DNA of 64,000 nucleotides from positions 1 through 64,000 of the forward strand of contig JADBKP010000007.1 of the NCBI GenBank assembly GCA_014896315.1. The letters run 5' to 3'. This DNA comes from Limnochordales bacterium (lineage in GTDB: Bacteria > Bacillota > Limnochordia > Limnochordales > DUMU01). Positions 1 through 64,000 of this stretch are shown in pieces (the stretch's first letter is position 1; the number at the start of each line of letters is the position of its first letter). Below the pieces are notes generated by a model, which saw only the letters and a list, made by a program, of their open reading frames with translations, did no database searches and was not told the DNA's origin. The position numbers and the translations under genes were made by a program.

Positions 1-794
1 ATGACAGCACGTTGTCTACCGGAGGCCGCTTTTACACCAAAATCCGGACTTGACCCACGATCCTGACGGAAGAGATAGTTACCCAATCCCTCCGGTCCAT
101 CCCACTCGATCCCAAAACTCCACGACGCCATCCAGACCCGAATCAGGTTGCCACCGTTATCCGCCAGACGCTTCAGCCAGATGTCATAATCTCCGCTCTT
201 CCGACTTCCGTACCAACCCATATTCTCGCCTATGCCCCAAAACGGCAGGTCGTTGTCATAAGCAAATCCCCGCGGATTCTCCTTGCTTACCCGGATAAAG
301 CCGGGGTCGTCGCTGGGAGTTACAACAAACCGCCCGCCGCTCTTGTGCGCCTCTCCGCTCGGCGTTTTCAGCGAAACGACATAGGTCCATTCGCCTACTT
401 CATCCGGCGTGAACCTGATTTGCCACTGACCAGGACCCGGATAAGAAAGCCACTCGATCTCACCGGGTGCACTCTGACGGGTGTAGGGGAGCATGAAAAA
501 ACCGGGCACACGGAGAACACGCCCGGTTGGTGAGGTGAATTGGGCCTGAAGATCGATCTGATCTGGATCAAACGGGTTGTCATACTCAGCCTCGAGATCA
601 ACCTTGAGTTGCAAAAGCGAGTAAAGAGGAAGTGTGCTGCTACTTGCAGTCACGGCCGTAATCTGTGGAAACGACGCTTCTGCAGCCTGGGTGCAGGCAG
701 CAGTCAGTAGCAAAGAGATGACCGCAGCAGCCAGGAAGCAAAGAACTAGACCCAGGAACCCATCGGGGAGAGACACACCTACCAGACGCTCCAT
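1..794 (-). CDS. DUF5060-type secreted glycoside hydrolase-like protein (3' end outside window)
   Basis: Manual minus-strand translation from ATG at 794: MERLVGVSLPDGFLGLVLCFLAAAVISLLLTAACTQA (signal-like), then YDNPFDPDQIDLQAQFTSPTGRVLRVPGFFMLPYTR, GKWQIRFTPDEVGEWTY-like segment and NPRGFAYDNDLPFWGIGENMGWYG, typical of DUF5060/collagenase-like glycosidases. Not in the ORF track because it runs off the edge. Confidence 0.7.
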   Translation of the reverse strand, partial: MERLVGVSLPDGFLGLVLCFLAAAVISLLLTAACTQAAEASFPQITAVTASSSTLPLYSLLQLKVDLEAEYDNPFDPDQIDLQAQFTSPTGRVLRVPGFFMLPYTRQSAPGEIEWLSYPGPGQWQIRFTPDEVGEWTYVVSLKTPSGEAHKSGGRFVVTPSDDPGFIRVSKENPRGFAYDNDLPFWGIGENMGWYGSRKSGDYDIWLKRLADNGGNLIRVWMASWSFGIEWDGPEGLGNYLFRQDRGSSPDFGVKAASGRQRAV

Positions 795-802
795 GACCAG
801 TC

Positions 803-2140
803 TCACTCCTCCTGATCGGAAGCCGGCCTCGAGACACCAACGGCCACCAGCTTGCCCGGAGCGGGCCCGGTCGTTTCCCGCACAATCAACCGCGTCGGTA
901 CGACAATCCTGACGCCCTCGACCACCTCCCCGCAGCCGTGGTCTTCGCCGGTCACTGCCATGCCATTGCCTGCCACTTCCCTGCTCTCGTCCTGAGCTTT
1001 CTCACTCGCTTCGGCAATGGCAGCCAGCGCCAGTTGACTGCGAACCCAAAGACGCCGCAGCGCCTCTCTGCCTATGGCCCGCTGGTCCACCCCGGCCGTA
1101 GTCAGCGCCGGGGTGAGCCGCCGGCTGGTTGCGATGTCGTCAAACCCACAAACTGAGAGCGCTTCCGGCACCCTCACCCCGAGCTCCGCCGCCCGCCGCA
1201 GCACTCCCATCGCCATCATGTCGTTGCCGCAGAGAATCGCCGTCGCACCATCGGCCAGCGCTTCGGGAAGAGCCTCATACCCGCCTTCGAAGGTAGGATC
1301 GGCAACGATCAGTTTGACATCTGAGTGAGTGAGTCCGGCCTCGTAGCAAGCTGTCTGAAATCCCAGGGTGCGTTCCCAGGAAGCAGCCGAGGATAGAGCC
1401 TGGCGCAGAATGCAGACCCGGCGGTGTCCCAAACTGGCCACGTGTGCGCCCAATTCCCGTGCCCCGCCTATGTTGTCGCTGACCACTGCATCGCAGGGAA
1501 GACCGCTTACGTAATGGTCGCACAGAACTGTGGGCACACCGAGGCGGGTCAACACCGGAACCCAGGGAACGTAGGCGTCCCGCGGTTGATAACCAAGCCA
1601 GACAATTCCTCGTCCGAAGATACGGGAGAGCGCCCGGCGGCGGTCGGTCAAGACGATTTCGCCAGCAGTCGTTCGCCTCCAATCGACCTCCGGCGCCATA
1701 TGCCTGAAGATGGCGACCAGATCCTCATCGGATGTGACCATTTCGATGGAAAAGCGGTACCCGAGCGCCTGACTTGCTTCGGAAAGGCCGGCAATCAGCT
1801 CGAGGTAGAACGGGTTGTCTGAGAGGTCCCGAAGGAACGGATTGCCACGGGAATCGATGATCAGGGTAACCGCCAGCCCCGGTCGGGCAAGGCCGGGCGC
1901 AAACTCCGGCTGCGACGCGGCAGGCTCATCCACTCCTGTGGCAGCTCCCGCCTCGCCCGCGCCAAGCTGTTGTGGCTGGATCTTGATCCCCAACTGCTGC
2001 GCCAGGTGGACGATACGTTCGCGGGTTTGCTCGCTCACCCCTTCCTTGCCGGCGAGTGCCCTGTAGACGGTGGAAGGGGCGACTCCCGCAATCGCGGCGA
2101 TATTCCTGAGCGTAACTCGATCGGCCACCTTATCTGCCAC
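803..2140 (-). CDS. LacI family transcriptional regulator
   Basis: N-terminal HTH VTLRNIAAIAGVAPSTVYRALAGKEGVSEQTRERI, periplasmic-binding-like core with CGNDMMAMGVLRRAAELGVRVPEALSVCGFDDI. Confidence 0.93.
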   Translation of the reverse strand: MADKVADRVTLRNIAAIAGVAPSTVYRALAGKEGVSEQTRERIVHLAQQLGIKIQPQQLGAGEAGAATGVDEPAASQPEFAPGLARPGLAVTLIIDSRGNPFLRDLSDNPFYLELIAGLSEASQALGYRFSIEMVTSDEDLVAIFRHMAPEVDWRRTTAGEIVLTDRRRALSRIFGRGIVWLGYQPRDAYVPWVPVLTRLGVPTVLCDHYVSGLPCDAVVSDNIGGARELGAHVASLGHRRVCILRQALSSAASWERTLGFQTACYEAGLTHSDVKLIVADPTFEGGYEALPEALADGATAILCGNDMMAMGVLRRAAELGVRVPEALSVCGFDDIATSRRLTPALTTAGVDQRAIGREALRRLWVRSQLALAAIAEASEKAQDESREVAGNGMAVTGEDHGCGEVVEGVRIVVPTRLIVRETTGPAPGKLVAVGVSRPASDQEE

Positions 2141-2142
2141 GA

Positions 2143-2454
2143 CTAGTTCCTCCTGGAGATCAACATCTTCAAGCTTCGTTGCACAGCGCAGACGAGCTGA
2201 TTGATAGCCGTCCCCCCAAGCTCCCGCACCTTTCCTCCGGCCTGCTCGAAGGCATCCACGGTGGTTACCCAGTGCACCTTCCCCGGAAAGAGATCAAAAT
2301 GATCATCGTAGGGCAGCCTAGCAGGCGCACCGACCTGCATCTCTCCATCCGCACCCACACCCCCACCTTTGAGCCAGGATGATGGCAGGCCCTGCACTTT
2401 CACATCCCAGGCAAAGCGATCGCTCACCATGCCGATACGCCCGTTCTGAACCAC
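2143..2454 (-). pseudogene. Frame-displaced C-terminal segment of the GH2 beta-mannosidase
   Basis: VQNGRIGMVSDRFAWDVKVQGLPSSW...LPYDDHFDLFPGKVHWVTT is the expected C-terminal beta-sandwich of GH2 mannosidases, in the frame reached by a 1-nt change in the CCCC/GGGG run near 2474-2477. Confidence 0.65.
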
Positions 2455-5282
2455 GGTACGGATTTCCGGCGCCGGGGCAGTACCAACTCACCCCACGGGA
2501 CGGCAAACTCCCTGGCCTGCAGGGGTGAAAGCCCGTCAACAGCCAACTCCCCGTATACAGCGCCAGTCGCCGCCAGGATCGGATCGGAGGGTGGCAAAAC
2601 CTCGCCGCCCAAACGCAAGCTGCAAAGAGGCGGAATCTCCACCGTCTCCTCCACCAGCTCGGGATGAGCATCGTCGAACCGCCACCAACCGTACCGCAGC
2701 CGCCCTTGCACGGGTTCGCGCAGCATGTTGATGCCGTAAAGCTCGAACCGGTCTACTCGGGTGAAAGTGCTCCGTTCACCGGAGCGGCGCACTTTGCGCC
2801 AAACCAGCGAGACGGGCCGGAAAAGACGGCGCAACACGAAATAGAGGGCTTTCGGACGACCGTAATAATCGATCGGAGTCCATCCGGTCTCCGGCCATGC
2901 ATCGTCCCACATCCACATGAGTGAACCGCTGCAGTCCCACAGCCGCCGGCGGTAGTGGCTGAAGGCGTACCGCAAGACTTCGGCCTGCAGCAACTGACCA
3001 AGGCGCACCCAATCCGCCAACGGCAGCCAGTCCAGGACCTGCCGCGCCGCCTGTACCTTCGGCGGCTCTTCCGAGTCACGGCGCTCCCTGTTCCTCCACA
3101 GACCGCTTGCAGCCGATCCCAGAAAGTGGGCGACAAGCCGCCTGCGCACCATTGCCTCTTCGGACGGATGCACGTGGTCACGCAGCTCCGGCAGCTGGCT
3201 TAGGATCTCAGCGTATGGCTGCTCCCCGGCCGGCCAGAGCTCGCCGCCCGGACCGCGCCTAACCCGCAGAGTCGGAACCGCCTGACACAGGCTCTCCACG
3301 TCGGCCGGGCCGACACAGCCAAACTCGCTGCAGAACCCGGTGGCATCCCGTCCATAATCCTTTTCGTAATCCACTCCTGGATACCAGGTGTGGGTGTCGC
3401 CCTGCCAGGGGTAGTCGGGCTCGACACCCGGCTGCGACATGGGCGAGGAAGGTAGATAGGGCCGGCTGGGATCGAGACGAGCACAGACCCCGGCCAGGAT
3501 CTCTTCAAACAACCGCTGCCCGGGATACTGGCGGATGTCCGCCAATGTCTGCGGCAGATCACGCGAGGTCTGCCCGCCCGGAGAGAGAGTCGCGTCAGGA
3601 TCGATCGGCCCACCCCACTTCCAGTGCCCCCAGGCCATGGTCGCGATCTCGTTGTTCCCGGCCCAAACAACAATGCACGGGTGGTGGCGCAGACGCCGAA
3701 GAACATCCTCGGCCTCCGCTTCCACTTCTGCTCTAAACTGGGCGTCGAAATCGGGGTAGTAACCACAGGCGAACATAAACTCCTGCCAGACCATGATGCC
3801 CAGTTCATCGCAGAGATCATAAAAGAGGGGGTGTTCGTAAATGCCGCCGCCCCACACCCGCAGCATGTTGCAGCCGGCGTCAATCGCCCGCCCCAACAAA
3901 AACCGGTACTTCTCCGGCGTCACCCGGGCCGGCAGGCAATCGGCCGGCACCCAGTTACCTCCCTGGGCAAAAATGGGGATGCCATTTACAAAGAACGTAA
4001 ACGTGGTAGCTTCGCCGGGCGGCAGGCCCTTGATCTCCTCGTCTGTGTCGGGCATAACCATGGGCCGGGGCGTCTGTCGCAGCTCGACGCGGCGAAAACC
4101 ATAACGAAGCCGCAGCTCATCCTGGATATCCTGGAGCACACCCGATCCGCCTGCCTGCCCCGTTTCATCGGCGGCTTCCGGAATGCTCACGCTCAACTGC
4201 AACTCATACAGGAAAGGAGTGCCGAGCGGCCACGGCCACCAGAGCCAGACTTCGGGTAACTCCATACGGATGGCCAACCAGTTGCGGCCGGGAAAGAGCC
4301 GGCGCTGGAAAATCTCGGTGAAACTCCGCTCGGTCGGCCGTGTCAGCGGGGTCCAGGTCGCGGCCACCACCACATCGGTGAATTTCGGCAGAGCGCAGTC
4401 TACTTCAGCTTCAATGTAGACAGTAGCCGGTACCGGCCGATCGGACGGCAACGGGTGTGACGGTAATGTTTCGCGCACACAAATGTTGCGCAACACTATC
4501 GCTCCCGGGAACTCCAGGCGAACGGGCCGCCAGATTCCGCAGCTCACAAGGCGCGGGTTCCAATCCCAGCCGAACCCGAACTGCGCTTTGCGCAACCATA
4601 ATCTTCGCAGGTCGTCCTGGTTCCAAGACCGGGCCAGCCGGCGCAGCGATTTGTCCTGTACAGCTGCCAGGCCGACATCAACCTTGACCGCCAGCGTGTT
4701 CTCACCCGGCTTCAGCTCATCCCGCAGGGTGAAGCGGAAGGTGCGGAACATGTTGCCCGTCCGGCCAACCGGTCGCCCGTTTAGCCAGATGGAGGCCTGC
4801 GTGTCAATACCTTCAAAGACCAGCTCTGCCCCGACGGTGCGACCGGCTTCCACCTGTTCCTCAGTCAGATTGAAGGAGCACAAGTACCACCATTCTTCCT
4901 GCTCCACCCACTCCAATTCGGCGAAATTGCGCCCCTCCATGGGTTCAGGGATAATCCCGGCCCGCAGCAGATCAAGGTGAACATCCCCCGGCACACAGGC
5001 CTTGACCCATTTCTCTCTGGTCTCCTCCCAGCGCACACTGGGTCTTTCTACCGCCTTGCCTGAAGCAGCAATCCCGGCCCACCGCTTCTCCTGCGCTTGC
5101 CGCACCGTCCAGCCAGGAAAGCCGACCGTCTCACCGCGCCCCGGGCGGCAATGGGTGATCCACCACTCGGCCCCGGAGTCGTCCCCTGCGGAAGACACGG
5201 ATCGGCTGCGCAAGTCCACAACTGCCCGCATATCGGGTCCCCTCTGCTCGGGCGCAACCGTGGTGTGTTGCGCAATTTCCAC
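2424..5282 (-). CDS. GH2 beta-mannosidase-like protein; C-terminus displaced to another frame (2143..2454)
   Basis: GH2 motifs: PGDVHLDLLRAGIIPEP, GNWVPADCLPARVTPEKYRFLLGRAIDAGCNMLRVWGGGIYEHPLFYDLCDELGIMVWQEFMFACG, VVWAGNNEIATMAW, FCSEFGCVGPADVESL. Confidence 0.9.
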   Translation of the reverse strand: MEIAQHTTVAPEQRGPDMRAVVDLRSRSVSSAGDDSGAEWWITHCRPGRGETVGFPGWTVRQAQEKRWAGIAASGKAVERPSVRWEETREKWVKACVPGDVHLDLLRAGIIPEPMEGRNFAELEWVEQEEWWYLCSFNLTEEQVEAGRTVGAELVFEGIDTQASIWLNGRPVGRTGNMFRTFRFTLRDELKPGENTLAVKVDVGLAAVQDKSLRRLARSWNQDDLRRLWLRKAQFGFGWDWNPRLVSCGIWRPVRLEFPGAIVLRNICVRETLPSHPLPSDRPVPATVYIEAEVDCALPKFTDVVVAATWTPLTRPTERSFTEIFQRRLFPGRNWLAIRMELPEVWLWWPWPLGTPFLYELQLSVSIPEAADETGQAGGSGVLQDIQDELRLRYGFRRVELRQTPRPMVMPDTDEEIKGLPPGEATTFTFFVNGIPIFAQGGNWVPADCLPARVTPEKYRFLLGRAIDAGCNMLRVWGGGIYEHPLFYDLCDELGIMVWQEFMFACGYYPDFDAQFRAEVEAEAEDVLRRLRHHPCIVVWAGNNEIATMAWGHWKWGGPIDPDATLSPGGQTSRDLPQTLADIRQYPGQRLFEEILAGVCARLDPSRPYLPSSPMSQPGVEPDYPWQGDTHTWYPGVDYEKDYGRDATGFCSEFGCVGPADVESLCQAVPTLRVRRGPGGELWPAGEQPYAEILSQLPELRDHVHPSEEAMVRRRLVAHFLGSAASGLWRNRERRDSEEPPKVQAARQVLDWLPLADWVRLGQLLQAEVLRYAFSHYRRRLWDCSGSLMWMWDDAWPETGWTPIDYYGRPKALYFVLRRLFRPVSLVWRKVRRSGERSTFTRVDRFELYGINMLREPVQGRLRYGWWRFDDAHPELVEETVEIPPLCSLRLGGEVLPPSDPILAATGAVYGELAVDGLSPLQAREFAVPWGELVLPRRRKSVPWFRTGVSAW

Positions 5283-6799
5283 CCCTGTGTTTCGCCACCC
5301 GTGTCTCGATTCCTTCTCGAATCATCGCGATTTATGGGAAAAAAGTCTGTGCGCAGGATGACGCCAGCCACGGAGCCACAACCACTCCTGGCAGCGGCCT
5401 CCCGGTAGCGCAGTACTACACGGCTCCGCGCCTCTGCTCCCGAGAGAAGAGTATCTCCCCGAGAAGGGATATGAGGGGTACCCCCCCCGGCGCCAAGTTT
5501 TTCCAGCTTTTCCGCCGGTATCCTCAAGAACGCCTCCACTACCTGCGGATCAAACTGCCTACCCGCATACCGCCGCAGTTCCTCCCGGGCCTGCTCCACA
5601 CTCAGAGCCTCCCGGTACGGTCTCGCTGATGTCATCGCGTCGTAAGCGTCCGCCACCCGGATGATCCGTGCCAGAAGCGGTATCTCATCCCCTGCCAGAC
5701 CTGCAGGATAGCCACTCCCATCATGGTCTTCGTGGTGATAGCGTACCGCCTCCACTACCGCCGTTGGAAACCCGGCCGGCTCCAGGATCTTCACCCCGAT
5801 CACCGGGTGCCACTCCATCTCTCTCCTCTCTTCTTCATTGAGACGCCCCCGCTTCAGCAAGATCTCTTCCCGCACTCCGATCTTGCCCAGATCGTGCAAG
5901 AGCCCCGCCAGGTACACCTGCTCCTGCTCTTCGGCACCAAGACCCAATACGCAAGCGCACGCCCGCGCGTACCGTGCCACCCGCAGGGAATGCCCGCGTG
6001 TGTAAACATCCCTGGCTTCCAGGATCGCTGCCAGCGCCCGCACCGTGCTGAGATAGTACTCCCGCAGCGACGAATACAGACGAGCATTCTGCAGCGCCAA
6101 CCCCGTCTGGCTCGCCACAATCCCCAGACACCCTACTTCCTCCCGAGTCCACCGTCGCGGAGCGGCGGAATAAACCTTTAATGTCCCCAGAACCTTTCCT
6201 CCCGCCCGCACCGGCACCACGGCCAGCGCACGCATCTCCGCCAAACAGTAGGGCAGATGCATGCCCGGCCCGCTGCCGTTCAGGTCTTCCACCACCACAG
6301 GCTCTCCCGTCTCCAGTACCCTTCCCAGTAGCGTACCCTCAGGCCTGACTCGGCCTACCTTCGCCTGCAGCTCCGCGCCCACGCCAAGGCTGCTCTTCAC
6401 CACCAGTTCACCGGTCTCTTCATCAAGCAGTCGCAGAATGCACCGCTCCGCCCCCAGGAGATCCCTGACGCTCCCCAGCGCCGACTCTGCCACCGCATCC
6501 GCGTCCAGGCTGGCCGAAACCACCAGCCCCACATCGATCAACCGTTCCAGCATGGCCGCCCTCAGCTTGAGGTCACGGTATAGGGGTGAGGCCGCCGCCG
6601 ACCGCCCTTCTTCCGGCACCCCATCTCCGGGCCGGCCGATAAAGTGGACGGTGCGCGTCTCCCGTTGAACAACACTAGCAATCACTGCACCCGGTGGCGT
6701 CCCGTGGAACTTATCAGAGGCTTTCGCACTAGCTGCCACTTCGGCTGCTGCCAGCCGTGATACCGTCTCCATTACCTTCCGTACCGTCGCCATTGCCAA
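5048..6799 (-). CDS. GAF + HD-GYP domain phosphodiesterase (likely ends near 5416 if the G8 tract is corrected)
   Basis: GAF: LLGAERCILRLLDEETGELVVKSSLG; HD-GYP: GHSLRVARYARA, LLHDLGKIGVREEILLK, HHEDHDGSGYPAGLAGDEIPLLARIIRVADAYDAMTSARPYR. Confidence 0.9.
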   Translation of the reverse strand: MAMATVRKVMETVSRLAAAEVAASAKASDKFHGTPPGAVIASVVQRETRTVHFIGRPGDGVPEEGRSAAASPLYRDLKLRAAMLERLIDVGLVVSASLDADAVAESALGSVRDLLGAERCILRLLDEETGELVVKSSLGVGAELQAKVGRVRPEGTLLGRVLETGEPVVVEDLNGSGPGMHLPYCLAEMRALAVVPVRAGGKVLGTLKVYSAAPRRWTREEVGCLGIVASQTGLALQNARLYSSLREYYLSTVRALAAILEARDVYTRGHSLRVARYARACACVLGLGAEEQEQVYLAGLLHDLGKIGVREEILLKRGRLNEEERREMEWHPVIGVKILEPAGFPTAVVEAVRYHHEDHDGSGYPAGLAGDEIPLLARIIRVADAYDAMTSARPYREALSVEQAREELRRYAGRQFDPQVVEAFLRIPAEKLEKLGAGGGTPHIPSRGDTLLSGAEARSRVVLRYREAAARSGCGSVAGVILRTDFFPINRDDSRRNRDTGGETQGWKLRNTPRLRPSRGDPICGQLWTCAADPCLPQGTTPGPSGGSPIAARGAVRRSAFLAGRCGKRRRSGGPGLLLQARR

Positions 6800-6861
6800 C
6801 TGAAGCCGCTCCTCCGTCGAGAGCTGTACTGAGCCGGCTGCTTCTGCCCAGCCAAAGGGTA

Positions 6862-7755
6862 TTACTCTCCCGCAGTCAACAGGCTATCGTACTCTTCCAG
6901 CTTAACGAACCGGAAACCCTTGCTTCTGAGCTCGGGCACGGCTGCCATGATCCCCTCAGCCGTCTCGGCTTCCGGATGGTTCATGTGGGCTATTATGATA
7001 GAGCCAGGACGCACCCCTAGCAGTGCTTTTTTAACTTGATCCTTGGAAAAGGTAGCCCCGGCATCCCCCAGCACGTCAAAGCCGATCACCTTCTCCCCCA
7101 GGTCGTTCACTATCTTCACGGCAACTTCGTCGTAATAGGCAGTTCCTGAACGGAAATAGCGAGGTTTGCGGCCGGTTAAGCTTTCGATCTTCCGTTCGTT
7201 CAGTAAGACCTCATCGATCACTTCTCCAACGTCGGCAGTTCCGCCAACACCGTATACCGATCTGCCCGTTACGGAGAGGGGTTTGTGGAGGTAGCCGTGA
7301 TTGGCAATGGTGAACAGAGGATTGTGAGCCAGCTCCATGAAGGTCTCGTAGTTGGCATCGATCCAGCGGGCACTGATGAAGAGGGTAGCCGGTATACCTT
7401 CCCGGATTAAGAAATCGATCAGCTCTTTATCGTATCCGTTGCTGCGTCCGCCCCCGCCGCAGGCGTCAAGGGTGAGGGCGACCACTTTCTCGCTGGTATC
7501 GATCCGAGTGATAACGCCCGGGACTCGTTCGCCCCATGTCTGGGGTATTTGGCCGGCGTACTTTGCGATCAAAGTTGCCTTGGTCAGCCCGGCAGTAGGG
7601 AGCGGATCTTGACTGTCACCGTCGGAAGCAGATACTGTCAGCGGCGGGACAGATATCAAGGCAGTTATAGCTATAAGCATAGCTATAAGCAGCGTGACGC
7701 CCCGGCTGAAAGTGGCAGTTACCAGACCGGCTGACACTCTTTTCGCCAAGACCAT
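6862..7755 (-). CDS. Polysaccharide deacetylase (NodB-like)
   Basis: VVALTLDACGGGGRSNGYDKELIDFLIREGIPATLFISARWI, IANHGYLHKPLS, GSIIIAHMNHPEAETAEGI. Confidence 0.88.
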   Translation of the reverse strand: MVLAKRVSAGLVTATFSRGVTLLIAMLIAITALISVPPLTVSASDGDSQDPLPTAGLTKATLIAKYAGQIPQTWGERVPGVITRIDTSEKVVALTLDACGGGGRSNGYDKELIDFLIREGIPATLFISARWIDANYETFMELAHNPLFTIANHGYLHKPLSVTGRSVYGVGGTADVGEVIDEVLLNERKIESLTGRKPRYFRSGTAYYDEVAVKIVNDLGEKVIGFDVLGDAGATFSKDQVKKALLGVRPGSIIIAHMNHPEAETAEGIMAAVPELRSKGFRFVKLEEYDSLLTAGE

Positions 7756-7850
7756 GTTCAGAGGAGATCACCCTCTTCCTCTTATTTGGTCACTTCGCCG
7801 GTCACTCCTTTCCTCCCTGCGAGCATCTTCCCACGGATTTTCGCTTTCCC

Positions 7851-8408
7851 TCAGTGGAGGCCAGCTCCAACCCGCCCGGTCCTCTTCCCGGGTCCTGGCG
7901 TGCCATCCCGGTCCGGGTTACGGCCTCTGGAGACAAGGGAGAAATCACACCGCGTGCGGCGGATCTGGTAGAGCATGAAAGCGATCCCGCCAAGGTTCAC
8001 CGCCAATCCCACAAATGCCAATGGCGTTTTGATCTCGTTCACGAAGGCAGCCCCGGCTGAGAGCCCCAGGATCGGGAGCAGATCCGCCAGGTGATGGGCG
8101 CAACAGGCCAGCATGGCCGTCGCGCTAACCCCGGTGCTGCCGGCGGTCACCGCCGAATGCATCCGCCGCGACTGATGCAACCGGCGCAGATAAAGCCGCT
8201 CGGGCACGCCTCCCACATCACGGATCACCAATTCCAGCCTGCTGCTGGTAAAGAAGCCTGCCGGAATCTCAAACACCAGCAAGACACTCACATGGTGCCC
8301 GCCCGCGGGGGCCTTCCATGACCTGGGACGCAGCTCTTCTCCCCGGTCATTGCGCAGGACTGCGAGACGGCTCAGGTCGTAGTTCAACTCAACGCTATGG
8401 GTATTCAA
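7851..8408 (-). CDS. Conserved protein with C-terminal membrane module containing ACCAHH motif (downstream half of a split gene)
   Basis: LNTHSVELNYDLSRLAVLRNDRGEELRPRSWKAPAGGHHVSVLLVFEIP followed by TGVSATAMLACCAHHLADLLPILGLSAGAAFVNEIKTPLAFVGLAVNLGGIAFMLYQIRR. The preceding frame (8411..8737) supplies an anchor and VAVEVRWDG start. Confidence 0.5.
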   Translation of the reverse strand: MNTHSVELNYDLSRLAVLRNDRGEELRPRSWKAPAGGHHVSVLLVFEIPAGFFTSSRLELVIRDVGGVPERLYLRRLHQSRRMHSAVTAGSTGVSATAMLACCAHHLADLLPILGLSAGAAFVNEIKTPLAFVGLAVNLGGIAFMLYQIRRTRCDFSLVSRGRNPDRDGTPGPGKRTGRVGAGLH

Positions 8409-8410
8409 CG

Positions 8411-8737
8411 CTACCTGGAGGCTGAGGATCTCCGTACCATTCTGCTCGCAGTACGACCGTCCCAGCGAACCTCCACGGCAACCTTCCCTACCTCGGAAGT
8501 CTGGACACCGGCAACGCCGATCACTTTGCCTGCTTGCGAGGCGGTAGTATCGCCCGTACCGGATTGTGCTGAACTCGCGCTGCCCGCGACAGCACTTGCC
8601 TCGTTAGTTAACCACTTCTTCCCAACAGCAGCTCCGCCGCCCACCGCAACCGCTCCGGCCAGGATAAGCCACACTAGCTGGCTCACCGGGCGTCTTGTCT
8701 TCAGCATCCCGACTCTCCCTGGTTCAGACAGTGTCAA
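8411..8737 (-). CDS. N-terminal half of the same membrane-anchored protein (signal/TM anchor)
   Basis: MLKTRRPVSQLVWLILAGAVAVGGGAAVGKKW hydrophobic anchor; ends at VAVEVRWDG. An alternate frame then reads CEQNGTEILSLQVALNTHSVELNYDL into 7851..8408. Confidence 0.45.
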   Translation of the reverse strand: MTLSEPGRVGMLKTRRPVSQLVWLILAGAVAVGGGAAVGKKWLTNEASAVAGSASSAQSGTGDTTASQAGKVIGVAGVQTSEVGKVAVEVRWDGRTASRMVRRSSASR

Positions 8738-8979
8738 TCAAAGTGTGCACCGCCTGCCTGAAGAGAAACTGAGACGAAACTGAGAGCAAGATAAAAACAC
8801 GCGGGCCCGTGTCAGAACCTGTACGAGGGGAGCGAGACAACCTATCATCAGCTTCTCAGGTTTCCCTCAGGCGGCTCTCAGGAACCGGCGATACTCTTGT
8901 CTCATAGTGACCCGGGAGGCCGCTTTGGCCTTCCGGTGCTACGGCTGCCGGGGAACGGCAACCGCTCACTGGCGGATGC

Positions 8980-9483
8980 GTGAAAGGACGGAGACACGCG
9001 GTGGACTGCTGCCGTACGGCTCAACCAGAACAACCCTTGAAACTTCGTCGGGCGATCTTCTGCCCTCGATGCGGTGGCCGGGGACGAGAGGTGGGCACGA
9101 TTACTCTGAAAAGCCTGCTCGCCCCCCGGGCGCTGGAGCGGCTTCAGCCCAAAAGCAGCTACGCCTTTTGCCCTACCCCTGATTGCTCCGTAGTCTACTT
9201 TAGCGATGAGAGTATTTTCACGACGGTCGATCTCAAGGTACCTGTCTTCCAAAAGGATTCTAGTCCCGATGTCCCCGTCTGCTACTGCTTCGGCTGGACC
9301 CGCCGCCGCATCGCCGACGAGATCACGGCTACCGGCAAGAGCACCGCTGTCTCCCAGGTGACCGAGCATATCAAGGCCGGACGGTGCGGATGCGACGTGA
9401 ACAATCCTCAAGGTTCTTGCTGCCTGGGCAATCTCCAAGCCGTAGTGAAGGAGCTTCAAAGAGACCCGACCTCAGCGCGGTGA
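8980..9483 (+). CDS. CopZ-like Zn/[2Fe-2S] metallochaperone-type protein lacking an HMA domain
   Basis: FCPRCGGRGREVGTITLKSLLAPRAL...YAFCPTPDCSVVYFSDES...DLKVPVFQKDSSPDVPVCYCFGWTRRRIADEITATGKSTAVSQVTEHIKAGRCGCDVNNPQGSCCLG; cysteine pattern matches the N-terminal domain of archaeal CopZ-type proteins. Confidence 0.85.
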   Translation: MKGRRHAVDCCRTAQPEQPLKLRRAIFCPRCGGRGREVGTITLKSLLAPRALERLQPKSSYAFCPTPDCSVVYFSDESIFTTVDLKVPVFQKDSSPDVPVCYCFGWTRRRIADEITATGKSTAVSQVTEHIKAGRCGCDVNNPQGSCCLGNLQAVVKELQRDPTSAR

Positions 9484-9524
9484 GCCCGGGTGGACGCAGC
9501 GTCCGCTTCCGCTCAAGAGAGATC

Positions 9525-9600
9525 CTACACGTCGAATACCCCCGTGGACAGGTAGCGTTCCCCGGTGTCCGGGGCGATCCCGACTATACGCTTACCCTTC
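9525..9600 (-). pseudogene. C-terminal remnant of cysteine synthase (CysK-like)
   Basis: Minus-strand reading GKRIVGIAPDTGERYLSTGVFDV-stop; PDTGERYLST is a CysK C-terminal signature. No upstream homologous sequence was recognised. Confidence 0.5.
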
Positions 9601-9871
9601 CGGCGCGACCGGCCGGGCCAGAACAAAAAGGGCAACAAGAAGGAAGATAGTCGTGCGTACCAAGGCCCATACCAGTCTTCGCATTCTGCGCGTCTCCAAT
9701 CCCGCTAATTCCGATCGGTTTAGTAAAGTATAGGCGCGCGGCCGGCCGGCGTCAATAAGTGGCACGCATGACACCGCTTTGCATGTTCGGTTGTCCCCGC
9801 CTTCCAACCGGGGTAGTATGGGCAGGGAGGTGCTTCCCGTGCGCCGGGAAACAGTGGAGACCGGCCGTCCC

Positions 9872-10360
9872 ATGACCTATGCCGAGTCGCCAGCCTACCC
9901 GAGCAACCAGGGCTGCAGCTCATCGACGGTGTGCTCGTGCGGGAGCCGGCGCCGGGTACGGCGCACCAAGAGTTTGTGAAGCGCCTCTTCCGCAAGTTGG
10001 ATGCCTTCGTCTAAGAGCACGACCTCGGCACCGTATACTTCGCCCCGTTGGACGCCGTACTGGCCACCAACCAGTCGTTCCAACCCGACATCCTCTTCGT
10101 AGCCAAGGATCGCCTGCACACTAGCGCCGATCACGCCGTGCTGGGGGCTCCCGACCTGGTAGTGGAAGTGCTCTCCCCCTCAACCCGGGACTTCGATCTT
10201 GGCCGCAAGCGCGAGATCTACTTTCGAGAAAGGCATTAGTGAACTGTGGATCGCCGACATCGGTGAGGCTATGCTGCTGCAGCGCACGCGGGGAGGAAAG
10301 CGACTCGATCAGTACTTTCCGGCCGGAGCCTCAATGGACTCCGGCCGGAAGGTCAAACTA
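9872..10360 (+). pseudogene. Uma2 family (DUF820) endonuclease, degraded
   Basis: Composite reading MTYAE..LPEQPGLQLIDGVLVREPAPGTAHQEFVKRLFRKLDAFV*EHDLGTVYFAPLDAVLATNQSFQPDILFVAKDR...APDLVVEVLSPSTRDFDLGRKREIYF(fs)EKGISELWIADI; needs two frameshifts and one stop readthrough. Confidence 0.75.
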
Positions 10361-10408
10361 GAATCTCGGTCTTCTCTCGGTCTTCTCTCGTCACGGCGAG
10401 TTCCCTGG

Positions 10409-11668
10409 CTACCAGGGTCTTTCGGGCTCCGTAAGAAGCCTTCCGAGGAGCGGCGGATTAAGTCTGGAAATGTCGACCCCCATCCGAGCCAAAATTGTGG
10501 GCGCTATATCCCGCTGGTCACCTCTACGCTTGATCTCGGGGTCATTGGTGGCAAGGAACACATAGGGAGCCATGGAATGGCTGGTCTTCCCTTCGTCGAA
10601 GCCGTGATCTGAAGTAACGTAGATGCGCGTCTGTTCGTATACTCCCAGCTCTTTCAGCTTGTTCACTATGCGCCCCAGCCACCTATCTACCTCGATGATG
10701 GCATCAGAATACTGCTGGGAATTCTCTCCATACCTGTGACCCGCAGCGTCGGGATCGCCGAAATGGAAGAAGGCAAAGAATCGTCCTTTACCATATTGAT
10801 CCAGGCTATCCAGAGCAAGTCTCCCTACCTCATCGGCGGCCCTTCCCTTATCTCCATGGAAACGGTCGATCGCCGGTTTGGCGTTGTAGAACGGCTCCCC
10901 CCTACGAGCCTGACTGGCCAAAGGACTTCCTACTTTACCCTTCCTGAACATCTCTTTCAATCTCTCTAGCACCTGCTGTCGAGTGACACCCTTTCTCTCC
11001 AACCGCTTCCGCAAAGACTCCAAAGTTGAACCTTCTCTTGTGACAGGTCCTTTCGAGCCGATGTTTCCTCCTTTGCCCGTAATCATGATAGTAGCAATAT
11101 TATCTTCCCCGAATTCCTCTTCCAGCCGCTCGAAGATAGTATATCCTTTGGGAATGGGCTGATAGACGGAGTTACTGTATACGCCTGTGACCTCCGGGCC
11201 GTAGCCGGTAAGCATCTGGGCGTGGCCGGCCTTTGTGTCGGTTTTGTGCGTCACGTCTATCTCCACTATCGTGCCCTCTTTAATGAGGGCTTTGAGGTTG
11301 GGTAACTTCCCGGCGTCAAGAAGCTCGCGAAGATGGTCTCTTTGGACCCCATCCCATGAGATGAGGATAGCGTTCTTGACAGGCCCGGAGGCTGCGGCAG
11401 CTACATTAAGGAGGCTAACAACCAGGACAAAGACCAGCACATGCAGGGCGACAGGAAGGACATTCCTAGACCTCCATATTCTTCCCATCTCAACAATCCC
11501 TCCCTTTGTGCTGTCCTCTAATAGGAAAAATACCGGCTGGCTACGCTCCTGAGAAGTAGGTTTTGGTTTTGCCGCTCGCGTGAGCGTCACAGCGTCAAGA
11601 ATGGGCGCATGACCATGCCATGGCAGCTCCGGCCGGGATGGGTCACGGATAATGGGGTTTTCAGACAT
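10409..11668 (-). CDS. Alkaline phosphatase family / nucleotide pyrophosphatase-phosphodiesterase
   Basis: NAILISWDGVQRDHLRELLDAGKLPNLKALIKEG, THKTDTKAGHAQMLTG, FAFFHFGDPDAAGHRYG, IYVTSDHGFDEGKTSHSMAPYVF. Confidence 0.88.
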   Translation of the reverse strand: MSENPIIRDPSRPELPWHGHAPILDAVTLTRAAKPKPTSQERSQPVFFLLEDSTKGGIVEMGRIWRSRNVLPVALHVLVFVLVVSLLNVAAAASGPVKNAILISWDGVQRDHLRELLDAGKLPNLKALIKEGTIVEIDVTHKTDTKAGHAQMLTGYGPEVTGVYSNSVYQPIPKGYTIFERLEEEFGEDNIATIMITGKGGNIGSKGPVTREGSTLESLRKRLERKGVTRQQVLERLKEMFRKGKVGSPLASQARRGEPFYNAKPAIDRFHGDKGRAADEVGRLALDSLDQYGKGRFFAFFHFGDPDAAGHRYGENSQQYSDAIIEVDRWLGRIVNKLKELGVYEQTRIYVTSDHGFDEGKTSHSMAPYVFLATNDPEIKRRGDQRDIAPTILARMGVDISRLNPPLLGRLLTEPERPW

Positions 11669-11887
11669 ACTAATCGAGCCAGACGGCGAACATTTCTGGG
11701 TTGAGAGGTCGCGTTATCTTGTCAATGCAGGGTTCGACGCGGACGGACCCTCGGCTTGGGTGATCAAGACCCTCTATGATGATAGTCGTTATCGTATCTT
11801 GGGCCATTATCTGACCAAGGTGGTGTGGTAGTAGGGTTAGCGGTACAGCGGCCCGCTCCACCGCTTCCGGAGCCGTCAAGGTAAGCC

Positions 11888-12040
11888 TTACTTGAACAGT
11901 TTCCGCAGCGCTCTTCCGGTCGCCTTTCCCACGGCCCTCCGAGCCACCCTTCTTGCCAGAGCCTCCGGTCCGCGTCTGGCAGCCTGGATATCGCCCAGCA
12001 GGCGGGCAAGAGCATAGAGAACTCCTCTTGTCTGGTTCAG
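11888..12040 (-). CDS. Small basic conserved-looking protein, apparent non-ATG start
   Basis: Manual minus-strand reading LNQTRGVLYALARLLGDIQAARRGPEALARRVARRAVGKATGRALRKLFK-stop; resembles small basic 'RRVARRAVGKATGR' hypothetical proteins. Missed by the ATG ORF track. Confidence 0.45.
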   Translation of the reverse strand: MNQTRGVLYALARLLGDIQAARRGPEALARRVARRAVGKATGRALRKLFK

Positions 12041-12660
12041 GGAGTTCCTTCTTCTTTCGCCCTCCCCAGATTACACGTCAATGTCACCCCTCTTGAAACA
12101 CTATATTGGACCAGGTAGCTCGCCGATCGTCTGCCATGTGCAAGAGCTGATGGTAGTTCACAGCGAAAAGAAGACCGGCTGCGTACAGCGTGCCCAGTGA
12201 CTGGTCACAGGAGATGCCACCTAACTGATATCCTGCCACCCCTCCCACCGCCAGCAGCGCCAGCCAGGGCCACCAGCGGCTTTCCCACGCCAAGCTGCTG
12301 GTGCATCGCCGGTTAAACCGGACGGTCAGTTCCATCAGTCCGGCCGTCCTCACCAACGCCAGAGGCCACTTGCCGGCAAACCACAAGCCCTGCCATGCCT
12401 GGCCGGCACAGCCAGCACGATGCCTGTAGCAGTCAGACCCGGGTGGTCCAGAGGCGGCGCACCGGCACGGAGTACGCCCACAACCCAAGCCAGCGGAGCA
12501 GCTGCGTAACCGAACGCCAGTTCAGCTGATGGAGGGTGGCGACCCCCTGCTTATTCCTCGCAGGCCCGTGCCACCCTGCTGAGAATTCAGTTCTCAGGTC
12601 TCAGCTAAAGAAGACGCATTGACGACGGATCAAACAAGCCTTATGTTACAGTTGAAACGA

Positions 12661-12821
12661 CTCTTATCACGAGTGGCGGAGGGACTGGCCCGATGAAGCC
12701 CGGCAACCTGCTCGTATCCTCAATCTCGCGCGCCTGTAATTGCTAAGGCGCTGCCTAGGTACGAGTAAGGTGCCAAGTCCTGCAGCGAAGATCCTGGGGA
12801 TCTTCGGCTGAGAGATAAGAG
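12661..12821 (+). ncRNA. SAM-I (S-box) riboswitch aptamer
   Basis: CTCTTATCacgAGtGGcGGAGGGACTGGCCCGATGAAGCCCGGCAACC...GGTGCCAAGTCCTGCAGCGAAGATC...GCTGAGAGATAAGAG; P1 CTCTTATC/GATAAGAG is 8 bp perfect. Confidence 0.95.
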
Positions 12822-12842
12822 GGCAATACGATTTACCGTTCG

Positions 12843-12873
12843 TGCCCTCTTTCTCAAGTAAGAGGGCATTATT
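12843..12873 (+). terminator. Riboswitch-controlled terminator hairpin
   Basis: TGCCCTCTT (12843-12851), loop TCTCAAGT, AAGAGGGCA (12860-12868), followed by TTATTATT. Confidence 0.75.
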
Positions 12874-12943
12874 ATTGCCCCGATCAGTCCTGCAGACCAC
12901 CGTAATCAGAGTCAATGACAGCAGGTGAAGGGGGCAGCACCAG

Positions 12944-13324
12944 ATGTCTCTAAAGGACGTAAGGACTCGCTTCGTGTTGGATCGCATAAAGGGAACATCA
13001 TGGAAACACCGGTCTTACATCGAGCACTTGCAGATAATTGAGGACACGATCATCGCCGGCGGGCCAAGGAGTTATATCGAAAGCATGGCATTCTGTTACT
13101 ACCGCGACAAATACCCCATCGAAGCCGAGTGCATCCAAAAGGAGATCAGACAAGGTATATACACGTCGCCCTCAGAATTTCGAAGGCTCTTGCACGAACA
13201 CAGGCTCAAGGTTCAGGCAGAGGAGCTTCGACTACTCCGGGAACGCAGAAGAAGACTGGCCGAGGAAAGAAAGCAGATGCAAGAAGAACGGAAGTTATGG
13301 TTGAGCCTCGGGGGAAAGCCGTAA
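12944..13324 (+). CDS. Hypothetical protein with charged coiled-coil C-terminus, downstream of the SAM riboswitch
   Basis: 126-aa ORF MSLKDVRTRFVLDRIKGTSWKHRSYIEHLQIIEDTIIAGGPRSYIESMAFCYYRDKYPIEAECIQKEIRQGIYTS...; first ORF after the riboswitch. Confidence 0.6.
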   Translation: MSLKDVRTRFVLDRIKGTSWKHRSYIEHLQIIEDTIIAGGPRSYIESMAFCYYRDKYPIEAECIQKEIRQGIYTSPSEFRRLLHEHRLKVQAEELRLLRERRRRLAEERKQMQEERKLWLSLGGKP

Positions 13325-13504
13325 CGGTGATGCACGGGCGAGAGTGGGCAAAAACACGGTGACGCAGCATTGAGAATTGAGAATCGACGCGGCTGATGGG
13401 GGTAGGCAGAAGAGGCGGTCATCCGCGGGTAATCACGTGCGGTTTGACCGCCTCCCGAGTCTCCCTCGAATCCCCACCCTTTTGCGCGCTCCAGCCTCCA
13501 GCCT

Positions 13505-14503
13505 CTACTTCTGCCAGCGGACGGGCCGTGCCAGCGTCTGCTTGATGCGGGTGGCCATGGTGCGAGCAGCCTGTTCAGCAGAGATTTGGCCCCGCAATAC
13601 CGGCAACATGCTTTGGCCGATGATGCCCGCCACTTCGTTCCACTGGGGAATGAGAGGCACGGTCCGTCCATACTGCATCATCTCGACGAAGACGATATCG
13701 CGCCTGGGGCGGACCTGCGGGTCAAGAAACGCGGGGGAGCGGGCCACCGACAGAAGCGCTGGCACGATGCAGTCCTCCTGCGACAGCCAGCGAGATGCGT
13801 CCGGGCCGACCATCCATTTCAGAAAACGCCAGGCGGCATCCCGGTGTCTGGTGGTAGCCACGATTGCGATTGCGGCCGGGTCGACCAATGCGGCATGGGT
13901 CGCCGGCCCCTTTGGCATTGGCGCAACATCGTAGTCCAGGTCTTCGAAGCCATTGAAGTACTGCACCGCAATACGGGAGTTCGGATACATGGCCAGCTTG
14001 TCGCGGGCAAACCATTGCTCGATGTCAACACGGCCGGCAGCGAGTTCGTCGTATGTTGGGTTGATTCGTTCTTTCAGCATCAGGTCTGCGTAGAACTGTA
14101 TGCCCCGCACGCTGGCAGGGCTATCGATGGTTACCTTCGGGGTACCGCCGCTTGTGATGCTGCTGCGGTCGATCACATCTCCACCCGCCTGCCAGATAAA
14201 CGGCAGGTAATGGTTTATCCAGGCCACCCCACCGAATCCATACATGTCCATGCTCCCGTCGCCCATCCACGTCGGCGGTGAGCTTACGACCGGCCGACAC
14301 GAGTGCTTGCCAGTCCCAGCTCCAGTCTGGCTCGGCCAGACCCTTGGCCTCGAACATAGAACGGTTATAGAAAAGCGCATATGGTCCGAACTCCCGCGGC
14401 AGGGCGTAAAGAGAGCCGAAGCGGAAGATGTCGCGGGCTGGGCCGACGAAATCGTCAAGCGTGAACGACCGGTCCTGCGCCAGGAACGGGTCAAGCGCTG
14501 CAA
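13505..14503 (-). CDS. ABC transporter solute-binding protein, C-terminal part (frameshifted)
   Basis: GSMDMYGFGGVAWINHYLPFIWQAGGDVIDRSS...YNPNSRIAV/YDVAPMPKGP...WRFLKWMVGPDASRWLSQE...QISAEQAARTMATRIKQTL. Confidence 0.75.
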   Translation of the reverse strand: MQRLTRSWRRTGRSRLTISSAQPATSSASALFTPCRGSSDHMRFSITVLCSRPRVWPSQTGAGTGKHSCRPVVSSPPTWMGDGSMDMYGFGGVAWINHYLPFIWQAGGDVIDRSSITSGGTPKVTIDSPASVRGIQFYADLMLKERINPTYDELAAGRVDIEQWFARDKLAMYPNSRIAVQYFNGFEDLDYDVAPMPKGPATHAALVDPAAIAIVATTRHRDAAWRFLKWMVGPDASRWLSQEDCIVPALLSVARSPAFLDPQVRPRRDIVFVEMMQYGRTVPLIPQWNEVAGIIGQSMLPVLRGQISAEQAARTMATRIKQTLARPVRWQK

Positions 14504-14909
14504 GGGCGCCGGCCGCGGCCAGAGCCGGGACGAGGTAGGGCGGCAACATGATCACATCCGGCCCGGCGCCTGAGGCCAACAGAATGGGCACTTTGTCCCC
14601 ATACTCCGGGTAAGGCGTGTGCTCCGGAATCACCTGGATATCAGGGTTGCTGGCCCGGAACATTTTGATCAGCTGTTCAACCTTCTGCTGCTCCGATTCA
14701 CCGCCCCAGAACATGTAGCGGATGGTTACAGGAGTTGATGACGTGGCCGCGTGAGCGATAGTACCTGGTTTAGGGACTGTCGCGGCAAGAGTCACTGCTA
14801 ATATGAGAGCGATTGCGGGAGTTCTGGCCCTTTTGGCCGATAACACCGCTCCTGCCGACCGTCCTAAGGGTACGGCTGATACGTGCCTTTGGCTCGGTGG
14901 GTGCTTCAC
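14121..14909 (-). CDS. ABC transporter sugar-type solute-binding protein, N-terminal part (frameshifted)
   Basis: TPVTIRYMFWGGESEQQKVEQLIKMFRASNPDIQVIPEHTPYPEYGDKVPILLASGAGPDVIMLPPYLVPALA; reading continues in 13505..14503 after a 1-nt change. Confidence 0.8.
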   Translation of the reverse strand: MKHPPSQRHVSAVPLGRSAGAVLSAKRARTPAIALILAVTLAATVPKPGTIAHAATSSTPVTIRYMFWGGESEQQKVEQLIKMFRASNPDIQVIPEHTPYPEYGDKVPILLASGAGPDVIMLPPYLVPALAAAGALAALDPFLAQDRSFTLDDFVGPARDIFRFGSLYALPREFGPYALFYNRSMFEAKGLAEPDWSWDWQALVSAGRKLTADVDGRREHGHVWIRWGGLDKPLPAVYLAGGWRCDRPQQHHKRRYPEGNHR

Positions 14910-15174
14910 AGCCCATCGCTCCTTCCATGCCAGCGCTCATACCAGCGGCCAACCACTACAGATGGATAGGTGGTCTGCTATTCAGCTCTCAGTTGCTCGG
15001 ATCAGCGACAGAATGCGGAGAGTGCAGGCGAACGATCCGGTGAGTAGCTTCTATAACCTACATGGATAGTCCTGCGGGGCCCGACGGCTTTACCGATTTT
15101 CGCGCCTGCATTGATGTTCTCAACTACGCAACCTCCAACTGATAACCAAGCCCGGGCTGCTATTGACAACGGAC

Positions 15175-18100
15175 TCAGACTCGCAAGACAACCGCCGACG
15201 CCGACACCGCCGGTGTGCACTCGAGCGATTCGACACCCCTTGATCTGCATGAGGCCAACTGTTGGAGCAGGTGCTTAGCCAGGGAAACCCATTCTACCAA
15301 TCGAGCGGGTAGTTCCTCGGGCAGACACGTGGCCGACCTCGCTTCCACTTCAGCGATTTCGGGGTAGCCCACCAACTGTATTAGCCCCGCCCATGGGTAT
15401 CCTTGTCCTGCCAGGCGGGCCAGTGCGGTGCTCGGGTCGCAGCCCTCCGCAGCCATCAGGCATGCGGCCGCGTCGGCTATCAGTAGGCGCGCCCGTTCCT
15501 CCAGCGTCCCCCGACGACTGTTCTCAATGGTCCGGTCTATCTCAGCGACATACGACTGCCTCTTCTTGGCAACTGCCTCCACCGCACGCTGGGCCTCCCA
15601 AAGGTGTGAGCTGGTCACCGCTAAAGGTGGGCCGTTCAACAGCTCTTCCAGTTGACGCAGGCTCGTGATGGGGCAGAGACTCCCGTCTGCCGAAGGGGCA
15701 AACCAGCCCCTGACCTCCCCTGCACAGGCGCGGATTACACCCGGTCCCGCGAAGGCTTCTACGGGGGCGGGTACGGTTTCCAGTATCTCCGTCAGGAGTG
15801 GCTCGCCGTATGTCAGGAGACGCACTCGTCCGGGATGGGCATCGGCTATGTCGGGGTCGAAAGTCACACCATAGCTGCGACCGGCCCAGTCCAGTACCAG
15901 CGCACCGGGAATCTCGGGATGGGGGATAAAGCGGAAACCCAGGGAACTCGCACGCAAGGTGCGCTCCAGGTCAGCCAGGTTAAGAGGCGCCGGGGGAGGA
16001 CCCTCAGGTGGCGGGGTTCCTAAGGCCCATTCATCCAGGGATGGCAGCGCAGTCTGTGCCTCGATCTCCCGGCGGATCTCGGCCAGGGCCTCCGCCAATA
16101 CGGCCTCCCTTTCTTCATGAGGCGCAACCACCGCCTGCTCAATGGCTCTGGGAATCCGGGCCAGAATGGGAGACAGTTCGCCTATTACGGAGCGGAACCA
16201 GTGTATGCGGTCCGAAAGAGCCTTGTAAACTCTAGCCTCTACAGTTTCCTCACCGTGTGGCCCCAGCAAGAAGTAATGGCGGATCCAAACGTCCGGATAC
16301 ACCTGCCCGATGCGGTCAAAGCGGCCAATGCGCTGTTCGACTCGCATGGGATTCCAGGGCATGTCGTAGTTGATGAGGACACCGCACGTCTGCAGGTTGA
16401 GGCCCTCGCTGGCTGCCTCAGTGCAAAGCAGCACCCGGATTTCCCCGATCCGGAACGCATTCTTAACCTCTTCTTTGGTCACCCGTACCCATTCGCGCCC
16501 GTCCCACCGTTCGCCGCCACGACCCGAATAGCAGGCCAGGGAGCGCCCGTACACGCCCACCAGACGTTCACGGAGTGCGTCCATTGTGTCCGTGTATTGG
16601 GTAAACACCGCTACCGTCTCCCGCGGAGCAAGAACCTGTGCCAGTTCATCTACCAGGCGAGTAAACTTGGTATCCTCGCCCAGGCTCGCTACCCGCTCCA
16701 GGATCGCATCGAGCTCGCGGATCGCCTCGGCCATCAAACGGCGCAAGGATGGCGGAAGCCCTTGTCTAGTGGTCGTTTCGTACAACTCCTCCAGGGTATC
16801 ATCGTTCAGATCCGCCTCTTCCTCGTCCTCTTCCGTGAGGCCAAACAGGGGGCCGGCGCGATCGAGCACATAAGCGCGATACCTTTCCAGGCTACGGCGA
16901 AGGGCAGCAAAAGAAGATGTCAACCGTTTGCGGTAGACGGTCATAATGAATCCCAAGCCTTGGCGTTCATTTTCAAAGCGTTGGTAGAAACGGGATACAA
17001 ACCGCTCGACCCGATTGTAGAGATCCCATTCCTCGGGGGTCATGTTGATCCAGACAGGCTCAGGCCGACGCTCGGGAATACGTTCATGGAGGAGCCCTAT
17101 TTCCTGGTAGCGACGAAGCGTCTCGCGGGTGGCGCGGAACATCTTCCGACCGAGGGGGGATGCTTGACGACATAACTCTAGCAAGGCAGCCTGCTCTGAG
17201 GATGAGAGCCTCCTGATTTGGCGGGCAGACTGTTGTCCGGTGAATATCGAGTACACTCTCTGCCACGCAACCGGCCCCAGCTTTTCCCTCAAGGCCGGGG
17301 CGAGATCGTCGACCACTTCATCGCTAGTCGCGCGTGCCAGCCGCAGCAGGAGTTCCCAGTCTCCTTCCCCACCCCGCACTGCCCGCAACTCTTCGAGGAA
17401 ACGGAGAAAGCGCTCCTCGGAGGCAGCCCACACCGGAGGCAAGCCGAGTTGCCGGAGCAGGTCATACAGTTCCACCGGGTGCAACTGCATAGGGGTGGCG
17501 GTAAGCAGGAGCAACCCCTTCGTGCGAGAACACAGGCCCGGGCGACCGTTTTCCCCCTCCAGCAGAGCCAGCAGGCGGTTCGGGCGGTAGCGGTTGCGAG
17601 CGAGGATGTCGCGCCGCCTGGCGTGGTGAGCCTCGTCCACGATAACGAGGTCCCACGGGGTAGCCTGGAGGAGCTCTGCCGACCGCTGCGCACGCTTAGC
17701 CAGTTGGCTTGAGGCAATCATGACTGGGAAAGCATCCCAGGGATTAGTGTCAGGCGCGGTCACAGTGCGGAAATAGTCAATGAAGCTGTGACCGTCGTAC
17801 ACAGGCACGTTAAGGGCGAATTTCTCGTACAGCTCCTCCTGCCACTGCCGCTGCACACTCTTGGGTACCAGGATAAGGCAGCGGCGCACCGCACCCGAAA
17901 GAACCAGGGATCTTAAGATGAGCCCTGCTTCGACTGTCTTGCCAAGGCCTACTTCGTCGGCCAGGAGGAACCGCTCCGGAAACCGATGCACGACCTCCTT
18001 CACTACCCTGACCTGATGAGGCCACGGACGCACCCCGGAGGTGTGCACGCCCAGGTATTCCCCTCCCTGTAGGTAGGGGGCGTCGCGAAGGAAGGCAAAC

Positions 18101-18885
18101 AGTATTCGCTCCCGCTGGTCGACAGGGATGGATGGGGTGGTCACGGGCTCAATCTCAAGGGGATCGCGAAGAGGCGGGGCGGAGGGGGCGAGGGCCAGCA
18201 GACGGTCCCTAACCGCCTGGGGGATGGGAAGGGCACGCCAGCCTTGCTCACGCCCTTCCCAGAGGCGGCGTATACGCTCAACCACCTGAGCGAGGTAGGG
18301 CCGGGTGGCGTCCCAGGAAAAGTACACGGAGAATTGCTCGTAGTTTGCGCACCACCCCTGGGGGGTCTCGTTAACACTACCGGAGAACGCCACCTGGTGT
18401 CCACAGGCGTCGGTGAACACGCCTTCTTTGGGATGAAAGTAGTCGGCTGCCAGGGAAGCGGGCAGAGGACGGCCGTCTGGCCCTATGGGCAGCACCACGC
18501 GGATGGTCAGCCTGCCGGTCGCTATCATCCAGGCCAACACCTCCAGGCGGCGGCGGGCCTGGCCTGTAGGGTCAGCAGCCAGTTCTTCCAGGGCCTGTAA
18601 AAGCCTGGCTTCGAGGGCCGCCTGGAAGCCTTCCTCGCCGAACTCGATGGCCCGTACATCCTCCTCTGAAAGCTCAGCACCGACCAGGAGTCGCATTCGA
18701 CCACCCGCCCGTACCAGGTGGGCCACGCCCGCAGCCGCGATGGCCAAGGACCAAGAGGAGAAAAAGCCGGAGGTGCGATCGTAAGAAACAGAGCGGGAGA
18801 GGGCAGGCAGGTAAAAGTCCCGCAGGCGGTCGTCGGCAGGACCATAGGAGATCTTCCAGTTGACCTCGGTAAGGCAGCCGGCCAT
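15175..18885 (-). CDS. SNF2/DEAH-type helicase with N-terminal PLD-like domain
   Basis: N-term GPADDRLRDFYLPALSRSVSYDRTSGFFSSWSLAIAAAG, HPKEGVFTDACGHQVAFSGSVNETPQGW; helicase LLADEVGLGKTVEAGLILRSL, LVIVDEAHHARRR, LLLTATPMQL, NYDMPWNPMRVEQRIGRFDRIGQ. Confidence 0.95.
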   Translation of the reverse strand: MAGCLTEVNWKISYGPADDRLRDFYLPALSRSVSYDRTSGFFSSWSLAIAAAGVAHLVRAGGRMRLLVGAELSEEDVRAIEFGEEGFQAALEARLLQALEELAADPTGQARRRLEVLAWMIATGRLTIRVVLPIGPDGRPLPASLAADYFHPKEGVFTDACGHQVAFSGSVNETPQGWCANYEQFSVYFSWDATRPYLAQVVERIRRLWEGREQGWRALPIPQAVRDRLLALAPSAPPLRDPLEIEPVTTPSIPVDQRERILFAFLRDAPYLQGGEYLGVHTSGVRPWPHQVRVVKEVVHRFPERFLLADEVGLGKTVEAGLILRSLVLSGAVRRCLILVPKSVQRQWQEELYEKFALNVPVYDGHSFIDYFRTVTAPDTNPWDAFPVMIASSQLAKRAQRSAELLQATPWDLVIVDEAHHARRRDILARNRYRPNRLLALLEGENGRPGLCSRTKGLLLLTATPMQLHPVELYDLLRQLGLPPVWAASEERFLRFLEELRAVRGGEGDWELLLRLARATSDEVVDDLAPALREKLGPVAWQRVYSIFTGQQSARQIRRLSSSEQAALLELCRQASPLGRKMFRATRETLRRYQEIGLLHERIPERRPEPVWINMTPEEWDLYNRVERFVSRFYQRFENERQGLGFIMTVYRKRLTSSFAALRRSLERYRAYVLDRAGPLFGLTEEDEEEADLNDDTLEELYETTTRQGLPPSLRRLMAEAIRELDAILERVASLGEDTKFTRLVDELAQVLAPRETVAVFTQYTDTMDALRERLVGVYGRSLACYSGRGGERWDGREWVRVTKEEVKNAFRIGEIRVLLCTEAASEGLNLQTCGVLINYDMPWNPMRVEQRIGRFDRIGQVYPDVWIRHYFLLGPHGEETVEARVYKALSDRIHWFRSVIGELSPILARIPRAIEQAVVAPHEEREAVLAEALAEIRREIEAQTALPSLDEWALGTPPPEGPPPAPLNLADLERTLRASSLGFRFIPHPEIPGALVLDWAGRSYGVTFDPDIADAHPGRVRLLTYGEPLLTEILETVPAPVEAFAGPGVIRACAGEVRGWFAPSADGSLCPITSLRQLEELLNGPPLAVTSSHLWEAQRAVEAVAKKRQSYVAEIDRTIENSRRGTLEERARLLIADAAACLMAAEGCDPSTALARLAGQGYPWAGLIQLVGYPEIAEVEARSATCLPEELPARLVEWVSLAKHLLQQLASCRSRGVESLECTPAVSASAVVLRV

Positions 18886-18888
18886 GGC

Positions 18889-21795
18889 CTACGCTTCCTC
18901 CTCAGTCCCATCCCCAAGCTCATCTTGGTCCAGAGGCATTGGCAATTGCTCCGGCAAGCCTTCCTGCTCGCTTGCTGGTTCCATTTCCGGGAACGCCGCC
19001 TGGCGCAGCCGCTCCAAAGCCTCTGCTTCGGGCCGGAGGTAGCCGCCCTCCCGGTTGCGAACTGCCGGCACGGCACGTATCGCCCCCTGCAGCAGACCAC
19101 GAAACGCTGGGTCATTAGCGTAGCCACGATTCTCCAGAAACCGAGCAGCTGCCGCTGTACCTTCTTCGGCCACGAGCAGGAGCGCCGTGTGGAGCACGTC
19201 AAGGAGCACGGAGAAGGTGCCGTCGGGGTCGAGACGGCCGCGAGTGCGGCGAACGGCTGGCTCCTGCAAGGTAACAGTGTCGCCAGACTTGGTGAGCACA
19301 CGGTGGGTACGGATAAGATCCGCCTCCAGATCACATCCCAGAGCGAATGACAGCTTGCGCGCCTCGTCGGCAGGGAAGGTCGCGGCCCTGAAGGCATCCC
19401 AAGCCAGGAGCCAGAAGTCGGTAACCGGGTCAAAGCGCACCGTCTTGCCCAAGAGTTTCTGCTTACGCAAAGCCGCCACTTCTTCGCGGGCGACCTCCAG
19501 AGCAGTTTCCGGCTCAAGCCGGAGCGGCTCACCGGTCCGCGGATCGGCCTCCCCCGAGAGCACTGGCCAATTCCGCGACAGCACCCCAAGCACCGGACCG
19601 TAGGTAGCCAGGTATAGGTCTACACCGCTGATCCCTGCCTTTTCATACTCCTGCGCCCGCTCGCGGGCGGTTCGGCGAACCTCGGCCTTAAGCTCATCCC
19701 ACCAGGCAGGCTCGCCTGAAGTCCGGCGCTTGCGGCAGGTGAGGAGGATGGTGGACTGGGCCGCGTTCTTTTTCGCCTGGTGCAGGGAATGTTCGCTTTC
19801 CGTCCGTACCGGCCAGGACGACTCTACTGTGAAGCCTGCCTCTATGAGGGCACGCCCCAGGGCGTTCCAGGCGTCCGTGCGCTTGTGAGTGAACATCACG
19901 GTTAGCACCCCATCCTCCCGCAACACGCGGTGCATCTCCCGGAAGCAGGCCAGCATCTTGCGCTCATAGTCCTTCTCGGCGAGCTCTCTGGGGCCAGGAT
20001 GTCTCATCCCATGGAAGCGAGCCGGGTTGGCGACCGCTTCCGAGTCCTTGTCGGTGAGGAGGGTGGTGAACACCCCAGGGTATAGGTCTCCCACCGTCCG
20101 TTTCATCCACACGTAGAAGAAGTCGGACAGCTCGGCGTACATAACGTTGTCGTAATACGGCGGGTCCACCACTATGGCATGGACGCTTCCAGAAGGGACT
20201 TCCGCCAGGTTCGCCGCGTCCCCGTACCTGACCGTGACCGGAGGCTGGGGACCAGCGACCGGGAATAGGCTCCGAGTCGACTGGCCGGCCAAGTGCGCTA
20301 TCTCTCTGTATGCATCAACCACTTGATCTAGAGCCCATGGCAACAGCATGCGGGCTGCATCAAACTCCCCGAAGCTCCACTTGAAGGAGAAGTCATGGCG
20401 GTCGAAGGTGTTGCGCACCTTGTAACGTGTGGAGTCCCAACTCGCCAAGTTGGAGTTGTAGTCAGCACACTTGTCGAGCACCAGTCCCAGATAGGTCAGC
20501 ACCGCCCGAGCGCGGTCTTCGGGGAGAGTCGCCCGCACCTGAGCTGCCACTTCGTGGTACGTTTCCAGGTACGTGCATAGAGCAAGGAGTTGACGCGGTG
20601 AGAAGAGGTCGGCCCAGGTCCGCATACCGTACTGCAGAGGCCGTGCGTCGGCAGCCGTATCTGGGAACACTTCGCGCGGTACCAAACCTCTGGCCTCCCA
20701 TGCCGGCAGCCGGCGGGCAAGCTCTTCCGCGGCCCGCTCCGCAGCCTCAATATCTTCTTGCGTAGGAAGCCGGAAGTCCTTGCCCTGCGGAGTCTGCACG
20801 GCCACGGCATAAAGCTGTGCACCCATGCGGCCAGCCTGGGCTTCCGACTTGATGTAATCGTCGGTAATGGTTTCGCTCGTCCAGGGTGAGATAGCGGTCC
20901 CGCGGGCCACCGTGCCCCGCTCGGGATGGGCGGCACGCGCCTCACTACCCCGCACGACCTCGAACCGGCACTCGGACATGACAGGATCAGCCACTAGCCT
21001 TACGGCAACTACGGGTTCGTCCTTACTCCGAAGCCACCAATTGGGAGAAAGTGGAACAGGCTTGCCCGTGTACGGACAGGTTACGGTGCGGGCCCAAATA
21101 TAAGCAAAAACCCGTTCGTATCCTGTCACGGGGTAGAACTCTGCTAGGCATTCCGCTACGCGCTCGGCCCACATGGCGCCGTAGCGCTGCAGGTCACCTA
21201 TAAGCTCTTCTCCGAAACGCGCCGGGTAGTCGAGCGTGGCGTGCAGGATCACGTGGGCGATGGGATTCAGTTCGTTGGCGAAGGTGGCGAAGCCGCACCG
21301 TAGCGCTTCGAAAGGTATGGATCCTCCACCGGCCATCGGGTCGGAGATCAGCAGGTCATGCGTTCCCCATGCAACATCAATGAGCCGGCGAATAGCAGCA
21401 ATTTGTTCCCCGGACGGCGTATGCGTGAACGCGCGACTGTAACCGTAACCCCCACCGGGGAGGCGCTTGCCCGTTTCCCGGGCGACTTCGATGGCTCTCC
21501 GGGCTGCGACCGGATCCCCACGGATGCCGAGCAGGTCATGGAGGAACCACTGGCGGTAGGCCTGCTCGTCGGGGAAGAGCCGCTTTAGGTCTTCGGGCCA
21601 GTCGGGACTCCACGCGGGAAGCACGCTGCCCAGAACCGCGGCCCGGGAAACCACGAGTGGCCGCCGAGCCCACCAGACGTGAAGGCGGTTCGGAGGTGGA
21701 TGCTGGCCCGTACTGTTCTCTCGGCGCGACTCTATCCCGAGCTGTGCAGCCGGAAGCCAGGTGGTGATCAGAGGATTGTGCATGCTGGTCTTCAC
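18889..21795 (-). CDS. DUF1156 domain-containing DNA (adenine-type) methyltransferase
   Basis: N-term RRENSTGQHPPPNRLHVWWARRPLVVSRAAVLGSVLP, ISDPMAGGGSIPFEALRCGFATFANELNPIAHVI, VDPPYYDNVMYAELSDFFYVWMKR (DPPY). Confidence 0.95.
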   Translation of the reverse strand: MKTSMHNPLITTWLPAAQLGIESRRENSTGQHPPPNRLHVWWARRPLVVSRAAVLGSVLPAWSPDWPEDLKRLFPDEQAYRQWFLHDLLGIRGDPVAARRAIEVARETGKRLPGGGYGYSRAFTHTPSGEQIAAIRRLIDVAWGTHDLLISDPMAGGGSIPFEALRCGFATFANELNPIAHVILHATLDYPARFGEELIGDLQRYGAMWAERVAECLAEFYPVTGYERVFAYIWARTVTCPYTGKPVPLSPNWWLRSKDEPVVAVRLVADPVMSECRFEVVRGSEARAAHPERGTVARGTAISPWTSETITDDYIKSEAQAGRMGAQLYAVAVQTPQGKDFRLPTQEDIEAAERAAEELARRLPAWEARGLVPREVFPDTAADARPLQYGMRTWADLFSPRQLLALCTYLETYHEVAAQVRATLPEDRARAVLTYLGLVLDKCADYNSNLASWDSTRYKVRNTFDRHDFSFKWSFGEFDAARMLLPWALDQVVDAYREIAHLAGQSTRSLFPVAGPQPPVTVRYGDAANLAEVPSGSVHAIVVDPPYYDNVMYAELSDFFYVWMKRTVGDLYPGVFTTLLTDKDSEAVANPARFHGMRHPGPRELAEKDYERKMLACFREMHRVLREDGVLTVMFTHKRTDAWNALGRALIEAGFTVESSWPVRTESEHSLHQAKKNAAQSTILLTCRKRRTSGEPAWWDELKAEVRRTARERAQEYEKAGISGVDLYLATYGPVLGVLSRNWPVLSGEADPRTGEPLRLEPETALEVAREEVAALRKQKLLGKTVRFDPVTDFWLLAWDAFRAATFPADEARKLSFALGCDLEADLIRTHRVLTKSGDTVTLQEPAVRRTRGRLDPDGTFSVLLDVLHTALLLVAEEGTAAAARFLENRGYANDPAFRGLLQGAIRAVPAVRNREGGYLRPEAEALERLRQAAFPEMEPASEQEGLPEQLPMPLDQDELGDGTEEEA

Positions 21796-22211
21796 TCTCC
21801 CCCTAGGAGCACCCTCAACGCACGCCGCGCGCTGCGTGTCGAGACTGCTTTGCTGAACCAGTAGTAGGCCTCCTCGTCCGGCATGTTGCGAATGGCTTCG
21901 GCGATACGTTCCATGCGAGACGTCTTCCGCAGGGGTTTGAGGGCCAGGAGGGTTAGAGCGACCCGAACTCCCTGATCCTCCCTAAGCTCAAAGGGCTCTC
22001 GGCGGTCCCGGTGTAGATCTGAGGGCCGGTAGCCGCTCTTTCGCAAGGCCTCTACTACCTGGGTAAGGCTGGCCTGGAAGGGAGCATCCCACGCGCGGAC
22101 CAGCGGCCGCTCCTCGGGGTCCGCACCGCTGTTGATACGCTGGCGGAGGTCGACCCCGTATGAACCGTCAGGGCGCGGGAGCACGTAAAGGAGAAACTGC
22201 CGGAGATTCAC
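21792..22211 (-). CDS. Small conserved-looking protein within the DUF499-DUF1156 cassette
   Basis: 139-aa ORF overlapping both neighbours by 4 nt (start 22211 vs stop 22208; stop 21792 vs start 21795). Confidence 0.7.
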   Translation of the reverse strand: MNLRQFLLYVLPRPDGSYGVDLRQRINSGADPEERPLVRAWDAPFQASLTQVVEALRKSGYRPSDLHRDRREPFELREDQGVRVALTLLALKPLRKTSRMERIAEAIRNMPDEEAYYWFSKAVSTRSARRALRVLLGGE

Positions 22212-25200
22212 GATTCTTGCACCTCCCCGGCGGAGGGTTCCGCCGTGATGCGTACGCGGCCGGGGATAAGGTGTGCGAGGGCATCGCGCACCTGATTGAT
22301 GCCCTCAGGAGTCAGCGGATCACGCGCGCGCCAGTCCAGCCGAGCGCGGACCTGAGCGGCAGACGCCCGCTCCAGCACGGAAACAACGGCGTCCTTCAAA
22401 TCCTTGTACCTTTCCCAGGGCCCACGAAACTCCAGGCGCATGCTCCCCCCCTCGAATTCCCCCGTGGCGGACACCTCCACGCGGAACTGGCCGGGCCCGA
22501 GCTGGGGGACGGCCAACCCCAGGCTGCGGAGCTCTCGCACGCCCTCGGGGCCGTCGCCGTCCACGGTAAGCTGAAGCACGGCAAGCGCGGCTACGTGGCG
22601 ATCGTGCATGCGGTCGATAATTGCCTGTAACGCCTGCGCCGCTGTGCCCGATGCTTCGAACGTTTCTTCAGGAGCTGGAGGCGGTGGCGGCTGGCACCGG
22701 CAACGGGCGGCGGGTTCCCCGCATACGGGACAGCGTTCCTCTTGAGGTTCGGCACCAGCTATGGGTATCCCGCGCTCCCGGGCCAACTCGGGTTCCATCA
22801 GCATAGCCTCGCCGTCCAGGCGCACTAGCGGAACTGGCGACTCGCCCCCGTATCCCCTACCCTCACTCGGATCGTAGTACACCCACAGACCCCGCCGGAT
22901 TCCCTGCAGGATTCCCTCCCGCAGGGGCCTGGGGTCGAGCAAAATCCGCAGGCCTCTGCGCATGGCGAAAGCCCGCATGGTTTCGGCCACTGACATCTCC
23001 CGGGAACCGTGAGTCCACGCCCATCGTTTGATTAGCTCAGGGGCGATAGGGCCGTCATCACCCGTGTAGACTTTCTCCAATCGCCGTAACGCGTCCAGGA
23101 TGACCCTGCTCTGATCGCGCTTCACTTCCCCCTGGTCCTGGGCGGGAAGGGCTTCGCGTGCCAGTCCGGCGGCGGAGCGGAGGGCGTCCGCCGACGGATA
23201 GTAGAGAAACCGGTAGGCCCGGTGGATGGCCACCCGCAGCTGAAGTTCACTTTCATCTTTCCGTTCCTGAAGACGTTTCCGTTGTTCGGGCGTAAGAAGC
23301 CTTTGCCTCTCGGGATTATCCGCCAAGCGGCGGACGGCCTCTGCTTCCCGAGCCTTGATAATCATCTCCTCCTTCTGCGCTTCATCGCATACCAGAAAGA
23401 TGACGTTGTTTTGAAACGTGCGTGGCTCACCGACAGTACCCTTCTCTTGGAAGAGACGCTGCACCAGTAGCGGCGGAGTCTCTTCATCCTCCCGAGCTGC
23501 AGCAGCATCGTAGTGTATAATAGCGAGCTTTGGCTTGCCGGCATCATCCGGAATCTCGGCGGGTTCGGCAGGGAAACGACAAACCTCGAAAATGCCCGAT
23601 TGCCAGATAGCCCTAAGCCGTTCGTCCAGGACCTGCTTGCCCTTGGTCACCCCGACATACTGCATCTCATCGACAACCATCTTGTTTAGGGAAGGCTCGG
23701 TAAGGAACCGCCAGCGCTCTCCTTCATAATCCAAGTACCAGCAGCGCCGCTCGAGTTCTTTGAGCGCCTGGGAGAGCAGGGCCGGGTCGTCACCCGGCGC
23801 CAGGCAGGCCAGGGCAACCTCCTCCGTCCGCGCCCCTACCACCGCACCCCGCGTCAGACTGTGCAGAAAGATGGCGGTAGCAGCTCGCTTGGCAAACGGC
23901 CGCCGCCCCGAGGCCTGCCAGGCACGGTCGATGTCGCTGGCGAATCCGGGGTGTTCGGCCACGGGACTGGCGATGTCCGCGTGCACTACCTCCTTGTAGC
24001 GAGGTCGGTCGAGGCGGCTTGTGAGATCCTCCACGATGGGATCCCAGGCCAGGTCCAGGTGGTGCGGGTGGATGAGCCAGGCGTCGGCCGGACGGATCTC
24101 CCACAACCGGCGGATAGCTCGTGCCAGCAGGCGCAGCGCCCCGCGGGTACGCTGAAAGTTAGGTATGGTCGATACCTTGCGGTTCAGTGTCACCAGGAGT
24201 TCGGGGTGAAAGGGATAGCTCCGCTCGAGGAACCGCAGGTAGTCGGGGGTCAGGGCGCTTGCGGGAAGCTCTGCACCCTGCCGTTGCGCTTCTTCAAAGT
24301 AGGCGCGGTAGGCAGCGGCAATTTCAGGAATACAACTGGTGTCCACCCGCTCGAAGAGCTGACGGACCAGAATGCTAGCAATTTCCTCCTCGCCTGAGGT
24401 GGGCGTGAGGATACGTTCGATCCGACCCGAGATGGCCTTAAGCTCTGCGATAAGCTGGGTGAGCACCTGCCCCAGCTCCTCGGTCTCCTCGCCGAAGGCA
24501 TCGGAGGCTTCCGCCAGGGTGAGTACGCAGACCGCCCGTGGTGAAGCCGCCACCGATTCCAGCAGGGTCTTGAGAAACGGAGCCAGGTGGCCGGCCAGAG
24601 CTTCCTTGCCCCGCCAGGTACGCAGGGTGCGCAGGTACGGGGCCAGTTCGTCGAGCAGGATGACCACGGGCCCCTCGCCGATGATCTCGCGCCAGGGGAT
24701 AGCACCCGGCACCCGGGCCTCGTCGCTTCTCCGCACCATCTCGTACGCGACTCGGCCGCCCAGTTGATAGGCGATTTCGCCCCAGGGGGTATACGTCACC
24801 GTGCCGTCAGGATGGCGGATTCCATCCACCGGGTTCAAATCGTCCCCGACCACGACTGCCACACGGGCCCGCTCGCGGAGCACCCCGGCGTTCCCCCCGA
24901 CATAATGCGCCAGCACCTCCGCAGGAAGCCGACCGCAAGCGGCGTGGTAGAGTGCGATCAAGCTGTGAGTCTTACCACCGCCAAATCCCGTTTCCAGGCG
25001 CAGAACCGGCGCTGCCATGGGGTTTGTGCCCCACACGCGGCCTAGCGCCTCAGTGAGTAACGTGCGCAGTCCTTCGGTGGGGTGCGTCCGGTTGAAGAAA
25101 GCTATCGGGTCAGCATACACCGGGTCGGCAGTCCCCCGGACGACGTCCCCCAGCCGGGCCGCGAAGGTTGCTTCGTGCAACTCTCCCGACAGTACCTCCG

Positions 25201-25273
25201 GCCGCGGAACGCACGCTTCAAATACCGTTTTCACCTCGGCGTCCCCCATTCGCAATCCACCTGTCCTGCTCAT
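22208..25273 (-). CDS. DUF499 domain-containing P-loop ATPase
   Basis: LETGFGGGKTHSLIALYHAA (Walker A), GPVVILLDELAPYLRTL (Walker B), Zn-ribbon-like ERCPVCGEPAARCRC. ORF opens at 25408, but MSRTGGLRMGDAEVKTVFEACVPRPEVLSGEL at 25273 is a more likely start. Confidence 0.92.
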   Translation of the reverse strand: MSRTGGLRMGDAEVKTVFEACVPRPEVLSGELHEATFAARLGDVVRGTADPVYADPIAFFNRTHPTEGLRTLLTEALGRVWGTNPMAAPVLRLETGFGGGKTHSLIALYHAACGRLPAEVLAHYVGGNAGVLRERARVAVVVGDDLNPVDGIRHPDGTVTYTPWGEIAYQLGGRVAYEMVRRSDEARVPGAIPWREIIGEGPVVILLDELAPYLRTLRTWRGKEALAGHLAPFLKTLLESVAASPRAVCVLTLAEASDAFGEETEELGQVLTQLIAELKAISGRIERILTPTSGEEEIASILVRQLFERVDTSCIPEIAAAYRAYFEEAQRQGAELPASALTPDYLRFLERSYPFHPELLVTLNRKVSTIPNFQRTRGALRLLARAIRRLWEIRPADAWLIHPHHLDLAWDPIVEDLTSRLDRPRYKEVVHADIASPVAEHPGFASDIDRAWQASGRRPFAKRAATAIFLHSLTRGAVVGARTEEVALACLAPGDDPALLSQALKELERRCWYLDYEGERWRFLTEPSLNKMVVDEMQYVGVTKGKQVLDERLRAIWQSGIFEVCRFPAEPAEIPDDAGKPKLAIIHYDAAAAREDEETPPLLVQRLFQEKGTVGEPRTFQNNVIFLVCDEAQKEEMIIKAREAEAVRRLADNPERQRLLTPEQRKRLQERKDESELQLRVAIHRAYRFLYYPSADALRSAAGLAREALPAQDQGEVKRDQSRVILDALRRLEKVYTGDDGPIAPELIKRWAWTHGSREMSVAETMRAFAMRRGLRILLDPRPLREGILQGIRRGLWVYYDPSEGRGYGGESPVPLVRLDGEAMLMEPELARERGIPIAGAEPQEERCPVCGEPAARCRCQPPPPPAPEETFEASGTAAQALQAIIDRMHDRHVAALAVLQLTVDGDGPEGVRELRSLGLAVPQLGPGQFRVEVSATGEFEGGSMRLEFRGPWERYKDLKDAVVSVLERASAAQVRARLDWRARDPLTPEGINQVRDALAHLIPGRVRITAEPSAGEVQES

Positions 25274-25436
25274 CCTACCGCCGGGAGACAGTTCGATCGC
25301 CGGCCCAGCTATTCCTTCCCGGCAACCTGCATACGCCCATGGAAAGGCCTTCGCTTGCGCCCCGCCGTCAAAAAAAATCGGGATGGGATTTTGCCTCTTC
25401 TTTCCCATCCGCTCTTCCGAAAGCCTGCATAAATCC

Positions 25437-25512
25437 TGGCGGCCCCGAGAGGAATCGAACCTCCGACACGCGGTTTAGGAAACCGCTGCTCTATCCACTG
25501 AGCTACGGGGCC
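25437..25512 (-). tRNA. tRNA-Arg(CCT)
   Basis: Minus strand GGCCCCGTAGCTCAGTGGATAGAGCAGCGGTTTCCTAAACCGCGTGTCGGAGGTTCGATTCCTCTCGGGGCCGCCA; acceptor GGCCCCG/CGGGGCC, anticodon loop TTCCTAA, encoded CCA. Confidence 0.95.
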
Positions 25513-26035
25513 GCAATACCGTTTACCATCGTAACACACCGCCGCGCACCACGCAACAAAGCCGTACATGTGGAAAGCCGTGATCTTGATCTACTGCGCT
25601 GCACCTCGGGGACAAGCCCAGACAGGGCAGCTCTGGTAGGTCTTGCAGCCCGGCGAGGGCGACGCCTGCCGGAGGCAGTTCAGGCTCTGGGCCTGGAGTT
25701 GACACCGGCTCGCTCCTTCGCCTACCCCAGGGGGGTAGTCCCGGCGATGCTTGGCACACTTTTCACCAGGTTTCTGCGAACGGGGTGGTGAACGATGCAT
25801 CCTCGCACTGCCTTCACGACCCCCGGATCGCCCGGGGTTAGGCCACCCTGGAATCGACGCTACGCTAACGCCCAGCTAGCGTGTGTTGTGCCCCACCCAC
25901 CTCCGGCGCGCAACCCCGCCAGAGCCAAGCCCGTGGCGGGCGGCTGGCGCACTGTTCACCAGACTTTGCGGGACGAGATGGTGCAGAATGGGCCACCGTG
26001 GTTCAACCGATCCGGACCAGGCATCGGGCGTGCGA

Positions 26036-26917
26036 CTAAAGCAGGCTTTCTAGTTCGTGCGCGGCGGGCACGGGCGCTCCCGCCTCGGCCGCTCGGGCCT
26101 GCAGCTCATCCCACTTCTGTTGCCTTTCCTCAGTCAGCCGGGCGCAGACTGCGGCAAAGCGGCTGGCAGCTTCCCGGGCCGCCTGGGGGAAGGCAGTCGT
26201 CCGCAGGATAACAAGCATCTCCGGCCGCAGTTTACCAGGGGCTTCTGCCGCTGCTCCCGATTGGGCCTCCTCGTTGCGGTTTCGGTTTGCCAGCGCCCGC
26301 CGCAGGGCGAGCTCCGCCGGGCGCGTATCAGGGATGCCGTAGACGGCGTCATTTCCTTCGCCGCTGATCGGCAAAAGATCCCCGGCCTCCCGGAGCTTCT
26401 CATATACATCCGGTTCAACCAGAAGCAGGTCGGGAGCGGTGCGCAGCCTTCCGCGGACCAGGCGATGAATCTGCTCAAAAGTGAGCGTCAGGCGGGGCGC
26501 CGGGCTAATCACTACCTGGACGCGGCTGCCGGCCTCCTGCAGTTCCTGAGCTAAGGACTTAAACGGGGCAGCACCGCCCGCCCCATGGTAGTAGGCCGCC
26601 ACCCATTCGGACCAGGCGGGGCCGGTACTCTGCGACCCTGACCCTTTTCCTTCTGCCCATGCGGGCGGCGGAGAAGCCCGGTGTAGCTCGGCCAGTGCCA
26701 TTTCATCATCGGGAACAAGCACTTGCACGGGAATCCTGGTGGTGGGCGGCAGCGTCTCCTCGCTCGGCACCGGCTGGGGCGCGCCGATCCGCCAGAGCAC
26801 AACCACCAGCAAGAGCAACCAGACCAGGTACATCGACCAGCTGACGCCCCCGGTAGCCCGCGGTTCATAGGTTTTCGTCTTTGCTTTTGTCTTCGTCTTC
26901 AGGCTACTCTTTGTCAT
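26036..26917 (-). CDS. Single-pass membrane-anchored protein of unknown function
   Basis: N-term KTKTKAKTKT tract, then TM WSMYLVWLLLLVVVLWRIG; 293 aa; GC-consistent long ORF. Confidence 0.6.
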   Translation of the reverse strand: MTKSSLKTKTKAKTKTYEPRATGGVSWSMYLVWLLLLVVVLWRIGAPQPVPSEETLPPTTRIPVQVLVPDDEMALAELHRASPPPAWAEGKGSGSQSTGPAWSEWVAAYYHGAGGAAPFKSLAQELQEAGSRVQVVISPAPRLTLTFEQIHRLVRGRLRTAPDLLLVEPDVYEKLREAGDLLPISGEGNDAVYGIPDTRPAELALRRALANRNRNEEAQSGAAAEAPGKLRPEMLVILRTTAFPQAAREAASRFAAVCARLTEERQQKWDELQARAAEAGAPVPAAHELESLL

Positions 26918-27031
26918 CTGTAGCTTTCCTGGTCAAGCCAGTATCTTGAGTTCTTTCTGCCAAGTCCGCCCATATCCGCTCAAGTCGCCTCAGATCCGGC
27001 CATATCCGCTCAGATCCGGCCTCCAGACCAC

Positions 27032-27796
27032 CTACCAGATCCGCTTGGCTTCGAAGGGCCGGTTGTACCTCCGCCTTTCCGCCAGGTCGAGCAACCAGTA
27101 CAGGTGGTCCCGCTGGGCACCAAACTCCTGGTCACTGCGGTAGGTGACCGTCACCCGCACGATCCGTTCGCCATCCTTCGTTTGCGTCTCCACCTGCCAC
27201 CGTGAACCGGGCCCGCCGCCTCTGCTTGCCTCCGCCAGCAGACTCTCAAACAACCGGGCGGTCTTCTCGTCCCGTCCGCCCGTCTCCTGCTGATCCTCGC
27301 CCAGCGTAAACCGGAACGTAAACGTAAATGAACCACCTTCTTCCGGCCGTCGGAAAAGATCGAGGTCAAGCTCTGACTGGTTCTCCGTCAGGATATCACA
27401 AGCCCGGCAGAGCAGGTCCACCGCCGAGTCCAGAGCGGTCTCACCCAACAGCTCCATCAGGGGGCTTCCTGGCGGCAGGTCTGCTCCCAGTTCCTCCCAC
27501 TCGGCCAGATCCACCAGCCAGGCATCGCCGATTTCAAACCGGCCGCTGTCAGGGTCGTACTGAAAAGGCAGCTCCGACCGGCGTTTTCCCCCGACCCCGG
27601 CAAACTCACGCAAAGCCTGCAGCTCCTGCGGGGTCATGCTGCGGGCCAGTATCCGCTCGACCGCCTGCCAGAGGTCGTCGTTCGTCGCAGCTCGGGATTG
27701 GGCCTGAGCCTCGACCTGCCTTTGCGCTTGGGCTTGGGCTTGCGCTTGCGCTTGGCCTTCATCTTGTTTTCGAACATGGCTGTTCTCCGGCACCAC
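27032..27796 (-). CDS. Hypothetical protein with N-terminal QA dipeptide repeats
   Basis: 254 aa ORF, GQAQAQAQAQAQRQVEAQAQS followed by globular-looking sequence; same orientation as the previous gene. Confidence 0.55.
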   Translation of the reverse strand: MVPENSHVRKQDEGQAQAQAQAQAQRQVEAQAQSRAATNDDLWQAVERILARSMTPQELQALREFAGVGGKRRSELPFQYDPDSGRFEIGDAWLVDLAEWEELGADLPPGSPLMELLGETALDSAVDLLCRACDILTENQSELDLDLFRRPEEGGSFTFTFRFTLGEDQQETGGRDEKTARLFESLLAEASRGGGPGSRWQVETQTKDGERIVRVTVTYRSDQEFGAQRDHLYWLLDLAERRRYNRPFEAKRIW

Positions 27797-27820
27797 GTTA
27801 GGTCCCCCTCACCGTTCACA

Positions 27821-27874
27821 CATCGCCTGCATCGCCTGCATCACCTGCAGCGCCTGCAGCGCCTGCGGCGACCG
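27821..27874. repeat. 9-bp tandem repeat, about 6 copies
   Basis: CATCGCCTG CATCGCCTG CATCACCTG CAGCGCCTG CAGCGCCTG CGGCGACCG between 27796 and 27891. Confidence 0.85.
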
Positions 27875-27890
27875 CATCACACACGGCTTA

Positions 27891-29162
27891 TCATCGTGTT
27901 TGCTCATCACACTCACCCGTGGATTGCGGTTGCAAACACCGGTACAACTCCAGTGTCCTGGCAATCATACGGTCCGCCGAGTAGCTCTCCGCCACCCGCT
28001 GACGCGCCTTTGCCCCCATGGTAGCCAGTTGTGAACGGTGTGCCCACGCCAGCTCCAGGCCCCGCCGCAAGCTCTCCGGCCGCCCCGGCTCAACCAGCCA
28101 GCCGTCCACGCCATCCCGTACCAGCCAGGGTATACCGCCAACCCGGCTGGCCACCACCGGACGCCCCGCCGCCATGGCTTCGAGAATCGCCAGGGGCAGC
28201 CCTTCCGTGCGGCTGGGCAAGAGAAGCAGCTCGGCCCAACCGAGAAGGTTGCGGACCTCGGCCCCAGTCAGCCGGCCGAGGAGCTTCACCTCCCCGCCAA
28301 GCCCGGCCGTATCCACCTGATGCCGCAATCTCTCACCCCAGGGCCCGTCGCCGGCAATGCGGACTTCCAGGGGGCGATCTCTCTGCTTCCATCCTCTCAG
28401 AGCAGGGCAGATCAGGTCTACCCCCTTTTCCCGGCTTAAGCGGGAAACAATGGCTATTCGGAGTGGCTCGGTTGCTTCAGTCCGGGGAAACGGCAGGGGC
28501 GCGTTGGTGGTGAGGTCGATACCGTTTGGGATCAAGTGGAATCTGGATGTGGTGCTGGATCTGGATCTAGATCTGGATTCAGCCCTGCCGTCGTCTGCCT
28601 CACCCCCCGCTGCCGGCACCGCCAGCTGCGCCAGCATTGCCGGCGACACCAGGATCACGGCATCGGCAGCCGCCAGCCAGCGTACCAGCCTATGGACCAA
28701 GACGGCGGCCAACCTCCGGCATGGTATCGGCCCGGACGGCATTGACCCGGGCAACTCGTTGTGCAACGTCACACAGACCCGCACCCCTTGTCGTCGGCAG
28801 ACGGGCAATCCCACCCAGGCCGCCTCCAGCCCGTGCAGGTGCACTATACCCGGCTTTAACTCGGCAAGCAGGTGTGCGAGCGAGCGGCGCAGAGCCGGAA
28901 TACTCCAGGGCCGGCGCAGCAACGACCCGGTCCATGGGACCGGCAAGAAGCGTACTTCTCCGTGCGCCGCAAACGCGTCCGCCAGCCCGGATGGGCCAGC
29001 CACCGCTACCCTCAGCCCGCGGGCAGCCAGAGCCGGCAACAAGGTTTGCAGATGCCGCACCATTCCGCCGGCGGCCGGCCGCACCAGATGCAGAACCTGC
29101 ACCTGCCTTGCCCCGTCCCCGGCAGTAGACCATCCGGCAGAGCGCCATTCTGTCGGTCCCAT
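27891..29162 (-). CDS. Glycosyltransferase family 4 (GT4)
   Basis: HLVRPAAGGMVRHLQTLLPALAARGLRVAVAGP, FHLIPNGID, RIAIVSRLSREKGVDLICPAL, LLLPSRTEGLPLAILEAMAAGRPVVASRVGGIPWLV. Confidence 0.92.
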   Translation of the reverse strand: MGPTEWRSAGWSTAGDGARQVQVLHLVRPAAGGMVRHLQTLLPALAARGLRVAVAGPSGLADAFAAHGEVRFLPVPWTGSLLRRPWSIPALRRSLAHLLAELKPGIVHLHGLEAAWVGLPVCRRQGVRVCVTLHNELPGSMPSGPIPCRRLAAVLVHRLVRWLAAADAVILVSPAMLAQLAVPAAGGEADDGRAESRSRSRSSTTSRFHLIPNGIDLTTNAPLPFPRTEATEPLRIAIVSRLSREKGVDLICPALRGWKQRDRPLEVRIAGDGPWGERLRHQVDTAGLGGEVKLLGRLTGAEVRNLLGWAELLLLPSRTEGLPLAILEAMAAGRPVVASRVGGIPWLVRDGVDGWLVEPGRPESLRRGLELAWAHRSQLATMGAKARQRVAESYSADRMIARTLELYRCLQPQSTGECDEQTR

Positions 29163-29334
29163 TTTACACCTTCCCGGCTTGCCATTTGCTCTTTAAGCAG
29201 GTAGCAGGCCGACTCCCGTGCGAGGCAAGCCCGGGAGCGGGCTACCCACAGTATGAGGATTTACAGCTGTTTCTGCTGATACTCCCTGATCCCCCATTGA
29301 ACTGGCGGTCGCATCCGCCGGTCGTATCCGCTGA

Positions 29335-30453
29335 ATGCGCCGTGCTATTATGCAAGGGCGAAGTACGCAAAGTAGCGGCAGAAATAGGCAAGTAGATGAT
29401 AGAGAAGCGGTTGAGGAGAGGTACCGTCTGGATACACAGATCTGGCTTACTGCGCTTCTTGCCACCCTGTTTGCTTCCGTCTGCGCCACAGGCGCATGGG
29501 CACGCGGGTGGCTCAACCGGGATGGGGCTCTGGCTGCGTTCCTGCTTGGCTGGCTGGTTTACTTTGCCGGCACGTGGGGAGCAAGCTTCACTTTGCTTTT
29601 CTTTTTTGTCACCGCTTCGGCCTGGAGCGCGCTGGCGGAAGGATCAGGCCCGGGGTCTGGACTGGACCATAACGCAGGCCCGAACCCGGACACAGTCGCA
29701 AGTCCTGACCACGGTGCAGCCGCAGGGGATGGCCCGGCTCCGGCCCGTCACCAGAAGCCGGTGCGCAACCCCCGCCCTGCCCGCGACCCAAGTCCGGCGC
29801 TCAAGCCCAGCCCCCGGCGCAACGCCCGCCAGGTCCTGGCCAACGGCCTGGTAGCCGCGCTCGCCTGCCTTGCCGGGCACATTGCCCGCACCTTATCACC
29901 ATCACTCACCCGGCCGGACCTGGTTGCGGTCGCGGCCTGGGTGGCGTTTACCGCCGCCCTGGCCGAAGCTACGGCCGACACCTGGGCAAGTGAACTGGGC
30001 CGGCGCTTCGGCGGCCGCCCCCGCCGGCTCACCGACTTTCGTCCGGTACCGCCTGGAACCTCGGGGGCGATCAGCCCGGTCGGCACCCTCGCAGCCCTGG
30101 CAGGCGCCTCCTTGCTCACGCTGGTCAGCGTCGAGCTCGCACTGGCCGGCCTCTTCCCCTTCTTACCCGCACCGGCCTTTGCCATCGTGGCGGGAAAAGC
30201 AGCGGTATCGGCATCAGTCTCGGGCTTTGCCGGCACACTCGTAGACAGCTGGCTGGGCAGCCGCTGGCAGGCCGTTTACCACTGCGACCACTGCGGCGTA
30301 GATACAGAAAAGGCATTTCATAGGTGCGGGAAGTCCGCCCGGCTCTACCGCGGCTTGCACTGGCTTGACAATGACATGGTCAACCTGCTATCCACCGTTT
30401 TCGCGACCGTCCTCGGCCTGGTATCCGTATTCCCGTTCTTTACAAAGCTCTAA
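29335..30453 (+). CDS. DUF92 family membrane protein
   Basis: LNRDGALAAFLLGWLVYFAGTWGASFTLLFFFVTASAWSAL, QVLANGLVAALA, EATADTWASELGRRFGGRPRRLTDFRPVPPGTSGAISPVGTLAAL, AGTLVDSWLGSRWQA. Confidence 0.88.
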   Translation: MRRAIMQGRSTQSSGRNRQVDDREAVEERYRLDTQIWLTALLATLFASVCATGAWARGWLNRDGALAAFLLGWLVYFAGTWGASFTLLFFFVTASAWSALAEGSGPGSGLDHNAGPNPDTVASPDHGAAAGDGPAPARHQKPVRNPRPARDPSPALKPSPRRNARQVLANGLVAALACLAGHIARTLSPSLTRPDLVAVAAWVAFTAALAEATADTWASELGRRFGGRPRRLTDFRPVPPGTSGAISPVGTLAALAGASLLTLVSVELALAGLFPFLPAPAFAIVAGKAAVSASVSGFAGTLVDSWLGSRWQAVYHCDHCGVDTEKAFHRCGKSARLYRGLHWLDNDMVNLLSTVFATVLGLVSVFPFFTKL

Positions 30454-30547
30454 CTTGCTTTCGCCCGAGTCCAGGCCTATTTCACCACCGTCTTGAACTA
30501 GCGCGAACCAGGTCGTATTCGCACCGTTCAGACTGACTCCATCACCT

Positions 30548-31798
30548 TCACGCTTCGCCCGCTGACGGCTGGCCGAAAACTGTCTCCCCGGCCAGTACGG
30601 TGGCCAGAATCCGTACCTCACCCTGTGCCAGCGCCCGGGCATCTATCATCACGAAGTCGGCCCGCTGACCCGGGGTCAACGAGCCCAGCTCATTCCCCAA
30701 CCCCACCAGCTGCGCCGGCCGGGTGCTGGCCAGTTCCCAGGCCCGAGCCAGGCTTACACCCGTAAATCGTGCGAAATTGACCACTCCCTGCCGCAGTTCT
30801 AAAGCCGACCCGGCCAGGTACTCAGTGCCGAGCAGATTCACCCGGCCGGATGGGGTCAATTCGACCTGTTGGCCAAGGGTCGTGTACTTTCCCGGCGGCA
30901 GCCCGGCCACTGCCACCGCGTCACTGACGAGAAAGAGCCGCTCCTCTCCCTTGGCCCGCCAGAACGTCTTCACCACTGTCGGCGGCAAGTGGTGCCCGTC
31001 CACGATGATACCGGCAGCGAGTTCGTCAGCGGCAAGCTGATCCCAAATGTAATTGGGATGGCGGCGGATGAAGGCGTGCGCCCCGTTGCCCAAATGGGTT
31101 GACAGTGTCGCTCCCGCATCAATGGCCGCCCGGATCGCGCTACTACTGGCCGCCGTATGCCCGATGGCAACAACAACGCCCGAGCTCACGGCTTTCTTGA
31201 TGAACTGCACACTTCCTTCTCTTTCAGGAGCCAGCGTAACGATTCGAATGCGCCCCTCCGCCGCTTCCTGCCACCGCTGAAACTCGTCAAAATCGGGATC
31301 CCGCACCCACTCCGCCGGATGCGCCCCCCGAGGCCCGTCCTCACCGCTCACGTATGGCCCCTCGAGGTGAATCCCGATAACGGACCTCGCCACACGCCGG
31401 TCCTGCCTGCAAGCCTCGGCAATGGCCCTCACAGAACGATTCATCCTGGCGAAAGACTGTGTGGTTATCGTCGGGCAAAATGAGGTAACTCCCGTTTTCC
31501 ACAATGCTTCTGCCATTGCGGCTACTGTTTCCGCCGTCACTTCCGGGTCATTTACGTCATACCCGGCAAAGCCGTTGATCTGAAGGTCCACGAGCCCAGG
31601 CAGCAACGCCGGAACTCCCTCGCCCACGCGGCCGGTACTGGCGTCCGCCACCTCTCCCCTGGCAACCGCTACCAATCTATCTCCCTGCACTTCCACCCAG
31701 ATCCGCCGCCGGTCAGCCACACTTGCACCACCGATGCCCTCACCTAAGCCTAAGGCATCAGGAGAGATGCCGACCTGCCTCAGAATCATTCGAGTCAC
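30548..31798 (-). CDS. nagA: N-acetylglucosamine-6-phosphate deacetylase
   Basis: LPGLVDLQINGFAGYDVN, GVTSFCPTITTQ, GIHLEGPYVSGEDGPRGAHP, VVAIGHTAASS, THLGNGAHAFIRRHPNYI, IIVDGHHLPP, LVSDAVAVAGLPPG. Confidence 0.95.
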   Translation of the reverse strand: MTRMILRQVGISPDALGLGEGIGGASVADRRRIWVEVQGDRLVAVARGEVADASTGRVGEGVPALLPGLVDLQINGFAGYDVNDPEVTAETVAAMAEALWKTGVTSFCPTITTQSFARMNRSVRAIAEACRQDRRVARSVIGIHLEGPYVSGEDGPRGAHPAEWVRDPDFDEFQRWQEAAEGRIRIVTLAPEREGSVQFIKKAVSSGVVVAIGHTAASSSAIRAAIDAGATLSTHLGNGAHAFIRRHPNYIWDQLAADELAAGIIVDGHHLPPTVVKTFWRAKGEERLFLVSDAVAVAGLPPGKYTTLGQQVELTPSGRVNLLGTEYLAGSALELRQGVVNFARFTGVSLARAWELASTRPAQLVGLGNELGSLTPGQRADFVMIDARALAQGEVRILATVLAGETVFGQPSAGEA

Positions 31799-31920
31799 CT
31801 CTGCTTTCTTTCCCCCTCACGATATCACGGCGCTAGGGTACCTTGCAGCCGCCCTAGCAGCGTGTATCCAGTTTTCGCTGATTATGGCAAGTCGACCATT
31901 TTATTGGAAGGATATCGTTG

Positions 31921-31961
31921 CCCCTTGTAGAAGTTGTCTTCTGAATGCCACCACAAGGGGG
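31921..31961 (+). promoter_or_regulatory. 5'UTR hairpin overlapping the Shine-Dalgarno of the first beta-barrel gene
   Basis: CCCCTTGT(31921-31928) ... inner AGAAG-TTGT-CTTCT ... ACAAGGGG(31953-31960); SD AAGGGGG lies in the 3' arm, 8 nt before ATG at 31970. Confidence 0.5.
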
Positions 31962-31969
31962 TCTTTGGT

Positions 31970-33727
31970 ATGCGACGGGTACTGCCGTTAACCCTTGCCA
32001 TTTTCCTGGTTGTGGCCTCGGTCGCACCGGCGCTGGCAGCCGGCATCTCCTTCACTGGCTACGTGGATTCGGAGATCAAGTTCAGACCTAACGCCAGTGA
32101 CCGCTGGACCGGTCGGACCGGTATCGAGATCGGTGCAGCATTAAGCGCAACAAACAAGTACTCACTCAAGCTTGGTTTCTTCGACGAGGATAAGTACTTC
32201 TGGGAGAAATATTCTTCCTGGGTCTTCCAGCCGAGTGAGATCTCGTTGTATGCCTCGGGAGCCTTGTGGACTGGCGGTCCGGTTCTGAAGGGGACACTGG
32301 GCGACTTCCAGATGCTCGGCCCGATCTACATCGCCGGGGACAGCAAGAATGCTGCAGTCCGGGGCGTCATGGTTGAAGGGCTGCCGCTCGGGGTTATTCG
32401 CTCTTCCGTTTACGCTGGCTGGCAACGGGAAGATATTGCCCCCCTCCCAGCGGACCCGAAGACCAAGGCCTGGGGGGGTTCGGTTAACATCGCGAACTAT
32501 AAGGGCCTCTCCCTGAATGCTTATGGAGCCGTACGTACTGGCGAATTGGTGGCTTCCCGGCAATCACAGGCGCCCGACGGAGAGCCGCTTATCTTTGACA
32601 TGACAGATCCGGACAGCGCCAGCTTCTCTGTCACAACGAGTCCCTGGATAGCACTCATCACTAAGAACTGGGCGCTAACAAACTGGCCGGCAAGTACCTA
32701 CTATGATTTTGCCTACCTGGACGCTGAGGGTCACATCCTCTACTACCACGAATCCGGACAGAGCAAATACCCGCCGCCCAGCAACAGCAACGCCCAACAA
32801 TACGGGTACGTCTACGTTATAGCTGCCCGGTACAGTACAAGTCAGACGTGGATGCGCCAGCACCTCAAGCCGTTCACGGGCCAGATGGATAAGCGGGTAA
32901 TACTCCAAGCTGAGGAAAAGCCCTACCCGTACACCGAGATGGTGGGAGCTGTAGAGGGCGCGTACCGCGTGGCCGGCTTTGATCTGAAGGGCCAGGCGGG
33001 CCGGTTCGTGGCAATCAGCAAGCATCCGTGGGAAGAAGTGGAACCAATCAAAGGTGACTTCCGGATCTTCTCCATTGGTACTCAACTCGATATCCTCGGC
33101 AAAGAAGTGGCAACCAAACCTCTCAGCCTTAACATCGAGTACCGGAGTATCGACAGCGACTTCACTCCGTGGGCCCGTTCTACTGATACCGACAGCTTAA
33201 GCGACAAGTACAACCGTATCGAAGCTCAGCGTGGGCAAAAGGGCATCAATTTCGTCGCAAGCACCGCATTCTTGCCGGAGAACCCTGTAGATACTAAACT
33301 CACTTTCGATTCCTATACTAAAGAGAACAAGAACTACCAATCAATGTCGCTGGAGCTGGCAACTGTGGTGAGTGGATACGAGCTGACCAGCAAGTTAGGC
33401 ACGGACGGAACGGAAGTCGGTGTTGCTCGCAACCTTGACCTTGGCATCAAAGATATAACTAAGTTCCGTCCTTCGTTGAAACTCGTTATGTCACCGAATT
33501 CCACGACTCCTACTAGCGTGCTCGGATTGTCGGCGGTCGTCTCCCTGGGCGGATTCCGTAACATCAACCTGGACGCTTCCCACGAAGCGACCGGTGATGA
33601 AAGTGTGACGACCTTCACCGGATCGTACAAGGCACCTAACGGGTGGGAGCTCAAGGCTGGCTGGACCAGTGACAAAGAAAAGGTTGACGACACCTACATT
33701 AGTCTCTACTACAAAGTCAACCTGTAA
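31970..33727 (+). CDS. Secreted beta-barrel/porin-like protein, paralog 1
   Basis: Signal peptide MRRVLPLTLAIFLVVASVAPALA; many alternating beta-strand segments; C-terminus TYISLYYKVNL; conserved LKGTLGDFQMLGPIYIAG and FTPWARSTDTDSLSDKYNRIEAQRGQKG shared with the next gene. Confidence 0.75.
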   Translation: MRRVLPLTLAIFLVVASVAPALAAGISFTGYVDSEIKFRPNASDRWTGRTGIEIGAALSATNKYSLKLGFFDEDKYFWEKYSSWVFQPSEISLYASGALWTGGPVLKGTLGDFQMLGPIYIAGDSKNAAVRGVMVEGLPLGVIRSSVYAGWQREDIAPLPADPKTKAWGGSVNIANYKGLSLNAYGAVRTGELVASRQSQAPDGEPLIFDMTDPDSASFSVTTSPWIALITKNWALTNWPASTYYDFAYLDAEGHILYYHESGQSKYPPPSNSNAQQYGYVYVIAARYSTSQTWMRQHLKPFTGQMDKRVILQAEEKPYPYTEMVGAVEGAYRVAGFDLKGQAGRFVAISKHPWEEVEPIKGDFRIFSIGTQLDILGKEVATKPLSLNIEYRSIDSDFTPWARSTDTDSLSDKYNRIEAQRGQKGINFVASTAFLPENPVDTKLTFDSYTKENKNYQSMSLELATVVSGYELTSKLGTDGTEVGVARNLDLGIKDITKFRPSLKLVMSPNSTTPTSVLGLSAVVSLGGFRNINLDASHEATGDESVTTFTGSYKAPNGWELKAGWTSDKEKVDDTYISLYYKVNL

Positions 33728-33738
33728 GGACAGCCACC

Positions 33739-33781
33739 AGGGGCAGGCAGAGGCGGTTATGCAGTGGGCCCGCCTGCCCCT
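33739..33781 (+). repeat. Intergenic inverted repeat between the two beta-barrel paralogs
   Basis: AGGGGCAGGC (33739-33748) / GCCTGCCCCT (33772-33781), no clear T tract. Confidence 0.6.
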
Positions 33782-33810
33782 GTATCCGCTCTAGTAAAGG
33801 AGGATGAGGC

Positions 33811-35565
33811 ATGAGACGACATGTTCTGCTGTCGTTGCTGCTGCTGACGGTCTTGCTCACCGGCCTCGGCGAAGCAGCCCTAGCGGCCGACGAGATCAGC
33901 TTGTCCAGCGGTTATGTCGACGCAGAGATCTCGTACAACCCGGTCGACAAGTGGCGCGGACGTCTTGGGTTCGACATCTATGCATGGATTTCCAACGCCG
34001 AGGTCAACTTCGGCATAAACCGCTGGTACCAACTCCCTTCCTTTTGGGAGGATCCCAGCCAATGGACTGTTGTCCCGGACAACCTGGCCATTCGCTTGCG
34101 CACCAAGGGGTCACTCTGGTCGGGCGGTCCGCAGCTGACCGGAACCCTGGGTGACTTTAACATGCTTGGGCCTGTCTATATTGCCGGTAAGTGGGGCGCA
34201 AACAAAATACGTGGTATCCAGCTCCAGGACATTCCCTTCCCCGCCAACAGCAAGACAGCAGTCTATTGGGGTTGGGAGCCCGCGCCGGAGGCTCCGGTAG
34301 CACAAACGAAGACAGCCTTTGGTTACGGTTTCGCCACGGAGATTCCTAACTTCCGCGGGTTGAATCTAAAAGTCTACGCTGCTTTTCGCAATGGAAAAGT
34401 ACCAGTACCAAAGGAAGGCCAGGGACCACCAACGATTATTGCTCCCGACGGTACTAGTCAGACTTTTACGCATATCAATCCTACGGGGTACGGCGCTGAG
34501 CAACTCCACCTTTATACCTATGAGGCTACTGCTTTCGGCGCTAGTGTGTACTGGGATTACGCTTTCATCGATTCTGAAGGCCACGTTATCGATTACTGGC
34601 CGCAGAAGAACCTGAGTAAGCCACCCCTTCCTCGGGAGGGCGTAACATCGTACAAGTATATCGTCGCCGGCCACGGAAGCAAGGCCGACTGGATGAAGCT
34701 ACATCTGCTACCATACAAAGGAGATATGACCAAGACCGTCCAGATTCTCAACGTTGACGCCCCCCTTGAGCCCTACCATGCTATGGTGGGAGCAACGGAG
34801 TTCACCTATAAGCTGGCAGGAATCAATCTTTCGGGGCAGATGGGCCGGTACATCACCGTGGATCCGCGGCAGAGTACACCCAAGTCTACAGCCGACTTTC
34901 AGATCATCAAAGGTCAAACATCTCTTGATGTCCTGGGTAAAGATGTTGCGACCAAGCCGCTAAGTCTCGAATTGGAGTATCGCAATATTGCGACCGGTTT
35001 TACTCCCTGGGCTCGGTCGACAGAGACAGACAGTACAAAGAGCGGCTACAACCGTATTGAGGCCCAACGAGGGCAACGTGGGTGGAACTTCACCGTCAAG
35101 ACCACCGTAATCCCAGAAAACCCGGTAGACGTAGGTTTCACCTACGACACGTACACCAAGGATAGCAAGTCTTATCATTCGTACACGTTGTCGCTGGGCA
35201 CCAAGTATGCCGGTTATGATTTGTCCAACAAGGTTACTTCTAGTGGCGTGACCTTTGCTGTATCCCGGTCGCTGCAGTTGGGAATCCCAGCCGTCACCAA
35301 GTTCATCCCCAAGTATGAGCTGGAATTCGCTTCAGGGTCAACGACATCGACTTTGTCACTGGACAGCACCTGGGCGATTGGCGGTTTCCGGAACATCGAG
35401 TTGGATGCTAGTTACGAGGTAACCAACGGCTCAGCCGCTAAGACCACCCTGACAGCAGAGTACAAGTCCCCGAACGGCTGGGAGCTGGAGGCAGGCTGGT
35501 CGAGCGACGACGCCGCGGCCCAGGACGAGCGCTATTTCACTCTGTACTACAAGCTAAGCCTGTAA
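33811..35565 (+). CDS. Secreted beta-barrel/porin-like protein, paralog 2
   Basis: Signal peptide MRRHVLLSLLLLTVLLTGLGEAALA; LTGTLGDFNMLGPVYIAG, LDVLGKDVATKPLSLELEYRNIATGFTPWARSTETDS, NRIEAQRGQRGWNF; C-term YFTLYYKLSL. RBS AAAGGAGG. Confidence 0.75.
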   Translation: MRRHVLLSLLLLTVLLTGLGEAALAADEISLSSGYVDAEISYNPVDKWRGRLGFDIYAWISNAEVNFGINRWYQLPSFWEDPSQWTVVPDNLAIRLRTKGSLWSGGPQLTGTLGDFNMLGPVYIAGKWGANKIRGIQLQDIPFPANSKTAVYWGWEPAPEAPVAQTKTAFGYGFATEIPNFRGLNLKVYAAFRNGKVPVPKEGQGPPTIIAPDGTSQTFTHINPTGYGAEQLHLYTYEATAFGASVYWDYAFIDSEGHVIDYWPQKNLSKPPLPREGVTSYKYIVAGHGSKADWMKLHLLPYKGDMTKTVQILNVDAPLEPYHAMVGATEFTYKLAGINLSGQMGRYITVDPRQSTPKSTADFQIIKGQTSLDVLGKDVATKPLSLELEYRNIATGFTPWARSTETDSTKSGYNRIEAQRGQRGWNFTVKTTVIPENPVDVGFTYDTYTKDSKSYHSYTLSLGTKYAGYDLSNKVTSSGVTFAVSRSLQLGIPAVTKFIPKYELEFASGSTTSTLSLDSTWAIGGFRNIELDASYEVTNGSAAKTTLTAEYKSPNGWELEAGWSSDDAAAQDERYFTLYYKLSL

Positions 35566-35600
35566 GGGCTGGCCCGGTACTTCACGGAAGTGCCTGCCAT

Positions 35601-35634
35601 GCGGGGGGCCTCTATCGGTCCCCCCTATTTTTTG
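35601..35634 (+). terminator. Rho-independent terminator after the beta-barrel pair
   Basis: GGGGGGCCTCTATCGGTCCCCCC followed by TATTTTTT. Confidence 0.85.
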
Positions 35635-35704
35635 TGGAAGTAATCCCCCCCCCACCGTCACGCATAGCCTGGAAGCGTAGTCCCGCCCCGAGGGGGCGAA
35701 GGGA

Positions 35705-36709
35705 GTGGCGCGCATGGCGGCAGTTCACCCGGAAAGCGTCTTTGTCCAGCGGTCCCTCGAGGAAAATCGCTTTTGGCTGCGGATCATGAAAGAGCACGCC
35801 TTCTTCCTCAGCGAGGGCATGAACCGCAGGGACACCAACCTGATCGCTACTGCCAACAACTTCTTCCGGCAGTTTGACGCCCTGCTGCAGGAGGCCAACC
35901 AGTTTGAACCCCGTTCACCCGCCGAGATGGCGCGGTTTAACAACCGCAGTATCAATATGGCTTTCTCCTTCCGCCGGTTTAAGCAAGACCTGCTTATCCG
36001 GGTGATCCTGGGCCGGATTGCAGGTTTCAACTTCCCACTCCTTATCGACCACATCCGCCGGGAGGCCGAGTACTTCATTGCCACCCTGACCCGCCTCAAC
36101 GAAGGGATAGACGAACCGATCGAGGCCTCCATCGTCCGGGAGAATGTATTCTGGCTGCGGATCATGGCGGACCACAGCCGCTTCATCCGCAATCTCCTCG
36201 ATCCCAGCGAACGAGCATTGACCGAGGCGGCCCAGAGGATTGCCCGTGAGTTCGACCAGCTCCTGGCCCAGGCACGTGATCTGGAGTCGATGATGCAGGG
36301 CGTCTCACCGGTGATCGTGATCGTGGGCGGCCACCTGCTCGACGAGGTCAGCCTGGCACGCTTCCGTGAGTCGGAGGAGCGACGGCGGGAACGGGAGGAA
36401 AGCCTCCGGCGGAGGGGCGAGGAGGAGACCCTGATCCAGCCCCCACCCCCGGCCGTCGCCCGCCTGAACGAGGATGCCCGGCGGGCCGCGGAAGAGATAC
36501 GGGATTTCAAGCGACAGGGGTTGCAGCTGGTATCCCAGGCCCGCGCCCTTAACGTGATCGACCCGCTCCTTGCCGACCACGTGCTGCGAGAGGCGGAAAA
36601 GTTCCTGCGCGTCCTTGATATGCTTGAGAGAAGGATCGCTCAGACTTTTGAACCGGTGGAGAAGGTCACGTTCGCCGAGCCAGCTCCTCCTTGTGAACCG
36701 AACGGCTGA
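35705..36709 (+). CDS. DUF2935 domain-containing protein
   Basis: FVQRSLEENRFWLRIMKEHAFFLSEGMNRRDTNLIATANNFFRQFDALLQEA and repeat ENVFWLRIMADHSRFIRNLLDPSERALTEAAQRIAREFDQLL. Confidence 0.88.
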   Translation: MARMAAVHPESVFVQRSLEENRFWLRIMKEHAFFLSEGMNRRDTNLIATANNFFRQFDALLQEANQFEPRSPAEMARFNNRSINMAFSFRRFKQDLLIRVILGRIAGFNFPLLIDHIRREAEYFIATLTRLNEGIDEPIEASIVRENVFWLRIMADHSRFIRNLLDPSERALTEAAQRIAREFDQLLAQARDLESMMQGVSPVIVIVGGHLLDEVSLARFRESEERRREREESLRRRGEEETLIQPPPPAVARLNEDARRAAEEIRDFKRQGLQLVSQARALNVIDPLLADHVLREAEKFLRVLDMLERRIAQTFEPVEKVTFAEPAPPCEPNG

Positions 36710-36849
36710 GGTAACGAGCATCCAGGCGGATCTTCTCTCCCGTTCTTGATCGGCTAGGACTTACGCGCTGGCCTATACTTGAAGGGGGGTGCCTTGACAG
36801 TACCGGCGGGGCCGGCCGTCTACCTGAGAAGGCTCCGGCCCGGGTAAAT

Positions 36850-37803
36850 ATGTCCGCAGTGCTACCGGGTATTTGCGAAGCTGAGATCTGGCAGCTGCTC
36901 GCCTCCTGCGAGATCTGCCCCCTGCGCTGCCGCGTCAACCGGCTGGCGGGGCGCGCCGGTGGCTGCCGCGTGACCGGCAAGGAAGTCTGGGTGGCAAAAG
37001 CTCAGCTCCACATGTGGGAGGAGCCCTGCATCAGCGGAACTAACGGTTCAGGCACGGTCTTCTTCAGCTTCTGCAACCTGCGGTGCGTCTTTTGCCAGAA
37101 CCATGAGATCAGCCAGGCAGGGCGGGGTCGCAGGCTTACCGTGGACGAGCTGGTCCGCCTCTTTCTGCGGGTTCAAGAGATCGGCGCCCACAACCTGAAT
37201 CTGGTCTCTCCCACCCACTTCCTGCCCCATGTGGCCATCGCCCTGCGCCGCGCCCGCCGGTCCGGCCTGGAGATCCCGGTTGTGTACAACACCAATGCTT
37301 ACGAGACGGTGGCCGCCCTGCGCTTTCTGGAGGGTCTGGTCGACATATATCTGCCCGATCTCAAGTATGCGAGCGACGGCCCTGGCTCCCCCGCCCGTCG
37401 TTACTCACGGGCTCCCGGCTACTTTGCGGCGGCAACGGCCGCCATACTTGAAATGTTCCGTCAGGTCGGCCCGCCACAGTTTGGCGCTGACGGCCTGATA
37501 CGCCGGGGGCTGATCATCCGGCATCTGGTATTGCCAGGCCACCTGGAGGAGACCAGGGCGGTGTTGCGCTGGATTGCCAACAATCTCCCCCGCTCGGTCT
37601 ATGTCAGCCTTATGGCCCAGTATATTCCCGTGCACCGTGCCCCCCTCTATCCGGAGATCAACCGCGGCCTGACGGAAGCAGAGTACGAAGAGGCACTGGA
37701 GTACTTCGAAGCCCTGGGTCTTGAGAACGGCTACCGCCAGGAGCTGGGTGCCGCCAGCGAGAGTTTCATCCCCCGCTTTGACCTGGACCTGGCCGGGTTG
37801 TAG
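36850..37803 (+). CDS. Radical SAM protein, pyruvate-formate-lyase-activating-enzyme-like
   Basis: CEICPLRCRVNR, GSGTVFFSFCNLRCVFCQNHEISQ (CxxxCxxC), NLNLVSPTHFLPHV, DIYLPDLKYASD. Confidence 0.92.
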   Translation: MSAVLPGICEAEIWQLLASCEICPLRCRVNRLAGRAGGCRVTGKEVWVAKAQLHMWEEPCISGTNGSGTVFFSFCNLRCVFCQNHEISQAGRGRRLTVDELVRLFLRVQEIGAHNLNLVSPTHFLPHVAIALRRARRSGLEIPVVYNTNAYETVAALRFLEGLVDIYLPDLKYASDGPGSPARRYSRAPGYFAAATAAILEMFRQVGPPQFGADGLIRRGLIIRHLVLPGHLEETRAVLRWIANNLPRSVYVSLMAQYIPVHRAPLYPEINRGLTEAEYEEALEYFEALGLENGYRQELGAASESFIPRFDLDLAGL

Positions 37804-37858
37804 GGTGCGGCCGGGGGTCCGATCTCTGCGTTGACCGGCCTCTTATTGCGAGTTATAG

Positions 37859-37879
37859 TAATAGCGACAATTGGTATTA
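37859..37879. promoter_or_regulatory. Possible Fur/Zur-family operator
   Basis: Inverted repeat TAATA-N11-TATTA just upstream of the Fur-family gene. Confidence 0.3.
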
Positions 37880-38416
37880 TGCCAGGAAGGACGACAGCCG
37901 GTGAGAACCGATGAAGCGCTCAGGCAACTGCGCCGGCAGGGGGGCAGGGTGACACCCCAGCGCCGGGCCCTGGTAGAGCTCTTGGCCAGTGCTACCCGGC
38001 CATTGACTGCGCCCGAGCTCCATGCCAGGCTGATCCAGCAGTTTCCGGAAGTAGCCCAGGACACTGTCTACAGGATCTTAGAATCGCTGGTGGCCATCGA
38101 TGCCGTCGAGGTCTTCCACGATCCTTCCCAGGGGGCCGACCGCTACGAGTGGTCGGATCGGCCCCATCACCACTGCGTCTGCCTCGGCTGCGGCAGCGTC
38201 GTCTGCCTGCCGGAGTGCCCGGTAGACGCGGCAGCGGAAAGCATGCAGCTGCCGGCCGGGTTTCAGGTGGTCCGTCATGAATACCAGGTGTTCGGTTATT
38301 GTGACGGGTGTCGTTCAAACAGAAGCGCAAAACCTCCGGCCAGGCGGAGGAAAGGCAAGCGCGGCCAGCTTGCCGCCAGCCAAACAGATGGCAAAGGAGT
38401 AGAGGACCAGGAGTAG
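37871..38416 (+). CDS. Fur family regulator, probably Zur (actual start possibly GTG at 37901)
   Basis: RTDEALRQLRRQGGRVTPQRRALVELLASATRPLTAPELHARL, DTVYRILESLVAIDAVEVF, HHHCVCLGCGSVVCLPEC, FGYCDGC; followed by znuACB-like genes. Confidence 0.88.
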   Translation: MVLCQEGRQPVRTDEALRQLRRQGGRVTPQRRALVELLASATRPLTAPELHARLIQQFPEVAQDTVYRILESLVAIDAVEVFHDPSQGADRYEWSDRPHHHCVCLGCGSVVCLPECPVDAAAESMQLPAGFQVVRHEYQVFGYCDGCRSNRSAKPPARRRKGKRGQLAASQTDGKGVEDQE

Positions 38417-38436
38417 GGAGCAGGGAGCAGACCAGA

Positions 38437-39528
38437 ATGGATCAAGGCAGTCGGCAGTCGGAAAACACACCGCTCCGCCGGAGGGCATGGCGCTTTGGGA
38501 TCCTGGGTGTCAGCCTTGCCCTGCTTGCGGGCGTAATCACGTTGCTCCTCTCCCCCCATTCCCCCGCGACCCGCTCGGAGAAGGTCCGCGGCGTCGAGGT
38601 GGTTGCCACCATCCCGCCCGTCGCAGACATCGTGCGGGAGTTGGGAGGAGAGCGCGTCACGGTCTACTCACTGCTGCCTGCAGGCGCCAGTCCGCACACG
38701 TTTGAACCGCGCCCTTCCGACATCCGCCGCATCGCCACCGCAGAGCTTGTAGTTACAGTGGGGGCGGGGCTGGATGCCTGGGTAGAGAAGCTCCTGAACG
38801 CGGCCGGTTCATCCGGGACACCACGGCTGGCAATTACCTCTACCACACGGCTTCTCCTGGTCGGTACCCACAGGACGCCGGAGCTGGTGGCGCCGGCCGG
38901 CAACCGCGGGGATGCGACCGGCGAAGCCGACTCGGAGCACACCGGGCACGCACATGAGGGCGAGGGGATTTACGATCCCCACGTATGGCTTGATCCCCTC
39001 AGGGTGCGGGATGATATTGCACCGGCCATTGCGGCCAGCCTGGCCAGGATCGATCCTGCCGGACGTTCGTACTATCAGTCCCGGCTCAAGCTGTACCAGA
39101 CCGAGCTGACCGAGTTGGATCGGGAAATAAGCCGTCTCTTGAGCCCCTATCGCGGTCTGCGGTTCATCGCTTTCCATTCGGCCTGGAGGTATATGGCTGA
39201 ACGGTATGGTCTGCAGGAGGTAGCAGCTATCGAGCCCTTCCCCGGACGCGAGCCGTCCCCCGCCTGGCTGGCCCAGTTGCAGAAGCTCGCCAGGGCTCAA
39301 AGCGCCTTCCTCATCGTGGCGGAAGCACAGTTTAACCCCCAGATAGCCCGCATGTTGAGTGAGGCCATCAACGGGCTGGTCGTCACCCTCGACCCCGAGG
39401 GCGGGGGACCGGACGTAGCGGGTCGTTCAACCTATCTGGAGTTGATGCGCTACAACGCCAGGGAGATTGCCCGCGCGGCCCGGAAGCTACAAAGTGAGCA
39501 CTCCGGCGAGAAGCAGAAGTCGAAGTAG
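38437..39528 (+). CDS. znuA: Zinc/metal ABC transporter substrate-binding protein
   Basis: EVVATIPPVADIVRELGGERVTVYSLLPAGASPHTFEPRPSDIRRI, GHAHEGEGIYDPHVWLDPLRVRDDIAPAI, RFIAFHSAWRYMAERYGL. Confidence 0.92.
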   Translation: MDQGSRQSENTPLRRRAWRFGILGVSLALLAGVITLLLSPHSPATRSEKVRGVEVVATIPPVADIVRELGGERVTVYSLLPAGASPHTFEPRPSDIRRIATAELVVTVGAGLDAWVEKLLNAAGSSGTPRLAITSTTRLLLVGTHRTPELVAPAGNRGDATGEADSEHTGHAHEGEGIYDPHVWLDPLRVRDDIAPAIAASLARIDPAGRSYYQSRLKLYQTELTELDREISRLLSPYRGLRFIAFHSAWRYMAERYGLQEVAAIEPFPGREPSPAWLAQLQKLARAQSAFLIVAEAQFNPQIARMLSEAINGLVVTLDPEGGGPDVAGRSTYLELMRYNAREIARAARKLQSEHSGEKQKSK

Positions 39529-39556
39529 AAGTGGAAATCGTGGGCGACAGGAAGTG

Positions 39557-40303
39557 ATGGCGGTGGCTCCAACACCGATCCTGGTCATTAAAGAGCTCAG
39601 CCTTTCGCTGGGCGGACGGAGGGTGCTGGAGAATGTGGGGTTTGCGCTTCATCCCGGCGAGTTTATGGCGGTGATCGGGCCAAACGGCGCCGGCAAAACC
39701 AGTCTGCTGCGGGTGATTGCCGGGCTTGAGAAGCACTTCACCGGCCTGGTGGATCGGCGGCAGCTGCCCCATGGCAGTATCGGCTATCTGCCGCAGATCA
39801 GGGCGTTCAATTCCCAGCTTCCATTAACGGTGACCGATCTGCTCGCAACCCGCCTGCGGGGGATGAAGGGTGTCTGGATGACGCGGGACCGCGAGCCCAT
39901 GAGGGGCCTTCCGTCCCCTTCACTCTTCTCATCCCTGGGCAGCGAAGCGGAACGCCTTATCGGCGAAGCACTGGAACGGGTCGGCCTGGCCGGATTCGAA
40001 AACCGGCTCTTCTCCGAGCTCTCCGGTGGACAGCAACAGCGGGTGCTGCTCGCCCGGGCGCTGCTCGGGCCGGTCCGGCTGCTACTTCTCGATGAACCGG
40101 AAAGCGGCCTCGACCCCGAAGCCCAGGAACAGTTCTATAAGCTGGTACGCGATCTCACCCGGAAGGGAGATCTCGCCTGCCTGGCGGTCTCCCACCACTT
40201 GCACGCCACAGCCCAGGCCGCCGACACCTGCCTTCTGCTCAACCGGCGTGTCCTGGCGTTCGGCCCGGCCAGCGAGATAACGCAACGTTACTTCCAGCGT
40301 TGA
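39557..40303 (+). CDS. znuC: Zinc/metal ABC transporter ATP-binding protein
   Basis: VIGPNGAGKTSLLRVIAGL, FSELSGGQQQRVLLARALLGPVRLLLLDEPESGLD. Confidence 0.93.
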   Translation: MAVAPTPILVIKELSLSLGGRRVLENVGFALHPGEFMAVIGPNGAGKTSLLRVIAGLEKHFTGLVDRRQLPHGSIGYLPQIRAFNSQLPLTVTDLLATRLRGMKGVWMTRDREPMRGLPSPSLFSSLGSEAERLIGEALERVGLAGFENRLFSELSGGQQQRVLLARALLGPVRLLLLDEPESGLDPEAQEQFYKLVRDLTRKGDLACLAVSHHLHATAQAADTCLLLNRRVLAFGPASEITQRYFQR

Positions 40304-40321
40304 CTGGAGAGTGCAAGCACG

Positions 40322-41164
40322 ATGGAGATGTTGAAGGAGATGCTGAGCTACGTCTTCATGCAGCGGGCGTTGCTCGCCTCGGTCGGGATTGGGGTTTTGA
40401 CTTCACTCGCCGGTTTCTTCGTCGTACACCGGCACCTCGCCTTTGCCGGCGACGGGATCGCCCACTCCATCTTCGGTGGCGTCGCCCTCGCCTTGGTGCT
40501 GGGCGTTTCCCCCTTCATCGGCGGCGCCATCTTCAGCCTGGCCATAGCCCTGGCCATTGCCGCGACCAGCCGGCGCGGCTCACTGTCGGAAGACTCGGCC
40601 ATCGGCATCTTCTTCTCGGCCACCATGGCTCTGGGGACGGTGCTGATTGCTCGCACCCCCGGATACATTGACCTCTTCAGCTTTCTTTTTGGCAACATTC
40701 TGGCCGTGACAGTGCAGGATCTTTACGCCCTGCTCGTTGCCGGCAGTGTGATACTGCTCTTTTTCGTCCTACAATTCCACAACCTTATGGCGGTGGCGTT
40801 CTCCCCCGAGTTGGCCGAGGTCGATGGCAAGCCCGTAGCACTCCTGGATTACGGGCTGATGCTGGCCATCGCCGGTGTCGTGGTTCTCGCAGTCCGCATG
40901 GTAGGGATTGTGCTGGTCTCCGCGTTGCTCGTGATCCCCCCGGCAACCGCGCGCCTGTGGGCTCGCCACTACAAAAGCTTCATCCTTATCACGCTGGCGG
41001 TGAACCTGACAAGCAGCCTCGGCGGCCTGCTCCTCTCCTTCTTTTTCGACCTGCCGTCGGGTGGAACCATCGTGCTTCTCGGCACAGCGCTGTTCCTTAT
41101 CTCGCTGCTTATACATCGGCTTCCGCTCCACCAGCCGCCCGGACGGCACGAGCGGGCGGCCTGA
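40322..41164 (+). CDS. znuB: Zinc/metal ABC transporter permease
   Basis: MQRALLASVGIGVLTSLAGFFVVHRHLAFAGDGIAHSIFGGVALALVLG, GIVLVSALLVIPPATARLW. Confidence 0.93.
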   Translation: MEMLKEMLSYVFMQRALLASVGIGVLTSLAGFFVVHRHLAFAGDGIAHSIFGGVALALVLGVSPFIGGAIFSLAIALAIAATSRRGSLSEDSAIGIFFSATMALGTVLIARTPGYIDLFSFLFGNILAVTVQDLYALLVAGSVILLFFVLQFHNLMAVAFSPELAEVDGKPVALLDYGLMLAIAGVVVLAVRMVGIVLVSALLVIPPATARLWARHYKSFILITLAVNLTSSLGGLLLSFFFDLPSGGTIVLLGTALFLISLLIHRLPLHQPPGRHERAA

Positions 41165-41267
41165 CCGTGCCGGCAGCGATCCCGCACATGGCAAGTTATG
41201 ATGCAGTAGGCTATGATCAACGCGAACCAATACTTCCTCGCCCGTAACAGGCAAAGCAGGTGGTCAT

Positions 41268-42872
41268 GTGAGTTCGGGAACGGGTAAGCAGACCGGGAAC
41301 ATCACCCGCTTCTATCAAGCCTTTGTCTTTATTTGTGGAGCAGCCGTGATGGCCGTGGAAATGGCTGCATCCCGCCTCCTTGCCCCCTTCTTCGGAGATT
41401 CACTGCTCGTCTGGTCCAACCTGATAGGGATTATCATGCTAGGACTCACCGTCGGCTACTTTTGGGGCGGGTGGTACGCGGACAAGCATCCCCGGCCCGA
41501 GCCCCTCTTCCGGGCCGTGCTCTTCGCCGGGCTGTGGGTCTCGCTCCTTCCCCTGCTCGCCCGCCCGCTCTTCCGGCTGCTTCCCGGAAGCATCTTCAAC
41601 ACCCCCGCCGGGTTGATAGTCGTCTCGTTTTTCGGCACAAGCCTTGCCTTCCTTCCCCCGGTCGTACTCCTCGGCTGGGTTAGCCCCTACGTCCTCCGGC
41701 TGCTCAACCGATCGGTGGAGAGCTCCGGTCTCCTTGCCGGCAGGCTCTACGCCATCTCCACTCTGGGAAGCCTGGCAGGGACGTTTCTCCCCTCGCTGGT
41801 GACCATTCCCCTGCTGGGCACCACTGCCACTTTTGCGCTGGCAGGCATCCTGCTCATCGGCGCCAGTACCTGGGGGTTTGCCATTAGGCGGTCGACGCAC
41901 AGCCCGGAAACGGATAAAGCTGCCTATTTCCGCTCTTTTCTCTTTCTCCTTGCGCTGCTTGTTCCCGGCGCAGTGCTCTGCGGAGTGCGCGGCCCGCTCA
42001 AACCCGTGCCCGGTCTCCTGGCGGAGGCTGAGTCAGCCTACCAGTTCATCCAGGTCTGGGAAGATGGAGATAGACGCTACCTGGTGGTAAACGAAGGAGG
42101 AGGCATCCAGTCCCTCTATAAACCCGGTTCGCCTTTTGGTACCGGATGGTACTATGATTACTTCGCCCTGCTGCCATACCTCCACCGCAGCTCGGCGGCG
42201 GGGGCCGACGGTAACACCTCTCTTAAGACACTCCTCATCGGTTACGCCGGAGGAACTGTCGCCCACCAGCTCACGGCTTTGCCGGCACCGTACAGTTCCG
42301 AAGTGGTGGGGGTTGAGATCGATCCTGAAGTGGTCCGCCTCGCCCGCCAGCACATGGGGGGGATTCCCCCCAATACCCGGGTGGCGATCGCCGACGGCCG
42401 GATTTTTCTGCGGACCGACCAGCAACGCTACGACATCATTATCGTCGATGCGTACTCCCGGGAGATGTACATCCCGTTCCACCTGGCTACCCGAGAATTC
42501 TTTCAGGAGGCAAAAGAGCACTTGCGTCCGGGAGGGCTGGTTGCGATCAACGTCAATGCCACCCAGACCGGGGGGCTCCTCGCCTCCTTCTATCGCACCC
42601 TGGCCGCCGTCTTCCCGCACGTCTATTGGGCCAGGGCAGGAGGGTATATGAATTACCTCCTGGTGGCCAGCGACCGCTATCTGACACCGGATCGGTTGCC
42701 CTCTCTGGTCTCCGAAAACGGCCCGCCGGAACTGCTCTTTCCCGCCCGAGAGCTGGTAGCCGGGTGGCAGTCCGGCCCACCGGCCGGCCACAGCCTGGTT
42801 TTCACCGACGACCGCGCTCCGGTAGAGTGGTTCACTGATTGGATGGTCATAACCTATCCCCTCCGCAAGTGA
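41268..42872 (+). CDS. Fused membrane/spermidine-synthase-like protein
   Basis: VMAVEMAASRLLAPFFGDSLLVWSNLIGIIMLGLTVGYFWGGWYADKHP; C-terminal VGVEIDPEVVRLARQHMGG, VAIADGRIFLRTDQQRYDIIIVDAYSREMYIPFHL. Confidence 0.88.
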   Translation: MSSGTGKQTGNITRFYQAFVFICGAAVMAVEMAASRLLAPFFGDSLLVWSNLIGIIMLGLTVGYFWGGWYADKHPRPEPLFRAVLFAGLWVSLLPLLARPLFRLLPGSIFNTPAGLIVVSFFGTSLAFLPPVVLLGWVSPYVLRLLNRSVESSGLLAGRLYAISTLGSLAGTFLPSLVTIPLLGTTATFALAGILLIGASTWGFAIRRSTHSPETDKAAYFRSFLFLLALLVPGAVLCGVRGPLKPVPGLLAEAESAYQFIQVWEDGDRRYLVVNEGGGIQSLYKPGSPFGTGWYYDYFALLPYLHRSSAAGADGNTSLKTLLIGYAGGTVAHQLTALPAPYSSEVVGVEIDPEVVRLARQHMGGIPPNTRVAIADGRIFLRTDQQRYDIIIVDAYSREMYIPFHLATREFFQEAKEHLRPGGLVAINVNATQTGGLLASFYRTLAAVFPHVYWARAGGYMNYLLVASDRYLTPDRLPSLVSENGPPELLFPARELVAGWQSGPPAGHSLVFTDDRAPVEWFTDWMVITYPLRK

Positions 42873-42929
42873 TCCATAAGCGGAAATCGGCCATGCACGA
42901 CTAATGGGACGAAGTGGGAAAGCATAATA

Positions 42930-44159
42930 TTGACTCACCAACGCTCAAGCAGAAGGGGCGCGGCGAAAGCTTTGCGGAGCAGTGGGAAGCAGGCAGCCAA
43001 GGGTACCCCCGCCCGCCGCACCTTCGCCGGCAGTTCCGCCGTGGTCGTGGCCTTCACCTACGTCGGGACGGTGGTGGGGGCGGGGTTCGCCTCCGGCCAG
43101 GAGGTCCTGCAATTCTTCACTGCGCAGGGCCGCGCCGGCCTTCTGGCCATGGCCGTCGCCGCTCTCCTTTTTGGCTGGGTTGGGACATCGATCATGGCCT
43201 ACGGGCGCAAGCTCGATGCCCGTTCGCATTGGCCCGTGATCCGCCACGTGGCCGGCTCCCGGCTCGGCCGGCTGCTGGACGCGATCATCTCCTTCTTCCT
43301 TCTGGGCACGACCGCAGCCATGGTCTCGGGAGCCGGCGCTATAGCCTATGAGCAGTTTGGTGTCTCCCGCTGGCTGGGGGGGCTGCTCCTGACGGCAACA
43401 GCCGTGATAACCGTTCTGGCCGGGGTGCGCCGCGTGATTGACTCTATCAGCATGATCGCCCCCTTCCTGCTCTTTGCCGTCGTCGGCATCGCCGTACTGG
43501 CGATTGCCACCGCTCCCGACCCGGCGCGGGCTGTCGCGCGCGCTTTCACCGTCAGCCCCCGGAGCGACTCGCCCGTAGCTCCGGCAACTCTTCAATCGCT
43601 CCGGCAGCTTTCCGCCCTGGGGCCACTGCTCCAGTTTCTCGGCAGCTGGGTTTGGCTCGTCGCCTGCCTGCTTTACGTCGCCTACAACATCGTGCTCTCC
43701 ATTTCCGTGCTCGGACCGCTGGGAGACGAGGCTGCCAGTCGTCAGGCGGTCACGTGGGGTGGCTACCTAGGCGGTCTGGCGCTTATCGGAGGTGTCTTCG
43801 CCATCCAGGCAGCGATGCTCGCACTCCTCAGTGCTGGCGACCTCGCCCGGCTGGACATTCCCATGCTGGGGGTGGCCCGCCGCATCTCGCCCGTGGTAGC
43901 CATCGTCTACACGTTCATTCTTGTGGCAGAGATCTATACAACCGCGGTGGCCAGCCTCTACGGCTTCGCCGCCCGCCTTTCCGAAGGACGGTCGGACCGC
44001 TTCCACCTTGCGGTGCTCGGGAGTGGAGTGTTGGCCGGCGCAGCCGCAGGGGTTGGGTTTGCCGAGGTAGTCGGGACTATCTACCCGCTCATGGGCGTGG
44101 CCGGACTGGTGGTCGTGACCGCCGTCATCCAGCAACGGTTCAAAGATGCACTCTCCTGA
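42930..44159 (+). CDS. YkvI-like membrane protein
   Basis: FTYVGTVVGAGFASGQEVLQFFTAQG, FFLLGTTAAMVSGAGAIAYEQFG, multiple TM segments. Confidence 0.85.
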   Translation: MTHQRSSRRGAAKALRSSGKQAAKGTPARRTFAGSSAVVVAFTYVGTVVGAGFASGQEVLQFFTAQGRAGLLAMAVAALLFGWVGTSIMAYGRKLDARSHWPVIRHVAGSRLGRLLDAIISFFLLGTTAAMVSGAGAIAYEQFGVSRWLGGLLLTATAVITVLAGVRRVIDSISMIAPFLLFAVVGIAVLAIATAPDPARAVARAFTVSPRSDSPVAPATLQSLRQLSALGPLLQFLGSWVWLVACLLYVAYNIVLSISVLGPLGDEAASRQAVTWGGYLGGLALIGGVFAIQAAMLALLSAGDLARLDIPMLGVARRISPVVAIVYTFILVAEIYTTAVASLYGFAARLSEGRSDRFHLAVLGSGVLAGAAAGVGFAEVVGTIYPLMGVAGLVVVTAVIQQRFKDALS

Positions 44160-44387
44160 CAAAGAGGAATACTGGCAGTTAAGTCGAAAAAAGGCATATG
44201 GTTTATCCAGGCGCTGGTCGGTGGCTTTGTCCGGCCCGATCCGATCATCCCGCAACAGGACCAGGTCCTGGGAGCGATCCACGCCCAGCTTCTGCAGGCG
44301 CTGCGCGGGGAGAAGACCGCCGCCAACGCTCTGACTGACGCCGAGGTCGCAGTCCAGAACATCTGGCGTAACCCGCAGAAGAAGTGA
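44150..44387 (+). pseudogene. C-terminal remnant of an ABC solute-binding protein
   Basis: EEYWQLSRKK(fs)GIWFIQALVGGFVRPDPIIPQQDQVLGAIHAQLLQALRGEKTAANALTDAEVAVQNIWRNPQKK-stop at 44385; typical SBP C-terminal helix pattern. Confidence 0.55.
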
Positions 44388-44427
44388 AGCACCAGGCCGT
44401 GACAAAACAAGGCCCGCTATGAAAGCA

Positions 44428-44475
44428 GGGCCGGGAGGTCTGCCACAACACTCCCGGCCCGTTCTCTTCTTACTT
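44428..44475. terminator. Terminator hairpin between convergent units
   Basis: GGGCCGGGAG (44428-44437) / CTCCCGGCCC (44451-44460) followed by GTTCTCTTCTT. Confidence 0.75.
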
Positions 44476-44501
44476 ACCCACGGTCTGAGAGCGCAGGCGA
44501 C

Positions 44502-45458
44502 CTACCACTCCACCCGGAAGACCTTGACGTTCAAACCATCAGCAGGCCGCTGGTCAAGAACGACCAGGATTCTCCCATCTGGCGAAACGGCTACCCCGGC
44601 AGCCTCGGTCTCGATGCCGAGCTCGGCCTTGCTGAAGGTGGCGATCACTTCGCCCTTATCGTCGAGAATCGTCAACGCCGGTTCACTTCCGTAGTGAACT
44701 ACATACGACCGTCCCTGCTCGTCGGCGGCTACATGGAAGGCAGAGGCGAGCCTGGCCAGCTCGTAAACCGAACCGTCGACTGCCCAAAGGTAGTACAGGG
44801 TATCACCGGCGAAGTCGCCGACAACCAGACCCACGCCGGGGTTGAAGGCGGGCTGGCGCAAGTCGGCACCGAGGGCAACAAATCCACCCTCACCCCAGCT
44901 CGAGTCGAGGGCAATCTCGCCTGCCTCGTCCTTCACGAACCGGTAGACGCCCACGCTGCCCCTGCGATCTGTTACGTAAATCCGGCCCTTCGGATCGACG
45001 GCCACGCCTTCGGGATTGACGAGGCCGAACCGGGCAAGGTCGAACCTGGCCTCAAGCTCCAAGTTGGCATCAAAAACGTAGAGCTCAGGAACGGTTCCGG
45101 TCGCCCATACCCGTCCCTCTCCATCCACGGCCACAGCTTTACCCCAGGCCTCGGGGTTGATCGCGGCCAGATCGGCCCGGGCCAGGAGGTTGCCGGTCTC
45201 CGTCTCCACCTTCCAGATCGCTTTGTCCTGGATCCCGGCAACGTACAGAGTCTTGCCGTCGGCAGTCAGCGCCGCTCCCCGCGCGCTTGCCCCGAGAGAG
45301 GCCACGCCGTAACTCGCCAGGGGCGCAAGCCTGGGTGCTGCCGTCACCGCCTCTTCCGCCAGGCCGAAGGAGACCACCTGACCCATCCCGGCAACTGCCA
45401 GGACGGTAGCCAGGGTTAGGAGTTTTGAAATGAACGGGCGTCCGCAGCTGACTGACAT
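44502..45458 (-). CDS. Secreted NHL/SMP-30-type beta-propeller protein
   Basis: Signal peptide; repeats NPEGVAVDPKGRIYVTDRRGSVGVYRF, NPEAWGKAVAVDGEGRVWATG, AAGVAVSPDGRILVVLD. Confidence 0.75.
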   Translation of the reverse strand: MSVSCGRPFISKLLTLATVLAVAGMGQVVSFGLAEEAVTAAPRLAPLASYGVASLGASARGAALTADGKTLYVAGIQDKAIWKVETETGNLLARADLAAINPEAWGKAVAVDGEGRVWATGTVPELYVFDANLELEARFDLARFGLVNPEGVAVDPKGRIYVTDRRGSVGVYRFVKDEAGEIALDSSWGEGGFVALGADLRQPAFNPGVGLVVGDFAGDTLYYLWAVDGSVYELARLASAFHVAADEQGRSYVVHYGSEPALTILDDKGEVIATFSKAELGIETEAAGVAVSPDGRILVVLDQRPADGLNVKVFRVEW

Positions 45459-45709
45459 TTCCCGGCACTCCTTTCCCGATAACAGCTCCCGGTTATCCTC
45501 CCGGTCAACTACTCCACACTTTACCGGCAGGACGCCTTTCTCCTCCCCCTGTGAACGCATCGGTGAGGCCAGAGGATTCTGGCAGAATAACGAGAAGGAA
45601 GGAAAGAAAGAAGGAAGCGATGCTGCCGCCGCGGGATCGACGTTGGTGCCCCCATGCGGATTAGGCACACCCGTCCTCTCGCGGATAACTTCCTATCTCC
45701 TTTGAAAGG

Positions 45710-46822
45710 ATGAACCGTGTGTCCGATCTTCTCCCGCTTCCCCGCCCTCTTGTCCTGGCAGAAGACCGCCTGGTGATTCTGGACCAGACAGCGCTCCCCC
45801 AAACGGAACGTTATCTTGAACTGTATACCCCGCAAGACGTCTTTGCTGCCATCCAGAAGCTGCAGGTTCGGGGAGCTCCGGCCATCGGCATTGCCGCCGC
45901 CTACGGCCTTTACCTGGGCCTGCGCCCACTGGCCAACTGCCAGTCACCCGTCCCGGCTTCTGCCGTTATGGACAGGGCCGAAGACGTGGCCCGGTACCTG
46001 CGCTCCGCCCGGCCCACCGCCGTCAACCTGGCCTGGGCTCTTGAGCGTCTCCTCTCGGCCCTGCGCCACGGCCTCGCCGGTGGCCTCGACGCCCGGGAAC
46101 TTGTGGAGCTCGCCCGCCGCACCGCCACCACTCTGCTCGAGGAGGACGACGCGGTCTGCGCGGCCATCGGCCGGCACGGGCTGGAACTGGTCCGGCGGGT
46201 CGCCGCACAGGTGACCGGCCGGGAGATCGGCATCCTCACCCACTGCAACGCCGGTGGCCTGGCGACGGCAGGTTGGGGCACGGCTCTCGCCGTGATCTAC
46301 ATGGCTCACGCCGCTGGGCTGCCAGTCCACGTTTACGCCGACGAGACCCGCCCGGTGCTGCAAGGAGCACGCCTCACCGCCTGGGAGTTGCAGCGGACCG
46401 GTGTCCCCGTCACGCTCATCTGCGACAATATGGCGGGAGCCCTCATGGCCAAAGGTAGGGTGGACCTCTGCATCGTGGGAACGGACCGCGTGGCTGCCAA
46501 CGGTGACGTAGCCAACAAGATCGGCACCTATACGGTCGCGGTGCTGGCCCGCCACCACGGCATTCCGTTCTACGTGGCCGCACCCACGTCGTCGATCGAC
46601 ATGGAGTTGCCGAGCGGGGAGGCGATCCCCATCGAAGAACGTTCACCGGAAGAGGTGACCACCATCGCCGGACAGAGGATAGCCCCCACCGATGTCGACG
46701 TCTGGAACCCGGCCTTTGACGTTACCCCGGCCGAGCTGGTCTCGGCTCTCATCACCGAGCATGGCGTCCTGTACCCGCCGTACACCGAAGCGCTCCAAAC
46801 ATTGAAACTGAGACGGCCGTGA
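45710..46822 (+). CDS. mtnA: S-methyl-5-thioribose-1-phosphate isomerase
   Basis: VILDQTALPQTERYLEL, VRGAPAIGIAAAYGLYLG, ILTHCNAGGLATAGWGTALAVIY, VYADETRPVLQGARLTAWEL, DLCIVGTDRVAANGDVANKIGTY. Confidence 0.95.
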   Translation: MNRVSDLLPLPRPLVLAEDRLVILDQTALPQTERYLELYTPQDVFAAIQKLQVRGAPAIGIAAAYGLYLGLRPLANCQSPVPASAVMDRAEDVARYLRSARPTAVNLAWALERLLSALRHGLAGGLDARELVELARRTATTLLEEDDAVCAAIGRHGLELVRRVAAQVTGREIGILTHCNAGGLATAGWGTALAVIYMAHAAGLPVHVYADETRPVLQGARLTAWELQRTGVPVTLICDNMAGALMAKGRVDLCIVGTDRVAANGDVANKIGTYTVAVLARHHGIPFYVAAPTSSIDMELPSGEAIPIEERSPEEVTTIAGQRIAPTDVDVWNPAFDVTPAELVSALITEHGVLYPPYTEALQTLKLRRP

Positions 46823-46893
46823 CTGCGGCCTGTGTTTCCTTGACTTCCGTCCGGGCCCAGCATATGATTCCTGCGAACTCGCACCCCCAGGGG

Positions 46894-47748
46894 GTGATGG
46901 TGATGTCACGGGCGATTCCGGCGGCGTCGGTCACAGAGAAGGTGGCCGAGCTTTGCCAGGAGGCCAATCTGCACCTGGGTGAAGATATGCTGGCCGCCCT
47001 GCGCAAAGCCGCGGCTGGCGAAGAATCGCCAGTGGGCCGCGATATCCTGAACCAGATCATCGAGAATGCCGAGCTGGCCCCGGCAGAAAGGATGCCCATG
47101 TGCCAGGACACCGGCATAGCCGTAGTGATGGTCGAGATCGGCCAGGATGTACGGGTGGTGGACGGGTTACTCGAGGACGCTATTCAGGAAGGTGTCCGGC
47201 GCGGCTATCAAGAGGGTTTTCTGCGGCGTTCTGTGGTCGGTGATCCCTTTTTGCGTACCAATACTGGTGACAATACGCCGGCCGTGATCCACTACCGGAT
47301 CGTGGCAGGAGACAGGTTGAGAATAAAGGTGTTGCCCAAGGGCGCAGGTGCGGAAAATATGAGTGCCCTGCGGATGCTGACGCCGGCGGACGGGCTCGCA
47401 GGCGTGGAGGATTTCGTAGTGGAAGTGGTTGACAAGGCCGGTCCGAATGCCTGTCCACCGTTGATCGTCGGGGTCGGCGTGGGCGGTACCATGGAGAAGG
47501 CGGCCTTGCTGGCCAAGGAGGCTCTGACGCGGCCGGTGGGCCAACCCAACCCCAAGCCCCACCTCGCAGATATCGAAAGGAAGTTGCTTGCGCGCATCAA
47601 CCGACTGGGCATCGGACCGCAGGGGCTGGGGGGAAGGGTGACGGCGCTGGCAGTTCACCTGGAAGTTTATGCTTGCCATATTGCCAGCCTGCCGGTAGCC
47701 GTCAACCTGCAGTGCCATGCAAACAGGCACAAAGAAGTAGTGCTGTAG
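46894..47748 (+). CDS. Class I fumarate hydratase, alpha subunit
   Basis: AERMPMCQDTGIAVVMVEIG, RTNTGDNTPAVIHYRIVAGD, KGAGAENMSALRMLTPADG, VGVGVGGTMEKAALLAKEAL. Confidence 0.93.
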   Translation: MMVMSRAIPAASVTEKVAELCQEANLHLGEDMLAALRKAAAGEESPVGRDILNQIIENAELAPAERMPMCQDTGIAVVMVEIGQDVRVVDGLLEDAIQEGVRRGYQEGFLRRSVVGDPFLRTNTGDNTPAVIHYRIVAGDRLRIKVLPKGAGAENMSALRMLTPADGLAGVEDFVVEVVDKAGPNACPPLIVGVGVGGTMEKAALLAKEALTRPVGQPNPKPHLADIERKLLARINRLGIGPQGLGGRVTALAVHLEVYACHIASLPVAVNLQCHANRHKEVVL

Positions 47749-47788
47749 AGCCCGTTCGGTTCAAATAGATCTTAGCGGGGCTGGGACA

Positions 47789-48370
47789 ATGCAAGATGGT
47801 CTTGTAGAGCAACTACCGCCTGTTGAACTGCACACTCCCCTGACTGCCGCCGACGTGAACTCCTTGCGGACCGGCATGCGGGTACTGCTTTCGGGAGTGG
47901 TGTATGCCGCCCGCGATGCGGCGCACGCACGTATGGCAGACCTACTCAAGCGGGGTGAGGTGCTTCCTTTTCCCATCGAAGGCTCTGTCATCTACTACGT
48001 CGGGCCGAGTCCCGCACCGCCGGGCCGGATCATCGGCGCTGCCGGACCGACCACTGCGGGGCGAATGGACCGTTACACGCCGGCGCTGATCGCGGCGGGG
48101 CTGCGCGGGATGATTGGCAAGGGTTTTCGCAGCGCGGAAGTGAAGGAAGCGATGCAGAAGTACGGGGCGGTTTACTTCGCCGCGGTGGGCGGAGCCGGGG
48201 TGCTGCTCGCCCGGCGCATCGTACGGGTTGAGGTGGTGGCCTGGGAGGACCTGGGGCCGGAGGCGGTGCGGCGGCTCTGGGTGGAGAAGTTCCCGCTGGT
48301 GGTGGCCGGCGACCGCTACGGGGGCGATCTGTACGAGGAGGCCCGGCGGAAGTACCGTGCGGAAGTGTGA
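47789..48370 (+). CDS. Class I fumarate hydratase, beta subunit
   Basis: GMRVLLSGVVYAARDAAHARM, IYYVGPSPAPPGRIIGAAGPTTAGRMDRYTPALIAAGLRGMIGKG. Confidence 0.93.
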   Translation: MQDGLVEQLPPVELHTPLTAADVNSLRTGMRVLLSGVVYAARDAAHARMADLLKRGEVLPFPIEGSVIYYVGPSPAPPGRIIGAAGPTTAGRMDRYTPALIAAGLRGMIGKGFRSAEVKEAMQKYGAVYFAAVGGAGVLLARRIVRVEVVAWEDLGPEAVRRLWVEKFPLVVAGDRYGGDLYEEARRKYRAEV

Positions 48371-48407
48371 AGAAGCAGGGGGAAGTGTTGAGGGAGGATC
48401 GGACGGG

Positions 48408-49745
48408 GTGGAAAAGCAAGTTGAGCGGACGGAAGTAAGCAAACCCGGACGGCAGGCACTGCGCCTGCATCCCTACTACCGCGGCAAGATCGAGCTCGTA
48501 CCACGGTGCGTGGTTCGGGGGATGGAGGACTTCTCTATCTGGTACACCCCGGGGGTCGCCGAACCCTGCCTGGCTATTCGGGATGATAAGGACAAGGTTT
48601 ACGACTTCACGTGGAAATGGAACGCGGTAGCGGTCGTCTCCGACGGGACGCGGGTGCTGGGCCTTGGCGATATCGGGCCGGAGGCGGCGCTGCCGGTGAT
48701 GGAAGGCAAGGCGCTGCTCTTCAAGTACCTGGGCGGAGTTGACGCCGTACCTATTTGCCTCGGGACAAAAGATCCGGACGAGTTCATCCGCACCGTGAAG
48801 CTGCTTGAACCCTCTTTCGGCGGCATCAACCTCGAAGATATAGCCCAGCCCAAGTGTTTCCGCATTCTGGAGACGCTCAGAGCCGAGATGGAGATTCCGG
48901 TCTGGCACGACGACCAGCAGGGTACTGCCACCGTTACGCTGGCGGGACTCTTGGGCGCTTTACAGGTGACCGGGCGGGAGCTTGCCAATACCCGGATCAC
49001 ACTGATCGGAGCAGGCGCGGCCAGCATTGCGTGTGCGCGTCTGATTCTGGCCGCAGGAGCTGACCCCGATCTTATGATACTGTGTGACTCGCGCGGCATT
49101 TTGAACCGGGATAGGACCGAGCTGGCGGCCACACACCCCGAGAAGTGGGAACTGGCGCAAAAGACCAACCGCGAAGGGCGGCGCGGTGGCATTGCGGAGG
49201 CGATGGCAGGGGCGGACGTGGTGATCGCCCTGTCCAAACAGGGGCCGGGGACGATTCTGCCTGAATGGGTGCGGGCAATGCGGCCCGACCCGATCGTCTT
49301 TGCCTGCGCCAACCCCGTGCCGGAGATATGGCCATGGGAGGCCAGGGAGGCCGGCGCAGCTGTGACGGCAACCGCCCGTTCCGACTTCCCCAATCAGGTC
49401 AACAACTCCCTGGGCTTCCCCAGCATCTTCCGGGGAGCGCTGGACGTGCGGGCGAGAACCATCACCGATGAGATGTGCGTGGCCGCAGCAAAAGAATTGT
49501 TAGCTTATGCTGCCGAGAAGGGCCTGCGGCCTGACTATATCCTGCCCACCATGGAGGAATGGGACGTTTACCCGCGCGTCGCGGCAGCCGTGGGCAGCAA
49601 AGCCATCGAGCAGGGCGTTGCCCGAGTTACTCGTACCCGGGAGGAGCTTGTGGCCAGCGCCACCCAGCTGATCGGCCGGGCCCGCCGGGCGGCCAACCTG
49701 TTGATGCGGGAGGGGGTTATTCCGCCTGTGCCGGGGGAGGCGTGA
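48408..49745 (+). CDS. NAD(P)-dependent malic enzyme (GTG start)
   Basis: DFSIWYTPGVAEPCLAI, VVSDGTRVLGLGDIGPEAALPVMEGKALLFKYLGGVDAVPICL, EIPVWHDDQQGTATVTLAGLLGAL, FPNQVNNSLGFPSIFRGALDVRA. Confidence 0.94.
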   Translation: MEKQVERTEVSKPGRQALRLHPYYRGKIELVPRCVVRGMEDFSIWYTPGVAEPCLAIRDDKDKVYDFTWKWNAVAVVSDGTRVLGLGDIGPEAALPVMEGKALLFKYLGGVDAVPICLGTKDPDEFIRTVKLLEPSFGGINLEDIAQPKCFRILETLRAEMEIPVWHDDQQGTATVTLAGLLGALQVTGRELANTRITLIGAGAASIACARLILAAGADPDLMILCDSRGILNRDRTELAATHPEKWELAQKTNREGRRGGIAEAMAGADVVIALSKQGPGTILPEWVRAMRPDPIVFACANPVPEIWPWEAREAGAAVTATARSDFPNQVNNSLGFPSIFRGALDVRARTITDEMCVAAAKELLAYAAEKGLRPDYILPTMEEWDVYPRVAAAVGSKAIEQGVARVTRTREELVASATQLIGRARRAANLLMREGVIPPVPGEA

Positions 49746-49954
49746 TTGCCATCTCGCACCGGTCACTTCAGCAGGATCGTCCGGGGCAGGCAAAAGGGGA
49801 CAGCTCTCTGCCGTCCCCTTCCACCCGGACGCTATCGCTTCAGGCTACGACAACTCATTCTGCCTTTTCGACGACGTTGAACGACCCTTGCAGCCGGATG
49901 TCCCGTGAAACCGCCCCGGCTGAACGACCCACTGATCGCCAAAACCACTTGCGA

Positions 49955-49990
49955 AGGCTGCGGGCACGGATGATGAGGTGCCCGCAGCCT
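49955..49990. terminator. Terminator-like hairpin between convergent genes
   Basis: AGGCTGCGGGCA (49955-49966) / TGCCCGCAGCCT (49979-49990), 12-bp perfect stem. Confidence 0.55.
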
Positions 49991-50043
49991 CCAGCAATGC
50001 CAGTCCTTTCTGCGAGACTGTCACAACCGGAAAGGATGCACGG

Positions 50044-51372
50044 CTACCTAGCTGTCTGTGACAGAACCTTGTCGAGTTCTCGTTGCACCTCTTCGGTCAC
50101 CTGATCGAGTAGAGCCTTAGGAACCCTGTTTTGCCTGATCGCCTGGTCCAGCGCCCAGGCCAAGCGGTCCCAGTAGTAGGCGCTGACCGGTATGGGCGGA
50201 CGTGATCTGGACACTTGCAGAAGTGCTCGGAATACTCGGTGGCGCGGGTCTTGAGTCAGCATCGGCGAGTCGAGCAGTGAACGAAGGGTCGGTAGATGAT
50301 AGGTCCTGCGCATCCAGATCTCCTGACCCTCTTTGCCACAAAAGAACTTAATGAACTCGAATGCTTCCTTCGGGTGGGGAGCACCCTTTGGGATTACCAG
50401 ACTCCATCCGCCTGACCAGGTCGTCATCCGGGCATCTTCAGCATATGGATGCGGCCCTATGCTATACTGCAGCTGGGGGTTTCTGTTCTGGATCTCGGCC
50501 ATGTAGCTGTCCGTCTGGATCTTCATGGCCAGCTTTCCGAACTCAAAGGGATCCTTCCCTCCTGACGAGTTGAAGAAGGTATCGATGTCGGTTATACGAT
50601 ACAGGTTGCTCCACCTCTGCAACCATTGTAGAGCTGCTACCACTTTGGGATGGTTCGCTGTGATCTTCTGGGAAGCGGGATCGTAAAACTCCCCGCCGAA
50701 GGCCCAGCCCCATCCGTATAGAGTGCCGCCTTGGCTTGCCCATGGGACGAACCCCAAGCTCGTGTATCTCCCGTCAGCGCCCCGTTGCGTCAGCTTCCTA
50801 GAAGCTTCCTCCAGCACAGGAATGGTCGCCGGAGGTTTGGAGGGATCGAGTCCTGCCTGTTCGAATAGATCGACCCGGTAATAGAGGGCCCGGGCATCGG
50901 TGTCGTGAGGAACGGCGTAGATTCTCCCCCGCCAGGTGCTCTCTGCAACAGCAAATGGCAGGTATTCCTCCTGAGGGTTGATTCCCGCTGCTTTAAAGAG
51001 ATCGTCGAGTGGCGTGAGCATTCCGGCGTTGGCCCGCTCTGCTATAGTGTAGCGGTCCATGTAGTAGACGTCCGGGGCCACACCAGCGGCTATCGCGACG
51101 AGCAGCTTCTCTATCGCCATATCGGCAGCTCGTCCCACAACCTCTATCTGATTCTGGCTCTGATTGAAGCGGTCGATGATCTCCTGAGTCACTGCGTCGA
51201 ACGGAGGTCCACCAAACGGATGCCAGAAGGTGATCTTTACCTTTGCTTCGACAGGTACACCGATCAAAGCGAGCGCTAGAACGAACCCGGCGACCATCGC
51301 CATCATGTGATGCCGATTGTTAAAGTTTTGCCTACTGTCCTTCAATCTATGCACCGTACCGCCAGCAACCAT
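50044..51372 (-). CDS. ABC transporter sugar-type solute-binding protein
   Basis: VKITFWHPFGGPPFDAVTQEIIDRFNQSQNQIEV, DVYYMDRYTIAERANAGMLTPLDDLF, AMKIQTDSYMAEI, TWSGGWSLVIPKGAPHPKEAFEFIKFF. Confidence 0.9.
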   Translation of the reverse strand: MVAGGTVHRLKDSRQNFNNRHHMMAMVAGFVLALALIGVPVEAKVKITFWHPFGGPPFDAVTQEIIDRFNQSQNQIEVVGRAADMAIEKLLVAIAAGVAPDVYYMDRYTIAERANAGMLTPLDDLFKAAGINPQEEYLPFAVAESTWRGRIYAVPHDTDARALYYRVDLFEQAGLDPSKPPATIPVLEEASRKLTQRGADGRYTSLGFVPWASQGGTLYGWGWAFGGEFYDPASQKITANHPKVVAALQWLQRWSNLYRITDIDTFFNSSGGKDPFEFGKLAMKIQTDSYMAEIQNRNPQLQYSIGPHPYAEDARMTTWSGGWSLVIPKGAPHPKEAFEFIKFFCGKEGQEIWMRRTYHLPTLRSLLDSPMLTQDPRHRVFRALLQVSRSRPPIPVSAYYWDRLAWALDQAIRQNRVPKALLDQVTEEVQRELDKVLSQTAR

Positions 51373-51959
51373 CTGTTTCCCTCCCCGTAATGGCAATACC
51401 GCAAGAGTACTCCACCAACTCACCTGAGCCAGCCAGGTTCGGCAGCCGCAGTCCGTCCGCACAGGAGGCTGCTCCACACAGGAACCTCCTGATCGCCCGA
51501 GCACCTCCTTTCCGCCCCTTAAACTTGCGCAGTCTGGCCGGACACCCCCTGGCATTGATAGCAGGTCAACCACCGGCGGGCATCGGGAGCCTCAAAGTGA
51601 GAAGAGGTGCTAACAGCATGCACTATGGTCGGGCAGGCAGCATTATACATGTTCGTACGTCTGGCCCGTTCCTGACCGTATAGGTCCGCTGAGATTATAC
51701 GACGTGGCGTCGGCCATTCCTTCTTCAGAAATCTGTGCCATTGTGTGCCGCACCTACTCGCCCCGGGCATGGGCATGCAGATTGCTCGCGGGAAAGAGGC
51801 AACGCATCCCTGGTCGCACGACGCCACAGCTTTGAGCCTAGCCCGGTAGCGCGTCGCGTTCGACAGTACCGCGCTGACGGGCAAGCCGCTGGGCAGACGC
51901 TAGGACCGCCGGAAGGTCATGGCCTGTGCAATCGGATCGTCTCAGGGACGGAACCCCAG

Positions 51960-52325
51960 ACAGTTGACCTGCCCCGTCTGCTCCAGCATCTCTGTTTCTT
52001 GAACAACCTCCGGACGTCCCCGCTCGGCAAGCAGTGCAGGGCCGAATCGAGTCCGTACCCGGGCGGCTCAGCACGCTCCAGGCGACGAAGCCCCCCGGCC
52101 ACCGCGGTGAGCTCGAGCCAGGACAATTTTGCGGCTTGTGCTCGGTGCATAGGTGAAAACTCTGCGGCCTGGGCCACTGCCTGGGCTATGTCCGGCTTCC
52201 TGCAGTTCATGCATTGTCAAAGCCTGTACTTGCGCCGGGTACTGGGACTCCGCGACGCCGTGGGCTGTGGTCGCCTCCCACGCTTGGGCTCGTTCTTCGG
52301 TGATTAGCGGCCGGATCGCCCTCTC
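51960..52325 (-). pseudogene. Decayed fragment of a GH38 alpha-mannosidase C-terminal region
   Basis: Strong nucleotide resemblance to 61180-61640 of the intact GH38: e.g. GAGCCAGGACAATTTTGCGGCTTGTGCTC, AAGCCTGTACTTGCGCCGGGTACTGGGACTC, CGCCTCCCACGCTTGGGCTCGTTCTTCGGTGATTAGCGGCCGGATCGCCC; reading frame broken. Confidence 0.75.
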
Positions 52326-52741
52326 CGGGGTTGCGGGAGGCAGTAGTTACGCCGGAAGTAAAATGCGGTTTCTACCGCCAGGCTGCCAGGCCCTTGGCCG
52401 GTGTCTACAAGCAACCTGTCGTCGCCTCTCACAGGCTCTTTTGATTTGGCACATGCTTCCAGTCTAGAACGATCGGAGGTTTGCCCCAAGTACTTGACAC
52501 TCAAGCTGTTTCCACTTCTTCTTCCTCATTCAGCTGGTCGCGTGGTATACTTGCAGTCGACCGAAGCGATTTACGAACGCCTCTGGCATATTATGGTACG
52601 ACCCACCGGGCGGTTCCCCGGATTCATGCAGGTTTCGGGCTCTTTGAGGCTGCAGTCGACCCCCCGGGGTCTAGACGGCAACCGCGGGTCGACGGCAGAA
52701 TGAACGATCGCCAGCCCGGCCTACCTGGGCCTTTGACCTTG

Positions 52742-55700
52742 GTTCCAATCGAACCATTGTGGGATTGAAACCAAGGGATGTTCTACTACAAACCTGGCAG
52801 TCAAACTCGTTCCAATCGAACCATTGTGGGATTGAAACAAGAACGCCCAAGCGAAGCGCCTTTATCGATCTCCTGTTCCAATCGAACCATTGTGGGATTG
52901 AAACAGGCGACGGTGCTGCCGCCCGAGGCGGACGAGCTAGTTCCAATCGAACCATTGTGGGATTGAAACTGGGAGGTGGCAGAGAGTGATCCTATTGCAG
53001 CGCCGTTCCAATCGAACCATTGTGGGATTGAAACGCGCGATAACGGATGTCGACCACGCCCGTCTCGAGCGTTCCAATCGAACCATTGTGGGATTGAAAC
53101 GGCGTTCGCCAACGCTGCCCTGGCCGATCTGAAAGAGTTCCAATCGAACCATTGTGGGATTGAAACTGATGAGCTTCATCGGGGCACTCGCATCCAGAGC
53201 ACCGTTCCAATCGAACCATTGTGGGATTGAAACCCAGCCGACGGCAGCCAGGATGCTGCCGAGCTCCTGGTTCCAATCGAACCATTGTGGGATTGAAACC
53301 AGAGCCAGGGGTGGTCATGCTCGCCAAACGCCCGGTTCCAATCGAACCATTGTGGGATTGAAACCGTAGGAAAGCTGAAGCCAGACTCGTGCGCTACGAA
53401 CGTTCCAATCGAACCATTGTGGGATTGAAACAAGACTCCGGACCCTGGGTTACGAACCCCATCGAAAGTTCCAATCGAACCATTGTGGGATTGAAACTTC
53501 TGCAAGCGTGTAACGGGCGAGCGGAACTTCAAGTTCCAATCGAACCATTGTGGGATTGAAACGGAGCGGGGCGTCATCCTCGAGGGCTTGGACGAGAAAG
53601 TTCCAATCGAACCATTGTGGGATTGAAACAGAAGACGATCAAGACTCAGGTGCAGGCGATGGCCCGTTCCAATCGAACCATTGTGGGATTGAAACCTACA
53701 TCCGACACATGATAGAACGTTTGAATCAATAGTTCCAATCGAACCATTGTGGGATTGAAACCCCTGAGCGGCCAGTATATTTTGTAAGCCACCTCTAGTT
53801 CCAATCGAACCATTGTGGGATTGAAACTGTTCCGCGCGCGCCGAGCCGCCCAAGTGCTAGCACGTTCCAATCGAACCATTGTGGGATTGAAACGGCTTCA
53901 CGTAGCATGATCTGGATGTCAGCGGGCAATGTTCCAATCGAACCATTGTGGGATTGAAACTTCTTCCGCACGAAGGCAGAACTAAGAGCCAATCGGTTCC
54001 AATCGAACCATTGTGGGATTGAAACCGTGGGGAAGCGAATCCGGCAGCTTAGGATAGCCGCGTTCCAATCGAACCATTGTGGGATTGAAACTCAACATTG
54101 CGGCCCAGAAAAACAATCAACATTGCAAGTTCCAATCGAACCATTGTGGGATTGAAACTCGTTCGCCCACGTCCAGCCACGTTTCTTCGTGCCCGTTCCA
54201 ATCGAACCATTGTGGGATTGAAACGATCACACAGCCTTCTAGCTGCAACTCCTTGGGCCGTTCCAATCGAACCATTGTGGGATTGAAACGACGACGTAAT
54301 GCAGGTATCGCGGGTTATCTCGGAGTTCCAATCGAACCATTGTGGGATTGAAACGAGGTTGAACTTTCCCCTTATGCCTTCCGGGAAATCGTTCCAATCG
54401 AACCATTGTGGGATTGAAACGATTTCTCCTTCTGGTTAGCGGCTCAGGAACGTCTGGGTTCCAATCGAACCATTGTGGGATTGAAACAGGGTTCAGGCCG
54501 CAGATAACTGACGCATCGCTGCGTTCCAATCGAACCATTGTGGGATTGAAACTTCGTCACGGTCCATCTTTGCCGTCTCGGCCAGAACGAGTTCCAATCG
54601 AACCATTGTGGGATTGAAACAGGCGCGGAGCTGATCGGGCCGGACCTCAATTATCGGTTCCAATCGAACCATTGTGGGATTGAAACTCCTCCTCCTGTAG
54701 AACTCGGCCTTGCTAACGACCAGTTCCAATCGAACCATTGTGGGATTGAAACTGAAAGGGGTGGGCAGAATGGCTGAGCAGGTGAACAGTTCCAATCGAA
54801 CCATTGTGGGATTGAAACGGGAGTGGTTCAAAAAGGTTTACGACCCCGAATCGGGTTCCAATCGAACCATTGTGGGATTGAAACGTCCAAGTAAGCAGGG
54901 CGACAGGTTTGTCACCGTGTTCCAATCGAACCATTGTGGGATTGAAACGTTGGGGATCAGTTACCCCTGACCCGGCCACAGATGTTCCAATCGAACCATT
55001 GTGGGATTGAAACTTACGTGAAGAGTGGCTGCTGTTCTCCGGACGTCCTTGTTCCAATCGAACCATTGTGGGATTGAAACTTTTCTTCCAGAATGGAACA
55101 CATTAATCTTGGGGTGTTCCAATCGAACCATTGTGGGATTGAAACGTAGAAGACGCTAGTCTCGACCGGGCGCTTCTTAGCCGTTCCAATCGAACCATTG
55201 TGGGATTGAAACGCATTCAAACACAGGCTTGTGAATGTGCAGCTTGAAGTTCCAATCGAACCATTGTGGGATTGAAACTGCTCAGCCCGAGCCCGAGATA
55301 GGTTGCAACCTCGGGTTCCAATCGAACCATTGTGGGATTGAAACCGCGGCTGGGGTTTTGTGTTTCGGAAGGAGGCGGCGTTCCAATCGAACCATTGTGG
55401 GATTGAAACATGGGCCAGCGCCGGTGAACAAAGTGCCGGTCGGTTGGTTCCAATCGAACCATTGTGGGATTGAAACGATCAGGGCTCAGGCCAAGCCCTT
55501 TCCGCAAAATGAGTTCCAATCGAACCATTGTGGGATTGAAACTTGTACTGTCGGACGATCTGCTGCGTTTCGCGCAGAGTTCCAATCGAACCATTGTGGG
55601 ATTGAAACCAACGTACCCGAAGCGGAACGAATCAAGCGAATCACGTTCCAATCGGACCATTGTGGGATTGAAACCAAGGCGTTCCCGAACGAAACTGACG

Positions 55701-58700
55701 TCACCGTCATTGTTCCAATCGAACCATTGTGGGATTGAAACCTCGCGTGCGGGCATAAAGTAGAGCAGGTCAGTCCAGTTCCAATCGAACCATTGTGGGA
55801 TTGAAACTTCGTCCCGGCTAATTCCTTCGCGCTCACACACAATTGTTCCAATCGAACCATTGTGGGATTGAAACCTGGCGTTCGGCTTCCCGGCGAATTT
55901 CATCGTCTGGGTTCCAATCGAACCATTGTGGGATTGAAACTACGGGACATGGTACGACATCTACAAGGAGGTCGAAGTTCCAATCGAACCATTGTGGGAT
56001 TGAAACTGGGGCGTTTGCGCCGCGACACGAGCGAATTGTTCAGTTCCAATCGAACCATTGTGGGATTGAAACCGACTTTATCTCTACCCCGATTGTGCTT
56101 TGGCCAAGTTCCAATCGAACCATTGTGGGATTGAAACCCCGGCACGGGCTCGCTCCAGGCCAGGAAGCGCCTGTTCCAATCGAACCATTGTGGGATTGAA
56201 ACGGATTCGCTGCTGCTGTACTGCAGCTCCTGATCCTTGTTCCAATCGAACCATTGTGGGATTGAAACTCTCGACGCCGATGGCCGCCTTGTGGCCGGAG
56301 ATGGTTCCAATCGAACCATTGTGGGGTTGAAACCAATTCTTCAGCATCAACCGCGAAGCTGGCTACATCGTTCCAATCGAACCATTGTGGGATTGAAACG
56401 GGTGTCGTAAACGGGCCGGGCTCTCTGGCCATCCCAGTTCCAATCGAACCATTGTGGGATTGAAACTACCGCCGTGATCCATCCCCGCCAGTCAATCTGA
56501 AGTTCCAATCGAACCATTCTGGGATTGAAACAGCGCTTTTGCCAACTTGTGCTGATACAAGGAGAACGTTCCAATCGAACCATTGTGGGATTGAAACGGC
56601 CGCGGAACTGGAATGGTGTACGGGCCGCGAACTCGTTCCAATCGAACCATTGTGGGATTGAAACCGGACATAGCGTCCGTAAAGGCAGTTCTCACAGCCT
56701 TGTTCCAATCGAACCATTGTGGGATTGAAACCAAAAGTTCACGGTAAAGCTCTTCACCCAAAAATTGTTCCAATCGAACCATTGTGGGATTGAAACCCAG
56801 AAGGCCAAGGCGGTTAACTTCGGCTTCCTCTAGTTCCAATCGAACCATTGTGGGATTGAAACCTCTGGAAGCGGCTTTCTGGCACATAAATAAACTAGTT
56901 CCAATCGAACCATTGTGGGATTGAAACAAGGGTAATCCCCTTGCCTTGAAAAAACGCCTCCAGTTCCAATCGAACCATTGTGGGATTGAAACCGGTCGGG
57001 CTGTGGTAATCGCTTCGCTCATGCGCCCCGTTCCAATCGAACCATTGTGGGATTGAAACTGCAATGCTGAGCGCCACCTTGACGGTGGGCGTCTTCGTTC
57101 CAATCGAACCATTGTGGGATTGAAACGCTGTAGGCTGTGACGTTTTGGGCAACGGTGCTCTTGTTCCAATCGAACCATTGTGGGATTGAAACCGGATTTG
57201 ACTGACAGAGAGTGCACAGTTTCTGTACAGGTTCCAATCGAACCATTGTGGGATTGAAACGAGGCAGTGCGGTTGGCCTTCACGAGATCAAACTCGTTCC
57301 AATCGAACCATTGTGGGATTGAAACCGTCGACGTTGCCAGTCAGTTCGTCCAGGGATACACGTTCCAATCGAACCATTGTGGGATTGAAACCTCGGCTTC
57401 GGCGCGCATAAGGCCGCGGGCCGCGAGTTCCAATCGAACCATTGTGGGATTGAAACACGTCAAGAGGCTTGGAGGAGTAACCCTGCCAGGAAGTTCCAAT
57501 CGAACCATTGTGGGATTGAAACGAAGGCGGCCCGGCCCCGGTGCGCGCCTACTGGGTGGTTCCAATCGAACCATTGTGGGATTGAAACGCGGTCCAGCTC
57601 GGCATGGCGGGCGGCCTTCTCCTGTTCCAATCGAACCATTGTGGGATTGAAACAAGGGTAATCCCCTTGCCTTGAAAAAACGCCTCCAGTTCCAATCGAA
57701 CCATTGTGGGATTGAAACTCCTGTAGGCTTCCAGAACCGCCGCTGCGGTTTCGTCGTTCCAATCGAACCATTGTGGGATTGAAACGGGCGAGTGTTGGAC
57801 TAATTGCGCTACCACTTGACGTGTTCCAATCGAACCATTGTGGGATTGAAACTTAGCAACCCATTAGCAACACGCATAAAACAAGCGGGTTCCAATCGAA
57901 CCATTGTGGGATTGAAACTCGCGCAGGTCTTCCGCCCGACGTCCGCTTCCACGAGTTCCAATCGAACCATTGTGGGATTGAAACTCCTCTTTGCTGAGCC
58001 GATCTGGTGCCCGAGCTGCCGTTCCAATCGAACCATTGTGGGATTGAAACGTGTGTCGGCCAGTACGGCGCCCCGGCCGAAGGAGCGTTCCAATCGAACC
58101 ATTGTGGGATTGAAACTGAGATGTACGACCTGCTGGTGTCGGCAATGGGCAAGCTCCAATCGAACCATTGTGGGATTGAAACAAACCTAGCCCGCGTAAG
58201 CGGGCGATGGTCGGCGGAGTTCCAATCGAACCATTGTGGGATTGAAACTTCCTGTATCCCATCATTGACGTTTTTGAAATCACCCGTTCCAATCGAACCA
58301 TTGTGGGATTGAAACGGCTGCCCCGGGGGGTCCCCTGCCCGGCTGGCTGCCGTTCCAATCGAACCATTGTAGGATTGAAACCGATCTCGAGGTTGTTTTG
58401 CTCAATGAGCTTCTCGGGTTCCAATCGAACCATTGTGGGATTGAAACGGACTGCGCGGCCTGCGTGATCGGTCCGAGGTCCTTGTTCCAATCGAACCATT
58501 GTGGGATTGAAACTCGAGATGAAACGGGCTCGGGGCGGCCGAGTGAGCGGTTCCAATCGAACCATTGTGGGATTGAAACTCGATTGCACACAGGTCGGTT
58601 TTGTAGACAGCGCGGGTTCCAATCGAACCATTGTGGGATTGAAACCGCTGTAAACCTCGGCTCCAGGCTCTCCATCGGCAAGTTCCAATCGAACCATTGT

Positions 58701-58909
58701 GGGATTGAAACAGAGATAGGGCATCGGAACCTCGCCTACGCCGTCCAGTTCCAATCGAGCCATTGTGGGATTGAAACTCGAAGCATTTCTCACACGGTGG
58801 TTTGAGCATCACAAGTTCCAATCGAACCATTGTGGGATTGAAACGTTCGCATGGGGATGAAATCAAACTGCCCCCCGGCGTTCCAATCGAACCATTGTGG
58901 GGTTGAAGC
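52742..58909 (+). CRISPR. CRISPR array, 94 clear repeats of GTTCCAATCGAACCATTGTGGGATTGAAAC (30 bp), spacers about 34-38 nt
   Basis: Repeats counted by eye at 66-bp average period; 3' end ATTGAAAC and degeneracy at the right end indicate transcription left to right. Confidence 0.99.
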
Positions 58910-58952
58910 CCCGTCATGGGTTTCTTTAGACCGACGGCGCGGCGCGAGTGTC

Positions 58953-59047
58953 ATTCCGATCGGACAATCGTGGGATTGAAGTCGGCAAACGTCGATCATT
59001 TCCAGCTGGAAGAGTAGCGGTCCACTCAATCAGTGTGGGATTCAAAC
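58953..59047 (+). repeat. Two decayed CRISPR repeats at the trailer end
   Basis: ATTCCGATCGGACAATCGTGGGATTGAAGT (58953-58982) and ...TGTGGGATTCAAAC ending at 59047. Confidence 0.7.
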
Positions 59048-59080
59048 ACAATGGCACCTGGTCCAGTTCCCCAAGTCCGG

Positions 59081-60939
59081 CGGCACTTTGACACCCGTAA
59101 TGCAAAGAAATGGCTATACAAGGGCGTTTTGGGCGCGCGAGGCCTCCGTTTTGGCATCACGGTCGTCCTTCGCCAGGGGCTCGATGCGTGGTGGAATGCG
59201 GTATCCCAGGGCCTGGAAGATGGTAACCGCCTCCGGGGAGGCCTCGGAGCGCAGGCGATACATCGCTCCCTTGATCTCGATATAGGCTGACTTGATCCGA
59301 GAGAGGTGCTTGAGCGCCTCCGCCGCCGTCATCTTGATCCCTTTCGCATGAAGCTTCTTCTCCAGATAGCGCTCCAGGAGGTGGGCCAGCACGCACACAT
59401 GCACATGCGCCCGGATACGACGCTCCCGCCAGTGATACACGGGATTGATCTCTTCCAAGCTCTTCAGACTCCGGAAGGAACGCTCAATCGTTTGGAGATC
59501 CCGGTAGGCTCTGGCCACCTCCGCGCTGTCAAGCTGCTCGTAGCTGGTTCGGATCACGTACTTGCCGTCATAACGGGCTTCTTCCCGGATTCGGGCCTCG
59601 TCCAAACAGATACGGCCGTCATCGAGACGCATGAGATACCGGCCCTTACCCGGGTGGGAGTAGAGCCTGGCGGCCTCCCGTGACCAGGGATCGAGACCTT
59701 CCAGCTCGGCCCGAAGCTCCTCCACGATGGACTCCCGGGTCTGGCGGTCGTATTCAGCCTCGATGGGATTGAAGCAGACAATATAGCGGCGGTCCTCGAC
59801 CCGGACCTCTTTCACCCTGAGGTTCTCGGCCACTTCGCGATAGCGACCGGGCCAGGCCAAGACGATGTCTCGGACCTCTCCGGCCCGTCGCAACGGGCAG
59901 CCAACGATGTAGTGGATGCCGGCTTCCCGCAGTAGCTCCAGGTTCTCTTCGCTCAGCATCCCGCGATCACCCACGAAGATACAGTGGGTGACATGGAACC
60001 GCCGCTGCAGGGCATTAACCATTTTCTCCACGGTCGTTACGTCAGCGGTGGCGCCGGGTTCCACCTCATGAGCGAAGGGCAATCCCTCCCGGCTGTTGGC
60101 AAGAGTGAGGAGGAATTCTAACTCACCGTCCCGACCGTACTGGATCAGTTCTGACTCCCTTCCGTAGCTACGGATGAGAGTCGCATCGTAAAAGACGAGG
60201 CTCACGTCCAAAGAGAAGAGATCTCGCATACGCAGGAAGAGCCCTTCTTCGATCGGTTCTTTGTACTCGTGAAGGACGTCCAGCGCGCGGTAAAGGTGGT
60301 GAAGGCTGAGGCTCTTGGCTTCCGGGAAGTCAGCGTCATTGACAAGCCAATCATACGTACCACGATCACTGAAGGGATCAAGCAAGCGGTTGAAGACCAT
60401 ACCCCTGATCGCGGCTTCCACATCGAAGGTGAAGGCCCGGTCTCTGATCTGTCGCCGGATTTCGTCTCCGATGCCGAGTTCATCCCAAAGCCGTTGCAGT
60501 ACCACTAAGGCTCCGTACTCCCGGGTATGCTTGAGTATCAGGTCTTTTTCCAGGTCCAGCACCTGCAGCTTGTGGGTCTGACTGGCCAGGGCGGCGACCA
60601 TCTTGTCCACTCGATCCCGATCCATCTCATCCTCTCGGCCAACCGTGCAGATCACCTTCTGCCTGACCTTGCCGTTGCGTCGCTCATTCTCTACCAGCTG
60701 CCAATAGACGTACTCCTTACCGGACTGACGGACGATCTTACGGCGCAGGAACACCCGGCGTCACCTCCTTCCACTACGAACCATATCACGCATACCATCC
60801 AAGCGCAACATATTATCTTCACGCCAATAACCATGGCTTTGGCACTACCCCGTCACACGCGCGATCACCCGGGATATGCATTAAGCAGCGCTTCTTCTCC
60901 GGACACGCGCTCAAATGGGCATTTCACTGTCAAACTCCC
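59081..60939. mobile_element. IS1634-family insertion sequence
   Basis: Transposase 59114..60754; imperfect terminal inverted repeats GGCACTTTGACA..AATGC (left) and GGGAGTTTGACA..AATGC (right, reverse complement); flanking GTCCGG at 59075-59080 and 60940-60945. Confidence 0.8.
59114..60754 (-). CDS. IS1634 family transposase
   Basis: VSLVFYDATLIRSYG, PFAHEVEPGATADVTTVEKMVNAL, CIFVGDRGMLSEENLELLREAGIHYIVG, DGKYVIRTSYEQLDSAEVARAYRDLQTIERSFRSLKS, IRAHVHVCVLAHLLERYLEKKL. Confidence 0.93.
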   Translation of the reverse strand: MFLRRKIVRQSGKEYVYWQLVENERRNGKVRQKVICTVGREDEMDRDRVDKMVAALASQTHKLQVLDLEKDLILKHTREYGALVVLQRLWDELGIGDEIRRQIRDRAFTFDVEAAIRGMVFNRLLDPFSDRGTYDWLVNDADFPEAKSLSLHHLYRALDVLHEYKEPIEEGLFLRMRDLFSLDVSLVFYDATLIRSYGRESELIQYGRDGELEFLLTLANSREGLPFAHEVEPGATADVTTVEKMVNALQRRFHVTHCIFVGDRGMLSEENLELLREAGIHYIVGCPLRRAGEVRDIVLAWPGRYREVAENLRVKEVRVEDRRYIVCFNPIEAEYDRQTRESIVEELRAELEGLDPWSREAARLYSHPGKGRYLMRLDDGRICLDEARIREEARYDGKYVIRTSYEQLDSAEVARAYRDLQTIERSFRSLKSLEEINPVYHWRERRIRAHVHVCVLAHLLERYLEKKLHAKGIKMTAAEALKHLSRIKSAYIEIKGAMYRLRSEASPEAVTIFQALGYRIPPRIEPLAKDDRDAKTEASRAQNALV

Positions 60940-60962
60940 GTCCGGGTGAAGGACCGCCAGGC

Positions 60963-60993
60963 AAAACAAGAGGGCGGTTGCCATAACCGCCCT
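60963..60993 (-). terminator. Terminator downstream of the GH38 gene
   Basis: Minus strand AGGGCGGTT-ATGGC-AACCGCCCT followed by CTTGTTTTG. Confidence 0.8.
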
Positions 60994-61047
60994 ACGGTCT
61001 GGGATGCTCAGCTTTTGTGCTTTTGTAGCATTCCGCCCAGGATACCT

Positions 61048-63999
61048 TCAGCTGTCACTACCGGCGAAAGGTTGTGCCCAGCAGAACCGGATCGTCTTGA
61101 TCTCAAACGGGCTCAACTCAAGGTCGAAGCCATCTTCGTTTACCTTTAACGGGTGGCCCAAGGAGCTTTGCTCCAGGAGGTCGACCTCTTCGACCGTGGC
61201 AGGACGTCCCCGTTCCGCAAGCAACGCGGGACCGAACCGAACCCGTACCCGTGCGGTCTTTCCCTCGACCTCATACAGGCGAATAATCCATCCAGCCCCG
61301 GCTGCTGCCTTTTCCTCCGCTTGAGCCGGAACATCTTGGTCTGTTTGGCCGCGCCGGTCTGCGTCGGGGCTTGGAACGCCTTCCCAGGGCTTGAGCACGC
61401 TCCAAACAACGGAACCTGCCGGGCTCAACTCAAGCCAGGACAATTCTGCGGCTTGTGCTTGCTTCCCAGGTGGCAAACCCGTGGCCTCAGCCGTTGCCGG
61501 GGCTGCACCAGGCTCGGCCTGCAGTTCACGCGCAGTCAGAGCCTGCGCCTGGGCCGGGTACTGGTACTCGGTGGCCTCGCGGGCTGCGGTCGCCGCCCAG
61601 GCTTCGGCCCGTTCCTGCTCGGTCAGCGGCTGAATCGCCCACTCGATCTCGTGCCGCCCCTGGTCCGGCAGGGGATCGGGATCGTGCGATGCCCGCAGCA
61701 GTGTCATCCGCAGCGTGACGACACCCGTATCCTCGCCGGTGCGAGCCGCGTCACCGACTAGACCATCGCTACCGTAGCCGCTCCCGACTCCCCGGTCCTC
61801 TAGAGTTGCCGAGAAGCCGTACCGACCCCGGTTGAGTACGAGCAGCCCTCCCAGGGCGGCGAACCGCTGGCCGGGAACCTCCATGCCGTCGGCCGGACGC
61901 CGAATGGCACCGAAGGGGATCTCGTAGAGAACCTCCGGAAGGCCGGGAGTTGCAGAAGCCGCGGCAGTCGTTGATGTGGCAGAAGCAGGTACTGCCACCG
62001 GAAACGCCACCTGCAGCGCCGGTGCTGAACGTCCCCGCCCTCCACTCTCCCGCCAGTCCGCAGTCAGGTGGTACTCCAGCCGCCGGGCGGTGGCTGTCAG
62101 GCGAATTCGCAGTTCAAAACGGCTATCCCCGTATGCGTGCGAAACGACCACCGTCGCCTCCACCGGCCCGTTTCTCTCTATCCGTAATGCGGCCCCGCTC
62201 TTTAAGGGTTGCCTGGCACAGAACGGTCCGATCTTCCACGCCGACATGCCGTGGGGCGCCTCCAGGTTGACCTCAAGCAATCCCAGCTTCCGGCCGGCGG
62301 GTACAAGGTCCTGGCCGGTACGCTTGTCGACCAGGTGGACCACCGCGCCCGATCCCGGTTCGATCTCGGCAGCAATCCAACCGTTCTCCAGATGGGCTAC
62401 CCCTCTGCCATCGATCCAGGCCTGCACACCGGGGCCTCCCGGCGGATCACTGGGGTCGATCGCCGGGTCATAATCCTGCCAGGCCCTGCGTCGTTGCCAC
62501 CCCTGTAGTTGTACGAGTCTTTCCCACTCTGCCGGAGTCAGGAGGAGTGCGGCGTAAGAGCGGGCTCCGAGCGGCGGCAGTTCCACTGCCGGGAAGGCGA
62601 CTCGCAGCACCTGATGTCCCCATTCCTCGTGACGGTGCAGGCGCTGGGTCAAGACGGGACGGCCTTCGGGATCGATCAGCACCGCGTGCTCCGCCCCGGC
62701 CGGAGGATCCCAGATGCTCAGGACCAGGGTGTCCGACCGGCGCCAGGGCAGCGAGTTGGCCACAGCCACGGGACGCACCCAGTCAGGGTCAAGGCCTGCC
62801 GGCTGCCCCTTACCCTGCCCCTTTCCCTGCCTGCCGCCACCCGTCGTTTCCGGCGGCTCCGACACAACGCCGGGTTTGAACCCGGCAATGGTCTTTACCA
62901 CCTCCGGCGGGTAATAGGCGAGTTTGTGCCGGAAAAGATTCTGCAATGCCCGGTCTTCAACGGCCTCGGCCGCCGCCCGTACCTCCTGCCCCAGGCCGAG
63001 GGCGTACTGGTATGTGGCGGGCACGCCGCTGCCGGGGAGAATATCGTGGAACTGGTTGAAGAGGTGCTTGCGCCAGGCCCGCTCCAGCAATCCCGGCCCG
63101 GGCGCCGGCTCGACCTCCCCCGCACCGGCTATGGCCTGCCAGGCTTCTGCGCGGGTGAGCAGGGTTTCGCAATCCCGGTTCAACTGCTTGATTCGGCCCT
63201 GCGACGTTAAGCATCCGGCAAAGACTACATTCAGTTCACCACGAAAGACGGGAAGCTCGGGAGCGGGCAACCCGGGAACGCGAGCGGAAGGAGCCTCGTG
63301 CCGGCCGGCCAGCACGGCGTCAACCCGTTCAAAAAACTCTTTGACGGTGCTGAACCGGACTCGTGGAAAGAGCGGCCACTCCTGCACCCGGCGGATGGTC
63401 TCCAGGTCGCGGCGGGTTGGACCTCCACCGTGGTCACCAACGCCGTAGACAAAAAGGTAATCAGTTATGCCGGTCTGGCGGGCGAGTTGCACTGCTGCCA
63501 GGGCGGCCTCGACCGGTCGCACGGGTCCGTTGTACCAGAGGTCGTTGTCATGAAAGGCCAGCACCCGGCTGCCGTCTGCCCCCTCCCACCAGAAGAGTCG
63601 CAGCCGCGGCCCGAGGTGTCCACCCCGGCAGTAGTAGTAGTAGCGGATACCGGCACGCTGCAAGATGCCCGGCATGGTGAAAGGATGGCCAAACGCGTCG
63701 GGCTGCCAGACCAGGGGGACGTCGGATGGGCGCAGGCCAAATGCACTGGCAAAATAGCGCTTGGCGTAGAGGAGCTGGCGGACGGCCGACTCGCCGCTGG
63801 CCATGTTCTCGTCGTTCTCCACCCAGGTCGAAGCGGTTACCTCCCACTGGCCCTGGCGCTGGCGCTCACGGATCCGGGCAAAGATTTCCGGATAGTACTC
63901 CTGCATCGCCACGTATACGGACGCCTGGCTTTGCGAGAAGCGAAAATCGGGGTACTCGGCCATGAGCCGGTCCATAGTACGGAAGGTGTCCCGGGTCAC
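61048..63999 (-). CDS. GH38 alpha-mannosidase (5' end outside window)
   Basis: MAEYPDFRFSQSQASVYVAMQEYYPEIFARIRE, WEVTASTWVENDENMASGESAVRQLLYAKRYFASAFG, VWQPDAFGHPFTMPGILQRAGIRYYYY, HLFNQFHDILPGSGVPATYQYA. Confidence 0.94.
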   Translation of the reverse strand: MTRDTFRTMDRLMAEYPDFRFSQSQASVYVAMQEYYPEIFARIRERQRQGQWEVTASTWVENDENMASGESAVRQLLYAKRYFASAFGLRPSDVPLVWQPDAFGHPFTMPGILQRAGIRYYYYCRGGHLGPRLRLFWWEGADGSRVLAFHDNDLWYNGPVRPVEAALAAVQLARQTGITDYLFVYGVGDHGGGPTRRDLETIRRVQEWPLFPRVRFSTVKEFFERVDAVLAGRHEAPSARVPGLPAPELPVFRGELNVVFAGCLTSQGRIKQLNRDCETLLTRAEAWQAIAGAGEVEPAPGPGLLERAWRKHLFNQFHDILPGSGVPATYQYALGLGQEVRAAAEAVEDRALQNLFRHKLAYYPPEVVKTIAGFKPGVVSEPPETTGGGRQGKGQGKGQPAGLDPDWVRPVAVANSLPWRRSDTLVLSIWDPPAGAEHAVLIDPEGRPVLTQRLHRHEEWGHQVLRVAFPAVELPPLGARSYAALLLTPAEWERLVQLQGWQRRRAWQDYDPAIDPSDPPGGPGVQAWIDGRGVAHLENGWIAAEIEPGSGAVVHLVDKRTGQDLVPAGRKLGLLEVNLEAPHGMSAWKIGPFCARQPLKSGAALRIERNGPVEATVVVSHAYGDSRFELRIRLTATARRLEYHLTADWRESGGRGRSAPALQVAFPVAVPASATSTTAAASATPGLPEVLYEIPFGAIRRPADGMEVPGQRFAALGGLLVLNRGRYGFSATLEDRGVGSGYGSDGLVGDAARTGEDTGVVTLRMTLLRASHDPDPLPDQGRHEIEWAIQPLTEQERAEAWAATAAREATEYQYPAQAQALTARELQAEPGAAPATAEATGLPPGKQAQAAELSWLELSPAGSVVWSVLKPWEGVPSPDADRRGQTDQDVPAQAEEKAAAGAGWIIRLYEVEGKTARVRVRFGPALLAERGRPATVEEVDLLEQSSLGHPLKVNEDGFDLELSPFEIKTIRFCWAQPFAGSDS

Positions 64000-64000
64000 C

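Follow-up and report, generated by a model that had tools for sequence, protein, structure and literature searches.

The window, by which we mean the whole 64,000-nucleotide stretch of a Limnochordales bacterium contig that was analysed, carries four minus-strand genes for a P-loop ATPase, a small protein, a DNA methylase, and a helicase, which raises the question of what kind of defence system such a gene set represents. A preliminary description had read it as a combination of BREX and DISARM, allowing that the family may not be wholly new. That reservation was well founded: DUF499-type systems were included in a HEPN survey of 2013 (PMC3710099), Hma was described in 2021 (PMC8565338), and a classification of BREX-related (BR) systems of 2026 distinguishes Type-1 with a helicase-REase (including Hma), Type-2 with an HKD-helicase and DUF3780, and Type-3 with PglZ and iSTAND (PMC12839542). 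Passages of Bell et al. (2020) also describe PD-(D/E)XK or PLDc as the helicase-fused nuclease beside DUF499 and a methylase (PMC7641849). The operon unites the DUF499 ATPase, predicted DUF1156 N6-methylase, and SNF2 helicase of the DUF499-centred BR superfamily; because such systems are already in the literature, it is, as judged from its encoded domains, a member of that superfamily and not a BREX/DISARM hybrid. We estimate at roughly 80% the probability that it encodes a restriction–modification-like anti-phage system of this DUF499-centred kind, in a lineage defined by the small protein family DUF7680, with the function predicted from the gene content.

An intact operon of four coupled genes

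The features of the locus are as follows.

22208–25273 (longest ORF to 25408), minus strand: DUF499 AAA+/ORC-CDC6-like ATPase, first gene (Pfam, PADLOC, conserved start)
21792–22211, minus strand: DUF7680 protein, 139 aa (Pfam PF24728)
18889–21795, minus strand: DUF1156 DNA methyltransferase with a DPPY motif, predicted N6-adenine-specific (Pfam, PADLOC, motifs)
15175–18885, minus strand: PLD (HKD-type) domain and RapA-like SNF2 helicase, presumed restriction effector (Pfam, alignment)
25437–25512, minus strand (the operon strand): tRNA-Arg(CCT), directly upstream of the operon

The ORFs (22208–25408, 21792–22211, 18889–21795, and 15175–18885) are uninterrupted throughout. Translational coupling of the co-directional genes, as proposed earlier, is borne out at the junctions, two of which are 4-nt GTGA overlaps and the third a 3-nt gap (TAG-GCC-ATG). 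The ATPase start at 25273 corresponds to Met46 when the longest DUF499 ORF is translated, and it is plausible, because the nucleotide similarity to a copy from the same genus ends at 25271. The dN/dS values against the same-genus copy are 0.095–0.147 for all four genes (0.096 for the DUF7680 gene), and those against a second relative 0.10–0.13 (three genes compared). In alignments of 67–90 relatives, the Walker, DEAH, DPPY, and PLD catalytic positions show little or no variation, so the inactivated motifs that the preliminary description had named as evidence against itself were not encountered. Open reading frames, conserved catalytic positions, and low dN/dS together mark real coding sequence under purifying selection; the four-gene operon is intact and under selection, and a degenerate operon was ruled out on the latter two grounds.

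The ATPase matches Pfam DUF499 (E = 2.5e-33) and the PADLOC models HmaC (345 bits) and DUF499 (176 bits), and contains the Walker A motif GFGGGKTHS and a zinc ribbon (CPVCG...CRC), with Walker A and B conserved among relatives. BrxC, a relative of the DUF499 ATPase, binds double-stranded DNA in an ATP-dependent manner (PMC13326643). The methylase matches Pfam DUF1156 (E = 7.5e-19) and the PADLOC models HmaB (298 bits) and DUF1156_MTase (154 bits), with the motifs DPPYYDN and DPMAGGGS, of which DPPY and AGGG are conserved among relatives. In its target-recognition insert, most Cys residues of a zinc ribbon present in several relatives are gone from the alignment, and its specificity may therefore differ. 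The PHROGs DNA methyltransferase family phrog_10183 aligns with nearly the full methylase (E = 1.6e-123); phages carry relatives of the methylase, perhaps as self-protection.

The helicase matches Pfam SNF2-rel_dom (E = 1.8e-16) and Helicase_C (E = 1.9e-16), with RapA as its best solved relative, and carries the DEAH motif and a PLD-like HxK...GSxNET. Its N-terminal PLD-like domain scores 285 bits with a profile seeded with the window helicase, which also finds the helicases of DUF3780-type systems; the N-termini of the two kinds are homologous, and Pfam PLDc_2 matches the DUF3780-type ones. His151, Lys153, Asp159, Gly169, and Asn172 are invariant in 67 DUF7680-type relatives, with an HKD spacing one residue longer than the standard H.K.{4}D. 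Thus, the motifs claimed earlier for the ATPase, methylase, and helicase are all present, and the defence-type character of the gene set is upheld by the Pfam, PADLOC, and NCBIfam matches. The statement that the operon has no dedicated restriction endonuclease did not hold, since the helicase keeps the invariant catalytic residues of a putative PLD nuclease.

Position among DUF499-centred systems

In favour of the proposed merger of BREX and DISARM are the matches of the PADLOC BrxH and DrmD models to the helicase. The operon also has in common with BREX (Type 3) and DISARM the logic of a SNF2 helicase combined with a BrxC-like ATPase and a BrxX-like methylase (PMC12839542). However, the equivalog cut-off for DrmD is 610 bits and the helicase reaches 288, a likeness extending to RapA-like SNF2 helicases in general, and the best matches of the ATPase and methylase are HmaC and HmaB. 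The earlier observation that the operon has no PglZ, BrxL, DrmA, or DrmB was confirmed with Pfam, PADLOC, and NCBIfam models. Of the components that define BREX (PglZ, BrxC/DUF6079, BrxA/B, and BrxL or BrxH), PglZ and BrxL are absent from the operon and the ATPase is a DUF499 protein; the DrmA helicase and DrmB/DUF1998 that define DISARM are likewise absent. A BREX–DISARM hybrid is therefore very improbable.

Related loci were gathered via the methylase (80 named loci), DUF7680 (plasmids and 250 Bacillota genomes), DUF3780, and DUF1156, and their surroundings were scanned with profiles. The order DUF499–DUF7680–DUF1156–PLD/SNF2 was found in 90 loci from many phyla, including the window and some loci clipped by contig ends; the arrangement thus recurs in other genomes far beyond chance, as the preliminary description had expected of its DUF499/DUF1156/helicase neighbourhood. 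The compact form singled out there does show this co-occurrence but is no oddity, being a cargo-free member of a widespread lineage with a fixed small gene. The nearest named relatives are Candidatus Fermentithermobacillaceae and UBA3570 (Bacillota). Three architectures are separable: the above order; DUF499–DUF3780–DUF1156–PLD/SNF2; and helicase–methylase–DUF499 with neither small gene nor PLD domain. DUF7680 and DUF3780 never occur in one operon among the surveyed loci. Of the 47 DUF1156 places in the 250 Bacillota genomes, nine are DUF7680-type and 11 DUF3780-type.

Several loci and genomes stand out. Two kinds of DUF1156 system, DUF7680-type with either DUF3780-type or helicase-first type, are found together in G133 (L111 and L119, one DUF7680-type and one DUF3780-type) and in G259 (L215, L217, and L219). 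Some DUF7680-type operons look broken: in the haloarchaeal plasmids L005 and L006, the ATPase gene is in two pieces with ISH3 transposase genes between them (the methylase of L006 is interrupted as well), and in L034 the ATPase and helicase ORFs are split.

In a FastTree methylase tree of 124 rows, the three architectures stay apart; four rows without a small gene within the DUF7680 group are contig-end loci, and the divergent L184 stands alone. A mixture-model tree of 37 selected rows, with a single change for each group, gives supports of 88 for the DUF7680, 100 for the DUF3780, and 100 for the helicase-first group. The ATPase tree has a DUF3780 clade free of DUF7680 rows (support 100), although its separation is less sharp and a long DUF7680 branch (L079/L093) strays. 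The PADLOC models agree with this division: HmaA/B/C score 1092–1683 bits on one helicase-first locus against 217–345 on the window, PLD_Helicase and DUF1156_MTase score 829–979 bits on one DUF3780 locus against 154–202 on the window, and a Rhodococcus relative, like the window, stays at or below 345 bits on any of these models. The NCBIfam models for DUF3780 and Hma-like systems likewise give only weak matches.

The operon shares with Hma/Type-1 the DUF499 ATPase, DUF1156 methylase, and SNF2 helicase, with HmaB and HmaC as the best PADLOC models for the methylase and ATPase. Hma-like loci differ in their helicase–methylase–ATPase order without a small gene, and both Hma-like helicases checked with Pfam have a C-terminal NOV_C nuclease domain, as in Type-1/Hma. 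Hma proper was ruled out by gene order, domains, and model scores. Type-3 was also ruled out: its helicase is without nuclease fusion, whereas that of the window carries a PLD domain, the operon contains no PglZ, and the DUF7680 model is no STAND NTPase. To the EVE-associated COG1743–DUF499–SWI2/SNF2–nuclease systems (PMC7641849) there is a link in L002, where an EVE gene lies just upstream of DUF499; the small DUF7680 gene is unmentioned in the passages of Bell et al. on these systems.

Type-2 is among the closest described relatives. The gene order is the same, a coupled small gene occupies the corresponding position, and the helicase begins with an HKD/PLD domain (in Type-2 in place of TUDOR); in the helicase tree, the PLD helicases of both kinds group together on a single side (support 100). 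DUF3780 is present in the core locus of 98% of Type-2 taxa (PMC12839542). RefSeq labels DUF3780-type genes ‘anti-phage-associated’, names that reportedly originate from Gao et al. 2020. The operon could thus be a divergent Type-2 system, with DUF7680 being DUF3780 under another Pfam name and a separate subtype being unwarranted. We regard this as unlikely. The methylase does not group with DUF3780 systems, the Type-2 models match the window weakly, and one genome (G133) has a system of each kind. Moreover, the Pfam DUF3780 model (PF12635) finds nothing in the window’s genome; it fails on the small protein, which matches DUF7680 only. The window has both the order DUF499–DUF7680–DUF1156–PLD/SNF2 and a methylase in the DUF7680 group. 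The DUF7680 operons form a separate and apparently unnamed lineage, and the operon of the window belongs to neither Type-1, Type-2, nor Type-3 as described, where ‘unnamed’ refers to the accessible literature and the main text of PMC12839542, whose types may already include DUF7680 loci.

The DUF7680 protein and the adjoining cargo junction

The product of 21792–22211, which had been listed simply as a small protein, is encoded by a real gene; what had been overlooked is that Pfam assigns it to DUF7680 (E = 3.7e-30). It has no match in the PADLOC, NCBIfam, or PHROGs models, and thus no phage homologue in PHROGs. For DUF3780, no definitive homologue was found in the 2026 classification (PMC12839542). 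The DUF7680 and DUF3780 profiles align over ~95 columns (hhalign E = 1.2e-5; probability, 81%). The trimmed alignment scores 34.9, whereas none of 300 column shuffles exceeds 25.6; a reversed profile gives 13.3, and 27 unrelated segments give at most 16.7. The secondary structures agree at 80 of the 89 aligned positions (best of 88 rotations, 73). These profile and model comparisons indicate that DUF7680 and DUF3780 are probably distantly homologous, a relationship that is new within the literature examined and that counts in favour of the Type-2 reading.

The AlphaFold2 model of DUF7680 (pLDDT, 95; pTM, 0.89) comprises three strands and five to six helices in 139 residues; that of DUF3780 is weaker (71.5). 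Fold searches gave no PDB or BFVD match below 0.001 for the DUF7680 model, for which a known fold was accordingly dropped, and no matching solved fold for the DUF3780 model. The nucleic-acid-binding repeats of Pur-alpha show a weak Foldseek similarity to the DUF7680 model (E about 1; probability about 0.5), which is a lead only. Since there is no fold match, the role assigned to DUF7680 below is a guess from genetics.

DUF7680 was found in 74 of the 80 methylase-chosen loci. The six others (L020, L048, L070, L071, L080, and L095) are all located at the ends of contigs or on short ones; the sole candidate for a true absence is L080, an archaeal fragment with DUF499 directly followed by the methylase. 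All nine DUF7680 genes of the 250 Bacillota genomes, and those on the seven plasmids inspected, adjoin DUF499 and DUF1156 genes. The gap between DUF499 and DUF7680 exceeds 600 nt in only one of 86 loci, that between DUF7680 and the methylase in 41 of 89, and that between methylase and helicase in 20 of 80; the contrast between the first two (Fisher p = 7e-14) is no more than indicative, the loci being related to one another. In L067, the DUF499–DUF7680 pair lies together on the strand opposite to the methylase and helicase. DUF7680 is thus a constant fourth member of the system, in nearly all cases coupled directly to DUF499, which is new within the literature examined, and this gene arrangement suggests that the two proteins probably form one physical unit.

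Between DUF7680 and the methylase there is a fixed cargo site, which in about half of the loci accommodates other genes, several of them for defence. In loci sampled for long ORFs, and hence not as a census (L019, L021, L027, L050, L054, L055, L056, L057, L061, L066, L069, L081, and L082), the cargo includes OLD-TOPRIM/Gabija-like (L021), PtuA-like (L050), AriA/HEC-01-like (L027 and L082), Avs3a-like (L069), NsnB-like (L054), Schlafen AlbA_2 (L056), and Hsp70-like (L061) genes, in addition to unknown genes. Auxiliary effectors beside BR systems have been reported (PMC12839542); the fixed slot is new within the literature examined. It is empty in the window, and a frequently occupied junction of this kind has no counterpart in 11 of 11 DUF3780 loci, a further difference from Type-2.

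Mobility, proposed mechanism, and significance

A genome of the same genus (G250) has its own copy (L214) on another contig among unrelated genes. This copy is 84.4% identical in nucleotides to window 15175–25271 (10,131 aligned bases, from the ATPase start to the helicase stop), and a copy at 81% (L215) occurs in a genome that belongs to the same order but to a different family. On a further contig of G250 (L213), the tRNA-Arg and upstream genes of the window are present with 44–50% protein identity, and the cassette is absent there. The high cassette identity against the low identity of these neighbours points to horizontal transfer, and on these comparisons the cassette moves as a unit, which is likewise new within the literature examined. 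The stretch missing at the tRNA in G250 also takes in window 10.2–15.2 kb, which does not fit one clean insertion event; a search of the window for att-like duplications of the 3′ end of the tRNA-Arg found none.

The window is no defence island, the neighbours being sugar-metabolism, glycosyltransferase, and unknown genes. At 13505–14909 (minus strand), a gene for an ABC-transporter solute-binding protein is split by an apparent frameshift into two ORFs matching SBP_bac_1 positions 4–148 and 152–305, either a pseudogene or a sequencing error. A SAM riboswitch (12661–12821, plus strand; E = 2.7e-16) is followed by a small ORF (12944–13324) with no Pfam match, and no methionine or transport gene was recognized downstream. 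The DDE transposase gene at 59083–60754 has an edge (59083–59337) 96% identical to the end of the L213 contig, and the element is probably an insertion sequence common to both.

Movement as a unit, the pairing of methylase and nuclease as in selfish restriction–modification systems, and the location outside a defence island would also suit an epigenetic module or a self-maintaining, toxin–antitoxin-like restriction–modification unit spread selfishly rather than via phage defence. We consider this improbable, because other anti-phage genes occur as cargo and, in the main text of PMC12839542, an experimental test of the relative HmaA is cited with anti-phage activity reported; maintenance and defence are in any case compatible and force no exclusive choice.

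As an anti-phage system, the operon would most likely work as follows. The DUF1156 methylase would N6-methylate a host motif, as its family suggests. DUF499 and DUF7680 would assemble on DNA in an ATP-dependent manner and judge its modification state, with DUF7680 as a putative adaptor or modification reader between the ATPase and the other components. Unmodified DNA would engage the SNF2 motor and be cut by the HKD-type PLD domain. A more far-reaching proposal, which we put forward tentatively and somewhat short of even odds, is that the DUF7680 loci constitute a fourth, undescribed DUF499 subtype, in which an inseparable ATPase–DUF7680 pair with a DUF7680/DUF3780 superfamily fold absent from the PDB signals self-modification to the ATPase or the PLD–SNF2 effector, and in which the junction serves as an inherent site where defence genes can be exchanged as back-up.

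The PADLOC models tested match DUF7680 loci weakly and leave the small gene unlabelled. Hma is defined as three genes, and for the small fourth gene of DUF3780 systems no homologues are known. A second lineage with a fixed, ATPase-coupled, and probably homologous small gene supplies a concrete candidate for the step, recognition or adaptor, that is missing, and compact cargo-free operons such as that of the window are suited to biochemistry.

Follow-up and report, generated by a model that had tools for sequence, protein, structure and literature searches.

A large CRISPR array without neighbouring cas genes is very probably a remote array of a type I-B system encoded on another contig

We analysed a window of 64,000 nucleotides from a Limnochordales bacterium, which forms the start of contig C18 (176,960 bp) in an assembly of 2.59 Mb and 20 contigs. 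We conclude that the CRISPR array in this window is very probably a remote array of the type I-B system on contig C2, read and updated in trans. It is thus an ordinary, though large, remote array and not an orphan in the functional sense. Five things were directly observed, namely the array itself, the repeat and leader that it has in common with other arrays of the genome, a complete type I-B operon, the co-occurrence of these parts in other genomes, and spacers that link the arrays to each other.

The original prediction counted 94 repeats, 93 spacers and two decayed repeats, and our recount over the array and beyond it (Table 1) gave the same numbers. The repeats are nearly identical, with 87 of 94 exact, six carrying one mismatch and one carrying two. 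The spacers are of similar length, 34-38 nt (36 nt, n = 46; 35 nt, n = 23; 37 nt, n = 21; 38 nt, n = 2; 34 nt, n = 1), at a period of ~66 bp, and 92 of them are distinct, as one spacer occurs at both 56928 and 57654. As is typical of a CRISPR array, a leader adjoins one end, and the repeats at the opposite end are decayed. All eight variant repeats were located within units 45-95, and the first 44 leader-side repeats are perfect and regular (chance of this clustering about 0.005, for a boundary picked post hoc), indicating that the left is most likely the entry side of new units and the right end is old.

The insertion sequence described on the right flank was identified as an IS1634-family element bounded by a 6-bp target duplication. 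It was inserted 28 bp past the last decayed repeat, and therefore the array was not truncated by it. On the left, the flank had been described as a pseudogene fragment, which was only partly borne out, since an intact leader adjoins the array and the flank is not pseudogene debris alone. This leader of ~200 bp had been overlooked before.

Table 1. Features of the array, its leader and its flank, with positions in the window
Feature	Position	Strand	Remarks
Leader	52512..52741	+	common to all four arrays of the repeat family; from alignment of leaders
Extended -10-like element TGGTATACT	52543..52551	+	TGnTATAMT in four leaders and in genome G170; putative promoter element
Lone half-site TGCAGTCGACC	52552..52562	+	adjoins the -10-like element on its right; 190 nt upstream of repeat 1
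Leader inverted repeat TGCAGTCGACC...GGTCGACGGCA	52651..52697	.	47 bp, its end 44 nt upstream of repeat 1
CRISPR array, 94 repeats of GTTCCAATCGAACCATTGTGGGATTGAAAC and 93 spacers	52742..58909	+	leader end at the left
Spacer 4	52970..53004	+	all 35 nt shared with spacer 1 of C6, which has 36 nt
Spacer 58	56532..56567	+	28/29 overlap, opposite strand, with a C8 spacer of the C1/C8 array
Spacer 62	56797..56832	+	matches QKAKAVNFGFL, a motif of phage family A DNA polymerases (Streptomyces phage, 33/34)
Spacer 81	58051..58086	+	about 87% identical to own-genome transposase genes on C14 and C6
Spacer 91	58712..58747	+	23/24 overlap, opposite strand, with a C1 spacer
Two decayed repeats, trailer end	58953-58982 and about 59020-59047	+	7 mismatches in the former
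IS1634-family element, outside the array	59081..60939	-	target duplication GTCCGG at 59075-59080 and 60940-60945

We then considered the array as a member of a family. A genome-wide pattern search for GTTCCAATCGAACCATTGTGGGATTGAAAC, allowing up to three mismatches, gave 264 matches, and four arrays of this repeat or of variants differing at one or two bases were found. Besides the 94 repeats on C18 there are three more arrays, with 75 repeats on C1 and C8 (63 + 12), 64 on C6 and 32 on C2. C1 terminates with one end of the IS1634 element known from the flank of the window array and C8 starts with the other end, and joining the flanks of the element over the 6-bp target duplication GTCAGG restores a 36-nt spacer, indicating that C1 and C8 carry one 75-repeat array interrupted by an insertion. 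In the repeat of the C2 array, the sole difference from GTTCCAATCGAACCATTGTGGGATTGAAAC is a G in place of T at position 16, and the majority of C6 repeats carry one further change beyond this G-form, a final T. Along the C6 array, three exact T-form repeats at the trailer end are followed by the G-form and then by the G-form ending in T. We assume that all these variants, including the cas-proximal G-form and the final-T form of C6, are processed equally.

According to the original prediction, a cas locus acting in trans must be present now or have been present once, and we found such a locus on C2. On the minus strand of this contig, at about 136.96-128.92 kb, lies a complete type I-B operon in the order cas8b-7-5-3-4-1-2-6. 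PADLOC matches were obtained for Cas8b (3.9e-132), Cas7b (2.8e-71), Cas5 (6.6e-24) and Cas3b (1e-137), and the adaptation and processing genes were recognised as Cas1b (TIGR03641, 7.6e-130), Cas4b (1.7e-46), Cas2 (PF09827, 9.9e-22) and Cas6b (9.2e-57); the Cas8 had no match among NCBIfam models. The presence of cas8b with cas7, cas5 and cas3, and of cas1b, cas2, cas4 and cas6 in the same operon, assigns the system to type I-B. The 32-repeat array of C2 (118.36-120.43 kb) lies 8.5 kb from this operon, and the window array has its repeat, one base apart, and its leader in common with it, which places the window array with the C2 operon. An orphan or cas-less array was thus ruled out. The distance between operon and window array is at least about 130 kb under any possible joining of the contigs.

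Genome-wide Pfam searches for cas1, cas6 and RAMP genes gave matches on C2, C20 and C1 only and none on C18. For these genes, the reported lack beside the array holds across the whole contig, the rest of its 177 kb included, and the outcome named at the outset as refuting, a cas operon directly outside the window, was not found. The genome has two cas1 genes, on C2 and C20. On C20 there is a III-D gene set; at a further 34 kb, genes for Cas6, Cas1 and Cas2 surround an array whose 37-nt repeat is unrelated. Genes like those of III-F occur on C1, and the 15 kb fetched there contained no array.

Alignment of the four arrays revealed a conserved stretch of ~200 bp upstream of repeat 1. Within it lies an inverted repeat with the consensus TGCMGTCGAYC..GRTCGACKGCA, ending 43-44 nt before repeat 1, and a half-site, TGCAGTCGAYC in the four leaders, directly follows the -10-like element, which reads TGnTATACT in them. 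A genome-wide search for the inverted repeat returned exactly four copies, one per leader, and a control search gave no match. The copy in the window has one extra inner mismatch compared with those of C1, C2 and C6. We examined whether the inverted repeat could act as an RNA hairpin or attenuator. However, the 189-nt leader RNA folded no better than its shuffles (z 0.16) and pair covariation in the inverted repeat was not above shuffled controls, so that a double-stranded protein site is preferred. An operator of the cas promoter was ruled out by the absence of the half-site pattern GCMGTCGAYC upstream of cas8b.

We further studied whether the same system occurs in other genomes, using 398 genomes from the phylum and 26 from a related class. 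In this set, the nearest Cas1 proteins had 71-75% identity (G170, G292, G466 and G467), and that of G185 was 72% identical over a partial match. A 2567-bp cas contig is common to G467 and G101, the latter a Thermosediminibacteraceae MAG of the same phylum. Among the listed genomes of the same order no comparable Cas1 was found, which suggests horizontal transfer. Near-identical repeats, together with this inverted repeat, again 44 nt from repeat 1, were identified in G170, G292, G466, G101 and G185, and the arrays of G170 reach 153 repeats. All eight I-B proteins of G292 and G466 show 53-73% identity and are encoded on the array-bearing contig; in G185, 7 of the 8 were found, Cas4 not being found in the stretch examined. 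G101 has a Cas4-1-2 set at 65-74% identity and arrays of this repeat, and its second Cas1 (48%) adjoins an array with a different repeat. On the Thermosediminibacteraceae contig L034, ORF sizes had led us to guess at an I-B operon beside the array, but the genes there are not cas genes except for a Cmr4 fragment; that genome carries its Cas4-1-2-6 set on a different contig.

In the 40 kb fetched from G170, Cas1, Cas2, Cas4 and Cas6 align at 53-75% identity, Cas3 aligns at 29%, and Cas5, Cas7 and Cas8 gave no alignment. The repeat and the inverted repeat are retained despite these differing effector genes, and the inverted repeat thus goes with Cas1, Cas2, Cas4 and Cas6. Given its constant distance to the repeat, the lack of other genomic copies and its tie to adaptation rather than effector genes, the inverted repeat is probably an adaptation signal, helping the integrase to find repeat 1. 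More specifically, as judged from sequence comparison, it may be a clade-specific, helix-phased site at which the I-B integrase (Cas1-Cas2-Cas4) or a protein partner of it docks, a reading that we put forward tentatively. A transcription-factor role may also apply, as one half-site touches the -10-like element. In three genomes with a Cas1 of 54-56% identity, a weaker version of the inverted repeat is separated from repeat 1 by 54 nt, 10 bp more; these genomes are mutually non-independent and the arms match at 6-7 of 11 positions, so that a shift by one helical turn (44 to 54 nt) accompanying Cas1 divergence is no more than a hint.

The spacers connect the arrays further. Three spacers of the window array (4, 58 and 91) have counterparts in other arrays, indicating that the arrays sampled the same invaders. 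Moreover, spacer 4 equals the newest spacer of the C6 array, which indicates that C18 and C6 sampled the same invader recently. A search of the spacers against viral and plasmid records, the check proposed at the outset, gave a near match to a phage DNA polymerase gene (spacer 62), but exact protospacers were found neither in 50,697 phage records nor in plasmids nor in six short-pattern scans of IMG/VR. With no true protospacer the PAM could not be read, and the overlapping spacers did not supply it either, as the overlaps do not reach the 5′ side. Nearly all plasmid matches were repeat-like and on haloarchaeal plasmids, most likely in those plasmids' own CRISPR loci. The transposase genes matched by spacer 81 look like members of the IS256 family.

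Given that the array lies far from its putative operon, we asked whether it might be archival, that is, made by the I-B system, no longer updated and kept for interference alone. The distance from the cas genes would fit, as would the extra inner mismatch in its leader inverted repeat. We nevertheless consider this improbable, since the leader is intact and the first 44 repeats are free of changes, and since spacer 4 places the same recent invader in this array and at the newest position of the C6 array. Moreover, arrays with identical repeats acquire spacers at similar frequencies irrespective of their distance from the cas locus (PMC12814883). Collapse or expansion during assembly, by which the repeat number would be distorted, seems very unlikely. 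The duplicated spacer might be read in this way, and chimeric spacers in the C2 array, which comes from the same assembly, suggest recombination or misassembly there. However, false expansion would need to invent the 92 distinct spacers among the 93, leaving loss of units as the only plausible error, and the 44 units on the leader side show no repeat mismatch and no irregularity.

Use of the array chiefly by type III machinery, whether the III-D complex of C20 or the III-F-like one of C1, in place of I-B is also very unlikely. Both gene sets exist, the 15 kb fetched for the III-F-like genes contain no array, and type III complexes can employ crRNAs produced by another system's Cas6. The repeats of types I-B and III-B also overlap largely (PMC12814883). 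In other genomes, however, the repeat, the leader and Cas1, Cas2, Cas4 and Cas6 travel together as a I-B set, and the III-D genes of C20 have, at a distance of 34 kb, a Cas6-Cas1-Cas2 set and its separate array of 37-nt repeats. The III-D and III-F-like gene sets might share crRNAs of the window array; such additional use is possible, and exclusive type III use is unlikely.

For the window array as a remote array of the C2 system, we propose the following course. New spacers would be inserted at the left end, beside the leader, by Cas1-Cas2-Cas4 from C2. The I-B Cas6 would cleave the transcript at its repeats, giving crRNAs with the 8-nt 5′ handle ATTGAAAC, which Cas8b-Cas7-Cas5 would load and, together with Cas3, direct against mobile DNA such as phages. 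A single operon would in this way serve four arrays (about 265 repeats), which it would recognise through their common repeat and the fixed position of the leader inverted repeat. We infer transcription, processing and interference for the window array, the latter two from what is known of the family.

The system resembles known type I-B systems (Cas1b of TIGR03641, TNEAP-type Cas7/Cst2 and Cas5, Cas8b) in its eight cas genes, its 30-nt repeat ending in ATTGAAAC, its 34-38-nt spacers and its single operon for several arrays. It differs in that a distant array, with 94 repeats, exceeds all others in length and the array closest to the cas genes, with 32, is the shortest, whereas distant arrays tend to be shorter in most types, I-B included (PMC12814883). 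It is common for several arrays to depend on one cas operon, and leader inverted repeats of type I-B are already reported from Clostridioides difficile, whose type I-B system has 12 arrays and leaders with two conserved inverted repeat motifs (PMC8406132). The likeness lies in many arrays per system and conserved inverted repeats in every leader, and was drawn from the description of the motifs; the present system is distinguished by its own motif at a fixed 43-44 nt from repeat 1. Phased leader motifs were reportedly described by Santiago-Frangos in 2021. Judged by the citing literature, the present inverted repeat is similar in lying upstream of repeat 1, at a conserved distance, and in following the adaptation genes; it differs in subtype and sequence, and its binding by Cas1-Cas2 is putative. 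Phased leader motifs as such are already known, as cited in PMC12259127. The phased leader inverted repeat is the less ordinary feature of the window array and is modestly interesting.

Taken together, these results remove the apparent anomaly of a huge array without cas genes and provide a clean example of one type I-B operon with four scattered arrays, the largest of which is a distant one. The leader inverted repeat, constant across genera and tied to the adaptation genes, offers a testable candidate for a cis-signal that may mark the insertion site of type I-B Cas1-Cas2.

Repeat variants along the C6 array, one of four that share the repeat family of the 94-repeat array, were found to differ along its length. 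From the old end, the T-form (T at position 16) gave way to the G-form and then to the G-form with a final T; this succession is a record of the leader-proximal repeat mutating. The C2 array contained one duplicated spacer and chimeric spacers (118847/119044 and 118978/119178), reflecting either unit-to-unit recombination or misassembly. An SNF2/DUF3670 helicase gene, for which DpdE and ZorD were the top PADLOC models, and a 327-aa gene lay between this array and the I-B cas operon. We also identified a match between bases 883-937 of contig C8 and window positions 1-55 on the opposite strand, indicating that a repeated sequence occurs both on C8 and at the left end of C18, the contig that carries the window.

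Features considered, with locations (L-numbers, fetched stretches in their own coordinates)
Feature	Location	Strand	Remark
C6 array	L016, C6:16757-20953		repeat variant shifts lengthwise
C2 array	L021/L011, C2:118488-119210		stretch with irregular spacers
Large SNF2/DUF3670 helicase gene and 327-aa gene	L011:4255-8933 = C2:124.3-128.9 kb
C8, entire contig	L015:1-6360		IS1634 ends at both borders
Predicted Hma defence system	window 15175-25408	-	HmaA, HmaB, HmaC consecutive
Type III-F-like Cas7, Cas5, Cas10 genes	L053:9040-12934 = C1:209.0-212.9 kb
Type III-D gene set	L023:4403-14206 = C20:89.4-99.2 kb		includes Csx21-like gene
Cas6, Cas1, Cas2 flanking array	L012:8962-12395		34 kb from III-D set
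G170 array	L085, C1 of G170: 1.380-1.396 Mb		153 repeats

Left of the window array, the genes matching HmaA (SNF2 helicase, 1.5e-64, with higher scores from other SNF2 models), HmaB (methylase, 2.3e-89) and HmaC (ATPase, 2.5e-103) probably constitute an Hma defence system. The array amid Cas6, Cas1 and Cas2 had 7-8 repeats with a 37-nt repeat unit. In the relative G170, the array adjoined Cas1/2/4/6 of the same clade as those of the C2 operon, together with a different effector set. No cas1, cas6 or array was found in the 15 kb fetched around the III-F-like genes, which may borrow I-B crRNAs.
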